This document shows, in pieces, positions 1 to 64,000 of a stretch of DNA of 64,000 bases. How positions within the stretch are numbered: the stretch's first letter is position 1; each line of letters opens with the position of its first letter. The position numbers were made by a program, and so were the translations under genes. The DNA is from Hymenopus coronatus (lineage: Eukaryota; Arthropoda; Insecta; Mantodea; Hymenopodidae), in assembly GCA_030762935.1 (NCBI GenBank), contig CM060897.1, forward strand, positions 108,404,176-108,468,175, read 5' to 3'. A model generated the notes under the pieces. It was not told the DNA's origin and did not search any database. It saw only the letters and a list, made by a program, of their open reading frames with translations.

Positions 1-608
1 CAACGATGCGACACGAAGATTTTCAAGAAAATCTCCCAACTACCCTTTACATGGAAAAAATTTCGAAATTTTTTATTTTCTCAAAAATGGCTCTAACAAT
101 TTTGATTAAATTATCGAGTATTATAGATATTTACATGAAAAATAAGCTCTGCAACATGAATTTTCTGGGAACAGCATCTGAAGACCTATTTGTTCTGGAT
201 GAATTTGTTTGAATTTTGCATAACTAGTAAACCATAAGAGATAGACAAAAACCTACTACACAGAACATGTAGAATTTCCTCAAAACACACAATTTATATC
301 AAACATGTTTTTCGTAGATTTGAATTTTTCAAGATACTTTGTTATTAGTTTCAGTTTTAAAATACTTAAAACGTTTCTCGTAGGGAACTTATCAACTCCT
401 GGCCACCCCCCCCCCTAAAAACGGATTTCATTCCCATAGCAACCACAGTTTAAAACATTTGACAGTCGGTTTAGCCTGGAGGATTCCCTTATTTCCTTTA
501 ACGTATAATGAACTAAGTAAAAAGACCATTTATGCTAATATTTATCTCGATTAGCATATAGTAAATAGAAGAATAAATTTTAACAATGTGAATGGAACAT
601 CAGATTTT
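1..608 (+). repeat. Family H copy 1, left part outside the window
   Basis: The window opens inside a family H unit at the conserved GATGCGACACGAAGATTTTC stretch. It runs through the shared blocks CTTTACATGGAAAAA, CTCAAAAATGGCTCTAAC and GTAAACCATAAGAGATAGAC to the diagnostic end ATGTGAATGGAACATCAGAT followed by Ts. The hairpin end lies upstream of the window. Nothing in it is coding. Confidence 0.85.
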
Positions 609-837
609 TGTAGTGCGTTTTCTCTGTCGCTTTTACTTTGTCAATTATACATGATTATACAAAATTCTTGCCTAATGAGGACTTCAGGGCTTGCTTCCAC
701 AAATTCATGTTACGTATATATTTTGGAGCTTCTCTCCTATCTGAGGCGGCTTACGCTGTCGATGTTTGACGGTTTTAGTCGCGCAGATCCCCTTGTTGTC
801 ATTCAGCATTTGCGGATGAATACTTTACATTTTATTT

Positions 838-990
838 GCCATATAAATATTTGGTATTTTAATCAAATTAGTTAAGGCGCCATTTTTGAAAAAGAAGACA
901 GAATTCTAAAAACAGTTTGGGAGTGTGGGATTTTGCTGAAAATCTTCGTATCACATATCTGGAAGGTACTATTTTGGAGTTTTTCCCAAA
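838..990 (-). repeat. Family H fragment, minus strand
   Basis: A short piece in reverse orientation. TTTTAATCAAATTAG, GCGCCATTTTTGAAAAAG and GAAAATCTTCGTATCACA match the central part of family H read backwards. Both ends are missing. Confidence 0.6.
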
Positions 991-2325
991 CATGTTGCAT
1001 GATTGGACTCTTAGATGAGACGTCATTTTCCTGATCTCTCGGCTACGGTTTGCGGCTTAGGCCCTCAACTTTAGGCTACACCTAAATGCGGACCAAAAAG
1101 CTCGACAAATATCGGAGATTATCCCTGAACCTAAATACCAAGTTTATGTTTAACAAATTGTTTGGTATTTTGTTATGCTGTACACAGACAAGAAATACAG
1201 ACCTATTTTATAAAAACGCATTTTTTGTAAGTAAACTGTTTTACTTGTCGCTTTTTCGTAGCGTGAGCCAATGTTTCTACTGCGGCACAACGTGAGCGAT
1301 TTATATGTAAGCAGTATACATTTACGTTTGAAAACTACATTGATTAAAATATTAGCAAGAAAAAAAAAAACGGAAATAGAAAAGCTACTGGGGGTTCCCG
1401 AAATCTAAGGGCCTATCTACCAAGCTGGCTCTTAGTCTGTGATCGAGCCTGAAAATCTTAACAGATGGCTCTGCTGGTGAAAACCGCACCCCAAAATTCA
1501 CCGCCCTGTGCGCTTAGGAGTAGCGCGGTTTGAATGCGTGGCATCGAGGCGCGGTTCAGCATTATCACGATAGAAAAGGGCGGGGATTTCATTGGTGACG
1601 CTTGTTGTTTATCTTCTAAAACGACCCTAGGTTCAACATCCATCTCTCCTTTGACCTGTTTGTTAAAAGATGCTAATTAAAGAGTTATCTTATCGGGAGT
1701 TCACAAGTTATCAACCTTTGATATCATCTGCGCAAAATTTACATCTGGCATAAGGGTTGTTTGTTCTTGGACGATTTAATGAGGAGAGCTTGCTAATATT
1801 TAATCTTCTGGTTTGTTCAGGTCTGCAAGTGTCTCAGTACTGGTACCTAACCGGCGTTTTTGGCTTGAGGGTTACGTGTTTGTATTGAATGTTTCTGAAC
1901 GGGAGTACATGTAAAATTAGAGCGGGACCACGCAGATTAAATAAAAAAACAAACTTACCTGAGATGTGGAGTGAATTTGTGACAGCAACCACAGTGTGAA
2001 GCTCTTTTTCCCATAGCACTGTGATACAACGAACCGTTCAACACCGACTGAGAGACCTATCCGTAGCTCGGCAAGCCCGCTAGGCCCTCCTGCTTGTGCT
2101 TGCCTGATGAAGGGGACCCGCCCCTCGCACCCTGCCATCTATCCCCAGAGTTGCTAAACTCCTCAGCGCACCAGCGCCCTACCAACCATCTTCCTTTCCA
2201 GAGAGTATAGATAGTATTTCTAGGGAAAAAAAGGTGTTACATTCTCTACGTTTTCTTCAAAAACTGTTCTTAAAAAAACTATTTTTTGTACCTAATTCAA
2301 GATAAAACAGTAGAAATTGTTTTAT
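991..2325. other. Unassigned spacer
   Basis: I see no recognisable gene or repeat here. The base composition is mixed: 1440-1640 and 1970-2190 are more GC-rich than their surroundings. Short open frames on both strands lack recognisable domains. Old unidentified repeats are possible. Confidence 0.4.
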
Positions 2326-3088
2326 TACACATTTATTCTTAGATTCAAAGGGAAAAAGGGAATACACTAGGCTAAAGTGGTAATTAAATCTATTAAAAAT
2401 TGCCTTGAAAGTCTGTTCTATTTGCATTTCCATGATAAAAAGGAAAAACGAATGACAATTTCTCATAAGAGATAAGTATAAGTTTTGGAAATTTAAAGGA
2501 ATATCTCGGAAATCATTAACTCCAGAAAAAAAAAACGATATATGGTATGTGTATTTTAAAGAGATCTACATATTTATGTAGTAAAATTTGGTTTATCTGT
2601 TACAGTTTACCACTTATGCAAAAGTCACCCAGATTGAACATGGCTTCAGAGTCTACTCCCAGATAATTCGAGCTATTACATTTTATGTCATGTAAACATT
2701 TATACATTTTTAATATTTATGACACTTCAATCAAAATCGTTAGAGCCATTTTTGTGAAAACCGAAAATTTCGAGAGAAAAATTCTTCCATGAAAGAGTAT
2801 TTGGATGGGGAGGAATCTCGTTAAAATTATCGTGTCACATTCTTGAAAGATACTTAATCTAAATACCTGTTTGGTACTTAAAAGACGTTTCGATTTTGAG
2901 TTATGCTATTCATAGACACGCTTACCCGTACCTTTTTCTAAGAACGCTTTTTTATTATTATTATTCTTTTAATTCAGATTTCCTCAAAACATGTACCTAT
3001 ATATCCGGTGGAATCTTCGTATCGAATTTTGGGGTGGAATGCAATATGTGCTCTACATACTATGTACGTTATACGTGAAAGTAAAAAT
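2326..3088 (-). repeat. Family H copy, minus strand
   Basis: Reverse orientation. Shared blocks appear in order: AATACACTAGGCTAAAG, GGAATATCTCGGAAATC, AATCAAAATCGTTAGAGCC, GAGTTATGCTATTCATAGAC, then CGAATTTTGGGGTGGAATGC and a degraded terminal palindrome CTACATACTATGTACG at about 3055. The TCTGATGTGTTCC start is missing. Confidence 0.8.
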
Positions 3089-4866
3089 TAAAATGGGATA
3101 ATATCACGAGCACATTTCTTGGACCAGGAACCAACTGCACAAAGGTTTAAAGAGAGACATAAGGAAAGAAGAACGATACTATTTCATCAATGTTGAATCT
3201 ACTAAATTTAAACCAAAGGCGAAAGTTATAGTTTTCCACGATAAATGCACAAGTTGTCCAATTAATAATAACAAAATATTTTGTATGTATTTGGCATAAT
3301 TCTGAAATGATATGAAGGCTTGTTTTTCGCGAATTTTGAGAATTTTTCATATTTTGGAGAATAATATGTTTTTAGCGATAGATGAGAAATATCGATTTTT
3401 TATTTTGCGTATAAAAATTTCATTTATTCCATGTTACAAAAATAGAACTTTAATTTAATTTTTGGGTCTTCACACCATGAAGTCAGAAGTTGTGAAACAG
3501 TATTTAGGATTTAAATGAAGAGAAGTTAGCAATTACAACCAAACAAGAAAAAGTCTTGTTTCTGAATATTGTATATTCCAAAATTAAAATTTCAATCCAA
3601 AGAAATGCATGTCACTTTGTTTTATCTCAAATTAACTTGCAGAGAGGCAAATGTGAAGTATTGGAGAGTAGTTAGTATGGAAGTAGAGTAAGTGCACTTG
3701 CAGAACGCATGGAGAACAATGTTGGAGATACAGTTGAAGACACTTTAAAAGTTTTGCATATCTTTATCTAAATTGGGCTTCATTGTGGCAAAAGAAACTG
3801 ACGATATAATAAATATAAAACTTAAGATTATTCCTTCAGGTCTGGTTACTAAATCACATATAAATGTTCTAAATAATATGACAGTATTTGATCAACTAAA
3901 TAAATTTAAAGCTACAGTGACTTTCAAATGGGATGAGGTTTATCCTTGAGCGCCACCAGGCCGGCAGCCAGCCGGAGTGCTGCTGAGTTGACCTATTGCA
4001 TTCCCGCTCAGCTGGGGAGTAACGCGCTAAGTGATTCCGTCTCTTATAAATACTATTTGCGCTAAAACAAAATATTCAAATTTTGCAAAAAATAAAGCAC
4101 GAATAAGATAGGGTAAAATGTTCGTAGCAGAACCGTAAGCACCACAGCTTTTTGGCTCAAATTGTTTTCATAATACACATGAATAAACATTATGTCGCCA
4201 GGAAGATTTGTATGCTCAGTGTGCGAGTAAGAAGGAAATGTGAAAGAGTGGGGGTAGCGACCTGGCAACGGAGAGCACGATAACGCATCTCATTCTCTGC
4301 AGCGTAGAACTCTTCCTTTTGAGAAACATTATAGTTGAATTCATTCTTATTTTCTTCTTTGTTAGAAAAAAGTCCGTGTCATTGCTGAGCAACTAAGCCA
4401 TGGTTGTTTTATATATATTCATTGCGTTGAAAGGAAAAGGTGATTCTCCTACGTTTTCTTTTAAAAGTCCCTTCAATGTCCTGGGCTAGCAACAACAAAT
4501 GCTGGTAGCGAGAGCTTTTTCTGTACGTATGACTTAATTGTAACAGACCGGACAACCATGAAAAACGAATATGTCACAATTTGATTGTTGCAGTTTGGTG
4601 ATGACTAATATGTGATATTTTATTAGTTATTGACTTGAAATAAAATATTTTGCATTTATAAATAAAGGTTTTTCAACATTAATGTTACTTTAATTAACTG
4701 TCAATTTTCGCTTCATGTCACGTCATTACTCATTCATTAATTCTGCCCAAAATTAGCACAAAATCAATGCGAATTATGGAACTTACAATGTTCAACACAA
4801 AACATCACTATTTAACGTTATCAATAGAAAGTTTAAAAATAATTTCAAAACAAAATCTTGTCTTTG
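3089..4866. other. Unassigned spacer
   Basis: AT-rich sequence with no supported gene. A GC-rich island at 3950-4020 could be a SINE scrap, but I cannot place it. Open frames are short and show no domain. Confidence 0.35.
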
Positions 4867-5500
4867 GCAATAGGCTAAAGCGAAAGTCAAATTTTTAAGA
4901 CTCAGCCGCTAAGCGAGGCCTTGAAATTCGGTTTTATTTGCATAACAGAATGGAAAGATAGAAAAGAAAAACAAATGACATCTTATTTGAGAAAATATTT
5001 GGAAATTTAAACCAAAAATATGGAATATCTCGAAAGTACTTAACTCCACAAAAACAATGTATTCGTTATAAATTGTAGTGAGCGAGATTTTCTCTGTCTT
5101 ACAGTTTATCAGCTATGGAAAAGTCATCTGGAATGAAGAAGCTTCAGAGACTATTCCCATATAATTCAAGATATATTTATATTTGTCATGTAAATATCTT
5201 TAATATATGGATGGTATTTTAATCAAAATCGTTGCAACAAATCTTCAATGTGAAGAGTAATTAGGGACGGGAGAATCTTCGTGTTGCATACTTGAAAGAT
5301 TCCAAGTTTGGTACTTAATTGACTTTTCGTTTTTTTCAAACATATAGATATAAATATACACTCACTAACACAAAATAAAGTTTTTTCAAAAATGCTTTTC
5401 TTATTCAGGGATACTCAACATATTTGGTTTGAACACAATACCTTCTCTACCTATATATATATATATATATATTGCACATACGTGCAGACGGAGTAAAGAA
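4867..5500 (-). repeat. Family H copy, minus strand, degraded
   Basis: Reverse orientation, from AATAGGCTAAAGCGAAAG through GAATATCTCGAAAGTAC, AATCAAAATCGTTGC and CTTCGTGTTGCATACTTG to AACACAATACCTTCTCTACC. The terminal hairpin has been replaced by a short (TA)n run at 5452-5472, followed by a degraded GTGCAGACGGAGTAAAG arm. Confidence 0.7.
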
Positions 5501-5698
5501 TGGGGATTTTCAAAATCTTTCAACCAATGCATTTAGTTATATGCAGACCTAAGCACTGTAATAAAATAATTCATGAAGTGCCTACAATGATGGTAATAAC
5601 ATTATTTATAAAAGCGAGTAACCACCTGAATGGTAGTTGCTGATTATTCAATCCATGGATTCTGGCTGTTCTTAATTTCTTTAACACGTGTGTACAGG

Positions 5699-5978
5699 TC
5701 GTCCTCCGTGGTGCAATGGTTACCATGCTAACTTCATATACCCAAGGTCGCGGGTTCAAACCCGGCGGAGGACGATGGATTTTTTTCGGGTGTAAAAATC
5801 CTTAGCATGGCTTCCTTCGGAAGGGAAGTAAAGCCGTTGATCCCGTGTCGTAGATTTACGGCACGTAAAAGAACTTCAAGCCTGATTGAGAGACCTCTGA
5901 GCAAAATTAAGCGGTCTTTCACGCCCAATTTAGAATGGGACGCTGAGAACCACAGCAGTTAAAGAGCGTCCATAAATA
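5699..5978 (+). mobile_element. tRNA-derived SINE (family S1), near full length
   Basis: The first ~73 nt (5700-5773) fold like a tRNA. GTCCTCC at the start pairs with GGAGGAC at the end. A box A-like segment TGGTGCAATGG and a box B GGTCGCGGGTTCAAACCC supply an internal RNA polymerase III promoter. A ~200-nt unrelated body follows, from ATGGATTTTTTTCGGG to about CAGCAGTTAAAGAGCG. The anticodon arm does not form a convincing stem, so this is a SINE head rather than a working tRNA. A shorter copy lies on the minus strand at 27433-27602. No clear target duplication was found. Confidence 0.75.
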
Positions 5979-5979
5979 A

Positions 5980-6879
5980 CACGCCATATACGCGTGTACA
6001 ATGTGCACAGAAAATTTTCGATACCGAGATTTTACATGTTTTGGGGCATATAAAACCAATTAAAGTATTTTAGACAAGTGTCAGCGTGTGTGTGTCTATG
6101 GACAGCATAACTCAAGAGCCAAAACTCGGTTAAATACCAAACTTGATATTTAAAGTCAGTATCTTCCAAGGATACGACACAAAATCAGAAAAATCCCCCA
6201 AATTACCCTTCACATGGAACATTTTTCGAAATTCTCTATTTTCTCAAAAAATGGATCTAACGATTTTGATTCAAATGTCGTATATTAACAATATTTACAT
6301 GACTAAATATATATATATACATATAGATGTGTATGTCCTAAATTTCTTGGGAACTCCTAAAGTCCTCTTCATTCTGAATGATTTTTGAAAACTGGTAAGT
6401 CATAGAAGATATCTATAAAACACACAAGTAATGTCATATACATTTTTTTTTTTTGCAGAATTTACAGTTTCAGAGATATTCCCGGTTATTGGTTTCAATT
6501 TTAAAATACACAAAACTATTCTCAAACGAGAAACCCTCATTCGTTTCATTTCTTTTTTTTTTTTTTTTTTTTTTTAGTTTTTTATTTTTATTTGTTTATT
6601 TATTTTATTTTTATTTTACTCCTGGCCATGAAAAGGGGGCCAAACTTCAATGACAATCGCATAGCGGTAGCTTTTGAAAGATTTGACGGTTGCTTTCAAT
6701 TAGTGTATCCCTTATTTATGTACTTATAAAGAATGAAATAATAAGGCAATTTCTGGTAATGCTTATCTTGAGTATTATAATGTAGATTAAAGAATAATCT
6801 TTTGTAAAAATATTTTGTTTGTAGAATAGATAAAGAAGGTTTTGTGAGTGGAATACATCAGATTTTTTCTAACCAGAAT
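5980..6879 (+). repeat. Family H copy, plus strand
   Basis: It starts with a decayed palindrome (ACGCGTGTACAATGTGC), then TTTTCGATACCGAGATTTTAC, the TG-rich tract near 6082 and AAATACCAAACTTGATATTT. It ends with GTGAGTGGAATACATCAGAT plus Ts. It contains a (TA)n stretch at 6308 and a pyrimidine-rich expansion at 6550-6620 (T-run then TTTATTT repeats). Confidence 0.8.
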
Positions 6880-7290
6880 GTTTCTCTATTCTGCATATAA
6901 TCTGGCAGTATGAATGCGGGAGTGAATATGATTGCGTTTTTTGTAAAAAAGCTAGAAATGAAACCAAAATTAACAAAACCCACAGTTCAAAGAGTAACGA
7001 ATAACGAAATGTTAGGGCTCCACCAGCAGTTTCTGAAGCCAAAAGACCCCGATGTTGGCAAATAAATTGAAAATGTTTATTACAACAATTGGAGAACCCA
7101 TCCTTAAAAATGTAATTTTGATTAAATTCTCATTTTGTTTTCTTTATCATATGCACCCTCGTGTACAAAATATGTTCCATAATGGAACGGAGGTATTTAT
7201 ATTGGTACTAACCAAATTTCGCTCTGTCCTCTATGGACGTGACTAGGGATTATGTGGGCTAATTTGTTAATTATCAACTTAATTGAGAAT
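6880..7290. other. Unassigned spacer with a 37-bp shared motif
   Basis: No gene seen. Positions 6995-7031 (ACGAATAACGAAATGTTAGG...) closely match 7529-7565 inside the next family H copy, with about 6 differences in 37. Confidence 0.4.
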
Positions 7291-8248
7291 ACTTTCTATA
7301 GCTCGTATGTACAATTACATAGTGGATATAGAAATTATCGAATTCTACCCGAAAATCGACTTGGAGGTTTCACCGGAAACACGTTTTGAGGTCTCCTGAG
7401 TCCGAAAAAAGCATTTTTAGAAAAGGTCAGTGAATGTGTGTAAGTGTGCAGGGAGAGGGTGTTGACAGCATAGCTCAAAAACAGAAAGGCCGTTAAATAT
7501 CATTTTCTTTTAAGGCTCTAAGTTTCAATTACGAATAACGAAACGTTAGAGCTCCATTAGCGGTTAGCGAAACTTGATGCGACATGAAGATTTTCAAGAA
7601 AAATTTCCCACCACAAACTACTCAACAAACTACTCCTTACATGGAAAAAGTTTTGAAAAAATGGCTCTAACGATTTTGATTAAAATGCCGTATTATAAGG
7701 GTACTGACATCACATATAAAAAGTATATTTTGAATTTTCTGGAAATAGCCTCTGAAGAACTCTTTATTCTTGATGAGTCTTGCAACATTTTGCACAACGG
7801 TTAAACCGTAAGAGATAGACAAAAACCTACTACACAAAAATATATATCACGTTAAAACACATAATTTATGTCACATATGTTTTTCCTGTGGAGTTGACCG
7901 TTTACGAGATATTGCTTCTTATAGGTTTCATTTTTAAACTACTTCAACTTTTCTCAAACCGGAAATAACGTTTCGTTTCATTTCTCATGTTTTACCACGA
8001 ACCATGCAAAGCGAACCGAACTTTAATTATTTCAGATAGGACTAGTTTTTAAAAGATTTTACTATCGATTTAGCCTTCTATATTCCTTTGTTTCCCTTCT
8101 ACTTACAAGGAAGCAAGTAGTAAAGCAATTTCTGCTAATGTTTATCTTGATTAGCATGTCGTAGATAAAAGAATAATCTTTTGCAAGGAAAGTTGTTTGT
8201 GTAACAACTAGAGAACATCATGTGAATGAACGCATCAGATTTTTATTT
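7291..8248 (+). repeat. Family H copy, plus strand
   Basis: ACTTTCTATAGCTCGTATGT begins the copy and GTGAATGAACGCATCAGATT ends it. The central TG tract is short (7434-7450). An unusual 37-bp segment (7529-7565) sits where other copies have the TATCTTCCAAGGATGCGACA junction. Confidence 0.8.
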
Positions 8249-8470
8249 TTACAAGTATTGCTAACATTATTCGAGATAACAATGCCTTTCTCGAGCAGCC
8301 AGATAATTGATAATCCTAAAGCCTGAGCGTCTGTTACTACTCCCCAAGCGCAGATAGCAGAAAGTGTGCAACTTATATAGCAGTCGAGTGTTGCAAGTTG
8401 CGCGCCATAACGGCGTGTTTAGAAACCTATAGTTAAAGCCATTGGAAGCATTTTTAAGAATTTGTGTGTT

Positions 8471-8765
8471 ATTATTAACGAGCGAGTTGGCTCTTTGACA
8501 ATATTCCTAAAGTCTCGTGTTCAAACTCCCGGAACCGACCGCTCTGACCGAAGGTTTTAACGAGGTTTTCCTCGGTCGCTGGGTTGGATAATTTGACCCA
8601 TGAATTTTCCTACCATCCTTTCCATCATTAAATTTTATTTCCTTTTTTTCACTGCCATACCACTCATTGGGCTGATCAACCAACCCGGATATGCGATGAT
8701 CAGAAAATCCTCCTTGACGGGCATTTGCTTGTGAAGTCCTCCAAACATGAGAGTAATTTAAATAA
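8471..8765 (+). mobile_element. Probable SINE (family S5), degraded
   Basis: GAGTTGGCTCTTTGACAATA resembles a box A region and TCTCGTGTTCAAACTCC a box B, at tRNA-like spacing. The following AGGTTTTCCTCGGTCGCTGG and the CATTC/TTTCC-rich body resemble the segment after the heads at 45066 and 20672. The end is not defined. Confidence 0.4.
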
Positions 8766-9038
8766 GAAGAAACAGAAGTCTTGTTTACATGACGGTTACC
8801 GATATTAAATGTAAACTTAACAGAGAACGATGTTTTGTTTTTGCTTTTCTTTCGAGTTCTAATGAATGCTTTTTTAAAAAAATAAACAACAAGCTATTTA
8901 TTACCCTTTTTTGTAGTTTAATGATTCAAACATTGGACGTAAGAAAAAACCAACTGTTCTAGCGGTAACGTCTGCGGCGAGCACTTGGGGATGTTCCAGG
9001 TTAAAATCCGGTAGACCGCAGAACTAATTTTTGTTTTA

Positions 9039-9773
9039 ATTTCTCTAGCACGTACGTACAATGTGTATAGTGGATAGAGGAGGTATTTTCACAAAAAATT
9101 CGATGTCGTGATTTCACCAGAAATACATGTTTTGAGGCCCCATGAATCCAAAAAGAACATTTGAGGAAACATGTTCGTGTCTGTCTGTGTATGTCTGTAG
9201 ACAGCATAGCTCAAAAAGAAAAGTCAGTTAAATACCAAACTTGATATTTAAGATCACCGTCTTCCAAGATTGCAGCACGAACATTTTCAAGAAAATCTCC
9301 CGACTCTCAACTATCTTTTACATGGAACATGTAAGATTTTGGTTTTCTCAAAAATGGTTCTAACTATTTTGATTAAAATGTCATATGTTTAAAGATATTT
9401 TCTTGACAAACGAAACGTATAATTGGAATTTTTTTAATAGCTTCTGAAGACCTCTTCACTCTAGATGACCCTTGTGTAACGTTTGTATAGCTGGTAAACC
9501 GTAAGAGATAAACAAAACTTACCACACAAAAAATGTAGATATCGTTAAAACACATAGTTTATGGCCTTTTTTATTTAATGGAAGAGTTAACCGTTTTCGA
9601 GATATTCCGCGTAATTGGTTTCCGTTTTAAGCTACTAGAAATTTTCACAAACGGGAAGACTCTTTTGTTTCGTCTCTTCTTTGTTTATTCCTAGGATGCA
9701 AAGAGAACCGAATTTCAATTGTTTCACTTAGCAACCGGCTTTTAAAAGATTTTAGTATCGCTTTAGTCTAGTG
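9039..9773 (+). repeat. Family H copy, left part, split by a hAT element
   Basis: This begins with AATTTCTCTAGCACGTACG and ATTCGATGTCGTGATTTCAC and runs to ATCGCTTTAGTCTAGTG. The rest of the same copy resumes after the transposon at 12241 with GTCTAGTGTATTCCCTTATT. That join matches the uninterrupted block ATCGCTTTAGCCTAGTATAT seen elsewhere. Confidence 0.85.
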
Positions 9774-9788
9774 CAGTGTTTCCCAACC
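9774..9788. repeat. hAT left terminal inverted repeat
   Basis: CAGTGTTTCCCAACC. It pairs imperfectly with the right terminus and is preceded by the target duplication GTCTAGTG. Confidence 0.85.
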
Positions 9789-9983
9789 TTTTGAAGTTCA
9801 CGGCTCCCTTGGGAATAACATTAAACACTAGGGGCACCCTTCCTTGAATTAAAAGAAAATTAAGCTTAATATGTTAATTTATTGAAATATTATATAATAA
9901 TAACGTACACCATAACATAATACAGTAAACTTTACTACAATCACTGAGTAAAAATACATCAATAAATTTTGTTCGATTAATGA

Positions 9984-11868
9984 TTAATGTGAAACTTGTG
10001 ATTGATGCTTAGAGCACAGATATGTGATGTCGGGTCTTACAGTTGACAGTGAAACACGCAAATCATCCTCAAGCTTATTCAGTCTATTTCTTGCTTTGCA
10101 TTTTATTGTCACCATAGCAGAGAAGGCTTGCTCGCATAGATAGGATGTTGAAAAGGGCAAAAGTGCATTAATTGCTTTCTTCATTAGGTTAGGGTACTCC
10201 TCTCTCCGTTGAAGCCAAAAACTAGCCACCGACGCCTCACTCTTGGTGAACTTACCTTTGAGTGTGGAATCAGCGCAAAGATCAATAAATTCATCTCGTT
10301 CGCAAGCAGTGAAATCTATTTCCTCTGCACTATCTACGAAATCAAATGGTGAGACAATCCAGTCGAGATTAGTAGTGGAAATAGTTGGAAAGTACGCATC
10401 TATTGCATCTTGCAATCTTGATAAGTGATCACAGATGCGGTCTTTCAGTTTACCCAGATCTATATCTCCTGCCACATTAAGAAGAGATGGAAAGTTCGAC
10501 AAATCTCCTTTTTGAGCTGCAGACTTCCAAGAACTAAGTTTTCTTTTAAAACCTTTCATTTTATTGGTTGAGGAGATTATTGTTTCATGTTGACCTTGCA
10601 TCGAAACATTCAGTTCATTCAGCTCATGAAAAATATATGCCAGATACGACAGTTCAAAACACCAAGAATCACTTAGTAAGAGGTCGTGAAATGTGTCTTG
10701 ATTTTCATCCTTAAAAAAAGTTTTAGCTGTTCTTTAAGTTCGAGAAACCGGTTCAATACACGACCCCGCGACAACCACCTTACTTCTGTGTGAAGTAACA
10801 AAGAGGTATGACCTGCATCCGTTGCGCGACATAACTGTTCAAAAATTCTGCACTTTAAAGGTCGAGACTTCATATAGTTCACCATTTTCACAACTTGGTT
10901 AAACGCTTTAGCAAAATCTTCATTACACGCTTTCACGACTAATGCCTCTCTATGCAGAAAACAGTGAGTTATAATAATGGATGGATTTTCATTGAGAGCT
11001 CTGGCAGTAAAACCTTTAATTTTCCCAGACATAGATGGTGCACCATCTGTACATATACCACAACAGTCTTTCCATGAAAGATCATGGTCATTGAGATAGG
11101 AATTAATAGAAACGAAAATATCATGGCCTGTGGTTGTAGTCTCCAGCGGTCTACAGAACAGAAACTGTTCACTAATATCTTTTTCATCAATATATCTGAT
11201 AAAACCAAGGAGTTGCGGTTTGTCACCAATATCGAGACTCTCATCTACTTGCAAAGCAAATGTTCTATAAATTTTTATTTTCTCCGTGACTTGTTCGTTG
11301 ATATTGCATGACATTTCAGATATCCTGCGGCTGATTGTGTTGTTGGACAGAGGAACTTTCGAAATTTGATTAGCTGCTCCTTCGCCATGCAGGGCCAATG
11401 ATTTCCTCTCCAAGAGTATGAGGTTTCTTTTTTTTTAGCTATCAGTTCTGCTACTTTAAATGAGGCTTCAAGAGCAGTATTACCTATGGTCATTCTCTTT
11501 ACCATTCGCACAGCTGTTTTCTTCTCCCCTTCTAATATATGTGAAAAATACATTACACTTTTCTGTGACACACTAGGATGCTTTGTTGTAAGATGCCGCT
11601 TCAGTTTGCTAGGTACCATGGCCTCGTTGCTAAGTGTTTCGCCACAAACTAAACACACAGATATAGGGTTTTCCTCATTGTTATTCCACTTAAATCCATA
11701 CGCTAAGTAACTGTCCTGGTATGTTCTTTTCTTTCGTTTGTCTTCTTTATGTGGTGAATTCGACGGTCCGGGAGAAAGTGTAAGATTTGGCTTCTTAAAG
11801 CAAGCAGTAGGAGCCGACTGTTCACTTTCACTGTCCTGGCGTTTACGTTTAACAATGAACTTATCCAT
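9984..11868 (-). pseudogene. hAT transposase (ZBED/SCAND3-like), frameshifted
   Basis: The reading starts at 11868 (MDKFIVKRKRQ). Residues 72-97 form a BED zinc finger of C-x2-C-x16-H-x4-H type. The RNase-H-like core follows at 11413-10673, with VDESLDIGDKPQ (first acidic residue) and CTDGAPSMSG (second). The C-terminal hAT dimerisation region CEQAFSAM lies at 10601-9984. The three segments are in three different frames. I place a break at an A-run near 11431, a small deletion near 11390 and a shift at a T-run near 10715. Length and motif order otherwise fit a typical ~600-residue ZBED-type transposase, which would cut and paste its own element in the nucleus. This copy cannot make an active enzyme. 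Confidence 0.88.
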
Positions 11869-12225
11869 AGCTAAACACTGTGAATCAACGCGAGGAAGAC
11901 AACTGAAATTGCCAAGTGGCGTACACTTTTATATATTCATCTGTCGAAGTCTCGGGAATGTTCGTGAGGAAGCGAGTAGTCTCGGGAATGTTCGGCAGGG
12001 TATAGCTGCAATGCCATCTGTGGGATACTAGTATAACTGAATTATTGAAATGAATCGACCACTATCACCATTTGCGGTACATGAGAGTAATTGATTTGAC
12101 TTATTTTATTTCAAGACCTTACAAGACTTAAGGCTTCAGTAGAAGGTATTCTTTTTTTATTTATCTCAATATCTCGCGGCACCCCTTAGCCAATCACACG
12201 GCACCCTAGGGTGCTGGGGCACACC

Positions 12226-12240
12226 GGTTGGGAACCGTCG
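12226..12240. repeat. hAT right terminal inverted repeat
   Basis: GGTTGGGAACCGTCG, whose complement reads CGACGGTTCCCAACC. The core is shared with the left end and it is followed by GTCTAGTG. A GC-rich run of CACCC motifs just inside (12176-12220) is mirrored on the left by GGGGCACCC. Confidence 0.85.
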
Positions 12241-12420
12241 GTCTAGTGTATTCCCTTATTTCCCTTCTTTTTTCAAAGAAACGTGTAATAAGACGAGTTC
12301 ACATAATATTTATATTGATTAGCATGATGTGAATAAACGAAAAATCTTTCGTAAGAAAAGTTTAATTGTGGAACAGCTAGAGAAAGTTATGTGAATGGAA
12401 CTAACGTGATTTTTTCTTTT
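12241..12420 (+). repeat. Family H copy, right part, after the hAT insertion
   Basis: Continues the copy begun at 9039: GTATTCCCTTATTTCCC, TATTGATTAGCATGATG and GAGAAAGTTATGTGAATGG, with a T-rich end. Confidence 0.85.
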
Positions 12421-13061
12421 TGTTTCTTCTTGATTTCCCTGACGCCAAGCTAAATACTGGATTGCCTATTTAATAGTACGACAAAAGTTTCATCTTATGT
12501 CTAAAACAATAGTATAACAATGAAAATAAATAGCAATCGTGAATGTTCTGCCATCTCTCCACCGTATGAAGGCAGGTAAACTAGATGGCAACCTAATGCT
12601 ATTCTCTTGTCACATATAGAAACAAAGATACAGTTTCCTAGCACTAAGGCCTATCTGAATACGTGATGAAGCCAGATGGTAGCAAGGGATGTGATCTCTT
12701 CTTTTGTGTCAATACAGATACTCGTAATTTCTCCGGGCGCACTTCAGCGTAAGACTTATTGTGCTACGTGTATTGTTTAAGACCAACCCAAAACCCTGCA
12801 TCCCTTAAAAAGGAATACGGTCTTCTGCTTCTTTTAGTTCTATAAATATTTCCCCAAAAGCATTGTATCTCCTGTGAGCCAAGGAGCACAGGATATGTTG
12901 GGGTGTTTCAGTCCTCTTTCCTACATAATCTGCAGTCTAAGCTACCCCGTTACACCCCTATTGTGTTAAGATGCTTTTTCACAGGTGCTCGTCCTGTGAG
13001 AGAAACAGTAATTGTTCTCAGCTGAATCCTATTACATTTTAGCAGGCTTTCAGTTATTTTT
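12421..13061. other. Unassigned spacer
   Basis: No supported gene, RNA or repeat was found. Composition is moderate and open frames are short. Confidence 0.4.
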
Positions 13062-13938
13062 ACTTTCTCTATACGCGCTATGTACATATTGTATAGAGAA
13101 GGTATTGCACTCCACCAAAAAATTCGATACCGAGATTTCACCGGAAATATATGTTTTAGGGTCCCCGGTATCCGAAAAATTATTTTCAGAAAAAGGTCCG
13201 TGTGTGTGTCCGTGTGTCAGTGTGTCCGTGTGTCTGTGGACACGATAACTCAAAAACGAAAAGTCGGTAAAATACCAAACTTGGTATTTAAGTTTAGTAT
13301 CTTCCAGGGATGCGACACGAAGATTTTGAGAAAAATCCCCCTACCCCAAACTACCCTTTACATGGAACTTTTTTCGAAAAGTTTGATCTTCTCAAAAATG
13401 GCTCTAATGATTTTGATGAAAATATCACATATTAAAGATACTTAACTGACAAATAAAATGTATATTATTAATTTTCTGGGAATAGCATCTGAAGACTACT
13501 TTATTCTGCGTCAATTTTACGGAATTTTGCATAACTGTTAAATCGTAAGAGATGGATAAAAACTTACCACACAACAAATGTAGAACACTTTAAAACACAC
13601 AATTTATGTTATATACATATTTTTCGTGGGGTTGATTGTTTTTTTAGATATTCCTTGTTTTTAGTTTCAGCTATAAAGAAAAATACTTTTCTCATACAGG
13701 ACTTTGTGAACTCGTATCATACAAAGGAACATCAGTCACATAGCAATCAGCTTTTGACCATCACTTTAACCTATGGTGCTCCCTTATTTCGCTTCTACTT
13801 ACAAGAAAGCAAGTAATAAGACTATTTCTGCCAATTTTTTCTCGATTAGCAGGAAGTAAATAGAAGCATAAGCTTTTTAACAATAATTTATTGCAGAGTT
13901 GTAGAGAAAGTCATGTGAATGGAACACATAAGATTTTC
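13062..13938 (+). repeat. Family H copy, plus strand, full length
   Basis: Both ends are present. The palindromic head spans 13062-13102 (ACTTTCTCTATACGCGCTAT ... GTATAGAGAAGG), a TGTGTCCG tract lies at 13198-13235, and the end is ATGTGAATGGAACACATAAG plus Ts. It is one of the better preserved copies. Confidence 0.9.
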
Positions 13939-14277
13939 TTAAATGGTTCCCTAATAAAGTTGGCTTAAGCTTTCCACTGCTGTGAGGAAGACTCATTCTA
14001 CAAAATTAAAAAACAACCAAAGAAAATTACAAAATTCTCCAAAACGTGAAATTGAAATAACAAAGAGTGGCGAAATAAATTACAATAAAAATAAGCAAAA
14101 AATAATAATACCAATAACGCTCCCTTGATCCCGCCCTTTCTATTAAATCTCCCTCTCTCTCCTTTTCACCTTCCATTTGAAAAAGGCGTGGTTACTTAGT
14201 TTCCGAAAGTAAATCATAAATAAAGAAATAGCTGAAATGTCTGTTTCCTGGGTTTTTGAGCAAGGATTTGTAATAGT
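13939..14277. other. Unassigned AT-rich spacer
   Basis: A- and T-rich sequence with no gene or clear repeat. It may include the 3' untranslated end of the minus-strand LINE piece that follows. Confidence 0.35.
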
Positions 14278-14710
14278 TCATAATAGCTTCTTTAATTGAA
14301 TTGTAGGGTTTTCTAGAGACTGCTCTGATCCAATAAATTGTCTAGCAAATTCATCAGCTTTTACATTGCCCTCTATTCCCCAATGACCTGGCACCCAGTT
14401 GAGTTGAACCTCATTCTGTTCTGCCAGATCATTGAGAATATGTAGGCAGTTTAGGACCAGTCCTAACGTAACCTTATGACTACTTAGAGCCATAAGTGAA
14501 GCCTGGCTACCTGAGAACACAAAGATCTGTATAGTAATATATGCCCTCCTTATATTTTCATGTATGCATTGAATAATAATATAAATTTCTGTTTCAGACA
14601 CAGTAGCTCATTACCAAAGGGAAATAATCCTTTACATCTTGGTCTTAAGCCATATATACCATAACCAGTTCCTGATCCATTTTTTGATCCGTCTGTGAAT
14701 CACAATAAAG
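14278..14710 (-). pseudogene. LINE-type RNase H domain fragment
   Basis: Read leftwards, the fragment opens with FTDGSKNGSGTGYG (14644-14705), the first catalytic Asp motif of RNase H. A frameshift follows, then TEIYIIIQC (catalytic Glu) and QLNWVPGHWGIEGN (the GHxGxxGN motif before the last Asp). The usual DSQA motif reads GSQASLMAL, so one catalytic Asp is lost. Such domains remove RNA from RNA-DNA hybrids and sit at the C-terminus of some LINE polyproteins. The piece stops at 14711, where an unrelated terminus begins. Confidence 0.78.
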
Positions 14711-15260
14711 CAGTGGCGGCTCGTGCCTTGCAAAGTAAAATGTATGGCTATTTCTTGTAAATTTAGTTGATCCTAACGTCGTCACGTAATTTTTGTTGCT
14801 TAAGAGCTGCGATTGCAAATTACGTCTACTGCACAACCAAGAAAAGTTGGTAAAACAAGAGCCTTTGAATGTAACAATGTACGAATTCTCTATTTTATTA
14901 TTGTCTCTGTGATTGCAAAATACGTCTGCTCCACAAGCAAGAAACATTAGCAAACCAAGAGCCTTTCAATACAATAATGTACGAATTCCCTATTTTCTTA
15001 CTATCTCTTTTAATGACTATGTCGATATCAGTAGGTCGTCCAAAGTTTGTAACATATTTCTTGTATTTATCTTTTCATCTAGAAAATGAGTTTCAACACA
15101 GAACAGACTACTTCGTTCACGGGATTCATTAGAAAGCAGGTTCCTTATAAGTAAAAACATTTCCTGTTTACCAGAAACATATGAGATAGGTGGTGACCAG
15201 CTGGGTATCCACCTTAGTATTAGTTTGGTGATGTCATGTTGCCATGGCAACCAAGTTGTT
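14711..15260. mobile_element. Possible hAT/MITE-like insertion with a 100-bp dimer
   Basis: CAGTGGCGGCTCGTG at 14711 looks like a hAT-type terminus and abruptly ends the LINE homology. Inside are two tandem ~100-bp units. An open minus-strand frame at 15017-15250 (77 codons, PWQHDITKLILRW...) is not recognised. The opposite inverted end was not found, so the right border is a guess. Confidence 0.35.
14811..15008. repeat. Tandem dimer, ~100-bp unit
   Basis: Unit 1 (14811-14910) and unit 2 (14911-15008) share GATTGCAAA.TACGTCT, ACAA.CAAGAAA, CAAGAGCCTTT.AAT and AATGTACGAATTC. Divergence is moderate. Confidence 0.8.
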
Positions 15261-15429
15261 TAGAGAAGTAGTTTTATAAAAAAAAAAAAAACTCACTCTA
15301 CACTTAGTTTTAAAGTCAGCTGTTTTTCATAAATTCCCACCAGTTTTTTCTCTTGCCTGTAAGTCTCAAACAACAGTTGGGTTGGTCATTGACCATACTG
15401 CAGGCTGCTTGCAGTTTATATTTGTTATT

Positions 15430-16045
15430 AAAGTTTTAGAATGCCAGTAACATTGTCAATGTTGTTCGCAGACGATTGCATTATTTACAATAAGATTCGA
15501 AATACCATACATGGGACCGCTCTTGAGGATGACCTAAATGAAATTAGTAGGTAGACCGCCGCAAACAAAATGTCAATTGTCAGGAAAAGTAAGTCAATTG
15601 TTTTTAGTAGAACTATGGGGAAATTTCTTCATAGCTATCATATGGGCAGGGAACAAATTCCACAGGTGGACAGCTGCAAATATTTGGGAATTTGCTTGTC
15701 AACTAATGCCGGATGGGAGGATCAGATAAATTCTATATCTAGGAAAGAGTGGAAGACATTGCACTTCGTAATGACAACACTGAAGAAGGGGAACGCAAAG
15801 TCCAGGGAAATTGCCTACAAGTCCTTAGTGCGGCCAGTTGTGGAATATGGAGTAGCATGCTGGTATCCATGCAGGGTTAATCAAACTTATTCGCTGGGAG
15901 AGATACAGTGACGGGCTGTTAAATTCATAAAGAGAGGTAAAGATTTTGGACTTACGAAAGGCGAAGAGAATAAATGGGAGCCGCTAAAAGTTAGGCAAAA
16001 TTGTTCATGTTTCGCATCCACAAGCCGTGATGTGGTCCTATAGTC
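15430..16045 (+). pseudogene. LINE reverse transcriptase, palm/thumb fragment
   Basis: The frame contains LFADDCIIYN (15462-15491), the RT metal-binding motif. It continues with EDDLNEIS, a TAG where a Trp is expected (15553-15555), TAANKMSIVRKSKS, then CKYLGICLSTNAGWEDQI and SLVRPVVEYGVACWYP. That order is usual for the thumb of CR1/RTE/Jockey-like LINEs. A TGA at 15909 interrupts the end, after which AVKFIKRGKD continues in the same frame. The finger domain and all upstream parts are missing. Two nonsense mutations in an otherwise open frame suggest moderate age. Confidence 0.82.
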
Positions 16046-16303
16046 CATCTGTGAGTTGATCTCTCGTCACAGTGACGAACTGAAAGTAATATAATATTGA
16101 AACTTTAAATATAAGGTTATTTAATTGTGTTTAATAATGTATAAACTAAACAGAAATTAATAGTTTACTTAGCTGTAAATAAATATTAGTTATTAAAGTT
16201 TCAAGAGAATAAGGAATAAGAATATTATAGAAAATTAATTTGTTAGTATAAAATAACACTAAAATTAAATAGGTTAAAAGTAATATACTCAAATACATAC
16301 AAA
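16046..16303. other. AT-rich spacer
   Basis: Rich in TTAAT/AATATT words. It carries no recognisable feature and lies between the LINE piece and the next SINE. Confidence 0.4.
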
Positions 16304-16830
16304 CCGATCCTGGTGGCTCAGGCGTTTTGTCTGGGACTGGCATTCTGGAGGTGGTGGGATTGGTTCTCTGAGGCCAATCTGAGCTATGGTTTTTTTGGGG
16401 GGGGATTGTCCCGGGTCACTAGACGAATTTCTTCATTCCCGCTAATTTACTGTCCTTTCATTTCATTTCCGTTTCATCCAACTGGTCTCTTTCAGTATTG
16501 TAAGTGTCGGCGAGGACTGCGGTGGTGGCACCCTCTCGTGGAGGTGACTACGCTTTGGAAACTCAGCTCTCGCGGCTGGATGACTTGGGGGTCATCGGTA
16601 GACTCAGGGACATTTGGTCAGACTTGAGGCTGGGCTCATGGCGCTCCCCGTGTCGTGATGAACTGCTTTGGAAGTGTTGGGGACCCTCCACGATGGCTCT
16701 CTTCTGCCGCTTGGTTTCGGTTGCCCGCTGATTGCACTCAACTCATCGTATCCTCCTGGAGTCTGAAGTACAAAAAACCAGTCAACGGGTGAGGTGTGAA
16801 TCCCCCGAGGCACACAACTACCTACTAAAT
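16304..16830 (+). mobile_element. Long SINE (family S4), copy 1
   Basis: The head CTGGTGGCTCAGGCGTTTTG resembles a tRNA box A. The body has TAAGTGTCGGCGAGGACTGC and GGAAACTCAGCTCTCGCGGC, and the 3' part TATCCTCCTGGAGTCTG ... GGTGTGAATCCCCCGAGGCA. All of these recur in the same order at 20668-21205, and the 3' part recurs in reverse at 45740-45950. Frames across it (for example 16504-16731) are by-products of GC-rich sequence. Confidence 0.7.
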
Positions 16831-16983
16831 ACATATAAATTGCATTATTAGTATGTGGAATACACTTATTGTACTTTATATATAAATTTAGTGCTGATAG
16901 CAGCACCTTTCGCTGGATCCTTATGATGCAGTTTATAGTGCAGATTAGGAAGTAGCTACAAAGTGGTTGGCTTCCAGTAGTAT

Positions 16984-17769
16984 TACTTTCGCTACACGTA
17001 CTATGTACATAGTGTATAGAGAAGGAATTGTATTCCACTCAAAATGTGATACCGATATTTCACCGCAAATATACGTTTTGAGACCTCTGATATCAAAAAA
17101 GTGTTTTTACTAAAAGGTCAGTGTATATCTGTGGACAACATAGCTCTAAAACAAAAACTCCGATAAATGCCAAACTTGGTATTTAAATTTAGTATCTCCC
17201 AAGGATGGGACCGAAGATTTTCAAGAAAAGCCCCACCTCAAACTACCCTTTATATAGAAAAATTTTCGGAAATTTTGATTTTCTCAAAAATGGTTGTATT
17301 AATTGTGATAAAAACATCGTATATAATAGATATTTACATGATAAATAAAATGGTTATCTTGAATTTTCTTAAAATAGCTTATAAAGACCTCTTTATTTTG
17401 GATTGAATTTTGCTGTTTTGAATAACTGGTAAATCGTAAGAGATAGGCGAAAACTTATTACACAAAAAATGTAGATATCACAAAAACATAATTAGGTATG
17501 TCATATAAGCTTTTTTTTTTTCATAGAGCTAATTGTTTCTGATATATTCCATTGTATTGGTTTCAGCTTTAAAATAACTACATTTCTCTCACATTTGTCA
17601 ACTCCTGGTTGTACAAACAAAGGAATTTCTGTTTAGCCTAGTATAATAAGACCATATATGTTAAGTTTGTTTGGAGTAGCATAAGTAGATAGAAGAATAA
17701 GCTTTTCAACACAGCTTTATTACAGAGATGTACAGATAATCATGTAAATGGAAGTATCAGATTTTGCTT
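16984..17769 (+). repeat. Family H copy, plus strand
   Basis: The head ACTTTCGCTACACGTACTAT ... GTATAGAGAAGG keeps the palindrome. The TG tract is almost absent. The tail CATGTAAATGGAAGTATCAG is somewhat diverged, and the A/T-run region near 17510 is expanded. Confidence 0.85.
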
Positions 17770-18044
17770 TGTTTTGTTTTAGAATAATTTGCTTTTATGT
17801 TAATTAATTTACAGATTTACTTCATTATATTCTAGATCTTTATCTGCTTATTTTAATTTTAAATCTTAGTTTGCAGTTCAGTTAATTATCTAAATATATT
17901 AAATAACAGATAAAAGTTGTAATGTTTGTTTTTAGAAATAAATTTAAATTTTGAATATATGCCCCGATATAATTATTTAAGTGCCGGGGTAACATATTTG
18001 GATTATATTTGTTTCAAATATGCCGACATGGCGTAATGGAACTG
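17770..18044. other. AT-rich spacer
   Basis: No gene seen. A short GCCCCGATATAATTATTTAA ... GTGCCGGGG segment (17960-17990) could form a weak hairpin. Confidence 0.35.
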
Positions 18045-18046
18045 TA

Positions 18047-18886
18047 TACAGGCTGATTCAAAAATACTTTTACAAAATTTTTGGGGCAGGTTCCTTCATC
18101 AAAACAAGAAAAAATATCCATATAAACACAAATCCCCATATTCTCGATTTATTGAGGTTCTAAATACCATTAATCAAAAAAATTTAAACTGACACTTTAT
18201 TTTTATGTATGAAATTTTCAGCTTGTTAGAAGTTCCAGACAAACATCACTTATATAAAATGAGCAAAATTTCCTCCTCTTGCTTCTAAACACGCATGCAT
18301 TCGTCGAGGCGTGGAATGTCAAATAATCCCAATCGGTGTCGTACGATTTCGCAAGATTAAGAGTTTCTTCATCTAGGATGTCTGCTACATAAACCAATGA
18401 TAAAATTTCAAAGGATTGAGGTCGGGGGAACGTGCTGGCCATGGATCTGGTCCCTCTCTATCTATCCATTTGTTATGCTAGAAACCAGCCAATGCATCTA
18501 AAACAATGAGAGTAACATGTGCTAGAGCATCATGCATAAACGACATTTTTCTTCTTATTTGTAGAGACACATTTTCTAATAAATGTGGGAGAGGGCTGTG
18601 AATGAAGTCCCTGTAGACAGCATTTGTTAGGCGTGCTGAGAGAATGTATCTACACATTCTGTTAACAAGCAGCCATAGCAATACAAGGCCAACTCCGCAG
18701 GGTAAAATGGGTCAAAGCCTTCTATGAATGAATGCATAGATAAATACAGTTAGGTTGGACCAGGAATACCGTTGAAGGTGGCTTTAATTAATAAATTGAT
18801 AACGCGAAATTATGAACCTCTTTTCTTGTTTCGATGTCAAGAATCCATCAGCAAACATTGTAAAAGTATGTTTGAACCAACCTGTA
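18047..18886 (-). mobile_element. Tc1/mariner-like element, 840 bp, internally deleted
   Basis: The left end TACAGGCTGATTCAAAAATA and the complement of the right end (TACAGGTTGGTTCAAACATA) agree at all but a few positions over about 28 bp. TA dinucleotides flank both sides (18045-18046, 18887-18888), as in TA-target integration. The inside holds transposase remnants on the minus strand. At 840 bp it is shorter than an autonomous element, so part of the coding region is lost. Confidence 0.82.
18210..18700 (-). pseudogene. IS630/Tc1-mariner-type transposase remnant
   Basis: Minus-strand reading from 18681 gives ARLTNAVYRDFIHSPLPHLL and QIRRKMSFMHDALAHVTLIV. The latter corresponds to the FMHDGAPAH motif holding the second catalytic Asp. 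Downstream, DREGPDPWPARSP and NPLKFYHWFM-like words are split between frames near 18440, and CLEARGGNFAHFI forms the C-terminus. The N-terminal DNA-binding domain is absent and the frames are broken, so it is inactive. Confidence 0.72.
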
Positions 18887-18892
18887 TATTAA

Positions 18893-18965
18893 TTCAATGA
18901 AAGTGCTCGAGCTTTCGGCCACTGTACTCTGTGGCCTTCTTAATTTCTTGAGCATATTCATTAAA
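18893..18965 (-). ncRNA. Hammerhead-like motif, Penelope-type scrap (tentative)
   Basis: The minus strand reads TTAAGAAGGCCACAGAGTAC AGTGGCCGAAAGCTCGAGC. The stem GGCCAC/GTGGCC is closed by an 8-nt loop and followed by GAAA, as stem II and the core GAAA are in a hammerhead ribozyme. The expected CTGATGA is degenerate (TTAAGA). GGCCGAAAGCTCGAGC-type words are typical of Penelope-like element ends. It lies directly beside the mariner element. Confidence 0.4.
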
Positions 18966-19225
18966 TTAACACGACTGATAATCCGTGAAGCTTCGACTAA
19001 GAATAAGACATTTTCTTAATTCAAATTGAACTAATGAATTAATTGTGAAGTATTCATTTTGAAACAACGTCCTTTAACCTGGTAGCTCTATTCGGACGGT
19101 TAATGAAATCGGTGAAATGATGTTCAAATGAACCCGGGTTCCATGGAACCTAGAGTTACTCGACATTAGTCTTCTCTGGAAAAGATAAAAACCCCGGAAA
19201 AATACTTAATCACTCACCCAAATCG

Positions 19226-19320
19226 AGATTCCAGGGGAACTTTCGTGTTCGACCCAAAAATTCGATGTCGAGATTTTCCTTAAAAATATAAAGTTTGAAT
19301 ATGGACTTTACACAGCGCGG
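19226..19320 (+). repeat. Family H head fragment
   Basis: GACCCAAAAATTCGATGTCG and AGATTTTCCTTAAAAATATA match the region just after the hairpin. It stops within about 100 bp. Confidence 0.6.
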
Positions 19321-19353
19321 GAATATACAGAGTCTCAACGAAACGATATTTTT

Positions 19354-20226
19354 ACTTCCTCTAGCACGTATGTACAATTTCGATAGAAAAAGCATTGTAT
19401 TGCACCCAAAAATTCGATACCGAGATTTCACCGGAAATACGTGTTTTAGGGTCCTCTGAATAAAAATAAAACAATTTTAGAGAAACGTCCGTGTGTATCA
19501 GCGTGTGTATGCTATAACACGAAAAGTCCGTTAAATACCAAACTTGGTATTTAAGTTCAGTATCTTCCAAGGATGCGACACAAAGATTTTCAGGAAAATA
19601 TCCCACCCCCAATTACCATATATGGAACACTTTTCGAAAACAGATTTTTTTTTCAAAAATGGCTTTAACGATTTTGATTAAAATACCATATACTTAATAG
19701 TATAATTTTATGACATACAAAGTATATATCTTGAATTTTCTGAGAAGAGTCCCTGAAGACCTCTTCATTCTGGATATCTTTCTTAAAACTGGTAAACCGT
19801 AAGAGATAGACAAATAGTTACTGCAATTTAGTAGTACTTAGTATACAAAAGTGTAGATCTCTTAAAATACACAATTTATGTCATACACATTTTCGTTGTA
19901 GTTTCAGTTTTAAAATACTTGAACTTTTCACAATCGAGAAATCAACTTTGTTTCATTTTTTTCTTTTATTCTCGGGAATACAAAAGAAATTCGAATTTCA
20001 TATGATTCACATGCGAAAGCTTTTAAAAGATTTGACTATCGCTTAAGCCTAGTATATTGCCTTATTTCCGTTCTACTTACAATGAAGCCAGTAATAAGAC
20101 CAATGCTCCTAATGTTTCTCTCGAATAGAATGATGTAGATAAAAGAATAATATTTTGTAAGGAAAGTTTGTTTATGGAAGAGCTAGAGAAAGTCATATGA
20201 ATGTATGGAACACATTAGATATTTCA
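19354..20226 (+). repeat. Family H copy, plus strand
   Basis: ACTTCCTCTAGCACGTATGT starts the copy. CCCAAAAATTCGATACCGAG and TACCAAACTTGGTATTTAAG are well kept. The tail ATGAATGTATGGAACACATT has a 4-bp insertion (GTAT). Confidence 0.85.
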
Positions 20227-20475
20227 GTTAATAACACAGCTGATTTTCCGCAACCTTTGCAACCCAATGAACTACTTAATTTTGCTCTACTTAATCTTCA
20301 TGCTTATCTCGATTAGTATGACGTAGATAAAAGAATAATCTTTTGTAAGGATAGTTTGTTTGTGGGACAGCCAGAGAAAGTTATGTGAATGGAACACTTC
20401 AGATTTTTCAGTTAATAGCACAGCTGATTTTCGTAACCTTTTCAAGCTAATGCTACACCTACTTAATTTTCCAAA
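20113..20475 (+). repeat. Tandem duplication of a family H tail, ~184-bp period
   Basis: The tail from the TCTCGATTAGTATGACGTAG region through TTTCAGTTAATARCACAGCT to CTACTTAATTTT occurs twice in a row. TTTCAGTTAAT begins at 20222 and 20406. The duplicated unit includes flanking non-H sequence, so the duplication is later than the insertion. Confidence 0.8.
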
Positions 20476-20667
20476 ACCCTTTAGTATTATATTCAAGGGA
20501 TCTTTGTTAGCACACAATATTGTACTAACGCTATTTATAATTGGAACCAAATGTAACCAGTCCTAATTTTTTACGATTCTTTTATTACACTTGGAAAAGT
20601 AAGTTCTAGACTGTAACAGCACAGTTATCATGCATATACATCACCTGATAGGTTCAATTTGCTTTTG

Positions 20668-21205
20668 AACCGAGCCAGATGGCTCATCTGGGAGTGTCAT
20701 TCGGGAGACCGATTCCTGACCGCTGGGTTTTTTTCGGGGGTTTTCCGGGTCAGTAGGTAAATGATGAGGAGGTTTGTTCATTCCCCGAATTTTCTGTCCA
20801 TTTCATTTTCTGTATTTTTCAGGGTTGTAAATGTCGGCGACGACTGCGGTGGTGGTGACTGCGCTCTGGAATTACAGCTCTCGGCGGCGAGGTGGCATAG
20901 AAGTCGTCAGGGAGTTCGGTCAGACCTGGGGCGCGGGATCCTGGTGCTCCCCGCGTCGAGATGATGAACTACTTCTAGGGACCTCCAAGGTGGCTCTGCT
21001 CCCGCCGTTCGGTTTCGGCCACGTTCTCATCTCATCCTATCCTCCTGGGACATCTCATTACCAATAAAGTATTCTTAATATTTATGACACAATAATTAAA
21101 ACAGTAAATTGAATATTTTAAATTCGAGATAAACAAAATTAGTGTGTGACGTACAATAAGCCAGTGACTGCAGTGTGGAATCCCCTCCGGCACCACACAC
21201 ACATA
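20668..21205 (+). mobile_element. Long SINE (family S4), copy 2
   Basis: The head GAGCCAGATGGCTCATCTGG is tRNA-like. GGGTTTTCCGGGTCAGTAGG, AATGTCGGCGACGACTGCGG, ATCCTATCCTCCTGGGACAT and GTGTGGAATCCCCTCCGGCA follow. The order matches the copy at 16304. A CA-rich run (21195-21220) lies at the 3' end. Confidence 0.72.
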
Positions 21206-21585
21206 CACACACACACAAATGAAGCTTTAATCTGTATTTTACATTTGCCCATAACATTTAGATGCATCATGAAATAGTTTTGTCTAGCTATGACAATATT
21301 GAGTATTTCTTTTCCGTGTCCACATACAAGTACTTTTTTATTTTTTCTGGCAGTATTGGAAGTTGTTTAATTTTGAAAGTACCATTAAGTAGCTCTCTCA
21401 ACCAAAGGAAACGCCATTACACAAGCTAATATTCCTTTACTTACAATGTACACATTTGAACTACACGCTTTGTTGTTAGACGTGTAGAATCTTTGCTCAT
21501 AGGGAGAGGTAAACAAATCATTAGGAAACTGCAGGGAATTGTTTTCCAATGCTTGAAGTACCTTGCTCGGTGCTGTAACTTCTGG
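21206..21585. other. Unassigned spacer
   Basis: AT-rich with no recognised feature. It may be partly the 3' untranslated region of the minus-strand LINE fragment that follows. Confidence 0.35.
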
Positions 21586-21589
21586 TTGT

Positions 21590-22680
21590 AATATACCTAC
21601 TCACGACTCACAACAGATGGCAGGCTAAGGGCAGCCCGAGGTGTGTTGGACGTGTCCCTGTTCTCGGAGAGAACTTAACCACGTACTGACGGGATTGTGG
21701 GGTTTGCAGGATGGCGGGTGAGAGATGGGGTTGTTGAGTGAAAGGAGGAGGCAGGTATTGCTCCTCAACGGTTGTCAATTATGATGCAACGGTCCTTGTG
21801 CACCGCTGGTGTATTAATTTTTCCAAAAAATGTTTTCTTTTGGGGTTTAAATTTTGAAATCCAAGCAATTTCTTGAAGGATTGTAAGGAGCTTAGCCGTA
21901 GCAGCTGTTGGAGGTGCTCCTTCGTTACCGGGGATGCCCGCAAGCCATGCGGGGAAGCCGGTATCGCCTGAAGCGGTGGTTTGTGGGATTGTAATCCCCA
22001 AGAGACCTAACGAGGGCGCTCCTATGGAATGGTAACCCTTCGTTGAATTTTGTTGCCCGACGCCTAATCTCGTCCTCCAGGTATGGTAGACCAGAGGCTT
22101 CGTGCAGGAGTCTCATACGAAATCGCCGAGGCACAGAATAGATGGCCCGTGGACTTCAGCATCGGGTACAAAGAGGCCGCAGCCCTATTGCCCCGGCACC
22201 TCAGCTCCATGATGTGCTCCCCAAAAGTGACACCCCTGTCAAGCTTCACCCCCAAGTAGATAATGGCGTTCGTCCATTTTATCCTTCGTCTGAGGTACGT
22301 GAATATAGGGAAGTTTGCGGGAAAGCGGCGCTTGGTGAAGAGAATAGCATGGCTTTTCTCCGGATTGATGGATAACTGCCAACGCTCGCACCACTCTTGG
22401 AGGAGGCGGAGGTGTCTCTGAATGGGGTTGAAGGCTCTGCGTGGGTGTTTGTACAGAATAACAGCATACTGGGCTATGTTGACTTGCCGCTCTGTTGGTA
22501 GGTCTGCCATGTAGACGCTGAAAAGCGTGAGGGATAGTACAGACCTTTCGGGGACTCCGCCTCTTATTGACCTAAGTGTTGATTTGTGTCCCGCAACTGA
22601 AACAACAAAAGATCTGTGTTTGAGGTATGAGTTTAAAAGGTGTATGATGTGTGTCGGGAGTTCCAGAAAAAAATATACCT
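21590..22680 (-). pseudogene. Jockey-like LINE reverse transcriptase fragment
   Basis: Leftward reading gives LELPTHIIHLLNSYLKHRSF, then SIRGGVPERSVLSLTLFS (RT motif with the GVP...S turn) and YMADLPTERQVNIAQYA. The catalytic YADD motif is destroyed by a short deletion: QYA runs directly into VILYKHPRRA. WCERWQLSINPEKS (primer grip region) and IIYLGVKLDRGVTF are kept. Two frame changes follow before SGLPYLEDEIRRRATKF at about 22100 and the C-terminal tail. Upstream domains are absent. Confidence 0.82.
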
Positions 22681-22889
22681 ACCCTTCTCAGCACTAACAA
22701 TATACTACGCTGCCATCAGATTAAGCGGCCACATTCTTATCGGTACTTGGGTCCCGAGCGCGCACCAATCGTCTGTTGAGATTGCAGTTCCCGCTATTGC
22801 GTCACATATGGCGTGACCCTCCTACTCACGCCATGCAATGTGATAAACTAATACAGTAGAAAAAAATGTTTTGATGATTTTCAATTGTG

Positions 22890-23138
22890 TGTAACTGCAG
22901 CCACGACTTAATAAAATGTATTTGTTTATTAATGACGCTGTCAATTGTCAGGATCATATAACCGCTGCGGATGTTCCGGAATTTCGTCCCGCAAGAGTTC
23001 TTTTATATGCCAATAAATCTACTGACATGAGGTACACTTTTTTAAACAAACTTAAAAACCATCGGTCTCAGCCGGGTTTGAACTCGCCATCTTGAGATCA
23101 GAAGGCCAGCCTAAACCAACTGAGCTACCAACACCGAC
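22890..23138 (-). mobile_element. tRNA-derived SINE (family S3)
   Basis: The minus-strand head is GTCGGTGTTGGTAGCTCAGT, with box A TAGCTCAGTTGG and box B GCGAGTTCAAACCCG. GACCGAT closes an acceptor-like stem. The body, AAAGAACTCTTGCGGGACGA and TTCCGGAACATCCGCAGCGG, is a type common in arthropod SINEs, as far as I recall. The head resembles tRNA-Arg but has lost clean arms. Confidence 0.75.
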
Positions 23139-23643
23139 GTTATTATCCAATATACTACAGAAAAAAGAGTTTTCTTTTGTAGAGACTTTATAATTCACGA
23201 ATCTACATCTCTATGTCGTAGGACCTTTCGGGAACACATTGCTGTTAATGTTCCCCCTAACATAAGTACAGTTCATAGTCAAGAAATTTAAAAGTACGGT
23301 ATTAGTGTTAGACCGGTAAAAAACTGGAATCATCACGTCTTAAAAGAGGAAAATGTTAATCATATCGGTGCGCGGTTAGATGGTTCGTCAAGAAAGTCTC
23401 TCTCAAAGTTAACGCAGCAGGCAGGAGAGAGCTGAGTCAGCGCAAAGTGTATAAATTTAATCTCTGAACATGACAATTACAAAATAATATACCGGAACAA
23501 ATAACCAACATATCCCAAGAATAATTGCAACATGCTAATAATCTGTTAAGACTCGGCAATTCCTGTCTTCGAACACAGGCTAAAGGTTTCCGACATCATT
23601 TTTGAAAAGGTACGCAATGTAAGGGACATTCAGTGTTGCAATA
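23139..23643. other. Unassigned spacer
   Basis: No gene or clear repeat was found. Confidence 0.35.
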
Positions 23644-24390
23644 TCTATATATATAAATAAAAATGAATCGCTGAAATGTATGTACGCGTATCACTTCCGA
23701 ACGACTGCATTAAATTGAACAACTCTTGTTTCGTTGTGTTCGTTATTGTCACGACAAGGTTTGTGGAAAAGAAAATGTTTAAAAATAGTACGGGAAAGTA
23801 TTTAAAATCTCATAATATAAATAAAAACCGTGCCAAGCGATCGCATTTCGCTTAATATCCATCAGATGGCAGCGGCACCACGGTTAATTATTGCTATAGT
23901 TTCCCCTCTCCATTCAATGTTAAGGTAATGCACCTGTTTATCGACACAATGACGCAATGCAGTAGTGAAATTCAAATACATTTTTATATATTAACTGTCC
24001 AGTCTTTATTCCTATTGTTTAAAATAAAGCAGTAAAGAAGCTTTCCTGGCGACTAACAACTAGAGTAAGTACTTATTTATCTGCCGCTAGATAGCAATAG
24101 CAGTATTTTTCCTCCCCATCCAATGTTAAGGCAACGCAACAGTTTATCGAGATGACAGAACGCAGCAGTGAAATTCAAATACATTTTTATGTACTAACTG
24201 TCCTTTCCTTACTCCTATCGTTTAAAATAAAGAAGCTTTCCTGGCGATGAACAACTAAAATACTTATTATTTGCCACCAAATGGCCGTAGTACCCACTGC
24301 TCTGTTTTTCTTCCCCATTCGATACTAAGGAAATGCACCCGGTCATGGAGACAATGACGCAAGATAACTTTGCAAATCAAATATATTTGA
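23644..24390 (+). mobile_element. Helitron-like 5' end with tandem-repeat body
   Basis: TCTATATATATAAATAAAAA followed by TGAATCGCTGAAATGTATGT ACGCGTATCAC is the style of 5' terminus I associate with insect Helitrons. It begins TC after an A, as canonical Helitrons do. The body is made of ~200-bp tandem repeats. No CTRR end with a 3' hairpin was found before the mariner relic at ~24395, so the element is probably truncated there. Confidence 0.5.
23860..24385. repeat. Tandem array, ~200-bp unit, about 2.6 copies
   Basis: CATTCAATGTTAAGG (23911), CATCCAATGTTAAGG (24117) and CATTCGATACTAAGG (24316) mark three units with spacings of about 206 and 199 bp. Units share TGAAATTCAAATACATTTTT, AAAATAAAG...AAGAAGC and TTTCCTGGCGA. 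Confidence 0.85.
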
Positions 24391-24394
24391 AATG

Positions 24395-25010
24395 GTGACA
24401 CCAAGACATTTGTTTCCAAAGTTTTCCAGTGGTAGTAATGATGGAAATATCGAGAAGTATGACTAGATGTTTTATACATATGGATTCATACACTTGGGGC
24501 ATCCTCACCATACATCCGGGGAACCTCTTCATGAAAAATTGAGTCCATAACATTCCTTTGATAGTAGGCTGCATTGATTTTTACATTGTTGGAAACGCTG
24601 GGAGTGCCAAGTTTCACCAAGGAGGAGTAACCTGCAACTACCATGATCCATTGGAAACTTTTCCTTGTTCTCTCGAATGAAGTTGAGGCGCCCTTTTTGG
24701 CCCACTTGAGGGTTTCTTTGTGCCATCTAGATAAACCTATACTTCATTTAAAGAAACCACCCATTGCCACTTTAAGCCTGACAGGAGGTGTTCGTAGAGT
24801 TTTATTGCGTTGGTGAAACGTTCTCTGATATATCGTTCTTTTAAAGAATGTCCATGTACTTTATGGCGCCGTTCTAGAGCCAAATTATTGTGTATTATTT
24901 GTCAAACGGTCCATTTAGATGTCCCAATACTGCCTTGTCTTGGTGGGTCTTCTTGAGTTACTGCTGCCTTCACCTTTAGGTCTTGCTGGTTGTGCCCATT
25001 TTCTTGCTAG
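24395..25010 (-). pseudogene. Tc1/mariner-superfamily transposase relic 2
   Basis: The leftward reading alternates between frames: IIHNNLALERRHKVHGH, ERFTNAIKLYEHLLSG, LKWQWVVSLNEV, KWAKKGASTSFERTRKSFQW, MVVAGYSSLVKLGTPSVSNN, KINAAYYQRNVMDSIFHEEV, then HMYKTSSHTSRYFHHY. The order matches a DDE transposase I know from insects. There the last motif is usually HMDKASSHTS, so the second catalytic Asp is now Tyr. The C-terminus is missing beyond ~24395, where the tandem-repeat region begins. A C-run at 25013-25026 marks the other side. Confidence 0.7.
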
Positions 25011-25330
25011 TCCACCCCCCCCCCCCATTTATCCTCAAATGGGAATTCATTTTTGTGTAGTTGCGTTATACGTCCTATATGCATATTATTTATGGGAAAA
25101 CTTTTTGTTTGCACTTTTCAACTATTATTGAAAGTCTGTAACCAGCACCTGAAAACCTAAAAGTACCACAAATAGTGACTTTTAAAGCCAAACTGGCCCA
25201 GCAGACTGCAGGCACGCGTATTGAGCTGTAGCTTCAACAAACATAAGCGTTTTGACCAATGACGTGAGTGGAAGGGCGATCCAAAGTCGTCCGAACTAAG
25301 GACAGGCAACACTCCATAGTAGCTTGGCCA
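25011..25330. other. Spacer and possible LINE 5' region
   Basis: No gene was found. The GC rises after ~25250, and CAATGACGTGAGTGGAAGGG ... GGTCGTGTTTTGTGTC may be the 5' untranslated region of the LINE that follows. Confidence 0.35.
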
Positions 25331-25450
25331 CTGTTTAAGTTTCTTGATTTGGGTTAGGCATTCCCACCATAAATTTACTGAAATTATCGGGTTGCAGTCC
25401 GAGTGTAAAAGAGGACGGTCGTGTTTTGTGTCTTGCTCGTAGCTACCTGG

Positions 25451-26400
25451 ATGAAGTTCGACAATGGAGATGTGCGGGAACTCATTGAACAGTTGCGGGA
25501 TGAAATTCGTTTAGGATTTGAAAAGTGCAACCTAAAATCGCTGGAAAGTGCCGTGGAGAATGTATCAATTCGAATGCGTGCTCTTGAAGAGAAAGTGGAC
25601 TATCTAGAGAACCAATCTCTTTTTTTTTTTGGTAGTGTTTAACGCCCGCTTTAACTACTTATGTCACCGCCTCGGTGACACTGGTGATACATGAATGACG
25701 ATGGAGCACCGGTGGAATGCGATGGCGGAGGAAACCGGGGTACCCGGAGAAAACCCGCCCCAACGCCGCATTGTCCACCACAAATTTCACATGCGGTCGC
25801 TTGGGATCGAACCCCGGCCGTCTAGGTGAGAGGCAAGTGGTCTAACCACTCGGCCACGGCTCGGCCCGAACCAATCTCGTAGAAATAATATTGTGCTATA
25901 TGGAGTGACAGAAGAAGCGGGAGAGAGTTGGGAGATGATGGAAGAAGTAGTGAAAACTGTCATCTCACAAATAAGATTCGAACTCCGCGAGTTTGATGTG
26001 GAGAGAGCCGTCGTGTAGGTCGACATGGCAATTTAAGGTGACATATTGTCTGTAAACTGGCCCATTATAAACTGAAGGTGACCATCCTTCGAGATGCTCT
26101 TTATTTACGGGGAACAGGATAAGTATTAACGAGGATTTTAGCCAGTGTATAAGAGATGAAAGAGAGTTCTTAAAGCGACACATATTTGAGGCCAGGAAGC
26201 ATGGCTGTCACGCGATACGACAGGCTCATCATTAACGGTGTGAGTCTGGAGCCAACAGGAGTTGGAGCATAGAACAGCCTAGAATTAGTGCGGAAACCGA
26301 ACCCAGGACAGGGCAGCAGGAGCAGGTAGCCAGTCCATCATCCATCATCCAGCAGGCAGCAGAGCCCTCAGCAGAGGAACAAAAGGTGCATCAAGTTATG
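25451..26400 (+). pseudogene. LINE ORF1-like protein, split by a SINE
   Basis: Frame from MKFDNGDVRELIEQLRDEIR shows a heptad-rich coiled coil (LKSLESAVENVSIRMRALEE) up to DYLENQS at 25618. After the SINE the same protein resumes with RRNNIVLYGVTEEAGESWEM and DVERA. That is the style of RNA-binding domain following the coiled coil in L1-like ORF1 proteins. Later codons (26200-26400) become unreadable after frame changes. By family, ORF1 binds LINE RNA and helps form the ribonucleoprotein. Confidence 0.72.
25609..25878 (-). mobile_element. tRNA-derived SINE (family S2) in LINE ORF1, with 11-bp target duplication
   Basis: GAACCAATCTC occurs at 25609-25619 and 25868-25878, bounding an insert at 25620-25867. 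The insert starts with a T-run (poly(A) tail on the other strand) and TGGTAGTGTTTAACGCCCGC. Read on the minus strand, its tRNA-like head is GAGCCGTGGCCGAGTGGTTA, with box B CGGGGTTCGATCCC. This is the most complete S2 copy here. Confidence 0.92.
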
Positions 26401-26559
26401 TCGACAAGGAGGGGCAAAGAGGAGAGGAGGGTGAGACAGCCTTCGCCGGAGAAGCCAGCAGCATGCCCCCTCCCTGCCCTTAGGTTGACAACAGCTCGAC
26501 AAAGGTTCAGCCAAGTCGTAGGAAGAACAGCAAGGAAATAATAGGACCCAACTGGATTA

Positions 26560-27330
26560 TCACATGGATCACCGAAGGTTTCAAAAAAAGGTTGGGTAGC
26601 GAGAATTTCTTGTATTTCCTTAATGATTTTGACATTGTATGTTTTACAGAAACTTGGTTGAAAATGGGGAAAATGTAACACTTGCTATCTTCCATAGGTT
26701 TAGTAGGGGAAGAGAGACACGGGGAAGGAGGGGAAGGTGGCCAGGGGGTATCAGTTTCATTCAGGTCTGCGCTGGAGGCCGAGATAATTAAATTAGAACT
26801 CAGTGTAGAAGGGGTAATTGGTGTATCTTTGCACAGTGGGGAGTACATAGAATTATACAACCAGCCAGCAAAGTCCAAATATGCAAGCAGGCATTTTTTC
26901 AGTGACTTAACCGAAACGTTAGTGCAGTTACAGAAAAATTTTCCAGGCACTGAATTAATTCTCTTAGAAGATTTTAATGCGAAGTTAGGAGGGGAGAATA
27001 TTTCTCTAACAGGGGGTCATGAATGGGAGGGGGAGGAATTCCGCGGAGGTCAACGAAAGAGTAAGGATAGCTTTATTAATGGGGAGGGAAGACAATTACT
27101 TGCTTTCTGTGATGCCTTCTCTTTAAAAATAAAGAATTGGCAAGTACGGCGAGGATCAAAAGGGGGAACTCACTTTCATAAATGAAAATGGTGGTAGTGT
27201 AATAGATTTTATTTTAATAAGTCAGAGTTTAATTGGCAGAATTAGACATTTTTGGGTGGGGGCTCGTATCGAGTCGCATCACTGTCCGGTTGCCCTGGAA
27301 CTGAATATAGAGACGGCCCTGGAGGCGCAT
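26560..27330 (+). pseudogene. LINE apurinic-type endonuclease domain, decayed
   Basis: GSENFLYFLNDFDIVCFTETWL (26600-26665) holds the catalytic Glu of the endonuclease/exonuclease/phosphatase fold. A frame change follows. In the frame 26682-27185, GVSVSFRSALEAEII and ELILLEDFNAKLGGEN are seen, where the family usually has GDFN. After another shift come VIDFILISQSLIGRIRHFWV and ESHHCPVALEL, corresponding to the SDH motif; the His is kept and the preceding Asp is His. By family it nicks target DNA to prime reverse transcription. Confidence 0.8.
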
Positions 27331-27349
27331 GCACCTGAAGAGGGGCAGG

Positions 27350-28915
27350 GGGGCGAAGGGAGAGTAATTAGTAAATTTATATGGAAACCGGTAGAAACAG
27401 AAGTATTTGTTGATAAATTGGAAAGAAGCTTATCAGGCTTGAGGTTCTTTTACGTGCCGTAAATCTACGACCCACAGCTTTACTTCCCTTCCATGCTAAG
27501 GATTCTTACGCCCGAAAAAAATCCATCGTCCTCCGCCGGGTTTGAACCCGCGACCTTGGGTATATGAAGTTAGCATGGTAACCATTACACCACGGAGGGC
27601 GACTGAGGAACTAACAGATATAATAGTAACGGCGGCGAGGACAATGAATTTCCGAATACATGATAAGATAAAATGATTCAGTGGTTGGTATGACCAGCAA
27701 TGCAAAGCCGTAAAGAAACAAGCAGAGGAGGCTCTGTCAAAATTCAGAAGGTAGGGGGAGATGATATTAGGAGAATTTTTATAAAAAAGCGAGCGGAGTA
27801 TAAACAACTCATGCAGGAAAAGAGATCGTGGTAAAACAAAATGACTCAAAAACTATTAATATTTTAACATGGGGGGGGGGGATAACGCTGAGATATGGCA
27901 AGTTGTAAAGCATTTAAGAGGAGGTAGCCGTCAGGCACCCAACGAAATTTCTCCCAGAAAATGGGCAATGCATTTTATGGGAATATTTGTGGAAAGTGAA
28001 GGGGAAGGAATTTTTATAATAAGAGAGTGCAAATTTTGGGAAATCTTGAAATTCCAGTACTGGACGCGGACATATCAGCACGAGAAATAGCACAGGCGCT
28101 GAAGAGCCTGAAGGGAGGTAAAGCTCCAGGGTTGGGCGGGTAGCCGCCAGAAGTTTTTAAAGCCGCAGCCAATGTTAATGGGTTTGGTAGGAGTATGATC
28201 CAGATATGTAACAGATTGTTTATTGAGGGAAATTGCCATACTTGTTGAGGAAAGGGCAATATTCAGCCTATTTATAAAGAGAAGGGAGCTATTTGGGAAT
28301 CCGGATAAGTATAGGGGGGTTACTCTGTTGCAATTATGGAGAAAATGTATTGCAGAGTGTTACATAAACGGTTAAAGGACTGGTAATCCAAATTTGCAAT
28401 CTAAATTTCAAATTTTCGAATGGGTTTCAGAGAAGGACACAGTTCCTTAGACGCCGCGTTTATATTAGACACTTTAAGGATGAAACAATTTAAATTAAGC
28501 GGGGAAAGCTTCATTGTGCATTTGTATACTTTAAGAAAGTATCAATTGAAATGCATTATGGCATAAACTAAGCAGAAAAGGATATCAAGTAAAATGATTA
28601 GAGCATAGGCAATCTATCAAAATGTCGAATTCTGTGTAAAGTACGACAGAAACAGAGTGTCAGAGAGTTACCTAAGGTATAGGGGAGTGAGGCAGGCTTG
28701 TATTTTATCTCCCCTGCTATTTAATCCCTTTGTTGATGATATTACTGATGCAGAGAATATCGAAGCATCAGTAGTAGCGGATTTACAGCACCTTTAATCG
28801 CGGACGATTTAGTATTATACTCTACGACAGTTAACGGATTGCAACGAGGACTGGACAAACTTAAGTATCATTGCGATGAATGGCTACTTACAGTTAATAT
28901 GAATAAGACTAAGCA
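27350..28915 (+). pseudogene. LINE reverse transcriptase, heavily mutated
   Basis: Linker KFIWKPVETEVFVDKLERSL runs to a SINE, then ELTDIIVTAARTMNF. RT begins near 28095 with IAQALKSLKGGKAPGLGG (the KAPG motif), then IQPIYKEKGAIW, MEKMYCRVLHKRLKDW, NGFQ/REGHSSLDAAFILDTL and ESYLRYRGVRQACILSPLLF. IADDLVLYSTTVNGLQRGLD (about 28795) corresponds to the FADD catalytic motif. At least six stops or shifts occur. A C-run at 27870-27880 and AT-rich patches add breaks. Confidence 0.8.
27433..27602 (-). mobile_element. tRNA-derived SINE (family S1), shortened copy in LINE
   Basis: On the minus strand it reads GCCCTCCGTGGTGTAATGGT, box B GGTCGCGGGTTCAAACCC, and on to the AAGAACCTCAAGCCTGAT stretch. It matches the first ~180 nt of the copy at 5699. 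The homology ends inside the body. No clean duplication flanks it. Confidence 0.82.
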
Positions 28916-28999
28916 ATGATACCGCCTGCGGTGCCATAAGTAGTTAAAGCGGGCGTTAAACACTACCAAAAAAAAAAAAAAAAAAAGACTAAGCAATGA
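28907..28999 (+). mobile_element. 5'-truncated SINE (family S2) with 13-bp target duplication
   Basis: GACTAAGCAATGA occurs at 28907-28919 and 28987-28999. Between them is only the SINE 3' tail (28920-28986), GGTGCCATAAGTAGTTAAAG CGGGCGTTAAACACTACC, with an A-run of about 18. The perfect duplication points to a fairly recent insertion into the LINE. Confidence 0.93.
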
Positions 29000-29279
29000 C
29001 TGTCAAAAATGGAACTGTTTATAGCAGGGATATGCAGTACAGATGCTGGACAATGTTAAATCTTTTGTGTATTAAGGCTCACATTTACAATGAACGGAAA
29101 ATGGACAAAACACAAGGCAAGGGTGAAAGCTGCGTAAGCTCTCCGGATACGCTGCACAATTCCGAATATATCCATAACCTCAATGGAAACTGTATACGGA
29201 GCGACAGTTAGATCCACGATGACATGGAGGAGAAATATGGGGGTGTGAAAAAACAGGGAATCTGGACTAAGTGAGGACC

Positions 29280-30003
29280 CAATTTTTAAAGGAATTCTGG
29301 GTGTAGGGCGGGGTACGGCAAATTGCGGAATAATGAGGGAATTCGGGGCGCATAGTGAAACGATAGAGTGCAAACTCACAGCAGTTAAATATTGGATGAG
29401 AATCGTTCACGGAAACCAATCTCTAATTAACGCAGTCTGCTACTGTGAACATTTGCGAATGGAACCTAATTTGACGTGGGCATCAAAATTAAAGAAAGGA
29501 TTGGAAACCATTGGGATGGGATACATTTGGATGTCGGGGCAGGCAAACAGGCGGAGTATTTGGAGAAACACTAAGAACAGCCTCCATGATATTGACAAAC
29601 AGCAAATAATTGCGCAATGCAGGGAGAAGGTTTAATTAGAAGTACAGACTGAACTAAAATCAGACTGGTGCCAAATTCATTAGAGATGGCTCGCGTGGAT
29701 TAGACTAGGAGCATTGAGGAACACAAAAATTGCTGACGAGAATGGTACGAGAATCTGTCCCATTTGCGAGGAGGAAGAGTCGTGGACCCACATCTTGGCA
29801 AGATGAAGGGGTACAGAGGAATGGCGGGGAAAATATTTACTGCGATTCTTTACCACCGCGAATGTAGAGCTAGAAGCTTGTTGGACGCTACTAGCAGGCA
29901 CGGAAGATGTGGACGGACTAGGTAAATGTATACTTAAGGCAAGGCAGCTGAGTTCTGAGAAGGCTGCCAATAGAGAAGAGGGGGGGAGGGATAAGAACAA
30001 CTA
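29280..30003 (+). pseudogene. LINE C-terminal domain with zinc-finger tail
   Basis: The frame 29333-29635 reads REFGAHSETIECKLTAVKYWM and continues through TWASKLKKGLETIGMGYIWM. After a shift, RLGALRNTKIADENGTRICP ICEEEESWTHILARC supplies C-x2-C ... H-x4-C, as in the C-terminal finger of many LINE polyproteins. An in-frame TGA follows just after ARC. KCILKARQLSSEKAANREEG closes the protein before the 3' untranslated part. Confidence 0.75.
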
Positions 30004-30120
30004 AACTAAAGTGACTACATTGTTTTACATACATATAATTTATGTCATACTTATGTCATTGTTGTGTTATGGTTTTATATATTGTGTATTGCGGTGTTAA
30101 GACCGCGGTGACGTTGGGTG

Positions 30121-30439
30121 CTATATACAGTGTTATCTTTTGCACCACATTTGAGACGCCTTATGCGGTGAGCGCAGATTGAAGGCGTAGGCAAGACTCA
30201 CTCCACTACTTATGAGTAGACCCACTTATCCTGGTAAGGTGAATCTACTACCATTGAATTTGCCTCGGTGTTGCTCAGCCTGCACGATTATTGACTCACT
30301 CGGGGTGGTGCAGCTAATGGGGGTAGTTCAGGGAGTGGTCTTATAATGATTAAAACGTATATACTTTCCTGGAGTTTACTCCTTACTAGGAGAAGCGAGA
30401 TAAGCACATTTGCCTTACAATAATGCTAACTTATACACC
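30121..30439. other. Unassigned, perhaps LINE 3' untranslated region
   Basis: No frames or known repeats. CTCACTCCACTACTTATGAG and GGTAAGGTGAATCTACTACC show no copy elsewhere in the window. Confidence 0.35.
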
Positions 30440-30867
30440 TGTTAGGAATTATAACACTTGACTGATCACACGTAATTACAGTCCCTTCTTCTTCCTTAAT
30501 TCTGTGTTATACTATATATATATATATTAGTACGCGTCACCGACTTCAAATTCATTACACGTTACAGTGTCTAACTTTGTGTGAAGAAGTTAAGTTCAGA
30601 CCGACGACCGACAGCATAACAGCGATAGATAGATCAGCTAGTAACAGACAGCTCGCAACGGACAGGTGATTTTCACGGACAGATCGTAACACGGACAGAT
30701 CACTTTCACGGAGAGATCACGATGTGCCTTCTTGGGCTCTTTATATACAAAAAAATGCCGTCATGGCGGCCTCTTTCTGATTGGACAGAAAGGCCGCGCG
30801 ATTGCCGTAAATATTTCCCAAGAGTCAATTTCCTTATTCCAGGGTGCACTGCAAACCTAACGTGACA
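30440..30867 (-). repeat. Candidate 3' LTR of the gypsy-like element
   Basis: On the minus strand the segment begins TGTCACGTTAGG and ends CCTAACA, giving TG...CA ends. It carries a TATATAAAGAGCC promoter-like box near 30740 followed by repeated GATCTGTCCGTG-type words. It lies where the 3' LTR of the minus-strand gypsy element should be. Without a second copy this is a positional guess. Confidence 0.4.
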
Positions 30868-31109
30868 TATATTGTACAATGAAGAATTACCGTCTTCCGA
30901 ATCTTACGGTTCACCCCCGTTGTAACTCGATGGTACGTGACTGGACAAAAGAGACCTTTCTAACAAAAGCGCTTCTCATCCCCTTTGACTCTCTTGGCGT
31001 CAGCTTTCTTCTCCAGTTAAATACATACATTTATACTCTTTTAGCTTTACATTGATAAATAATTAATAACTAATAATAATTTTGATAGGGAAGCTAATTA
31101 ACGGTCTCA

Positions 31110-31110
<1 letters not shown>

Positions 31111-31142
<32 letters not shown>
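31111..31142. repeat. (TA)n microsatellite
   Basis: About 16 TA units, at the point where integrase homology ends. Confidence 0.95.
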
Positions 31143-31143
<1 letters not shown>

Positions 31144-32894
31144 TCAAATTATCCTTAAAGGTTGAAGTATACTTATTTCTATTCTCAGGTTCTGTAAGGG
31201 ACCTGCTATGTTTACTGCAATTTGTTCAAATACTGCTTTAGCAGTAGTAGTTACTAGCATTGGAGTTTCTTCATTGGTTTTCACGCCTTATTTTTTGGCA
31301 CTCCAGACTCGCTTTATACACTTCTCAATATCTCGCCTCATTTTGGGCCAGTAATGCGTCTGCTTTATTGTCGAACAGGTACTATTCATTCTCCGGTGCC
31401 CTACCAGTGTAGAATTGTGACATTCATACAAGACCGTCTTTCGGCCGTCCTCATCCTATATGTTGCCTATTTTCACTATTAGATTTATCATTCTCATCAT
31501 TTCGCATCGTACCTCCTCATCGTGAGCTAAACATTTATTCTACTCAAATCGTCTGCATTGGTGCCCAGTGCCCACCTTTTATATTCAAGTTTGAAGTCGT
31601 ACTAATTAACCTCGCTTGGGGTCCTTCACATTCATGATCCAGGTTAAAGGTTTGTGATCAGTGACCACAGTAAAATTTCGTTCATACAGATATGGTCTAA
31701 AGTACTTAATTCTCCAAACTATCGCCAGTAATTCTTTTTTTTTTTTTTTTTTGTACTTCTATAACTGTTTTTAGCGGAATTAAACTCCGATTTGCGAAAA
31801 TTACAACTTAGTCCTTGCCTATTTTCCCTTCCGACAAAACACTCCCAAATCTGTGTTACTATCATCTGTCACTAGTATGAGCTTTTCTTCAAAACCAGGT
31901 TACTTTATCTGCTTTAACACTGCAAAAGTATGTTCCTGTGCATCTATCCATTTAAATTCTCGCCCCTTTTGTAGTAAGGAGCGATTCTACTGAAGTTAGG
32001 CATGGATCTCCTGTAGTAACTAGCAATTCCCACTAAACTTTTTATTCCCTTAACATCTTTAGGCGCTTTAAGTTTTTGAATTGCCTTTGCCTTTTGCGGA
32101 TCTAGACATATCCCATTTTCTGAAATTTATGACCTAAATAATTCAGCTCTTTCCTTAAGAATTCACACATGTCGGGTTGCATTTTCAGACGATATTGTCT
32201 AAATTTCTGAAATATGTCTCTTAACTTATGGGCATTCTTTTCTAGTGATCTAGCATGAATTAATACATCATCTGAAACACAAAACGACTGCCGTCAGCTC
32301 ACTTAAAACAGTGTTCATCAGTCTTTGAAAAGTAGCAGGTGCATCTTTAATCCAAATGGCTTCCGCTTATAGACCCAGTAGCTCTCTTTCGCGCTTAAAG
32401 CTGTTTATCCTTATCACCAGCTTTAATTACTATCTGATGATATCCTTGCATAATATCGATACATGAAAAATATTTCGACTGCTCCGACTGATCGAAAATC
32501 TCATTAATATTCGGCAAAGGATAGTCATCTCCTACCGTCATATGGTTTAACTTTCTGAAAGTTTTAACCACAAGACCCCGTTTTCTTTCACCTTTGACAT
32601 CTAATTTCTTAGCAACAAGAACAGGACTATTCCAAGGATATTTGCTTTACTCTATGATATCTGCCACCAGTAACTTTTTAATTTACCTATCAATCCCCTG
32701 TTTCTGTGTCTCTGGCAACCTACATGGTATTGCATTAATCGGCTGTAAATCGAGTTCTTCTCTTTGCTCTCTCAATGGAATCTTCAACCCTAACATTTTC
32801 TATCAGGGCTATTCTCACTCTATCTATTGGGTTTAACTCTAGTTCTTCTATATCTGGTACTGGAACTTTAAAACTCTCAGAAGTATTTAGAACT
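31143..32894 (-). pseudogene. Ty3/gypsy pol: reverse transcriptase, RNase H, integrase
   Basis: Read leftwards. RT: SDDVLIHARSLEKNAHKLRD (32270-32210; the DD belongs to the catalytic motif), then ELNYLGHKF. The connection/RNase H region has SYYRRSMPNFS, EFKWIDAQEHTFAVLKQI, KLILVTDDSNTDLG and [39 protein letters not shown] (31735-31620). The integrase zinc-binding segment has CHNSTLVGHRRM and THYWPKMRRDIEKCIK (31430-31310), ending in VFEQIAVNIAGPLQNL. Frames shift several times and a T-run sits at 31737-31753. The integrase catalytic core and envelope, if any, are missing. Confidence 0.88.
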
Positions 32895-33092
32895 TTTTTG
32901 GTAGTGTTTAACGCCCACTTTTACTACTTGTGGTACCGCAGGCGGTGCCACTGGTGATACATGGAATGCGATGGCGGGAGAACCGGAGAACCGGGAGGAA
33001 ACCCGCCCCTGCGCCGCTTTGTCCACCATAAATCTCGCATGTGGTTGCTTCGGATCGAACCCGGGCCGGGCGAGTGGCCCTATTTTAGAACT
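32883..33092 (-). mobile_element. 5'-truncated SINE (family S2) in gypsy pol, with target duplication
   Basis: TATTTAGAACT (32884-32894) and TATTTTAGAACT (33081-33092) bracket an insert at 32895-33080. The insert starts TTTTTGGTAGTGTTTAACGC and includes the box B-like TCGGATCGAACCCGG, but it lacks box A. The minus-strand tail is CACTACCAAAAA. Confidence 0.87.
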
Positions 33093-33551
33093 GTTGCCAC
33101 CATGGTGTGCTCTTGGACTCGAACCAGTGCACCTACCACATAAATTTCTTTTTGCATCATTTCTACTTCTTTCCGGAAGTCGCACTGTACTGGAAGTCGA
33201 ACAACAGCTTTTGTCCGACCTTTCACTTTCATTACTCGTACCTCGCCGCTACCGACTAATTTTAATTTGGGCACAAGTAACCTTATCCTCAAAAATTCTT
33301 GTCTCTATCATATGCAATAAATTTCTTCCCAGAATCCTATCATAAGGAAAATCAAATTTCTTTCTATTAACTAATTGCAGTTCTACTGTCACATTAATGT
33401 TATACACAGAAATGCACGCAATCTCAATACCCATAGTATTCACCACTGTACCCTCAAATGCCTTAATTCTAACATCGTATGGTGCGCCAATAGCTATAGC
33501 TGCATTCTTTATTACGCTTATGTCTGTTCTTGTGCTAGCTAAATATTTCAT
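33093..33551 (-). pseudogene. Gypsy-type aspartic protease region
   Basis: The frame from 33551, MKYLASTRTDISVIKNAA, aligns with a retroviral-type protease start. The DTG/DTGAD active-site motif has become STRTD, so the catalytic Asp is lost. ACISVYNINVTVELQLV and PYDRILGRNLLHMI (the flap-to-GRNLL region) follow, then KISR and a linker to RT. It lies between the zinc knuckles and RT, as expected for Gag-Pol. Confidence 0.75.
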
Positions 33552-33564
33552 TTTGCCCTTATGT

Positions 33565-34090
33565 CTATCTAAATTTACTAAAAACTATATACTCATCACG
33601 TTGACTACCGATGCATCCTACTCTGTGTTCTGAAGAATCTGACTCTTTACTGCTGACTACTGTTTGCCTTATTTTCCTTATTTTATGAAAACTATTCTTT
33701 GACCTGTTACATTCTCTAGCCATATGCCCCTTTTCCCCGCAACTATAACATATTACTTCTTTTCTGAAGTTCACCTTACTTTCAGAGGAAAACTGGTTAA
33801 CCTTAAAATCTCTTTTAAATTCCGTTTGCTTTAAATAACACTTGTTTACCGTGTGCCTTAATTTTCCACAATTAGAACGCTTTAACATGTTATTACTCCT
33901 ATTCCCCTGATTCACCGACTGATTTCATAGCTACCTCCTCCTCTAGTGCCGCTTCGGTTGCTTTATCAAAGTGCTTGAGTTCGATCCTACTTCGAACCAC
34001 TGTTTGGATTCTATGGCCTTCTAAGAAACTATTAGTTAGCCTATGACAAAAATACAAAGCACCTCACCTGTCTCTCTCACTATAGCCAAT
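33565..34090 (-). pseudogene. Gypsy Gag C-terminal region with zinc knuckle
   Basis: GHRIQTVVRSRIELKHFDKA TEAALEEEVAMK (about 34000-33925) is a Gag segment. A frameshift follows, then SVNQGNRSNNM and two CCHC units. The first has lost its leading Cys (RSNCGKLRHTVNKC). The second is intact (CYSCGEKGHMAREC). Zinc knuckles bind retroelement RNA for packaging. Confidence 0.85.
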
Positions 34091-34925
34091 TTTATGTAAT
34101 AAATAATTTATATTGCATTTTGTTTATGCCTATAATAACTTCACGGTATTCAGTTTCTACCACGTTGCTCTTTCAGAAATATTTCTGATTCTTTCTGTTC
34201 TTTCAGCAACTCGATGCGTAATTTAAGTTCCTGTTTGCGTAGTTCGCCATTTTATCGTTCCAGATTGAGAGCTTTATCTTGCTTTCTCTATGTGCAGCCC
34301 CGCTTCTTGGGCAAATGTATTTACACTTTTAATTTGACTTCCTCCGTTTTCTGCAGTCACACGAATATCATGATGTATTCACGTCCTTCTGCACTGGTCT
34401 CCAGCAAGCGAACTGTGTCTGAATCTAATGGAATCCCGAATGTCAATATTGATGCCGCAGCAAACCTACTCTATATCCATTTCCATTGTTGTATGGTCCA
34501 CCACCACTTTTTATTGAACTTTTTAGCTGCAGAAAATTACGCTTTACTTTTAAGTTTAATGCTGTCCCACAAGTTATTCAGTTGTTTACTGTTTCTGCAA
34601 TTATTCTCGAAGGTGGCATTAAGTCCCTGAGCGGTTTTCTGCCACGTCTCCTGTTTTTTTCTGTGAAGACACGGGGTCCGATTGCATGCCACAATATCTT
34701 TGTATATCAGTACCAATTTTAAAAATTGACACTTTTCTTTTTCCTTAACATTTTTACCTTTGGTTGTGGTTTTGTTCTATTATGTTTTAATATAACTAGC
34801 ACTACAGGCTCTTAACTAAATGTCCAACCTACTTGATTTAGGTTAAAGTAAACTAAGTAAAAAATGTATCATTCAAAATCGCGACTATCATCGCGAATAC
34901 ATGTTGTAAACAAAAGAAAAATTAC
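34091..34925 (-). other. Unassigned piece within the gypsy Gag region
   Basis: It separates two Gag segments. A Lys/Glu-rich potential coiled coil, LRKQELKLRIELLKEQKESE, is readable on the minus strand at 34240-34170. The remainder is not recognised. It may be Gag sequence out of place or a foreign insertion. Confidence 0.4.
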
Positions 34926-35300
34926 CTATTAATGCGCTTTCTCTAAACTTGGAGCCTTAGGTTTGAATTCTCTGGATCCAATCTGTAACAGATTCTAATT
35001 ACTCTTGCATAGCAGAAGCTAATTGCGTGGAATGAAAATACAAAGTACCTTTCTCAGAATACTTATTTTTAAGATATGTTTTCACTTCCTCCCAAATTTC
35101 TAAATGTGTTTGAGAGATTACTATTCTTGGTTCATAACTATTTTTGTTAGAACAAATTTATACAATAAAGCTTTATTCTCGGAATCAACAGCTTCAGATA
35201 CTAAATCTACGTTCATTATGAACTCTAGACTTTTATTTTTGTCTCCCTTAAGGGGGTTTGGAACGCCCTATCTAAACAATGTTAATTTGGCTAACTTCAT
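34926..35300 (-). pseudogene. Gypsy Gag core fragment
   Basis: LKGDKNKSLEFIMNVDLVSE AVDSENKALLYKFVLTKI is followed, with stops, by SQTHLEIWEEVKTYLKNKYS EKGTLYFHSTQLASAMQE and ESVTDWIQRIQT...GSKFRESALI. This matches in order a capsid-like Gag of insect gypsy elements. Two stops (TAA/TAG) interrupt an otherwise readable frame. Confidence 0.75.
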
Positions 35301-35689
35301 GACCTTTTTGCTCAACAAGTACTGGGTCCAGAAATGTGAAAGTTTTATCATGTATTGAGACATTCATTATAAATATTTTACCACAAGTTTTTTTTTAAAT
35401 TTTATGATTATTATGAAATTTATAATTTTTTAAATGAAACAATGCAAAAAATTAACAAAGTCATTAACATTGTAATTTTTTTCTCTGTAACTACCAAGTA
35501 TACAAGGAAATCCCTCTGTTAAAATCAGGAACCATGAATGAGGAATATGTAGTATAAGTTTTACTGCTCTATGATTAATAGATTCTAAGAAAAAGGGGCA
35601 CATGTATGGAAGAAAAGGAGCAACATTTCAAAAATTGCATTTGAAGTTTAAATATTGCTTTAAATGTAGCTTAACGTAATCCTGCAGCA
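35301..35689. other. AT-rich spacer
   Basis: T- and A-runs; no gene or recognised repeat. The 5' LTR of the gypsy element would be expected nearby but I cannot see one. Confidence 0.35.
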
Positions 35690-36490
35690 TAAGAAGACTA
35701 ATAAGACCTATCTGGGTCTTCTTGCAGCTCATAAAGATCCTCTAGCTTCTTCTTTGCGTTACTTCTCATCTGCCTTGCCTTCTTCTCTAATATTGCCTTC
35801 ATTAAAGCCTGCAACAGCCTCATAAAAACCAAAATGGAGCGTTTGAATTCTTATAAATATAGTTTTAGGTAGGCGAGACCATATAACATTGTGAACTAAC
35901 TCATTAGGATTATAATTTGCCCCATGGAGACATTTCTTTTAGAGTTCTGTATTGGCCAGATCCCTAAATATACTTTTTATTTCTTACATGCAAGCTGGTG
36001 GAAGATGAAAATGATTGCATTTTACGTATTTACAAAAGGCTTAGGCACCTGTCTGTCCTTTCTCAATTGATCTCAACCCATACACAAAACGCAAATTTAC
36101 ATCATACAGAGATGTTTCCTTATCATCATAATCATCATCATTACTCAATACAGTTGATTCAGAGCTCATAAAATTATGAGCACACTTCTTACAGGAAAAT
36201 GTAAGTTCTCTGGCAAGACTTGCATGATTTTTAATTGAAATAGAAATGTCAGATTGACAAACTTTACATACAGCGAATTTAGAAAGAGCAGTCTGCAATA
36301 AGGCTATATTTACAATTTCATACTTAAATTCTTCACTTTCTTCTTTTTCATATTGCTCATACACTTCCTGAGATGGTGAAAGTTTCTTCTTCGAAGAACT
36401 AGGCCTAACTTCATTCTCTTCATGGGTACATATGCCTTAGGTTTACCAACATTTTTTTGCTTTTTAAAGATGCTCTTTCTTTTTGTCATT
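35690..36490 (-). pseudogene. MULE-like transposase with a large internal deletion
   Basis: The N-terminus begins near 36489 with MTKRKSIFKKQKNVGKPKAY. After a shift, RPSSSKKKLSPSQEVYEQYE leads to LLQTALSKFAVCKVCQSDIS, SLARELTFSCKKCAHNF (paired CxxC/CxxC) and SLYDVNLRFVYGLRSIEKGQ. These match the N-terminal region of Mutator-like transposase-domain proteins common in arthropods. From about 36040 the sequence jumps to a C-terminal part: HLPPAC, IFRDLANTEL and LHGANYNPNELVHNVIWSRL PKTIFIRIQTLHFGFYEAV (35930-35800), ending GFNEGN. The DDE core between them is missing, so it is non-functional. Confidence 0.8.
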
Positions 36491-36979
36491 GTTAATACGA
36501 TTCAGTATAAAGAGAATATATCCAGCACATTTATAACATTACACAACTGCAGAAAATATATTAATTGCTTAGAAACTTTAGATAGCTTACTAATTTTTCG
36601 TGCCTATCGCTTTGTTTGCTAAACATATACAAAACAAACAAAAGAGCATCACTATGGTTCAGGGAGGCAATTGAACGGAAAGAGGGCAAAACATTCTTTC
36701 GGATACAAAAATTTCCTGAAATTATCTCTAATAGGAGAAAATTTGCATTCATTCAAAGGATTATCATATTTATGTAATTTTATCGAAATTTTAGCTACTA
36801 CACAAAATATAAAATAAACTATTTTCTAGTATTTAACATATATTATGTTATATATCATTTTAAAGCTTACATTCTAGAGAATAAGAATCAACGAAAAAGT
36901 AAATTTCAAAAATTTCAAGATTTATCTATTATTAAAAAGATGTATTAATTTCAATTTGTCTATCGCGCCTTTATAGCTG
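36491..36979. other. AT-rich spacer
   Basis: No coding or repeat evidence. Confidence 0.35.
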
Positions 36980-37289
36980 CTAGCCATGCTTTCTGAGTTA
37001 CTTTCTTCAGCACTAGACACTTCAAGCAGTGATCCTAGGTTAGGATAAATATTGGATTTGGACATGAGCAAAGACTCACCGATTCACCTTGCCTGATGCC
37101 GGTGTTGAGATGTTGCTGTAGTCCTTGTAGCCTAGCATGTTCTAAGTTGCCTTCGCTGTAAAATCTGCCTCATCCTGGAATGGTATCGGCTTCTAGCTTT
37201 CTGTCCTTGGAATACTTTCCACCACTAGCTGTTGCGCTGGCTTCTTGATCCAGGCTGTTGGCTTCAGTAACTAATTTGACAGAGTAATA
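36980..37289 (-). other. LTR-retroelement leader or Gag start (tentative)
   Basis: It lies just downstream (minus strand) of a primer-binding site. It carries readable but broken polar text such as KYSKDRKLEADTIPG and FTAKAT. It fits an untranslated leader plus Gag N-terminus, with the remainder lost near 36980. Confidence 0.4.
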
Positions 37290-37305
37290 CCCACATCTGA
37301 CACCA
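37290..37305 (-). promoter_or_regulatory. Primer-binding site, tRNA-Leu-like
   Basis: On the minus strand TGGTGTCAGATGTGGG follows the LTR end after 4 nt. TGGTGTCAGAAGTGGG-type sites are complementary to the 3' end of a leucine tRNA and prime minus-strand synthesis. Confidence 0.7.
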
Positions 37306-37309
37306 GAAA

Positions 37310-37623
37310 TGTTATGCCGCATCTCGAAGATCGAAAACTCGACAGGGGAATTTCAATATTTATTTTTAGTGAGTAAGTTGTCAAAGGTGGGAAGACAAGG
37401 TGGAGGCAGGCGGATGATGGTCAGGTTCTTGGAGTAATAGCTCCTCTTTAAGAACAAATTATTACTATTGCAGAGCGTACATATTACTCAGTAAGAGTGC
37501 AGCACTACATTGCCCCTTGCTACATACATAAGCTGGTCTGGTCCTGTTGGGCATGATGGATGAGTAATAGCGATGAGACATCCTAATGATTCATCTGCAA
37601 CACCTGGCAATCTAAATGTAACA
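37310..37623 (-). repeat. 5' LTR of an orphan LTR retrotransposon
   Basis: 314 bp between TGTTATG and TGTAACA on the plus strand, giving TG...CA ends on either strand with a short inverted repeat. On the minus strand AATAAA lies ~60 nt before the end. It adjoins the primer-binding site. No partner LTR is visible in the window. Confidence 0.6.
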
Positions 37624-37845
37624 GTGAAGCTGTGCTCCAATAGGAAACGAAAACCTTAACTTTAAGTTAAATTTGTTTACTTCCTAGGTACGTCTTCTGA
37701 TACACCAAACAAAAAAGTAAAAGTATTCCCCAGCAAGTTCATCAAGAAATATATGTGGACCAATACTATTATATGCTAAACACACACAAGAGACAGATTG
37801 TATTGAAATCACTTTCTCCTTGCTTGGCCAGTATAAAAAGGAATG

Positions 37846-38335
37846 TGAATAGAGACTTCCCATTTGAGAATGGTATAAGTATTGGAAAATTTAAAAGAAT
37901 AACAAAGAATACCTCGGAAATGTTTAGCTCCACATAAAAAAATATTTGACAAAATTGTGTGTTTTGACGAGATCTACATCTTTGTGTAGTAGCTTTTTGC
38001 CTTCTCTTACGGTTTACGGGTAAGCAAAAATCATTCAAGAGGATTTCAGAGTCTATTCCCATGAAATTCAATATTATAGTCTTTATTTGTAATATAAATA
38101 TCTTTAAAATTAAGCATTTTGAAAACATTTTGAGAAAATTGAATTTTTTTAAAAATCTTCCATGTATCTTTGGAAGATACTAAACATAAATACCACGTTT
38201 GGTTTTTAATTAACTTGTCATCTGTGAGTTATGCTGTTCACAGATTCACACGTAGGCACGCACACATACACATAGATCTTTTTATAAAAATGATTCAGCA
38301 GTCCTCAAAATATGTACTTCCAGTAAAATATCCGC
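37846..38335 (-). repeat. Family H copy, minus strand, degraded
   Basis: GAATACCTCGGAAATG, GATCTACATCTTTGTGTAGT, TCTCTTACGGTTTACGGG, TTTGGAAGATACTAAACATA and GAGTTATGCTGTTCACAG are family blocks in reverse order. Both termini are lost. Confidence 0.75.
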
Positions 38336-39690
38336 GGTAGGGAAAGTAAAACTTCAATCCGGCTACCTTTATCTATTGGTTTTAATTGAAGGGGCAATCT
38401 GCAACTTGCATTGATGAAAGTGCAAGTCCTTTATCAATATTCTGTGACACATAAGGCACACAAAAAGCAATTAATGTAATCGCCATGTAATGGTGGAATA
38501 GCACAACCGTCACAAGATACTATTTTGCGCCTGCGTATCACTTCGCGCCCTCTCGGCTCAGCAAACCCTTGTAAGTCAGTGAACATAAAGCTACGCCCAG
38601 TTACACGACCGGACTAGTCTTTACCTTTATTTAGCACACGTAACTCAAATGCACTTAAATTTAAATGTATGGTGCTTATATAGTGGCGAGATTTTAAAAA
38701 TTTATTAGAGATTTATTATTTTGTAGCCTGTTTTCTTGTATTAACATTTTTCTTTGTGAGGAAGGGGATCGTGTTGCCCCGCGCCCCTCCCCCCTTCAGG
38801 ATCTGTCCTTGCACAACACCACCTAAAGAGAAAATCCTTGCATCAAACATGAGCACATGGTGTAATATCATATACATTTTGAGCACTGTGATACAGCGTG
38901 TACATGTTTAAGTGTGTAAAATTGTGGGAATATTTTCATAAATGGTTTTAAATTGTATTCTAAACTTAATGGCATAATACCCCTGAAGTGTTAATACTAA
39001 TTGTATAATGGCAATTATGTGAACGATTCAAAAGTGAGTGTTATTGTTTTCCTTTCCTTTTCTGAAATCGAAATGGATTAGGGCTATTCTTTGTTCCTAC
39101 AAGTAATTCCAAGGTATATTATATATATATATATTTTAACCCTCTTAACATGTTAGAACTGTTTAGCAATTCCTTCATATTAAATCATTGGAAAGTGCTG
39201 CAACATAACCTCTTTCTGTGGTCATTCGCTCTCCATTGAATATATTGTAGGTTCGTGAACTACACTTTAGAGAACATGAAATTAGATTACTACTGTTTAT
39301 TTACATTTCAAAATCTTGAAATATAGTTTAATAACACGTCCTTGACCACAAACAATGAGCTGAAATATGTTGTTTTTCAGTTAGTTCCATACTTTGTGGA
39401 AATACCTGCATTATTGCATTAAGGTTGAAGATTCATTGTAGCAAAGCAAGTTGGGGGCCCGAATTGTGTTTTAATACACTTAAAATGTATTCTGCTAGGA
39501 AAGTTAAATATTTAAACTTAAAAATATTAACACTGAGGAAAGAAAAAATGAAACGTCATATCAGAGGTTTTAAGGTGATGCATCGGTGAAGTTTGGCCAA
39601 AAATTGGGAAAATTAAAATAAATAAACAAAATATTTTGTTCCATAATAAAATGAGGTGATTTCTAAACATTAAGTAAATGTATATTTTTT
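38336..39690. other. Unassigned spacer
   Basis: No gene. It has a GC-rich bit at 38525-38620, a C-run at 38795 and a short (TA)n at 39118-39134. The rest is AT-rich. Confidence 0.4.
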
Positions 39691-39732
39691 ACTTTCTCCA
39701 TACGCACTATGTACATAGTGTATAGAGAAAGT
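39691..39732. repeat. Terminal palindrome of family H
   Basis: ACTTTCTCCATACGCACTAT GTACATAGTGTATAGAGAAA GT is a 42-nt near-perfect inverted repeat around TATGTACATA. It has a 2-nt bulge (GC) in one arm and could form a long hairpin. Confidence 0.93.
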
Positions 39733-39827
39733 ATTGCACTCCACCAAAAATTCGATACCCAGATTTCACCGGAAATATATGTTTTAGGGTCCCCAATATC
39801 AAAAAAAAGCATTTTCACAAAAAGGTC

Positions 39828-39864
<37 letters not shown>

Positions 39865-40580
39865 GTGTGTCTGTGAACACGATAACTCAAAAACGAAAAG
39901 TCGGTAAAATACCAAACTTGGTATTTAAGTTTAGTATCTTCCAGGGATGCGACACGAAAATTTTGAGAAAAATCCCCCCATCCCAACTACCCTTTACATG
40001 GAACTTTTTTCGAAAATTTTGATTTTCTCAAAAATGGCTCTAACGATTTTGATTAAAATTTCGGATATTAAACATATTTACCTGACAAATGAAATGTATA
40101 TCTTGAATTTTCTTGGAATAGCCTCTGAAGAGTAGTTTATTCTGGATGAATTTTACTAAATTTTGAATGACTGCTAAACCGTAAGAGATGGACAACAACT
40201 TACTACACAAAAAATGTAGAGCACTTTAAAGCACACAATTTATGTTATATACATTTTTTTCGTGGAGTTCGTCGTTTTTGTGACATTCCTTATTTTTGGT
40301 TTCTGCTATGAAAAACGTCTACTTTTCTCATACAGGAACTTGTAAACTCCTATCCATATAAACAAAGGAACTTCATTGACATAGCAACCAGCTTTTGACT
40401 ATCACTTTAACCTGCGGTTGTCCCTTATTTCGCTTCTACTTACAAGGAAGCGAGTAATAAGACTATTTCTGCTAATCTTTTCTGATTAGCATAAAGTAAA
40501 TAGAAGTATAAGCTTTTTAAGAATTATTTGTTGCAGGGATATGGAGAAAGTCATGTGAATGGTACACATCAGATTTTTTT
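39691..40580 (+). repeat. Family H copy, plus strand, full length
   Basis: A reference-quality copy of 890 bp. The palindromic head is at 39691-39732, (TG)n at 39831-39862, CTCAAAAATGGCTCTAACGA at 40028 and the tail CATGTGAATGGTACACATCA plus seven Ts. It is close in sequence to the copies at 13062 and 40777. Confidence 0.93.
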
Positions 40581-40776
40581 TACTTGGAGAACTTAAACTA
40601 CCAATTAATTGAATCTATAAATAGGTAGACGCATGCTTTTAATAGCCAATCCCGGCTTTAAACCTTATTTTCTCGCAAACTTTTCCCAACACTTTTCCAT
40701 GCTAAAAATGTCTGTTATTTGTTTCAAGCGTTTGATACTGTCTCTCAAAAACACATTAAAGTCATATTACTTTTTT

Positions 40777-41648
40777 ACTTTCTCTATACGCACTATGTAC
40801 ATAGTGTATAGAGAAGGTATTGCACTCCACCCAAAAATTCGATACCGAGATTTCACCGGAAATATATGTTTTAGGGTCCCCAATATCCTAAAAAAAGCAT
40901 TTTCACAAAAAGGTCCGCGCGCGTGTGTGTGTCCGTATGTCCGTGTGTCTGTGAACACGATAAATCAAAATCGAAAACTCGGTAAAATACCAAACTTGGT
41001 ATTTAAGTTTAGTATCTTCCAGAATGCGACACGAAGATTTTGAGAAAAATCCCTCCACCCCAAACTACCCTTTACATGAAACTTTTTTCGAAATTTTTGA
41101 TTTTATTAAAAATGGCTCTAACAATTTTGATTAAAATATCGTATATTAAAGATATTTGCCTGGCAAATAAAATGTATATCTTAATTTTTCTGGGAATAGC
41201 CCCTGAAGACTATTTTATTCTGGACAAATTTTACGGAATTTTGCATAACTGTTAAACCGTAAAGAATGGAAATAAACTTACTGCACAAAAAATGTAGAGC
41301 ACTTTAAAACATACAATTTATGTTTTATGCATTTTTTCATGGAGTTGATCGTTTTTTAGATATTCCTTGTTTTTGGTTTCAGCTTTAAAAACATACTTTT
41401 CTTATACAGGAATTTGTCAGCTCCTGTCCATACAAACAAAGCAACTTCAGTTACATAGCAGCCAACTTTTGACTATCACTTTAACCTACGGTACTCCCTT
41501 ATTTCGCTTCTACTTACAATGAAGCCGGCAATAAGACTATTTCTGCTATTTTTTTAGATTAGCATGAAGTAAATAGAAGCATAGGCTTTTTACAATAGTT
41601 TGTTGCAGAGATGTAGAGAAAGTCATGTGAATGGAACACATCAGATTT
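40777..41648 (+). repeat. Family H copy, plus strand, full length
   Basis: The head ACTTTCTCTATACGCACTAT GTACATAGTGTATAGAGAAG is followed by CCCAAAAATTCGATACCGAG. The microsatellite is short (40918-40930). The tail is CATGTGAATGGAACACATCA. It lies 196 bp after the previous copy in the same direction. Confidence 0.92.
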
Positions 41649-42807
41649 GTATTAATAGTGTCATACTTATGTGTGTGTGTTTTTTTTTTTTTTTAATTTT
41701 TTCCTGTTTTCATCCTAAAAGTTACGTGAATTCATATTTTGTATTTTAAAAAATAAAAACTAGAGGAATACAGGATGCTGTTTTAGTAAATAAATATCTG
41801 TACCTTCGTTTAATTGGCCTGAATTTTCTGTAAAGTTTATCGTGTATTAAAGTTTTGTACGCCAATTATTTATTATTTTGGGATTTTTAATTTTTTTAAA
41901 AATATTGAAGAGACTTCACATCCATATAATACATATATGGGTTAAAAAAAATGGGGAAAAAAAAAAAAGATCCGTTGTCTATGTCATTTTGTACTCATTT
42001 TATAACTAATAATTTAAAACCCTGCATTCTCCTCTAAAATTTTGCTATTCGGGCTGGTTAAACTTCTGCGCAGACCACTTTTCGTTCTGCCAATAGAAAT
42101 TGAAACAACTGCTTTAAAACTGCCATTAATATTAAAAAGAAAATAAAAAAACAATATTAACTTTCGCGTATAGTACTTGTTAAAGTGTGACGTCAACCAT
42201 CGTATTGCATTTCTTGGGTGGTGTTGTCTCGGGCGCCATTACAACAATGGCATAAAATGGGCGACAATAAACATCGATGTTGTGCTGCTAATAAAACCCG
42301 AGAATAATTTCTAATGAAATGAAAAAATAAAAATAGTTTCGTTAGAAAATCTCTCGGATTTGCTTGTAGAAGTTAGTAGCACTTCACTCAAGAGAAAATG
42401 AAAGACATTGTTTCCGAATATGTATGATCTGTTCATCGAAATTATCTGTTGTCTGGATATAGCAAGGACATGTGGGACACGATGGAAAATCGTGTCGCTT
42501 TGTCATTTTATTTGAAAGTTTGCTTATCAGCGGTAGACAAAAAGACAGGAAAAGGGCTTATGGTGCGCATAACCTGAAACAACAGAATGAGGCCCTCACT
42601 TTATAGTGAATTAAATTCAACTACTATACACACCTATAATAAAACTGTAACTTTTTGTTGGATCTTTTTTATTTTGGATTAATAATAGATACCAAGTATC
42701 GTAAAGGGATATCCTGAAAACAAATATTGCATTGTTTAATGGAAATTGCTGAATAATATAACTTAGGTATGGTATTGGATTACAGCAACATCCAAATTAA
42801 AATGTCT
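41649..42807. other. Unassigned spacer
   Basis: AT-rich with A/T-runs; no recognised repeat. A (GT)n plus T-run at 41670-41693 directly follows the H copy. Confidence 0.35.
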
Positions 42808-42868
42808 GATCCACCTGCAGTGCCATAAGTAGTTAAAGCGGGCGTTAAACACTACAAAAAAAAACGTC
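42808..42868 (+). mobile_element. SINE S2 tail, 5'-truncated
   Basis: CTGCAGTGCCATAAGTAGTT AAAGCGGGCGTTAAACACTA C plus A-run. The flanks AAAATGTCTGA and AAAACGTCTGG look like a diverged duplication. The target is the first bases of the minus-strand H copy that follows. Confidence 0.75.
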
Positions 42869-43083
42869 TGGTGTGTTCCACTCTTATGACTTTATTTACT
42901 TGTTCTGTAAACAAACCATTATTGTTAAAAGACTTTATCTTCTACTTCATGCTAATCGAGATAAAAATTAGCGGAAATGGTCTTGTTACTTATTTCTTTA
43001 AAGCCCATTAAAAGGGATATTTCGGAAATGGTTAAATACCTAACTCTATAACAAATCTGTTTATGAATAAATTTTACATTTTA

Positions 43084-43134
<51 letters not shown>

Positions 43135-43629
43135 GTATATTTTGCGTACTAAGTTTTGTCTATCTCTTACGGTTTACCAGTTATGCAAAAGTCCTCAAGA
43201 ATGAAGAGGGATTCACAGGTTATTCCCTTACAATTCAAGATATACAATTTATTTGCCATGTACATTGTTTAACGTACGGCTATTTTTGAGAAAATCTAAA
43301 TTCAAAAAATCTTCTATGTAAAGGGTAGTTTCGGGTAGTGGGGATTTTCTTGAAAATTGTTGTATCGCATTCTTGAAAGATACTGAACTTAAAAACCAAG
43401 TTTAGTTTTTAACGGATTCTTTGTTTTTGAGTTATGATGTTCACAGATACACACACAGACGGAAACACACGCACGCACACACAAACGCACACATACACAC
43501 ACACAAAAAAGTCTGTTTGGACTCAGAAGACCTCAAAATATGTGTTTACGGTGCAGTCATTACAGGATGGAATACAGTACCTTCTCTACCTACTATGACC
43601 ATAGCAAGCACGTGCAGAGAAAGTATAAA
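42869..43629 (-). repeat. Family H copy, minus strand
   Basis: TCTGGTGTGTTCCACTCTTA TGAC begins this reverse copy. GGTTTACCAGTTATGCAAAA and GAGTTATGATGTTCACAG follow. Its head is diverged (CTACTATGACCATAGCA ... GCAGAGAAAGTA). An (AT)n expansion of ~45 bp at 43086-43132 and a CACACA tract at 43449-43505 lie inside. Confidence 0.85.
43086..43132. repeat. (AT)n microsatellite inside family H
   Basis: An uninterrupted TA/AT run of about 22 units at a position where other copies have none. Confidence 0.95.
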
Positions 43630-43764
43630 TACCTTGTGTTACATTCACATGACTTTCTACAATTTACTAATGAATATAAAGATTATCTTATGAAAGCTAA
43701 TCTGTTCCATTTTAATCCACATAAACATTTGCAGAAACATTTCCTCATAAAAGCAAAGGGAACA

Positions 43765-43920
43765 GCGATTGTCAAATATTTAAAAAGAAGGTAAGTAATA
43801 ACATTATTTCTGCTTATGTTTATTAGCCTAAAGTGGATAGTAGAATAAGCTTTGGTAAGAAAAATTTGTTGTAGAATAGGTAGAGAAAGCTGTATGACTG
43901 TAACATTTCATGTTTTTTGT
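43765..43920 (+). repeat. Family H tail fragment, plus strand
   Basis: AAGGTAAGTAATAACATTAT TTCTGC, TAGAATAAGCTTTGGTAAG and GTAGAGAAAGCTGTATGACT match the last ~150 bp. A scrap at 43635-43665 (GTTACATTCACATGACTTTC) matches the opposite-strand start. Confidence 0.65.
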
Positions 43921-44596
43921 AATTTGAATCTTTTCCTACATTAGTAGCGCCTGTAAATATGCATGTGGAAGTGAATGTAAGTGCGTTTAATGTTAAAAAT
44001 GGGATCTATTTACATTCAAATTGCCTTCTCTATTCGCTCTTCGACAAACAATTCTTATAAACAGTAATTGTTGTATTTGTAAATCCAAATAAACTCTCAA
44101 TTCACATTCGCGTTACAGTAGGTGAAACGATAGCCAGGTTCTTAAAGAGCGTGTTGCTATGGGATAGTTTTGATATTCAATGCTGTTTGCATTGCCACGA
44201 GAGCAAAACGATAACTTGCCTCTAGTTAATTTAGGTAAACGGTGCAGAAAAGTATATGTTGTCATTTAATTTCAAACCAATAATATCACGGAATTTGTTA
44301 ATCAAAGAAAAAAAGTATGTGTTATAAGGATATCTAAACTTGTTTGTGTATTAAGATTTTTGATGATAGGCTAGAAGCAAAAACATTAAAATGGTATGGG
44401 CTCGTAAAAGGAATGAAGGACAAAGGATTGCATTATAATGTTATTAACTGGAGAGAACGAGAATGGGAGAATGAAACGATGAAGGACGTGCTTGACATGG
44501 ACGGAGCAGTGAAGAGGTCTGAGAGAGGGGCAGTGGCGGGATAGAACAACTCCGAGAATTCAACAGGTAAAGGCAACCATTGAAAAGTGGAAAACT
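43921..44596. other. Unassigned spacer
   Basis: A plus-strand frame at 44344-44544 (RLEAKTLKWYGLVKGM..., EREWENETMKDVLDMDGAVK) resembles the short endings of some LINE ORFs, where a wild-type would read KTLKWYGHVKRM. Evidence is too thin for a firm LINE call. Confidence 0.4.
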
Positions 44597-45046
44597 GATT
44601 AAGATTTTGTCTATCTCTTATGGTTTATCAGTTATGCTACAGTCGTTCAGAGTAAAGAGGATATCAAAAGCTATTCCCAGAAAATTCTAATTATGCATTT
44701 CGTAGCTTATACATATGGTATTGTAATAAAAATCCTTATAGCCATTTTTGAAACAGTAACCAATTTCAAACACTTTCTAAATAAACTGCGGTTTGGTTTG
44801 GGGACAGATTTTCTTGAAAATCTTCGTGTTGCATCCTTTCAAAATGCGGCACCTAAATATCTACGTTTGGTATTTAACTGAATTTTCATTTTTGAGTTAT
44901 GCTGTTCACACACAGACACGCTCACACACGGGACTTCTAAAACTTTAAAAAAAAATAATTTGGAATTAATAAGACACAAAACGTGTATTTATTGTGAAAT
45001 ATCAATATCGAATTTCCTCTACTTAATTTAGGTAAGCAGTGCAGAA
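44597..45046 (-). repeat. Family H copy, minus strand, partial
   Basis: TTTTGTCTATCTCTTATGGT TTATCAG, TTCTTGAAAATCTTCGTGTT GCATCC and GAGTTATGCTGTTCACAC are present. The start (TCTGATGTGTT) is missing and the hairpin end is diverged. Confidence 0.75.
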
Positions 45047-45059
45047 ATTAATATTTGCA

Positions 45060-45365
45060 TATACCGAGAAAATTGGCTCACGGTAACGTATGAGACCGCA
45101 TTTGGCAGTTCTTGGATCGATTCCGGGCGACTACCCACTCTGACAATGAGTTTTTCGTAGTTCCCGGGGTCGGCAGGCGACACTAGCGTGGTTCCTCTTT
45201 TATCACGACTTTCTGTCTTTCATTCCCTTCCCTGTCATCAGTTTCGGCTTTGTAGGACCAGGCAACGATGTTTGGTGTGTTGCGGTTGAGCGGTGTAGTG
45301 CGCTTCGTAGATGTTTGTTTGTTCCTGGCGTCAGTCGGACTCCTCGACTATGTCCCGGCTCCGGG
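45060..45365 (+). mobile_element. Probable SINE (family S5)
   Basis: TTGGCTCACGGTAACGTATG resembles a box A and TTGGATCGATTCCGGGCGAC a box B. Both are followed by a GGTCGGCAGGCGACACTAG body with TTCATTCCCTTCCC, in the style of S4/S5 bodies. The right edge is uncertain. Confidence 0.45.
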
Positions 45366-45739
45366 GTTAAGGCCTTGTGAATAAGTTTGAGCGGCGCTTT
45401 AACCTGGAAACATTAGGGATCTCGTTCATGCCTGTGTACGTTGTCACCCGGATCTGGTCTTCCTTCGGGTCTCTCCCCTCATCCTTCCCTCCTAGGGATC
45501 ACGATAGAAGCTCAAAGGTCCTAACCTCTGCCTTGGTTGCGGACTCCTTTATTTCTGTACTTTATACCATTGTCAGCACAATGGATAAATATATTTTATT
45601 TTTTTAAAATTATATTTTACTTTCGCCATGGGTTAATTATAGGCTTTGAAAATGTGCAATATGTGTTTCTATTGTGATTATTACTACTGAAACAAACTGA
45701 ATTGATTTTTTTCCTAGTGGCGCCATGGCCAAGTGATTG

Positions 45740-45950
45740 ATTGGTACATTCTGGAGGGAATTCCACATTGTAGTCACCTATGGACTTGTGGTGCATCAGA
45801 CCCCAGGAGGGGAGGATGATATGAGATGTCTAGGGCCGTTAAATTATAAGGTAACTCCTGCGGCGGCTTCACTCTACTGCGCAAGAGAGCCTAGAGTCGC
45901 CGGAAAAGTGGTGCCGGCAAAGGCCCTCCGAAATAGATACCTTAAGATAA
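45740..45950 (-). mobile_element. Long SINE (family S4), 3' part, minus strand
   Basis: The complement reads CATCCTCCCCTCCTGGGGTC and AATGTGGAATTCCCTCCAG, matching the 3' segments of the copies ending at 16830 and 21205. The head is absent. Confidence 0.6.
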
Positions 45951-46171
45951 ATTCCGTAAATGTTGAATTTCTGTTCACATGCGGGCAGCACATTTTGTGA
46001 AAACATTTTTGCTTACTCTTCTAAGCTTAGCACAGGAATCCTTGTGGTTTCTTGCATAATGTTATCACTAAGTTTCTGTAGATTACACAGGGATTTCTGC
46101 TGGTGAGCTTAGCTGAATCTTTAACTTGTTATACTGCCTGTTTGGGAGTAAAAACTCCAGTGCGCCTTAAC

Positions 46172-46230
46172 CGGCATCACTTTCCCGGCGACTCCGGTTT
46201 TCTCGCGCAGTGGAGAGAGGCCGCAAGAGG
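46172..46230 (+). repeat. Inverted partner of 45861-45920
   Basis: CGGCATCACTTTCCCGGCGA CTCC ... GCGCAGTGGAGAGAGGCCGC is a diverged reverse complement of the GCGGCTTCACTCTACTGCGC ... GTCGCCGGAAAAGTGGTGCC stretch ~250 bp to its left. Confidence 0.75.
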
Positions 46231-47228
46231 GGCTGGTTACCTAATAATCTAATGACACTATATTATCACCGGGCGGCCAAAACCGAGTGCGAGGAAAGAG
46301 CCACATGGTGGGTCCCTAACATAGTTCAAACACAAGGTATGTGTATGAACGATTTATACAATGAAACTTGTAAATTATTACGTAAGTAATTTGAGTCAAT
46401 TATGACTTCACTTTCCCCGGTTGCATTTCAAAGATGTTCATCTTCATCGTCAGCGAATGTTTGAGTGTAGTACCTATCTACCTATGTACGAGAAAATAAA
46501 AACTACTACCAAGTATAGAAAATAAAAATCATAATTAAATAAAACTGTGTAAATAAACAGTTATATCTGGTTTCTCCAGGGCATCCTGGAAAATTTAAGA
46601 TGTTTCACGTTCGTGTATGATGCACGTGTCTATGATTACAACTGATGGAAGATATAAAAACTATGATTTAGTTGCCAGTGTGTAAGTGACGCAGAAAAAC
46701 ATAAACGTTTTCTTCAGTAATAACTAGCTCCTGTCCTTGATTGGGTTCCGTGTTTAACTGTGAAGGAAAATTGCTAGCGGTGAAATTGTAGCGGTGAGAG
46801 TTTAAAAATAACATGTACTTGCCGGAAAACATGTCAGCGTACAGCCCTTACAAAATTTCTCTTAGCTTTCTCAATTTACCTAACATTCTGCAAGAGTATC
46901 CTCATCTACGTCTTTCCTTAAGCTTCTTTCACTGACGATTTAACTCAACTATTAAAGGCCTATGCAATGGCCGAGATTACGCAATTTCAACCAATCGCGA
47001 TCATCTGACAGGAGCGATATTTTCGAAACATCTTATTGCAGCTGATGTTCATTTCTTTGAAATCTGTCGCACCTGACAGTCGTTTGTTTAATCTCCTGTC
47101 TTGGTTATTTAAGTGTCAATCCAGCGAGCCAATCTTCACTTTAATAACTGTCATTTTCACAATTATACTTTCAATTAATTCACTTAAAATGTTTATTTAA
47201 AGTTGTATCCAGTTCATAACGTATTTAT
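46231..47228. other. Unassigned spacer
   Basis: No gene; mixed composition. No family H block is visible. Confidence 0.4.
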
Positions 47229-47814
47229 TTAAAAAAAATCTGATGTGTTCCATTCACATGACTTTCTCTACATCTCGGCAAAAAAATATTGCTAAAAAGC
47301 TTATGCTTCAATTTACTTCATTCTAATCGAGAAAAAATTAGAAGAAATAGTCTTATTACTTGTTCCTTTGTAAGTAGAAGCGGAATAAGGGCGTACCATA
47401 GGTTAAATCGACAGTCAAAGGCTGATTGCTATGTGGCTGAAGTTCCTTTGTTTGTATGGATAGGAGTTGACAAATTCCTGTATGAGAAAAGTATAAGTTT
47501 TTCAAAGCTGAAACAAAACACAAGGAATATCTTTATTACGATAAATTCCAGGAACAAATGTACATAACATCAATTGTGTGTTTTAATGTGCTCTACATTT
47601 TTACGTGGTAACTTTTTGTTCATCTCTTATGGTTTAGCAGTTATGCAAAATTCCGTAAAATTCATCCAGAATAAAGTGATCTTCAGAGGCTATTCCCAGG
47701 AAATTCAAAATATACATTTTATTTGTCAGGTAAGTGTCTTTAATATACGACATTTTAATCAAAATCGTTAGAGCCATTTTTGAGAAAATCAAAATTTTCG
47801 AAATTTTTTCCATG
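47229..47814 (-). repeat. Family H copy, left part, split by a probable solo LTR
   Basis: TCTGATGTGTTCCATTCACA TGACTTTCTCTACATC starts a well-kept reverse copy. It runs to GAAATTTTTTCCATG, where homology stops. The missing remainder resumes at 49035. Confidence 0.9.
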
Positions 47815-49034
47815 TGGGGCGGAATAAAGCTGTCACCGTGTGTTGGTGTTATGGTGAGGGTGTCAGGGCTGCTGTGCTGGTCTTGGTGTGTTATTTATTT
47901 AAACCTTGTTTGCAGGTTTAAATTTGCCGCTGTATGTTAAGTTGGTAGCTCTTGCTGTTGGCGAAACTGGTATTAACTGTTTGCGCCAGACTTTATTGTT
48001 GAAGTAGTTGCAAGCTTATTATCGGCGGCGAATTAACTTATTTATACACAGCTGAACCACGTTTTGCGTTAAATGTTTGCTATCCTCAGTCGGTGAACAA
48101 GAGAATCTTAACCTCCTTGCTTGGGTGGTAGGATTTGATACAGTAGAGAATTAATTTAAAAGATTTCTTTTTAATTATAAACGTTTATTTCGTAAATCGT
48201 TGAAACAATGTAGTGAATTAAAGCAGGCTATTTAAACTGATCTCTTTTTGAGAAAACTGTGCCAAAAGTATACTTTGTAATCTGTACTCTTAATAAATCT
48301 CTTGTTAATAATCATTAAAATACAATATTTCACACTAAATAGCTGTATTAGAGATCTCTATTTACGAGATTAGCTCTTGGCGTCTGTATCCCTGTCTTCT
48401 ATCTTGTTGACTGCGTCCCGGAAGCTTTTAATGTTTTCACATATATCTAAAAGTTGAAGATCAATGTTTTATAACATTGTAATCTGTCCGTCACCATGAG
48501 AACGACAGGTTTCCTTCGTCCACATTTCGTGAAATACGTATTCACAATACATTTTTATACATTCATAATAATTAAAATTAATGCATTTGTACAGTTTACA
48601 TGAAAATGTTCTTTTAAGTAGCTAACATTTATAAATCAGTTATTAGTTTAACTCTGTTCTTATGCATTGTTACCGGTATAAATAATTTATAGCATCCGGT
48701 ATCTCGTTCGCTTTTATTATTCTTCTTTTCTCATATTACAACTTTAATTATGTTTTATTATTAATATGCTTTTCTAAACATCAATTCTTAGCTATACATT
48801 ATAATGCATTGGATTCGTTACATAACCTTGGTTATGTTATTTTCGTAAAAGCATGCCATTTTAGGCTAATTTCGTGCGTATCGTGAGGCGATGACGTCAC
48901 GCTGCCATTTCTATACGTACAGTTCTTTGGCTTACATTGCAAAACAATATGTTTTATTATTCTACAACATTATTTTAGGGCAGTATTGTTTCATTTTCTC
49001 ATGACTTGATTTATTAACATTAAATCCTGCGTCA
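47815..49034. mobile_element. Probable solo LTR, 1220 bp, with CATG target duplication
   Basis: The insert begins TGGGGCGGAATAAAGC and ends CTGCGTCA, giving TG...CA ends. It is flanked by CATG at 47811-47814 and 49035-49038. It has no frame of note. It contains TATTTATTTAAACC and AATAAA-like signals, and no second terminal repeat. The form fits an LTR left after recombination between two LTRs. Confidence 0.6.
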
Positions 49035-49344
49035 CATGTAAAGGGTAGTTTGGGGTGGGGGGATTTTCTCAAAATCTTCGTGTCGCATCCCTGGAAGATA
49101 CTAAACTTAAATACCTAGTTTGGTATTTCACCGACTTTTAGTTTTTGAGTTATCGTGTTCACAGACACACGGACACATGGACATACTGACACACGGAAAC
49201 ACACACGGACCTTTTTCCGAAAATACTTTTTTTGGATACAGGGGATCCTAAAACGTATATTTCCGGTGAAATCTCGGTATCGAATTTTTGGGTGGAGAGC
49301 AATACCTTCTCTATGCACTATGTACTTAGTACGTATAGAGAAAG
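49035..49344 (-). repeat. Family H copy, right part, after the solo LTR
   Basis: CATGTAAAGGGTAGTTTGGG G resumes exactly where the left part stopped. The copy ends with the palindrome CTATGCACTATGTACTTAGT ACGTATAGAGAAAGTA. Confidence 0.9.
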
Positions 49345-49896
49345 TAAAAAGGAGTGAAAGTAATCATTATTTATATTTCTTATGTATGAAATGAGTACAA
49401 TAACCTTAAATAAAATAACGTTTGTTTCCATTTCTTATATTAGTTATTAAAAGCTAAAATAAAATAATTGTTCCGTATTTCTATTGTTGCTATCGATATT
49501 CATACATTGGGTGTAGGCACGGTCATAATTCAGGAGGCAGTCAAGAAAGAAAGAAAAGAAAAAAACTTTCGATAAATAAACATGGTCGAATGCGTCATCT
49601 ACCATTTGAGAACTAATGTATTATAATCATAACCTGATAAAACATCCCTTCTTATAGATATATTATAAATTATTAATAGTCTATTTCGCTGAATTGTCTT
49701 ATCAAATACAACGCGTGTTTTCATCTCTTAGGACAACTCAATGAATTATCGACAAGATGAAAATACTCGTGTCATTACTTATGGAAATCACAGGTTTCAA
49801 TATTAGCTAAATTTTATAATTCTGTGAGGATTTTCAGCGTTGGTGTTATTTCTTATCTAGAATGTTCATTCAAAGACCTAAACTGCGTATAATTTT
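49345..49896. other. AT-rich spacer
   Basis: No supported feature. Confidence 0.4.
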
Positions 49897-50019
49897 AATT
49901 TCTCTGCTACTTAACTATAGTAAGCAGAGGAAGTATTGTGTTGCACCTAAAGATTCGATAGTAATATTTCACCGGAAATGCACGTTTTGAAGCTCCTTGA
50001 ATTCAAAAAGAGAAGTTTT
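49897..50019 (+). repeat. Family H head, interrupted by the next H copy
   Basis: AATTTCTCTGCTACTTAACT and the conserved TATTTCACCGGAAATGCACG lead to AAAAAGAGAAGTTTT, where another H head begins inside the T-run. Confidence 0.75.
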
Positions 50020-50478
50020 ACTTTCTGCTTCGTACATGCTACAGGGGCAAAGAAAGTATTACATTCCACCCAAAAATTCGACACCAATATTTTACTGGAA
50101 GTACACGTTTTAGGGTCCCCTGTATAAAAATGGAAAAAGACCCGTGTGTGTGTATCTGTGAACACGGCAACTCCAAAATAAAAAATCGATTAATTATCAA
50201 ACTTAATAATTAAGTTCAATATCTTCCAAATCTTTGTGACACAAAGATTTCCAAAAAAATTCTCATTCCCAAAGTACCCTTTAGATAGAAAACATTTCGA
50301 ATACTTTTATTTTCTCAAAAATTACTTTATTTTGATTAAAATATCATACATTTAAGATATTTTAATCACAAATAAATTTTATATTCTGAATTTTCTGGGA
50401 ATAGCCTGTGAAAACCAGTTCACTCTGATGATTTTGCATATTTGATAAAACTGTAAGAGATACACAAACACTTATTAA
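50020..50478 (+). repeat. Family H copy, first half only
   Basis: ACTTTCTGCTTCGTACATGC, CCCAAAAATTCGACACCAAT and the GTGTGTGTATCTGTGAACAC tract are present. It stops at CACAAACACTTATT, where an A-run and an oppositely oriented copy start. Confidence 0.85.
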
Positions 50479-50482
50479 AAAA

Positions 50483-51297
50483 AATCTGATGTGCTCCATT
50501 CACTTAACTTTTTATAGCTGATCCATACACAAACTATCCTTACAAACGATTGTTCTCTTATCTACACTATGCAAATCGAAATAAACATTAATAGAAAAGT
50601 GGTCTTATTAAGTAATTCCTTGTAAGTAGAAGAGAAATAAAGAAACGCATTAAGCTAAAGCGATACTCAAATATTTTAGAAGCTGATCGCTATGTGAAAC
50701 AATTTAGGTTCGGTTCGCTTTGCATGGTCCCGGTTGAGAAAAGTTAGGTAGTTCAAAATTGAAACCAATAACAAGGAATATGTCGAAAACGGCCCACTTT
50801 ACTAGAAAAACGTAAATGACATAAATTATGTGTTTTAACGAACTCTACATTTTTTGTGCAGTAAACTTTTGTCTATCTCTTACGGTTTAACCACTAAGCA
50901 AAATTCTGCAAAACTTATCCAGAGTAAAGAGGTTTTTCGAGGCTATTCCCAGAAACTTCAACATATACATTTTATGTGTGCTGTAAATCTTTAATATACG
51001 GCACATTAATCAAAATCATTAGAGCCATTTGTGAAAAAAATAAAATTTTAAAAAGTTGTTCCTGGTAAAGATCGGGGAATTGTCTTGAAAATCTTAGTGT
51101 CGCAACCTTGGAAGATTCTAAACATAAATACCAAGTTTGGTTTTTAACGATATTTTCATTTGTCTATGCTATTTACACACACGCGCTCAGTATTTCGGCG
51201 AAATCTCGACATCGAATTTTTGGGTGAAATACAATGACTACTTTCTCTAACTACTATGTACTTTGTATGTAGTATCTACGTGCTTGAATAAGTAAAA
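50483..51297 (-). repeat. Family H copy, minus strand, nearly full length
   Basis: TCTGATGTGCTCCATTCACT TAAC starts it. Later blocks are TCTTACGGTTTAACCAC, AATCAAAATCATTAGAGCC and ATCGAATTTTTGGGTGAAAT. The head palindrome is CTACTATGTACTTTGTATGT AG, diverged. Confidence 0.87.
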
Positions 51298-51298
51298 A

Positions 51299-52095
51299 TG
51301 CTGATATGTTCCATTCATATACCTGTCTCTTCATCTCTGTAACAATTATGGTAAAAAGCTTGTTCCTCTATCTACCTCATGCTAATCGAGATAAACATTA
51401 GCAAACGTGGTCTTATTACTTGCTGCTTTGTAGGTAAATAGAAGGGAAATAAGGGAGTACACTAGGCTAAAGCGATAATCAATCTTTTAAAAACTGGTTA
51501 TCATGTGATTGAAATTCGTTTCTTTGTATGGCTAGGGGTTTACAAATTCCCGTACGAGAAAAAAATTAAGTATTTTAAAACTGAAACTAATAACAAGCAA
51601 TATCTCGGAAATGGTCTACTCCACGAAAAAATACATGCATTGAATGTTTTAATGAGGTATGCCTATGTTTTTGTCTAACTCTTGCAGCTTATAAATCATG
51701 CAAAAGTCATCCAGAATGAAGAGGTCTTCAGAGGCTATTCACAGAAAATTCAAGATATACATTTTATTTGTCATGCACATATCTTTAATAAGCGACACTT
51801 TAATCGTTAAAGCTATTTTGAAGATAAACAAAAATGTTGAACTTTTTCCATGTAAAGCTTAGTTTAGAGTGCGGGATTTAATTTTCTGCCGCATTCTTAG
51901 AAAATACTAAACTTAAATATCAAGTTAGGAATTTTACATACTTTTTGAGTTACGTGTTCTTAGATACACACAGACCTTTTTCTAAAAGTGCTTTTTTTTT
52001 TATTCAGGAGACCCTAAAATGTATATTTCCAAGAAAATCTCGATATCGAATATTTGTGAGAAATGCATAGTTTTCGTTACAGCACAAGAAAGTAT
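51299..52095 (-). repeat. Family H copy, minus strand, tandem with the previous one
   Basis: GCTGATATGTTCCATTCATA begins within 2-5 bp of the end of the previous unit, giving a head-to-tail pair. It ends with a diverged terminus CGTTACAGCACAAGAAAGTA. Confidence 0.85.
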
Positions 52096-52327
52096 ATTAA
52101 ATTTAATTTAAAATACTTTAATGCAACGCTATCAGCATATAACCATTAGTTTTAGTTCACTTGGAAGATTACATAATGTTACTCAATATGAAACCACTTT
52201 TCTTTAGTAGCTTTGACCTAAAATCATGAAGTCTCCTATTAATAAAGTTTAACTTCCATGAATAAAACAATAAGAGGTTTTATTTATCTAACACGTATCT
52301 AGCAGGTAGAGGAAGTATACATTTCAA

Positions 52328-52405
52328 CAAAAAATCTGTATTATATTCACATGACTTTCTCTGTCTATTCTGAAACAAACTATTCTTGCACAGGCTTATT
52401 ATCAG
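52328..52405 (-). repeat. Family H start fragment, minus strand
   Basis: AAAAAATCTGTATTATATTC ACATGACTTTCTCTGTC is the characteristic start; homology stops after ~75 bp. Confidence 0.65.
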
Positions 52406-52677
52406 AGACCGGAAGTTTAAGCACTATAAATCATTAAAATAAACAGGTAAAAATGCAGCATAAATAGCTAAAATAGGCGATAAAACAATTAGAAAAACCT
52501 TGACTAGCCGATTTATTTAATAGACTACACTATCCAATAGCTCTTTCGTCATATTTTAAAGAACTTTAAAGTTTTAAACAAAGTGCTCGTGTTGTCCTTG
52601 ACACAAAAATGAACATGTTTTTAAAAGGCCTATGTATTGCAATGCCTTATTTGTGCGCATGACAACCAAATGCTTTC

Positions 52678-53450
52678 TATTTTCTCTACACGTTAATATG
52701 TATATAGTGTATAGAGAAGGTATTGCATTGCACCCAAAAATTCCATACCGAGATTTCACTGGAAATAGACTTTCTAGGGTCCTCTGTATTAAAAAAAAAC
52801 ATTTTTAGAAGAAGGTCGGTGTGTGTCGTGTGTCTGTGAACACAATAACTCAAAACAAAAACAAAAAAAGTCGGTAAAATACCAAACTTGATATATAAGT
52901 TTAGTATCTTCCAAGGAGCGACACGAATTAATGATATTTACACGACAGATAAAACGTATATCTTGAATTTTCTGGGAATAGCCTCTGAAGACCTCTTTAT
53001 TCTGGATGAATTTTATTGGATTTTGCATAGCTAGGAAACCGTAAGAGATAGATAAAAACGTACTACACAATATATGTAGATCTCGTTAAAACACGCAATT
53101 TTTGTCATATCATTTTTTCCGTGGAGTTGACCTTTTTTGAGAAATTCCTTGTTATTGGTTTCAGTTTTGAACTACTTAAACTTTTCACATACGGGAATTT
53201 ATCAACTCCTGGCAATGCAAAGAAATGGATTTCATCCACATGGCAACCAGCTTTTAAAATATTTGACTATCTTTTAGCATAGTCACTATGCCGTAGTGTA
53301 TTCCATGATGTTTCTTCTACTTACAAGAAAGCATTTCTGCTAATGTTTATTTCGATTAGCATAAAGTAGACAGAAGAGTAAGCTTTTTAACAATAATTTG
53401 TTTCAGAGATGTAGAGAAAGTCATGTGAGTGGAATACATCAGATTTTTTT
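52678..53450 (+). repeat. Family H copy, plus strand, with internal deletion
   Basis: The head CTATTTTCTCTACACGTTAA TATG ... GTATAGAGAAGG and the tail CATGTGAGTGGAATACATCA are present. About 115 bp corresponding to CATGGAACATTTTTCG ... GGCTCTAACGATTTTG are missing after 52925. Confidence 0.87.
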
Positions 53451-53678
53451 AATTTCTCTACACGCACTCTTCAATCCCATAGCAACCACATTTTAAACAC
53501 GTGACTGGCGGTTTACTTAGTGCATTCCCTTATTTCCCTTTGAGGAACTAAGTAATAAGACCGTTTCTGCTAATGTTTATATCGATTAGCATGAAACACA
53601 TAGAAGAATAAGCCTATTAACAATAATTTTTTACAGAGATGTAGAGAATGTTATGTGAATGGAACACACTAGGTTTGT
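53451..53678 (+). repeat. Miniature family H copy, 228 bp
   Basis: AATTTCTCTACACGCACT (18 bp of the head) joins directly to CTTCAATCCCATAGCAACC from the last quarter of the element. The normal tail ATGTGAATGGAACACACTAG follows. It sits in tandem right after the previous copy. Confidence 0.8.
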
Positions 53679-53696
53679 TTTCGTTTTATCTTTAAT

Positions 53697-54115
53697 GATT
53701 TTCATTGCGTCATCGTAACCTCGCTTAAGTAACATTTTCGCAAACTTGACTCGCTTGGCACAGATTCGTTCGTATACTTCTCCAAAAACTGCATTTATCT
53801 AGGATTGTGTAATTTCCACAAAGGGATTCCGGCGCTAAGTAAAGCGTTACATAAGTCGAATGCAAATTGTGTTTTTCGACTCGATGTTGCAATTACTGTT
53901 GGAAGCAACGAAATCTTCTTTCCAATAGCCTTGGAAAGTGCATTTTTTGTGTTTGATTGTATTGATACGTTGCGATATGAAATATTCCTTTTCGTAGACT
54001 GCTCACATATATTGCATGTGAGTATTTTACCGTCAGTACAAAATACGTCGCATCCAAAAGTATTAACGTAACTTTGCAGTTTACTGTGTAGGGAACACTG
54101 AATTTCGGCATCTTG
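53697..54115 (-). pseudogene. hAT/CGGBP1-like transposase N-terminal fragment
   Basis: The leftward frame reads FGCDVFCTDGKILTCNICEQ (a BED-like CxxC start). TQFAFDLCNALLSAGIPLWK LHNP follows, then a TAG, then MQFLEKYTNESVPSESSLRK CYLSE in the same frame. The order matches the N-terminal region of a hAT-related family that also gave rise to CGGBP1 (FDLC.A.L.A.IPLWKL.NP ... FLEKYT...P.ES.LRK). The downstream catalytic domain is absent. One nonsense codon interrupts an otherwise open ~130-codon stretch. Confidence 0.75.
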
Positions 54116-54154
54116 CTGCTAGCTACAATGTCGCTATGAGAATTAAAAGAAAAA

Positions 54155-54412
54155 AAAGCTGATGTGTTCTATTCACATGACTTTCTCTAGCTGTTCCGCA
54201 AACAAACGTTTCTTACAAAAGATTATTCTTTTATCTACACCATGCTAATCGAGATAAACATTAGCAGAATTGGTCTTATTACTTGCTTCTTTATAAGTAA
54301 AAGGAAAATAATCGAATGCACTAGGCTAAACGATACTCAAAATTTTAACAGCCGGTCGTTATATGAAACAATTGAGATTCGGTTCTCTTTGTTGTCTAGG
54401 TATAAACAAAAG
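54155..54412 (-). repeat. Family H copy, minus strand, start only
   Basis: GCTGATGTGTTCTATTCACA TGACTTTCTCTAGC, CACCATGCTAATCGAGATAA AC and GCACTAGGCTAAACGATAC are present. It stops near a purine-rich stretch at 54408. Confidence 0.85.
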
Positions 54413-54890
54413 AGAGAGGAAAAGAAAGATGGCATCCTGTTTGAGAAAGGTTTCAAGTACTACCTGCCCCACCTCATGTTACCGGTGGCGAACGCTCGCT
54501 CTGTTACGTCATATACAGGACAGGCGCTGAGGAAAATCAGTGTGTATTAAATAGTGATGGCAGAATCGAAAATTTTCAAGAATCGGTATTCGAATACACT
54601 AAAAAATCGAAACCTTCACACGAGTACAAGGTTTCGAATACTGCTGTTACAAAGGTTTCAAAACGTAAGCAATTATTTGTCGATAAAAACTATCTTCAAG
54701 AGTTACGATTGAAATATTAATATAATATTATTACGGAATATTTTTGCCAGATTCTGTTCAAAACAGTCGCAATATTTGCTACCATAAATTTTAAGTTTCT
54801 GTAAACACAAACATTTGGTTCACAAAACAACCTTTCTCAGAAATGTAGCATTTCCCGCAAATTGAAGTGCGTTCTATATTTTCATAATTT
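54413..54890. other. Unassigned spacer
   Basis: A GC-richer segment at 54460-54535 is followed by AATCGAAAATTTTCAAGAAT CGG-type words; similar AATCG/ATTCGAATAC words recur at 56220-56310. No gene. Confidence 0.4.
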
Positions 54891-55100
54891 ATTGAATAAG
54901 CTTTTTAAACGTTTGATTATCGCTTTAGCCTAGTATATTTCCTTATTTCCCTTCTACCCACAGGGAACTAGGTAATAAGACCATTCTGCTAATATTTGTG
55001 TCGATTAGCATGAAATAATCAAAGAATAATAATTTGTAAGAAAAGTTTGTTTGCAGAACAAGTTGAGAAAGTCATGTGAAACGAACACATCGGAATTTGT
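54891..55100 (+). repeat. Family H tail fragment, plus strand
   Basis: TTGATTATCGCTTTAGCCTA GTATATTTCCTTATTTCCC through TCGATTAGCATGAAAT to GAGAAAGTCATGTGAAACGA ACACATCGG. Head and middle are absent. Confidence 0.8.
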
Positions 55101-55249
55101 TTGTTTATTTCCCCCCATTTTTATAACCTCCTTTAACTGGTATGGTTATATCGTGGCTTTGACTTGAAAAACCAACTGCTGGTGTTTTTCTCGCTGGACT
55201 ATAAGATCTTGTTTTATTTTTTTTTCTTTTCTTTTCTTTTCAGTTTTAA

Positions 55250-55460
55250 ACTATTATAAAAATACACACACAGTCACTCCCACATTCATACTTCAGACTC
55301 TGTGGCGGAAATGGAATGATTCTGGTTAAAGAAAAATTCTCTGTCCCAGCTGGGAATCAAACCAGGTACCTCTGGGTCGAGAAGACAGAACGCAGGCCAC
55401 TCCTCTCAGAAGCAATCGTTTTGCTATGTATGTGTGCACGCTATGCTGCAGGGATTCTAA
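55250..55460 (-). mobile_element. Possible tRNA-derived SINE
   Basis: The complement contains GGTACCTGGTTTGATTCCCA GC, a box B-like motif, followed by a non-tRNA body (AGAGAATTTTTCTTTAACC). Box A is not clear. Confidence 0.35.
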
Positions 55461-56631
55461 AGTTGATCATGACAGGAAAATAGTTCATTTGAATAAAGAC
55501 AGGTTAATATATTATTTTAAGGCAGTTTTTAAGCACGAACATATTTAATTTTAATTTGATACAGTCATCGCGCGTTTACACACTCCAGTACTTTACAATT
55601 CCTTTAAAATCCGACACTTCCTTTGCAAAATAAAATGGATTATTCATGGGTCAGCAAGAAAAACGCAGGTTAAAATACATTTTACTCTAAAACAACAAAT
55701 TGTTATTATTGACCCCTTGCATAATATCCATGCTAATTTATTATGATGTAGGATTTAGTAAAATAATACATTATTTTCATTGTTAAGCTCATATTAACAT
55801 GAGATTATATACAATTAAGCTCCATGTTATATGATTACTGTTCTTGAAAATACATACTATGCAAGCGTTACATAAGAATTTAGTTCCAATTTCTAATGCG
55901 TTGTTCATTCGTTGTACTAACCGTTTGCACATTTTACAATTTATTAAAACACCATATACAATTAAAATATGATCAGTATATGTATCAATTGTATGAGAAT
56001 CATTCGTTAGCTTTGGAATGGTAAAAAATGCATGGATTTACTTGATAACATTCTCATATTCCATCCTGGCAAGGTGATTGATTATTTCGTAGGATGTTTA
56101 TCAGAGTGCTCACTCCTTTCACAGCTCTAGCCCGCCAAGACCAAGATTATGAATGACCTTTAAGTAACAGCACCAATCAGAATTAGGAATACAGCACTCA
56201 TGGCATTTTCAAACGAGAACTCATCCGAGTAAAGGATTCGAATACAACATTTAGAACTCGAGAACATCTAAGAATCGAATACATCGGCATTTTGCATTCG
56301 GATACTCCCACTAAGTGTTCAAGTGCAGCGATGTGTTAAACGAACGTGCTCACTTATGTATTACGATGCCGCATTACAGCAGTACTTACATTACAGTAGG
56401 TGAATTATAATAAATCCGATAACTATTGCTTATTGCCTCGTGATAATGACATAAATGGAACGTCAATATAAATTCCCACTATTTGCAGCATTAAGTGACG
56501 GACTGTGCTATGCATTCGATCCGCGCAACTCCCGCGACCCCTCAGGAGTCTACATTCGATAGGCAACAACAACAACAACACTAGCGACAACGTCGTCAGC
56601 GGTAGCCTGAACTGGAACAGGCTATAGCGTA
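55461..56631. other. Unassigned AT-rich spacer
   Basis: No gene or repeat of note apart from a short CAA trinucleotide run near 56563-56580. Confidence 0.4.
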
Positions 56632-57190
56632 ACACTGAACCAATAACACGGAATATCTCAGAAACGGTTACCTCTATAACAAAAATGTATATGGCATAAT
56701 TGTGCTATTTTAACGAGATATACTTTTTTTGTGCAGTAAGATTTCGTCTTTCTCTTACGGTTTGCTAGTTATATAAAGATAATCCAGAATAAAGAGGCCT
56801 TGAAAGGCTACTTCCAGAAAATACAAGATATACATTTTGTTTGTCATATAAATATATTAAGCATGTGGTATTTGATCAAAATCGTTAGAGCCATTTTTGA
56901 AAAAATGAAAATTTTACAAAAATGTTCCACGTAGAGGGTAGTTGGAGGTAGAAGAATGTTCCTCAAAATCTTCGCCTCGAATCCTTGGAAGATACTGAGC
57001 TTAAATATTAAGTTTGGTATTTCGTTTTTGAATTATGCTGTCCACAGACACACACGCACACAGACATAACACACGAACCTTTTTCTTTCTTTTCTTGCAT
57101 AGGACCCTGAAGCTTGGTATATTAGGTGAAATTTTGGTATTGATATTTTGGGTGAGTTACAATACCTTCTAGTGCAAAAGAAAGTAAAGA
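56632..57190 (-). repeat. Family H copy, minus strand, partial
   Basis: AACCAATAACACGGAATATC TCAG, TCTCTTACGGTTTGCTAG, AATCGTTAGAGCCATTTTTG and TGGGTGAGTTACAATACCTT C are in order. The outer start is missing and the hairpin is reduced to TAGTGCAAAAGAAAGTA. Confidence 0.82.
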
Positions 57191-57192
57191 TG

Positions 57193-57292
57193 CATTTTTT
57201 TTTCGATTTAGGGAATCGTAGAACTGTATTTCCTGTGAAATCTCAGTATTGACCTTTTGGGTGGAGTGCAATATCATCTCTACCTAGCAACA
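57193..57292 (-). repeat. Family H terminal fragment
   Basis: A T-run, then GTATTTCCTGTGAAATCTCA GTATTG and GGGTGGAGTGCAATATCATC TCTACC. Only the ~100 bp next to the hairpin remains. Confidence 0.7.
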
Positions 57293-58060
57293 AAAAGCAC
57301 ACATTAAGTTGTAAATACCTACCCTTTAGGTACCTACGCTAATGACGCTCTCATGCTTTTGTAATAGGACCATTGAAGAATGGAAGAATTGCCTGTAGCA
57401 GCCTTTCAGGGCTGCCCTCAGACCTTAAAGAAGTTTAGGGGTAACTTAAAGAGAGTAAATGCTAGATAATTAATTAAAGAAAATATTGTGAAGTAATTAA
57501 GGATCTCAAAAACCGTTCTGTAATTATTAATGTTGAGGTTTCACAGTAACTGTTTATAAACATGCTGGTAATTGACATAAATTACACTGTATAGTAGTTA
57601 GGTATTTCAAAAACCATGTATATGTAGTATGTTAGTGGTATTATTATTATTATTATTATTATTAATTTGTATTATTATATTACAGGCTTCTGACCCGTAG
57701 GCATTCGCTTGTAAGTCCTATGGGAGTGTCAGTCTTAAATAAGGGGAGAGTAAGCCCATTATGAAAATTACTGTTTTGAAATACTTGATGTATTAATCTT
57801 TCTGAACACATGTGCAGTAATGCAAGCTAAATCTACAACACATTAATTTCCATGCCAACAAGCATTGTAAGTATTTACAGTAAGAGTTTGAGAGGTCATT
57901 AATACTTACAGTGAAATTAGGAAATGACGTAACACTCAAAACATGTGCTACTTCAAGTAAAGTATCTATTGCAAAATTCATTAACAAAAGAGTGTATAAG
58001 AAGGCTTTGTCCATATAATTTAGACGTAGCCTTTCATTTGTTCATATCGAAAATTCATTT
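57293..58060. other. Unassigned spacer
   Basis: No gene. It contains an ATT trinucleotide run at 57640-57665. Confidence 0.4.
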
Positions 58061-58235
58061 TTATTTTCTCTACACCAATTATGTACATAGTGTATGGAGA
58101 AGGTGACCTATTGCATTCCACCCAAAAATTCGATACCGAGATTTCAACGGAAATATTTTTAGGGTCCCCTGTATAAAAAGTATTAGAAAAAGGCCCGTGT
58201 GTGTCCATGTGCCTGTGCACACGATATCTCAAAAA

Positions 58236-58289
<54 letters not shown>

Positions 58290-58967
58290 GTATTTAAGAT
58301 TAGTATTTTCCAAGGATGCGACACGAAGATTTTCAAGAAAATTCCCCCACTCTCAACTAACCTTTACATGGAAAAAATTAGAAAATTTTTATTTTCTCAA
58401 AAATGGCTCTAACGATTTTGTTTAAAATCTTTTATACTCAAAGTATTTATTTACATGACATAAATTGTATAGCTTAAATTTTCTGGGAATAGACTCTCAA
58501 AACATGTTTAATTTGAATGAATTTTGCGGATTTTTGCATAACTGGTAAACCGTAAGAGATAGACAAAAGATTACCACACAAAATATATAAAACTCGTTAA
58601 AATACACAGTCTATGTCATATTCATTTTTTTTTTTTCGTGAGGTTGACTATTTTTTTTTTTTAGATATTCCTTGTTATTAGTTTCAGGCTTTAACATACT
58701 TATAATTTTCTCATACGGGAATTTGTCAACTCCTCCATACAAACAAAGGCACACCAATCACATAGCAACCAGCTTTTAAAAACTATCAATTTAGCCTATT
58801 GTACTCCCTCATTTCCCTTCTGCTCACAAGAAAGCAAGTAATAAGACCCTTACTGCTAATTTTTTCTCGATTAGCATTAAGCAAATAGAAGAATAAGCTT
58901 TTTACCAGTATTTTATTGTTGAGATGTAGAGAAAGTCATGTGAATGGAACACATAAGATTTTTTTTT
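58061..58967 (+). repeat. Family H array, unit 1
   Basis: The head TTATTTTCTCTACACCAATT ATGTACATAG is followed by conserved blocks. A 49-nt A-run (58238-58286) replaces the usual CGAAAAGTCGGTAAAATACC segment. The tail ATGTGAATGGAACACATAAG and a run of nine Ts lead straight into unit 2. Confidence 0.9.
58238..58286. repeat. Poly(A) run inside family H
   Basis: 49 uninterrupted A residues, probably an expansion of a short A-tract (AAAAACGAAAA) present in other copies. Confidence 0.95.
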
Positions 58968-59096
58968 ACTTTCGCTTTGCGTAATATGTACATAGTGTAT
59001 AGAGAAAATATTGTATTGCACCCAAAAATTCGATCCAGAAATTTCACCGAAACCATATGTTTTTGAGTATTTTTGGAAAAGTGACTCTATGTGTAT

Positions 59097-59139
<43 letters not shown>

Positions 59140-59856
59140 TGTGTCTGGGCAGCATAGCTCAAAAACGAAAAGACTGTTAAAAACCAAACTTGGTATTTAA
59201 GTTTGGTATCTTCCAAGGATGCGACATGAATTTTTTCAAGAAAATCCCCCACCCCCAACTACCTTTTACATGGAAAATATTTCGAAAATTTTAATTTTCT
59301 CAAAAATTGCTCGCGATTAAAATCTCTTATATTTAAGGTATTTACATGAAATAAAATGTATATCTTCAAATTTCTGGGAATAGCTTCTGAAGACAGGTTT
59401 ATTCTTGATGAATTTTGCAGATTTTGCTTAACTGCTAAACCGTGCGAGATAGATAAAAACTTACCACACAGTAAATGTAGAGCTCGTTTAAACACACAAC
59501 TTATGTTAAACACATTTTTGTCATGAGGTTGACCGTTTTGAGGTATTCCTTGTTATAAGTTTCAGCTTTAAAATACTTATACTTTTCTCATATGGGAATT
59601 TGTCAACTCCTGTCCATACAAACAAACCTACCTCAATCACATAGCAACATCTTTTAAAATATTTAATTATCGATTTAGCCTATGATACTCCCTTATTTCC
59701 CTTCTACTTAACAAGGAAGCAAGTACTAAGACTATAGCTTTCTGCTATTTTTTTTTTTTTTGATTAGCATTAAGTAAATAGAAGAATAAGCGTTTAAACA
59801 ATAATTTCGTACAGAGATATAGAGAAAGTGGTGTGAATGGAACACATCAGATTTTG
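58968..59856 (+). repeat. Family H array, unit 2
   Basis: The head ACTTTCGCTTTGCGTAATAT GTACATAGTG begins directly after unit 1. A (GT)n tract runs 59099-59140 and the tail is GTGTGAATGGAACACATCAG ATTTTG. Confidence 0.92.
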
Positions 59857-60704
59857 ACTTTCTCTTACACGTACTATGCACATAATGTATAGAGAAGGTA
59901 TTGTATTGCACCCAAAAATTCGATACCGAATTTCACTGGAAGTACATGTTTTGGGTCCCCCTGAATCAAAAGAAATATATATATAAAAAGGTCTGTGTGC
60001 CTGTGTCTATGGACAGCATAACACAAAAACGAAAAGACTGTTAAATATCAAACTTGGTATTTAAGTTTGGTATCTCCCAAGGATGCGACATGGAGATTTT
60101 GAAGAAAATCCTCCCACCCCAAACTACCCTTTACATGGAAAAAATCGAAAATATTGATTTGCTCAAACATCTCTTACAATTTTGATTAAAATGCGGTATA
60201 TTAAACATATTTATATGGTAATTAAAATGTATACCTAGAATTTTCTAGGAATAGTCTCTGAAGACTACTTTATTCTGGATAAATTTTACGGCATTTTGCA
60301 TAACTGCTAAACCGTAAGAGATGGACAAAAACTTACCACCCAAAAATGTAGAGCATGTTAAAACACAATTTATGTTATATACATTTTTTCGTGGAGCTGA
60401 TCGTTTTTTAATATATTCCCTGTTTTTAGTTTCAGCTTTTAAACCATTCCTTTCTCATACAGGAATTTGTCAATTGCTGTCCATACAAAGGAACTTCAGT
60501 CACATAGCAACCAGTTTTTGACTATCACTTTAACCTATAGTACTCCCTTATTTCTCTTCTTGCAAGAAAGCAAGTAATAAAACTATTTCTGCTAGTTTTT
60601 TCTCGATCAGCATGAAGTAAATAGAAGTATAAGCTTTTTAACAATAATTTGTAGCACAGATGTAGAGAAAGTCATGTGAATGGAACACATTAGATTTTTT
60701 TTCC
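59857..60704 (+). repeat. Family H array, unit 3
   Basis: ACTTTCTCTTACACGTACTA TGCACATAATG begins directly after unit 2. The microsatellite is short and replaced by ATATATAT at 59973. The tail is CATGTGAATGGAACACATTA G plus Ts. Confidence 0.92.
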
Positions 60705-61106
60705 CCCCCTTCAATACTTGTCCCTGCAGGCCTCGAATTCCCAATATGCATTCTCGACCTGATAAGCATAACTTACAGTTCTTAGTACGCAATATACTAA
60801 TTAGTAATTATACACTGTTAGATTATTATTGTACGTACATTTTGTACATTTAAATTTGCCACCGCTCAGTACCCATATACAGAGAATAAATACATACGTA
60901 TTTAGAATTGCCGCTAACTGTGCGTTGCCCGGATCCTTGTGTATGTATTCCTCCTCGCTACTTATGTCCTCCTAATACTTAAAAGCTGCTGGTTGCCAGA
61001 AGAGGTGGCAAACAAGAACGACGAGTTAAGCGACCTGATGTGATTCTAAAAAGAAATTTGTGTTGCATTAACATGAATTTCTCTACTCACCTATACATAA
61101 ATTGTT
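60705..61106. other. Unassigned spacer
   Basis: Nothing recognisable. Confidence 0.4.
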
Positions 61107-61909
61107 ACTTTCTCTACACGTACTATGTACATAATGTATAGAGAAGGTATTGTATTACACCCAAAAATTCGAATCCAAAAGAAAGCATTTTTAAAAAAAA
61201 TGTCCGTGTGTGTCTGTCTGTCTGTCTGAGAATGTGTGTGTATGTATGTGTGTCTGTGGGCACTATAGCTCAAAAACGGAAAGTCCTTTAAATACCTTAC
61301 CTGGTATTTAAGTTCAGTATCTTCCAAGGGTGCGGCACGAAGATTTTTAAGAAAATTCTCCCACCCCAACTACCCTTTTCTCAAAAATGGTTCCAACGAT
61401 TTTGATTAAATACCATGTATTCAAGATATTTATTTGGCAAATAAAATGTATATCTTGAATTTTCTGGGAATAGCCTCCAAAGACCTCTTTATTCTGAAAG
61501 AATTTTGCTGAATTTTGTGTAACTGTTAAACCGTAAGAGATAGACAGAATCTTACTATACCATAAATGTAGACCACGTTAAAACACACAATTTGTCACAT
61601 ACTTTTTTTTCCGTGAAATTGGCCATTTCTGAGATATTCCTTGTTATTTGTTTCAGATTAAAAATAATTTTCTCACGCGGAAGGTTATAAATCGGTCCTG
61701 CAAAGAAACAGATTTCAACCATATGGCAACCAGCTTTTAAAGATTTGACATCGTTTTACCCCAGCGTATTGCTAGGAAGCAAGGAATTAAGACAATTTCT
61801 GTTTAAGTTTATCTCAGTTATATAAAGTAGATGGAAGAATATGCTTCTTAAAAATAATTTGTTACAGCAATGTAGAGAAAGTCATGTGAATGGAACACAA
61901 TTTTTTTTC
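61107..61909 (+). repeat. Family H copy, plus strand
   Basis: The head ACTTTCTCTACACGTACTAT GTACATAATGTATAGAGAAG is well kept. The GATTTCACCGGAAATATATG segment is deleted after 61170. A TCTG/TGTG tract runs 61203-61258, and the tail is CATGTGAATGGAACACAA plus Ts. Confidence 0.9.
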
Positions 61910-61988
61910 TCAAAGGCTTATTCTATTTATTTCTAGGTTAATCATTCATTACTAATTTGCACTATATTCCTTTCAGTATAAGGATGCA

Positions 61989-62550
61989 GGTCGAGATAAA
62001 CATTAGCAGAATTGGTCTTATTACTTCCTTCTTTGTAAGTAGGAGGAAAATGAGGGAACACATCAAAAGTGATAGTCAAATCTTTTAAAAGCCGGTCGTT
62101 ATGTGAAACAATTGAGATTCGGTTCGCTTTCGGTTCGCTTCGGTTCCCATTTAAGAAAAGTTGGGTAGTTTAAAATTGAAATTAATAACAAGGAATATCT
62201 CAAAACGGCTAACTCTACAAGAGAAACTATATGACATAAATGATAACGAAATCTACATTTTTTTTCTATCTCTTGCGGTTTAACAGTTATGCAAAATGCC
62301 TGCAAAACTCATCCAGAATAAAAAGATCTTCGGAGGTTATTTTCTGAAAATTTATAGTGCACATTTTATTTGGGTTGCAAATATCTTCAATATGTGGTAT
62401 TTTAGAGCTATTTTTGAGAAATACAAAATATTCAAAAAAAAATCCTGCGGTGAGGAGGTTTTTTTATTGAAAATCTTGTGGTTTTTTTGGAAGATTCAAA
62501 CACAAATACTAAGTTTGGTTTTTAACATATTTTCGTTTTGAGCTATATGT

Positions 62551-62588
<38 letters not shown>

Positions 62589-62745
62589 CACACACACACA
62601 TGTGCTTTTTCCTAAAAATGCTTTTCTCGAATTCAGACGACCTTAAAACCTATATTTCTGGTGGAATCTCAACATAGATTTTTGGGTGGAATACATAACT
62701 TCTCTACTTACTATGTATATTGTAAGTACGTACATGCTAAAGTTA
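61989..62745 (-). repeat. Family H copy, minus strand
   Basis: GTCGAGATAAACATTAGCAG AATTGG, AATATCTCAAAACGGC, TCTTGCGGTTTAACAG and a CACACA tract (62553-62602) lead to a palindromic end TCTCTACTTACTATGTATAT TG. The outer TCTGATG start is missing. Confidence 0.85.
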
Positions 62746-62830
62746 TTAGTAAAGTCAGATCTGCACACATTGTAGTCTTTTCAAATAATCACAAACGGTA
62801 ATTAAAACGCGTTCTGTTACTTATAGACTT

Positions 62831-63420
62831 TTATTTTCTCTAGTAGGTATGTACAGCAAGGTACATAGCAGCTATAGAAGATATTGTATTTCACCCAAAA
62901 ATTCGATGTCGAGATTTCACCTGAAATATATGTTTTAAGATCCCCTGAGCCCGAAAAAAGTATTTTTAGAAACAGCTCCGCGTGTGTGTCTGTGGTGTGT
63001 TTGTGTGTGTGTGTAAGTGTGTGTGTGTGGGTGTGTGGGGGGGGGGGAGAACAGCACAACTCAAAAACGAAAAGTCAATTCAATATCAAACTTCGTATTT
63101 AAGTGCAGTAGCTTCAAGCAATGCGGCAGGTAGATTTTCAGAAAATTTACCCCATCCCAAACTTCATTTTATATGGAAGATTTTCGGAATTTTCGATCTT
63201 GTTCGAAATGGCTGTAATGATGTTGATAAAATACATAACATATACTAAAGCTACTTAGATCATAAATAAAATGCATATCGACTTTTCTGTAAATAGCCCC
63301 TGAAGACCTCTTCGTTCTAGAGGACTTTTTATAAGCGCTAAACTGTAAGAGATAGACAGAATGTTACTGCACAAGAATGTAGATCTCGTTAAAACACAAT
63401 TAATGTCAGATAAACCTTTT
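62831..63420 (+). repeat. Family H copy, cut by the next H copy
   Basis: The head TTATTTTCTCTAGTAGGTAT GTAC, ACCCAAAAATTCGATGTCGA G and a GTGTGTG tract with a G-run (62985-63050) are present. It stops at ATGTCAGATAAACCTTTT, exactly where the next copy starts. Confidence 0.87.
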
Positions 63421-64000
63421 ACTTTCTGTAGCACGTATGTACAATGTATATAATAGATAGATAAAACATTCCATACCGTAAAAACATGTTTTGAGACACC
63501 CTGGATCCAAATAAACATTTTTAGAAACATTGTGTGTGTGTGCATATGTGTGTGTCTGTGGATGACATACGAGATCTCAAAAACGAAAATACTTGGTATT
63601 TTAGTTCAGTATCTTCCAAGAATGCGACACGAAGATATTCAAGAAAATATCCCCACCCCAATTAACCTTTACATGGAACACTTTTCGAAAATTTCGATTT
63701 TCTCAAAATGGCTCTAATGATTTTTATTAAAATACAATTTTTAAGATATTTTCATGACAAACGAAGTGTATATCTTAATTTTTTTGGAATAGCCTCTAAA
63801 GACCTATTCAAGCCGCATATCTTTGTGTAACTGATAAATTGTAAGAGTTAGACTAAAACTATTTTCTGTAGAGTTAACCGTTTCTGAGATATTCCTTGTT
63901 ATTTGTTTCAGTTTTAAAGTATTTTAACATTCGTCAAATGGGAAATCCGCTTCATTGCGTATTCCGTTTATTTTACTCCTGGCAAAGAGAACCAAAGTTC
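63421..64000 (+). repeat. Family H copy, continues beyond the window
   Basis: ACTTTCTGTAGCACGTATGT ACAATG starts it. AATGCGACACGAAGATATTC and GAGATATTCCTTGTTATTTG show normal order up to the window edge. Confidence 0.88.

Follow-up and report, generated by a model that had tools for sequence, protein, structure and literature searches.

An abundant repeat family of the orchid mantis, very probably a Helentron-associated interspersed element, and a Helentron that appears to have the same ends

Genomic context

The window considered here is a stretch of 64,000 bp in the genome of the orchid mantis, Hymenopus coronatus (C18:108404176-108468175), and the genome searched comprises 3,126,739,099 bases in 384 contigs. 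Contigs are denoted by C numbers, and loci or records taken from the same genome by L numbers. The window holds many copies of a repeat family of about 870 bp, here called H, and a profile of 862 positions was built from 11 of the window copies and searched with nhmmer. It gave 44 matches covering 34.3% of the window (21,938/64,000 bp) and none in the reversed window used as a control, which agrees with the first-pass annotation of this DNA, where about 35 copies amounting to roughly a third of 64 kb had been proposed. Matches begin within the first five profile positions in 13 of the 44 cases and reach position 850 or beyond in 23.

The two copies that had been singled out as references in 39691-41648 were confirmed, and both are nearly full length on the forward strand: copy 1 at 39691-40573 (profile 1-862, E 9.5e-274), flanked on both sides by T tracts, and copy 2, the reference, at 40777-41645 (profile 1-862, E 6.9e-269). 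They are 87% identical by blastn and 88.8% identical in a multiple alignment. Further forward-strand copies recognised with the profile are a full-length one at 13061-13934, one with both ends at 16984-17762, a diverged one with both ends at 19353-20220 (also seen with blastn) and one with both ends almost whole at 61106-61899 (profile 1-856). On the reverse strand, the profile match at 47238-49346 is interrupted by an unrelated insert of 1.2 kb (~47818-49031); CATGT was seen by eye on either side of this insert, and a script found no common word of at least 6 letters.

No stop-to-stop frame longer than 140 aa lies on any H copy in the window, and the few frames of 136-140 aa each span less than half a copy, so H appears to have no coding capacity of its own. 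An Rfam scan of the window gave no match at gathering scores, and exact-pattern scans of viral contigs gave none. Remains of other mobile elements were seen on the reverse strand, namely broken hAT-like transposase pieces at 9984-11928 (Dimer_Tnp_hAT, E 2e-6; DUF4371, E 5e-6, below its cut-off; a third frame, 11275-11928, lay outside the scan), a reverse transcriptase fragment at 22064-22678 (RVT_1, E 1e-8) and a weak match to a Mutator-like transposase at 36041-36436 (E 2.3e-4, below cut-off).

Architecture of H

Read from the palindrome end, H consists of a T tract, the ACTTTCTCTATACGCACTATGTACATAGTGTATAGAGAAGGT imperfect palindrome of 42 nt, a conserved block, a GT/GTCY microsatellite, middle conserved blocks, AGAGAAAGT, a small hairpin within CATGTGAATGGAACACATCAG and a closing T tract, and its ends read ACTTTC...CATCAGA(T). 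The TG microsatellite claimed earlier is present, with its position in copy 1 corrected to 39830-39875 (+; Tandem Repeats Finder), and H contains the GTCY-like tract GTCCGTGTGTCTGTG. Similarly, the asymmetric inverted repeat exists, and it shows when the element is read from the palindrome end as 5' rather than from the T-rich end: ACTTTCTCT at the 5' terminus has its inverted partner in AGAGAAAGT, ~22 nt inside the 3' terminus. The 5' half of this repeat is the outer arm of the palindrome, ACTTTCTC, and its 3' half lies at 41615-41623 (+) in copy 2.

The 42-nt palindrome, at 39691-39732 (+) in copy 1 and 40777-40818 (+) in copy 2, is real but imperfect. DNA folding gave -8.6 kcal/mol (z -4.05) for copy 1 and -9.5 kcal/mol (z -4.25) for copy 2. 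The three copies folded, the two references and a third, form 18, 17 and 13 pairs, and all were more stable than shuffled sequence (z -4.3, -4.1 and -3.3). A rigid, ungapped count over 29 copies found 3 to 16 of 21 positions paired, with 8 or fewer in 7 of the 29; shuffled controls had a mean of 5.8 and a maximum of 13. The 3' hairpin expected of a HINE (Helentron-associated interspersed element) is legible in copy 2 as the 5-bp stem ATGTG-AATGGAA-CACAT (41625-41641, +), but it is weak, being no stabler than shuffled sequence in the one copy folded (z +0.41).

Insertion sites and tandem copies

T tracts stand at both ends of 21 full H copies, with 0-9 T's on the left (20 measured) and 3-11 on the right. 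Filled and empty sites were compared for 28 insertions with both ends, 26 of which had usable flanks; three pairs were informative, and the other flank matches were mostly tandem neighbours, the copy itself or too weak. At L003, where H lies inside H, the empty site reads CG-T(4-5)-GAG and the filled site CGTTTTT|ACTTTC...CAGA|TTTTTTAGAC, a gain of ~6 T's. At L008, a reverse insertion of H inside H, four to six T's in the empty site became 5 and 11, a gain of 10-12. At L007, in an unrelated repeat with three empty relatives, three to five T's became 3 and 6, a gain of ~4-6. No base other than T is duplicated at the three pairs, which speak against a fixed-length or TA target duplication. Insertion between T's without duplication, as expected earlier, would suit the T tracts and the lack of any duplicated non-T base, but the T's themselves grow in number. 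Duplication of the T tract, or T's brought in by the element, may account for this gain, and the same ambiguity is reported where mite HINEs are described (PMC4067079). As a separate observation, the H copies at window position 58062 and at L002:1501 have the same left flank, as if they lay at the same place in another repeat.

Cut-and-paste elements of the Tc1/mariner group have symmetric terminal inverted repeats and duplicate a TA target. The first bases of H, T|ACTTTC, would suit a MITE of such a DDE transposon, and Tc1 is given as the largest class of DNA transposons in published mantis annotations (PMC10415354; PMC12908712). Set against this, the ends of H are not symmetric, the 3' match lying ~22 nt inside the end, neither TA nor any other non-T duplication accompanies the three insertions, a T tract follows on the right of the full-length copies listed, and the partner with the ends of H, described below, is a Helentron. 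A MITE with terminal inverted repeats, of Tc1/mariner or another group, was rejected on end structure, target and partner, and we regard this origin of H as extremely improbable.

Copies of H also follow one another head to tail. In the window, three such copies (58062-58959, 58967-59852 and 59857-60695, together 58062-60695, +; blastn and profile) are separated by short T tracts. Over 99 records (324,535 bp; excluding L001, L041, L043 and L050, which lie within other records), the 5' part of an H in the same orientation begins within 30 bp after 6 of 58 usable H 3' ends, and an H in the opposite orientation follows 3; four of the six same-orientation junctions belong to loci taken for Helentrons. 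Four further same-orientation junctions with diverged neighbours were seen by eye in the window, at 43629, 51299, 52331 and 53444.

Such arrays could be concatemers produced in one event of continued rolling-circle replication, and the 6 followers in 58 compare with a chance expectation of ~0.2%, calculated from 8 H 5' ends per 50 kb. Neighbours within an array are slightly above mean identity, yet they are not each other's closest copies: those of the window trio are 79-80% identical, where comparisons with other copies average 77.6% and reach at most 82-83%, and the pair at L070 is 77.6% identical, where the average is 75.4% and the highest value 80%. The signal of a concatemer could be blurred by age, and we consider this origin unlikely. 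Because array neighbours are no closer than some other copies, the sequence comparison favours an origin of the arrays by separate insertions at the T-rich end.

The Helentron partner

A search of the mantis genome with PF14214 gave 112 matches. Among the 30 best (L009-L038), coding-strand reading of 17 loci showed GLPHAH, the canonical Helitron motif, in 8; judged by this motif, canonical Helitrons are also present in the genome. Twenty weaker matches (L039-L058) were sorted by eye into 14 of a second family and 6 more canonical copies. The exact motif GSPHEH occurs in 5 of 14 Helentron-like Rep pieces, and the remaining ones have variants or breaks; replacement of L by S at this place of the Rep motif is described as a mark of Helentrons (Thomas and Pritham, 2014; PMC4067079).

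The order of domains in L061 is DUF6570 (PF20209, E 3.3e-10), Rep, PIF1 (PF05970, E 2.9e-26) and Exo_endo_phos_2 (PF14529, E 1.7e-8), the last being a C-terminal match of AP endonuclease type downstream of the helicase. The Rep piece of L061 matches PF14214 at E 0.002, below the Pfam cut-off. Pfam gave no endonuclease match in the short pieces L059:6958-7266 and L061:7425-7652, and a PDB sequence search with the Helentron endonuclease piece returned nothing. Both L059 and L061 showed broken reading frames. Judged by its domain order, S-type Rep motif, PIF1 helicase and endonuclease, the partner is a Helentron. No DDE or RT domain was found in the 12 Helentron pieces scanned; such a domain in the partner and a fixed-length target duplication, sought at the three filled/empty pairs, had been named as refuting a rolling-circle origin, and neither was seen. 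The 5' coding region of L059 also contains ~24 copies of a 63-bp repeat (L059:669-2155), where L061 has about three.

The canonical Helitrons of this genome offer another possible source, under which H would be a non-autonomous canonical Helitron with 5'-TC and CTRR-3' ends inserted between A and T, and their motif was indeed read in 8 of 17 of the best loci. The ends of H do not read TC...CTRR in either orientation, its target is a T tract, and the Rep of the partner that shares its ends has the S-type motif, accompanied by an endonuclease. With ACTTTC...CATCAGA ends in T tracts and a Helentron partner, a canonical Helitron was rejected, and its likelihood is in our view negligible.

Shared termini and composite elements

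The 3' regions of ten Helentrons were compared. Those of L074 and L079 finish in GTAGAGAAAGTTATGTGAATGTAACA(C/T)ATC followed by a T tract, which is the 3' end of H, and this type of end was also seen in L075 in complete and in L080 in shortened form. Homology is lost before the end of the element in L073, L078 and L082, and no such end was seen in L076, L077 and L081. An end placed where the homology between L059 and L061 stops (7908 and 8349, respectively) was rejected, as only the homology of L059 ceases there, the true end being farther along.

For a test of the 3' end, 266 bp of the L074 3' region were compared with the genome, and the best 40 of 1025 candidates were scored. Helentron-specific sequence is covered by 20 of the 40 (the query itself included), and 16 of these 20 stop at query positions 243-249, within the T tract immediately past the H 3' terminus; three stop earlier, at 130, 188 and 225, and one is the query. 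The other 20 scored matches are short, with 19 spanning the terminal stretch (seven of them identical, 40/40) and one spanning query positions 146-226. In 50 kb of random sequence, a loosely matched 24-base core of the H 3' end turned up 11 times, as is to be expected of so abundant a family, and the argument for a common 3' end therefore rests on the exact stop of homology and not on the presence of the core. By this stop, the last ~40 bases of the Helentron are the 3' end of H. About nine of the 19 short matches continue into the flank of L074 (to query positions 252-266), which by eye is antisense H; repeated hits in one A/T tract inside H, as a favoured target, are suggested by the sequence.

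On the 5' side, the start of the Helentron body can be recognised at 15 loci (L060, L061, L064, L065, L066, L069, L071 and L113-L120); L062, L063, L067, L068, L070 and L072 show no body start and were left out of the count. An H segment in the same orientation lies at most 500 bp upstream of the body at 13 of the 15 loci, the exceptions being L113, whose H segment is inverted, and the diverged copy L065, which has none. At 11 of the 15, the H segment falls within the stretch that is homologous between copies, which argues that the adjacency is not due to chance. The homologous copies form three groups. L064 (C21), L069 (C17) and L116 (C3) align over 1.2-1.3 kb across two overlapping H segments into the body at 86-88%, with L118 sharing part of this. 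L061 (C11), L114 (C10), L115 (C12) and L120 (C13) align over 1.2-1.3 kb at 73-84%, through H to ~859, with L066 sharing the last part. L071 and L117 match each other from the H 5' terminus onwards (78%). Other copies do not share, at the corresponding place, the H segment of L060 or that of L119. The 5' region of the L061/L114/L115/L120 subfamily also includes a degenerate H 3' end, as if copied through.

The H 5' terminus (profile position 1-2) was seen in L060, L061, L069, L071, L117 and L119; at some other loci the stretch retrieved starts inside H. Two elements have both H ends, one of 9.06 kb at C17:12477227-12468168 (L069 together with L079) and the other L061, at C11:16906364-16915232. 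The autonomous Rep/helicase partner with the same two ends that the first-pass annotation had proposed to look for was therefore found in the same genome, as a Helentron of autonomous type. Positions ~600-820 of H are absent from the 3' region of the Helentron proper and are confined to the upstream H segments of 6 of 13 copies, which argues against H being a simple deletion derivative of the Helentron; this derivation is unsupported, the Helentron 3' region matching only the last ~40 nt of H.

Genomic share and age

The share of H in the genome was estimated from a random sample of twenty 2-kb stretches over 14 contigs, extended by ten 1-kb stretches to 50 kb. In the first 40,000 bp, the profile assigned 9,996 bp to H, with a match in 13 of the 20 stretches, and the same 40 kb reversed gave no H match. 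In the full 50,000 bp, H accounts for 12,847 bp, or 25.7% (bootstrap 95% interval 16.5-35.5%), at 18 of 30 loci. Fifteen 3' ends and eight 5' ends were counted in the 50 kb, which scale to ~0.94 and 0.5 million per genome. A comparison of copy 2 with the genome gave 8731 candidate places, with scores computed for the best 40. Taking the random sample as representative, H would make up about a quarter of the 3.13-Gb genome.

Kimura two-parameter (K2P) distances to the profile consensus have a mean of 0.21 and a range of 0.04-0.41 over 36 matches, so H is mostly old with some younger copies; the closest pair among 29 copies is 96.4% identical. After H was masked in the random and window set, no other family recurred more than three times except the L087 repeat (depth 22), and 10% of the random bases still matched something; this masked comparison was made with blastn, whose sensitivity is below that of the H profile, and it would miss a superfamily of many small families.

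A large rolling-circle share is not without precedent, as Helitrons are given as 28% of the house fly genome (PMC6327564) and 7-20% of grasshopper repeatomes (PMC7486953). For the orchid mantis, with 20 autosomes and an X that is the largest chromosome (PMC12908712), Huang et al. put DNA transposons at 19.39%, the largest subclass being TcMar-Tc1, and the word "Helitron" is absent from the main text of that paper (PMC10415354). A later paper places Tc1 first and adds an ancient Helitron burst (PMC12908712). The point estimate for H, 25.7%, exceeds the 19.39% of the class that contains Tc1, though the interval for H includes 19%. Part of H may have been filed as Tc1 or unclassified, or may belong to the reported Helitron burst.

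Classification and mechanism

A Helentron with the same ends, together with insertion into T tracts, places H among the HINEs, and we are nearly certain that it is a non-autonomous rolling-circle transposon of this kind. The Helentron-type reading proposed at first pass is supported by the presence, in the same genome, of a Helentron with both H ends. H is a new family of the known HINE kind, and it stands out by its genomic share and by the composite 5' ends of H and Helentron; a description of it was not found among the literature matches listed. From the sequence evidence, the Helentron with the same two ends is likely to be the source of H movement.

This Helentron encodes Rep, a PIF1 helicase and an AP-type endonuclease, and it has the ends of H, with the ACTTTCTC palindrome 5' and AGAGAAAGT plus the hairpin 3'. 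Its protein would recognise both H ends and nick one strand, and a single-stranded copy would be peeled off, starting at the 5' palindrome and finishing at the 3' terminus, and would then be joined into a T tract. The similarity among neighbours suggests that the T tract ending each copy could serve as the next target, and arrays would then arise by separate insertions. Where a weak 3' end failed to stop copying, it could run on and yield Helentrons with a whole or partial H at their 5' end. Repeated waves of such movement may have brought H to about a quarter of the 3.1-Gb genome.

Elements with hitchhiking (GTCY)n microsatellites were reportedly described by Coates et al. in 2011, and H may be likened to them in its GTCY-like tract. 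HINE-Mo and Helentron-Mo of the mite Metaseiulus occidentalis offer a fuller comparison, as described in PMC4067079. Like H, HINE-Mo has no coding sequence, and it has palindromic (sub)terminal inverted repeats, microsatellites and a T-rich target, T's being present on either side of the element. It also has a small 3' palindrome, to which the weak 5-bp stem of H may correspond. Its partner, with the same ends, combines Rep, a PIF1 helicase and an AP endonuclease. Going by that description, the repeats of HINE-Mo are 12-15 bp long, whereas the 5' palindrome of H has 42 nt, and the 3' repeat of H, which is not itself palindromic, lies ~22 nt from the end, compared with 38-60 nt in HINE-Mo (PMC4067079). 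DINE-1/INE-1 of Drosophila resembles H by description in its subterminal inverted repeats, microsatellite, 3' stem-loop (weak in H), TT target and high copy number, but its repeats are said not to be palindromic themselves (PMC4067079). Furthermore, Helitron2 resembles H in having asymmetric terminal inverted repeats and a palindrome at either end, the 3' one of H being weak; it is said in the same source to be without an endonuclease, in contrast to the Helentron partner of H (PMC4067079).

Conclusion and outlook

Family H is an abundant short repeat that is tied to its probable source through both ends. In a wider interpretation, H would be the largest repeat family of the orchid mantis (0.5-0.9 million copies, ~0.8 Gb), largely filed as Tc1 or unclassified, having grown through T-tract targets of its own making and through read-through of weak ends, which gave Helentrons H as their 5' end. 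We put this forward as quite possible yet tentative, and if true, H would rank with the largest rolling-circle expansions of a single family yet recorded. Should the estimate from the random sample hold, a single HINE family makes up about a quarter of the genome, and the repeat annotation of the orchid mantis should change. Moreover, the T-tract insertions and the fusions of H with Helentrons offer natural cases for the study of how rolling-circle elements choose their targets and where they stop.
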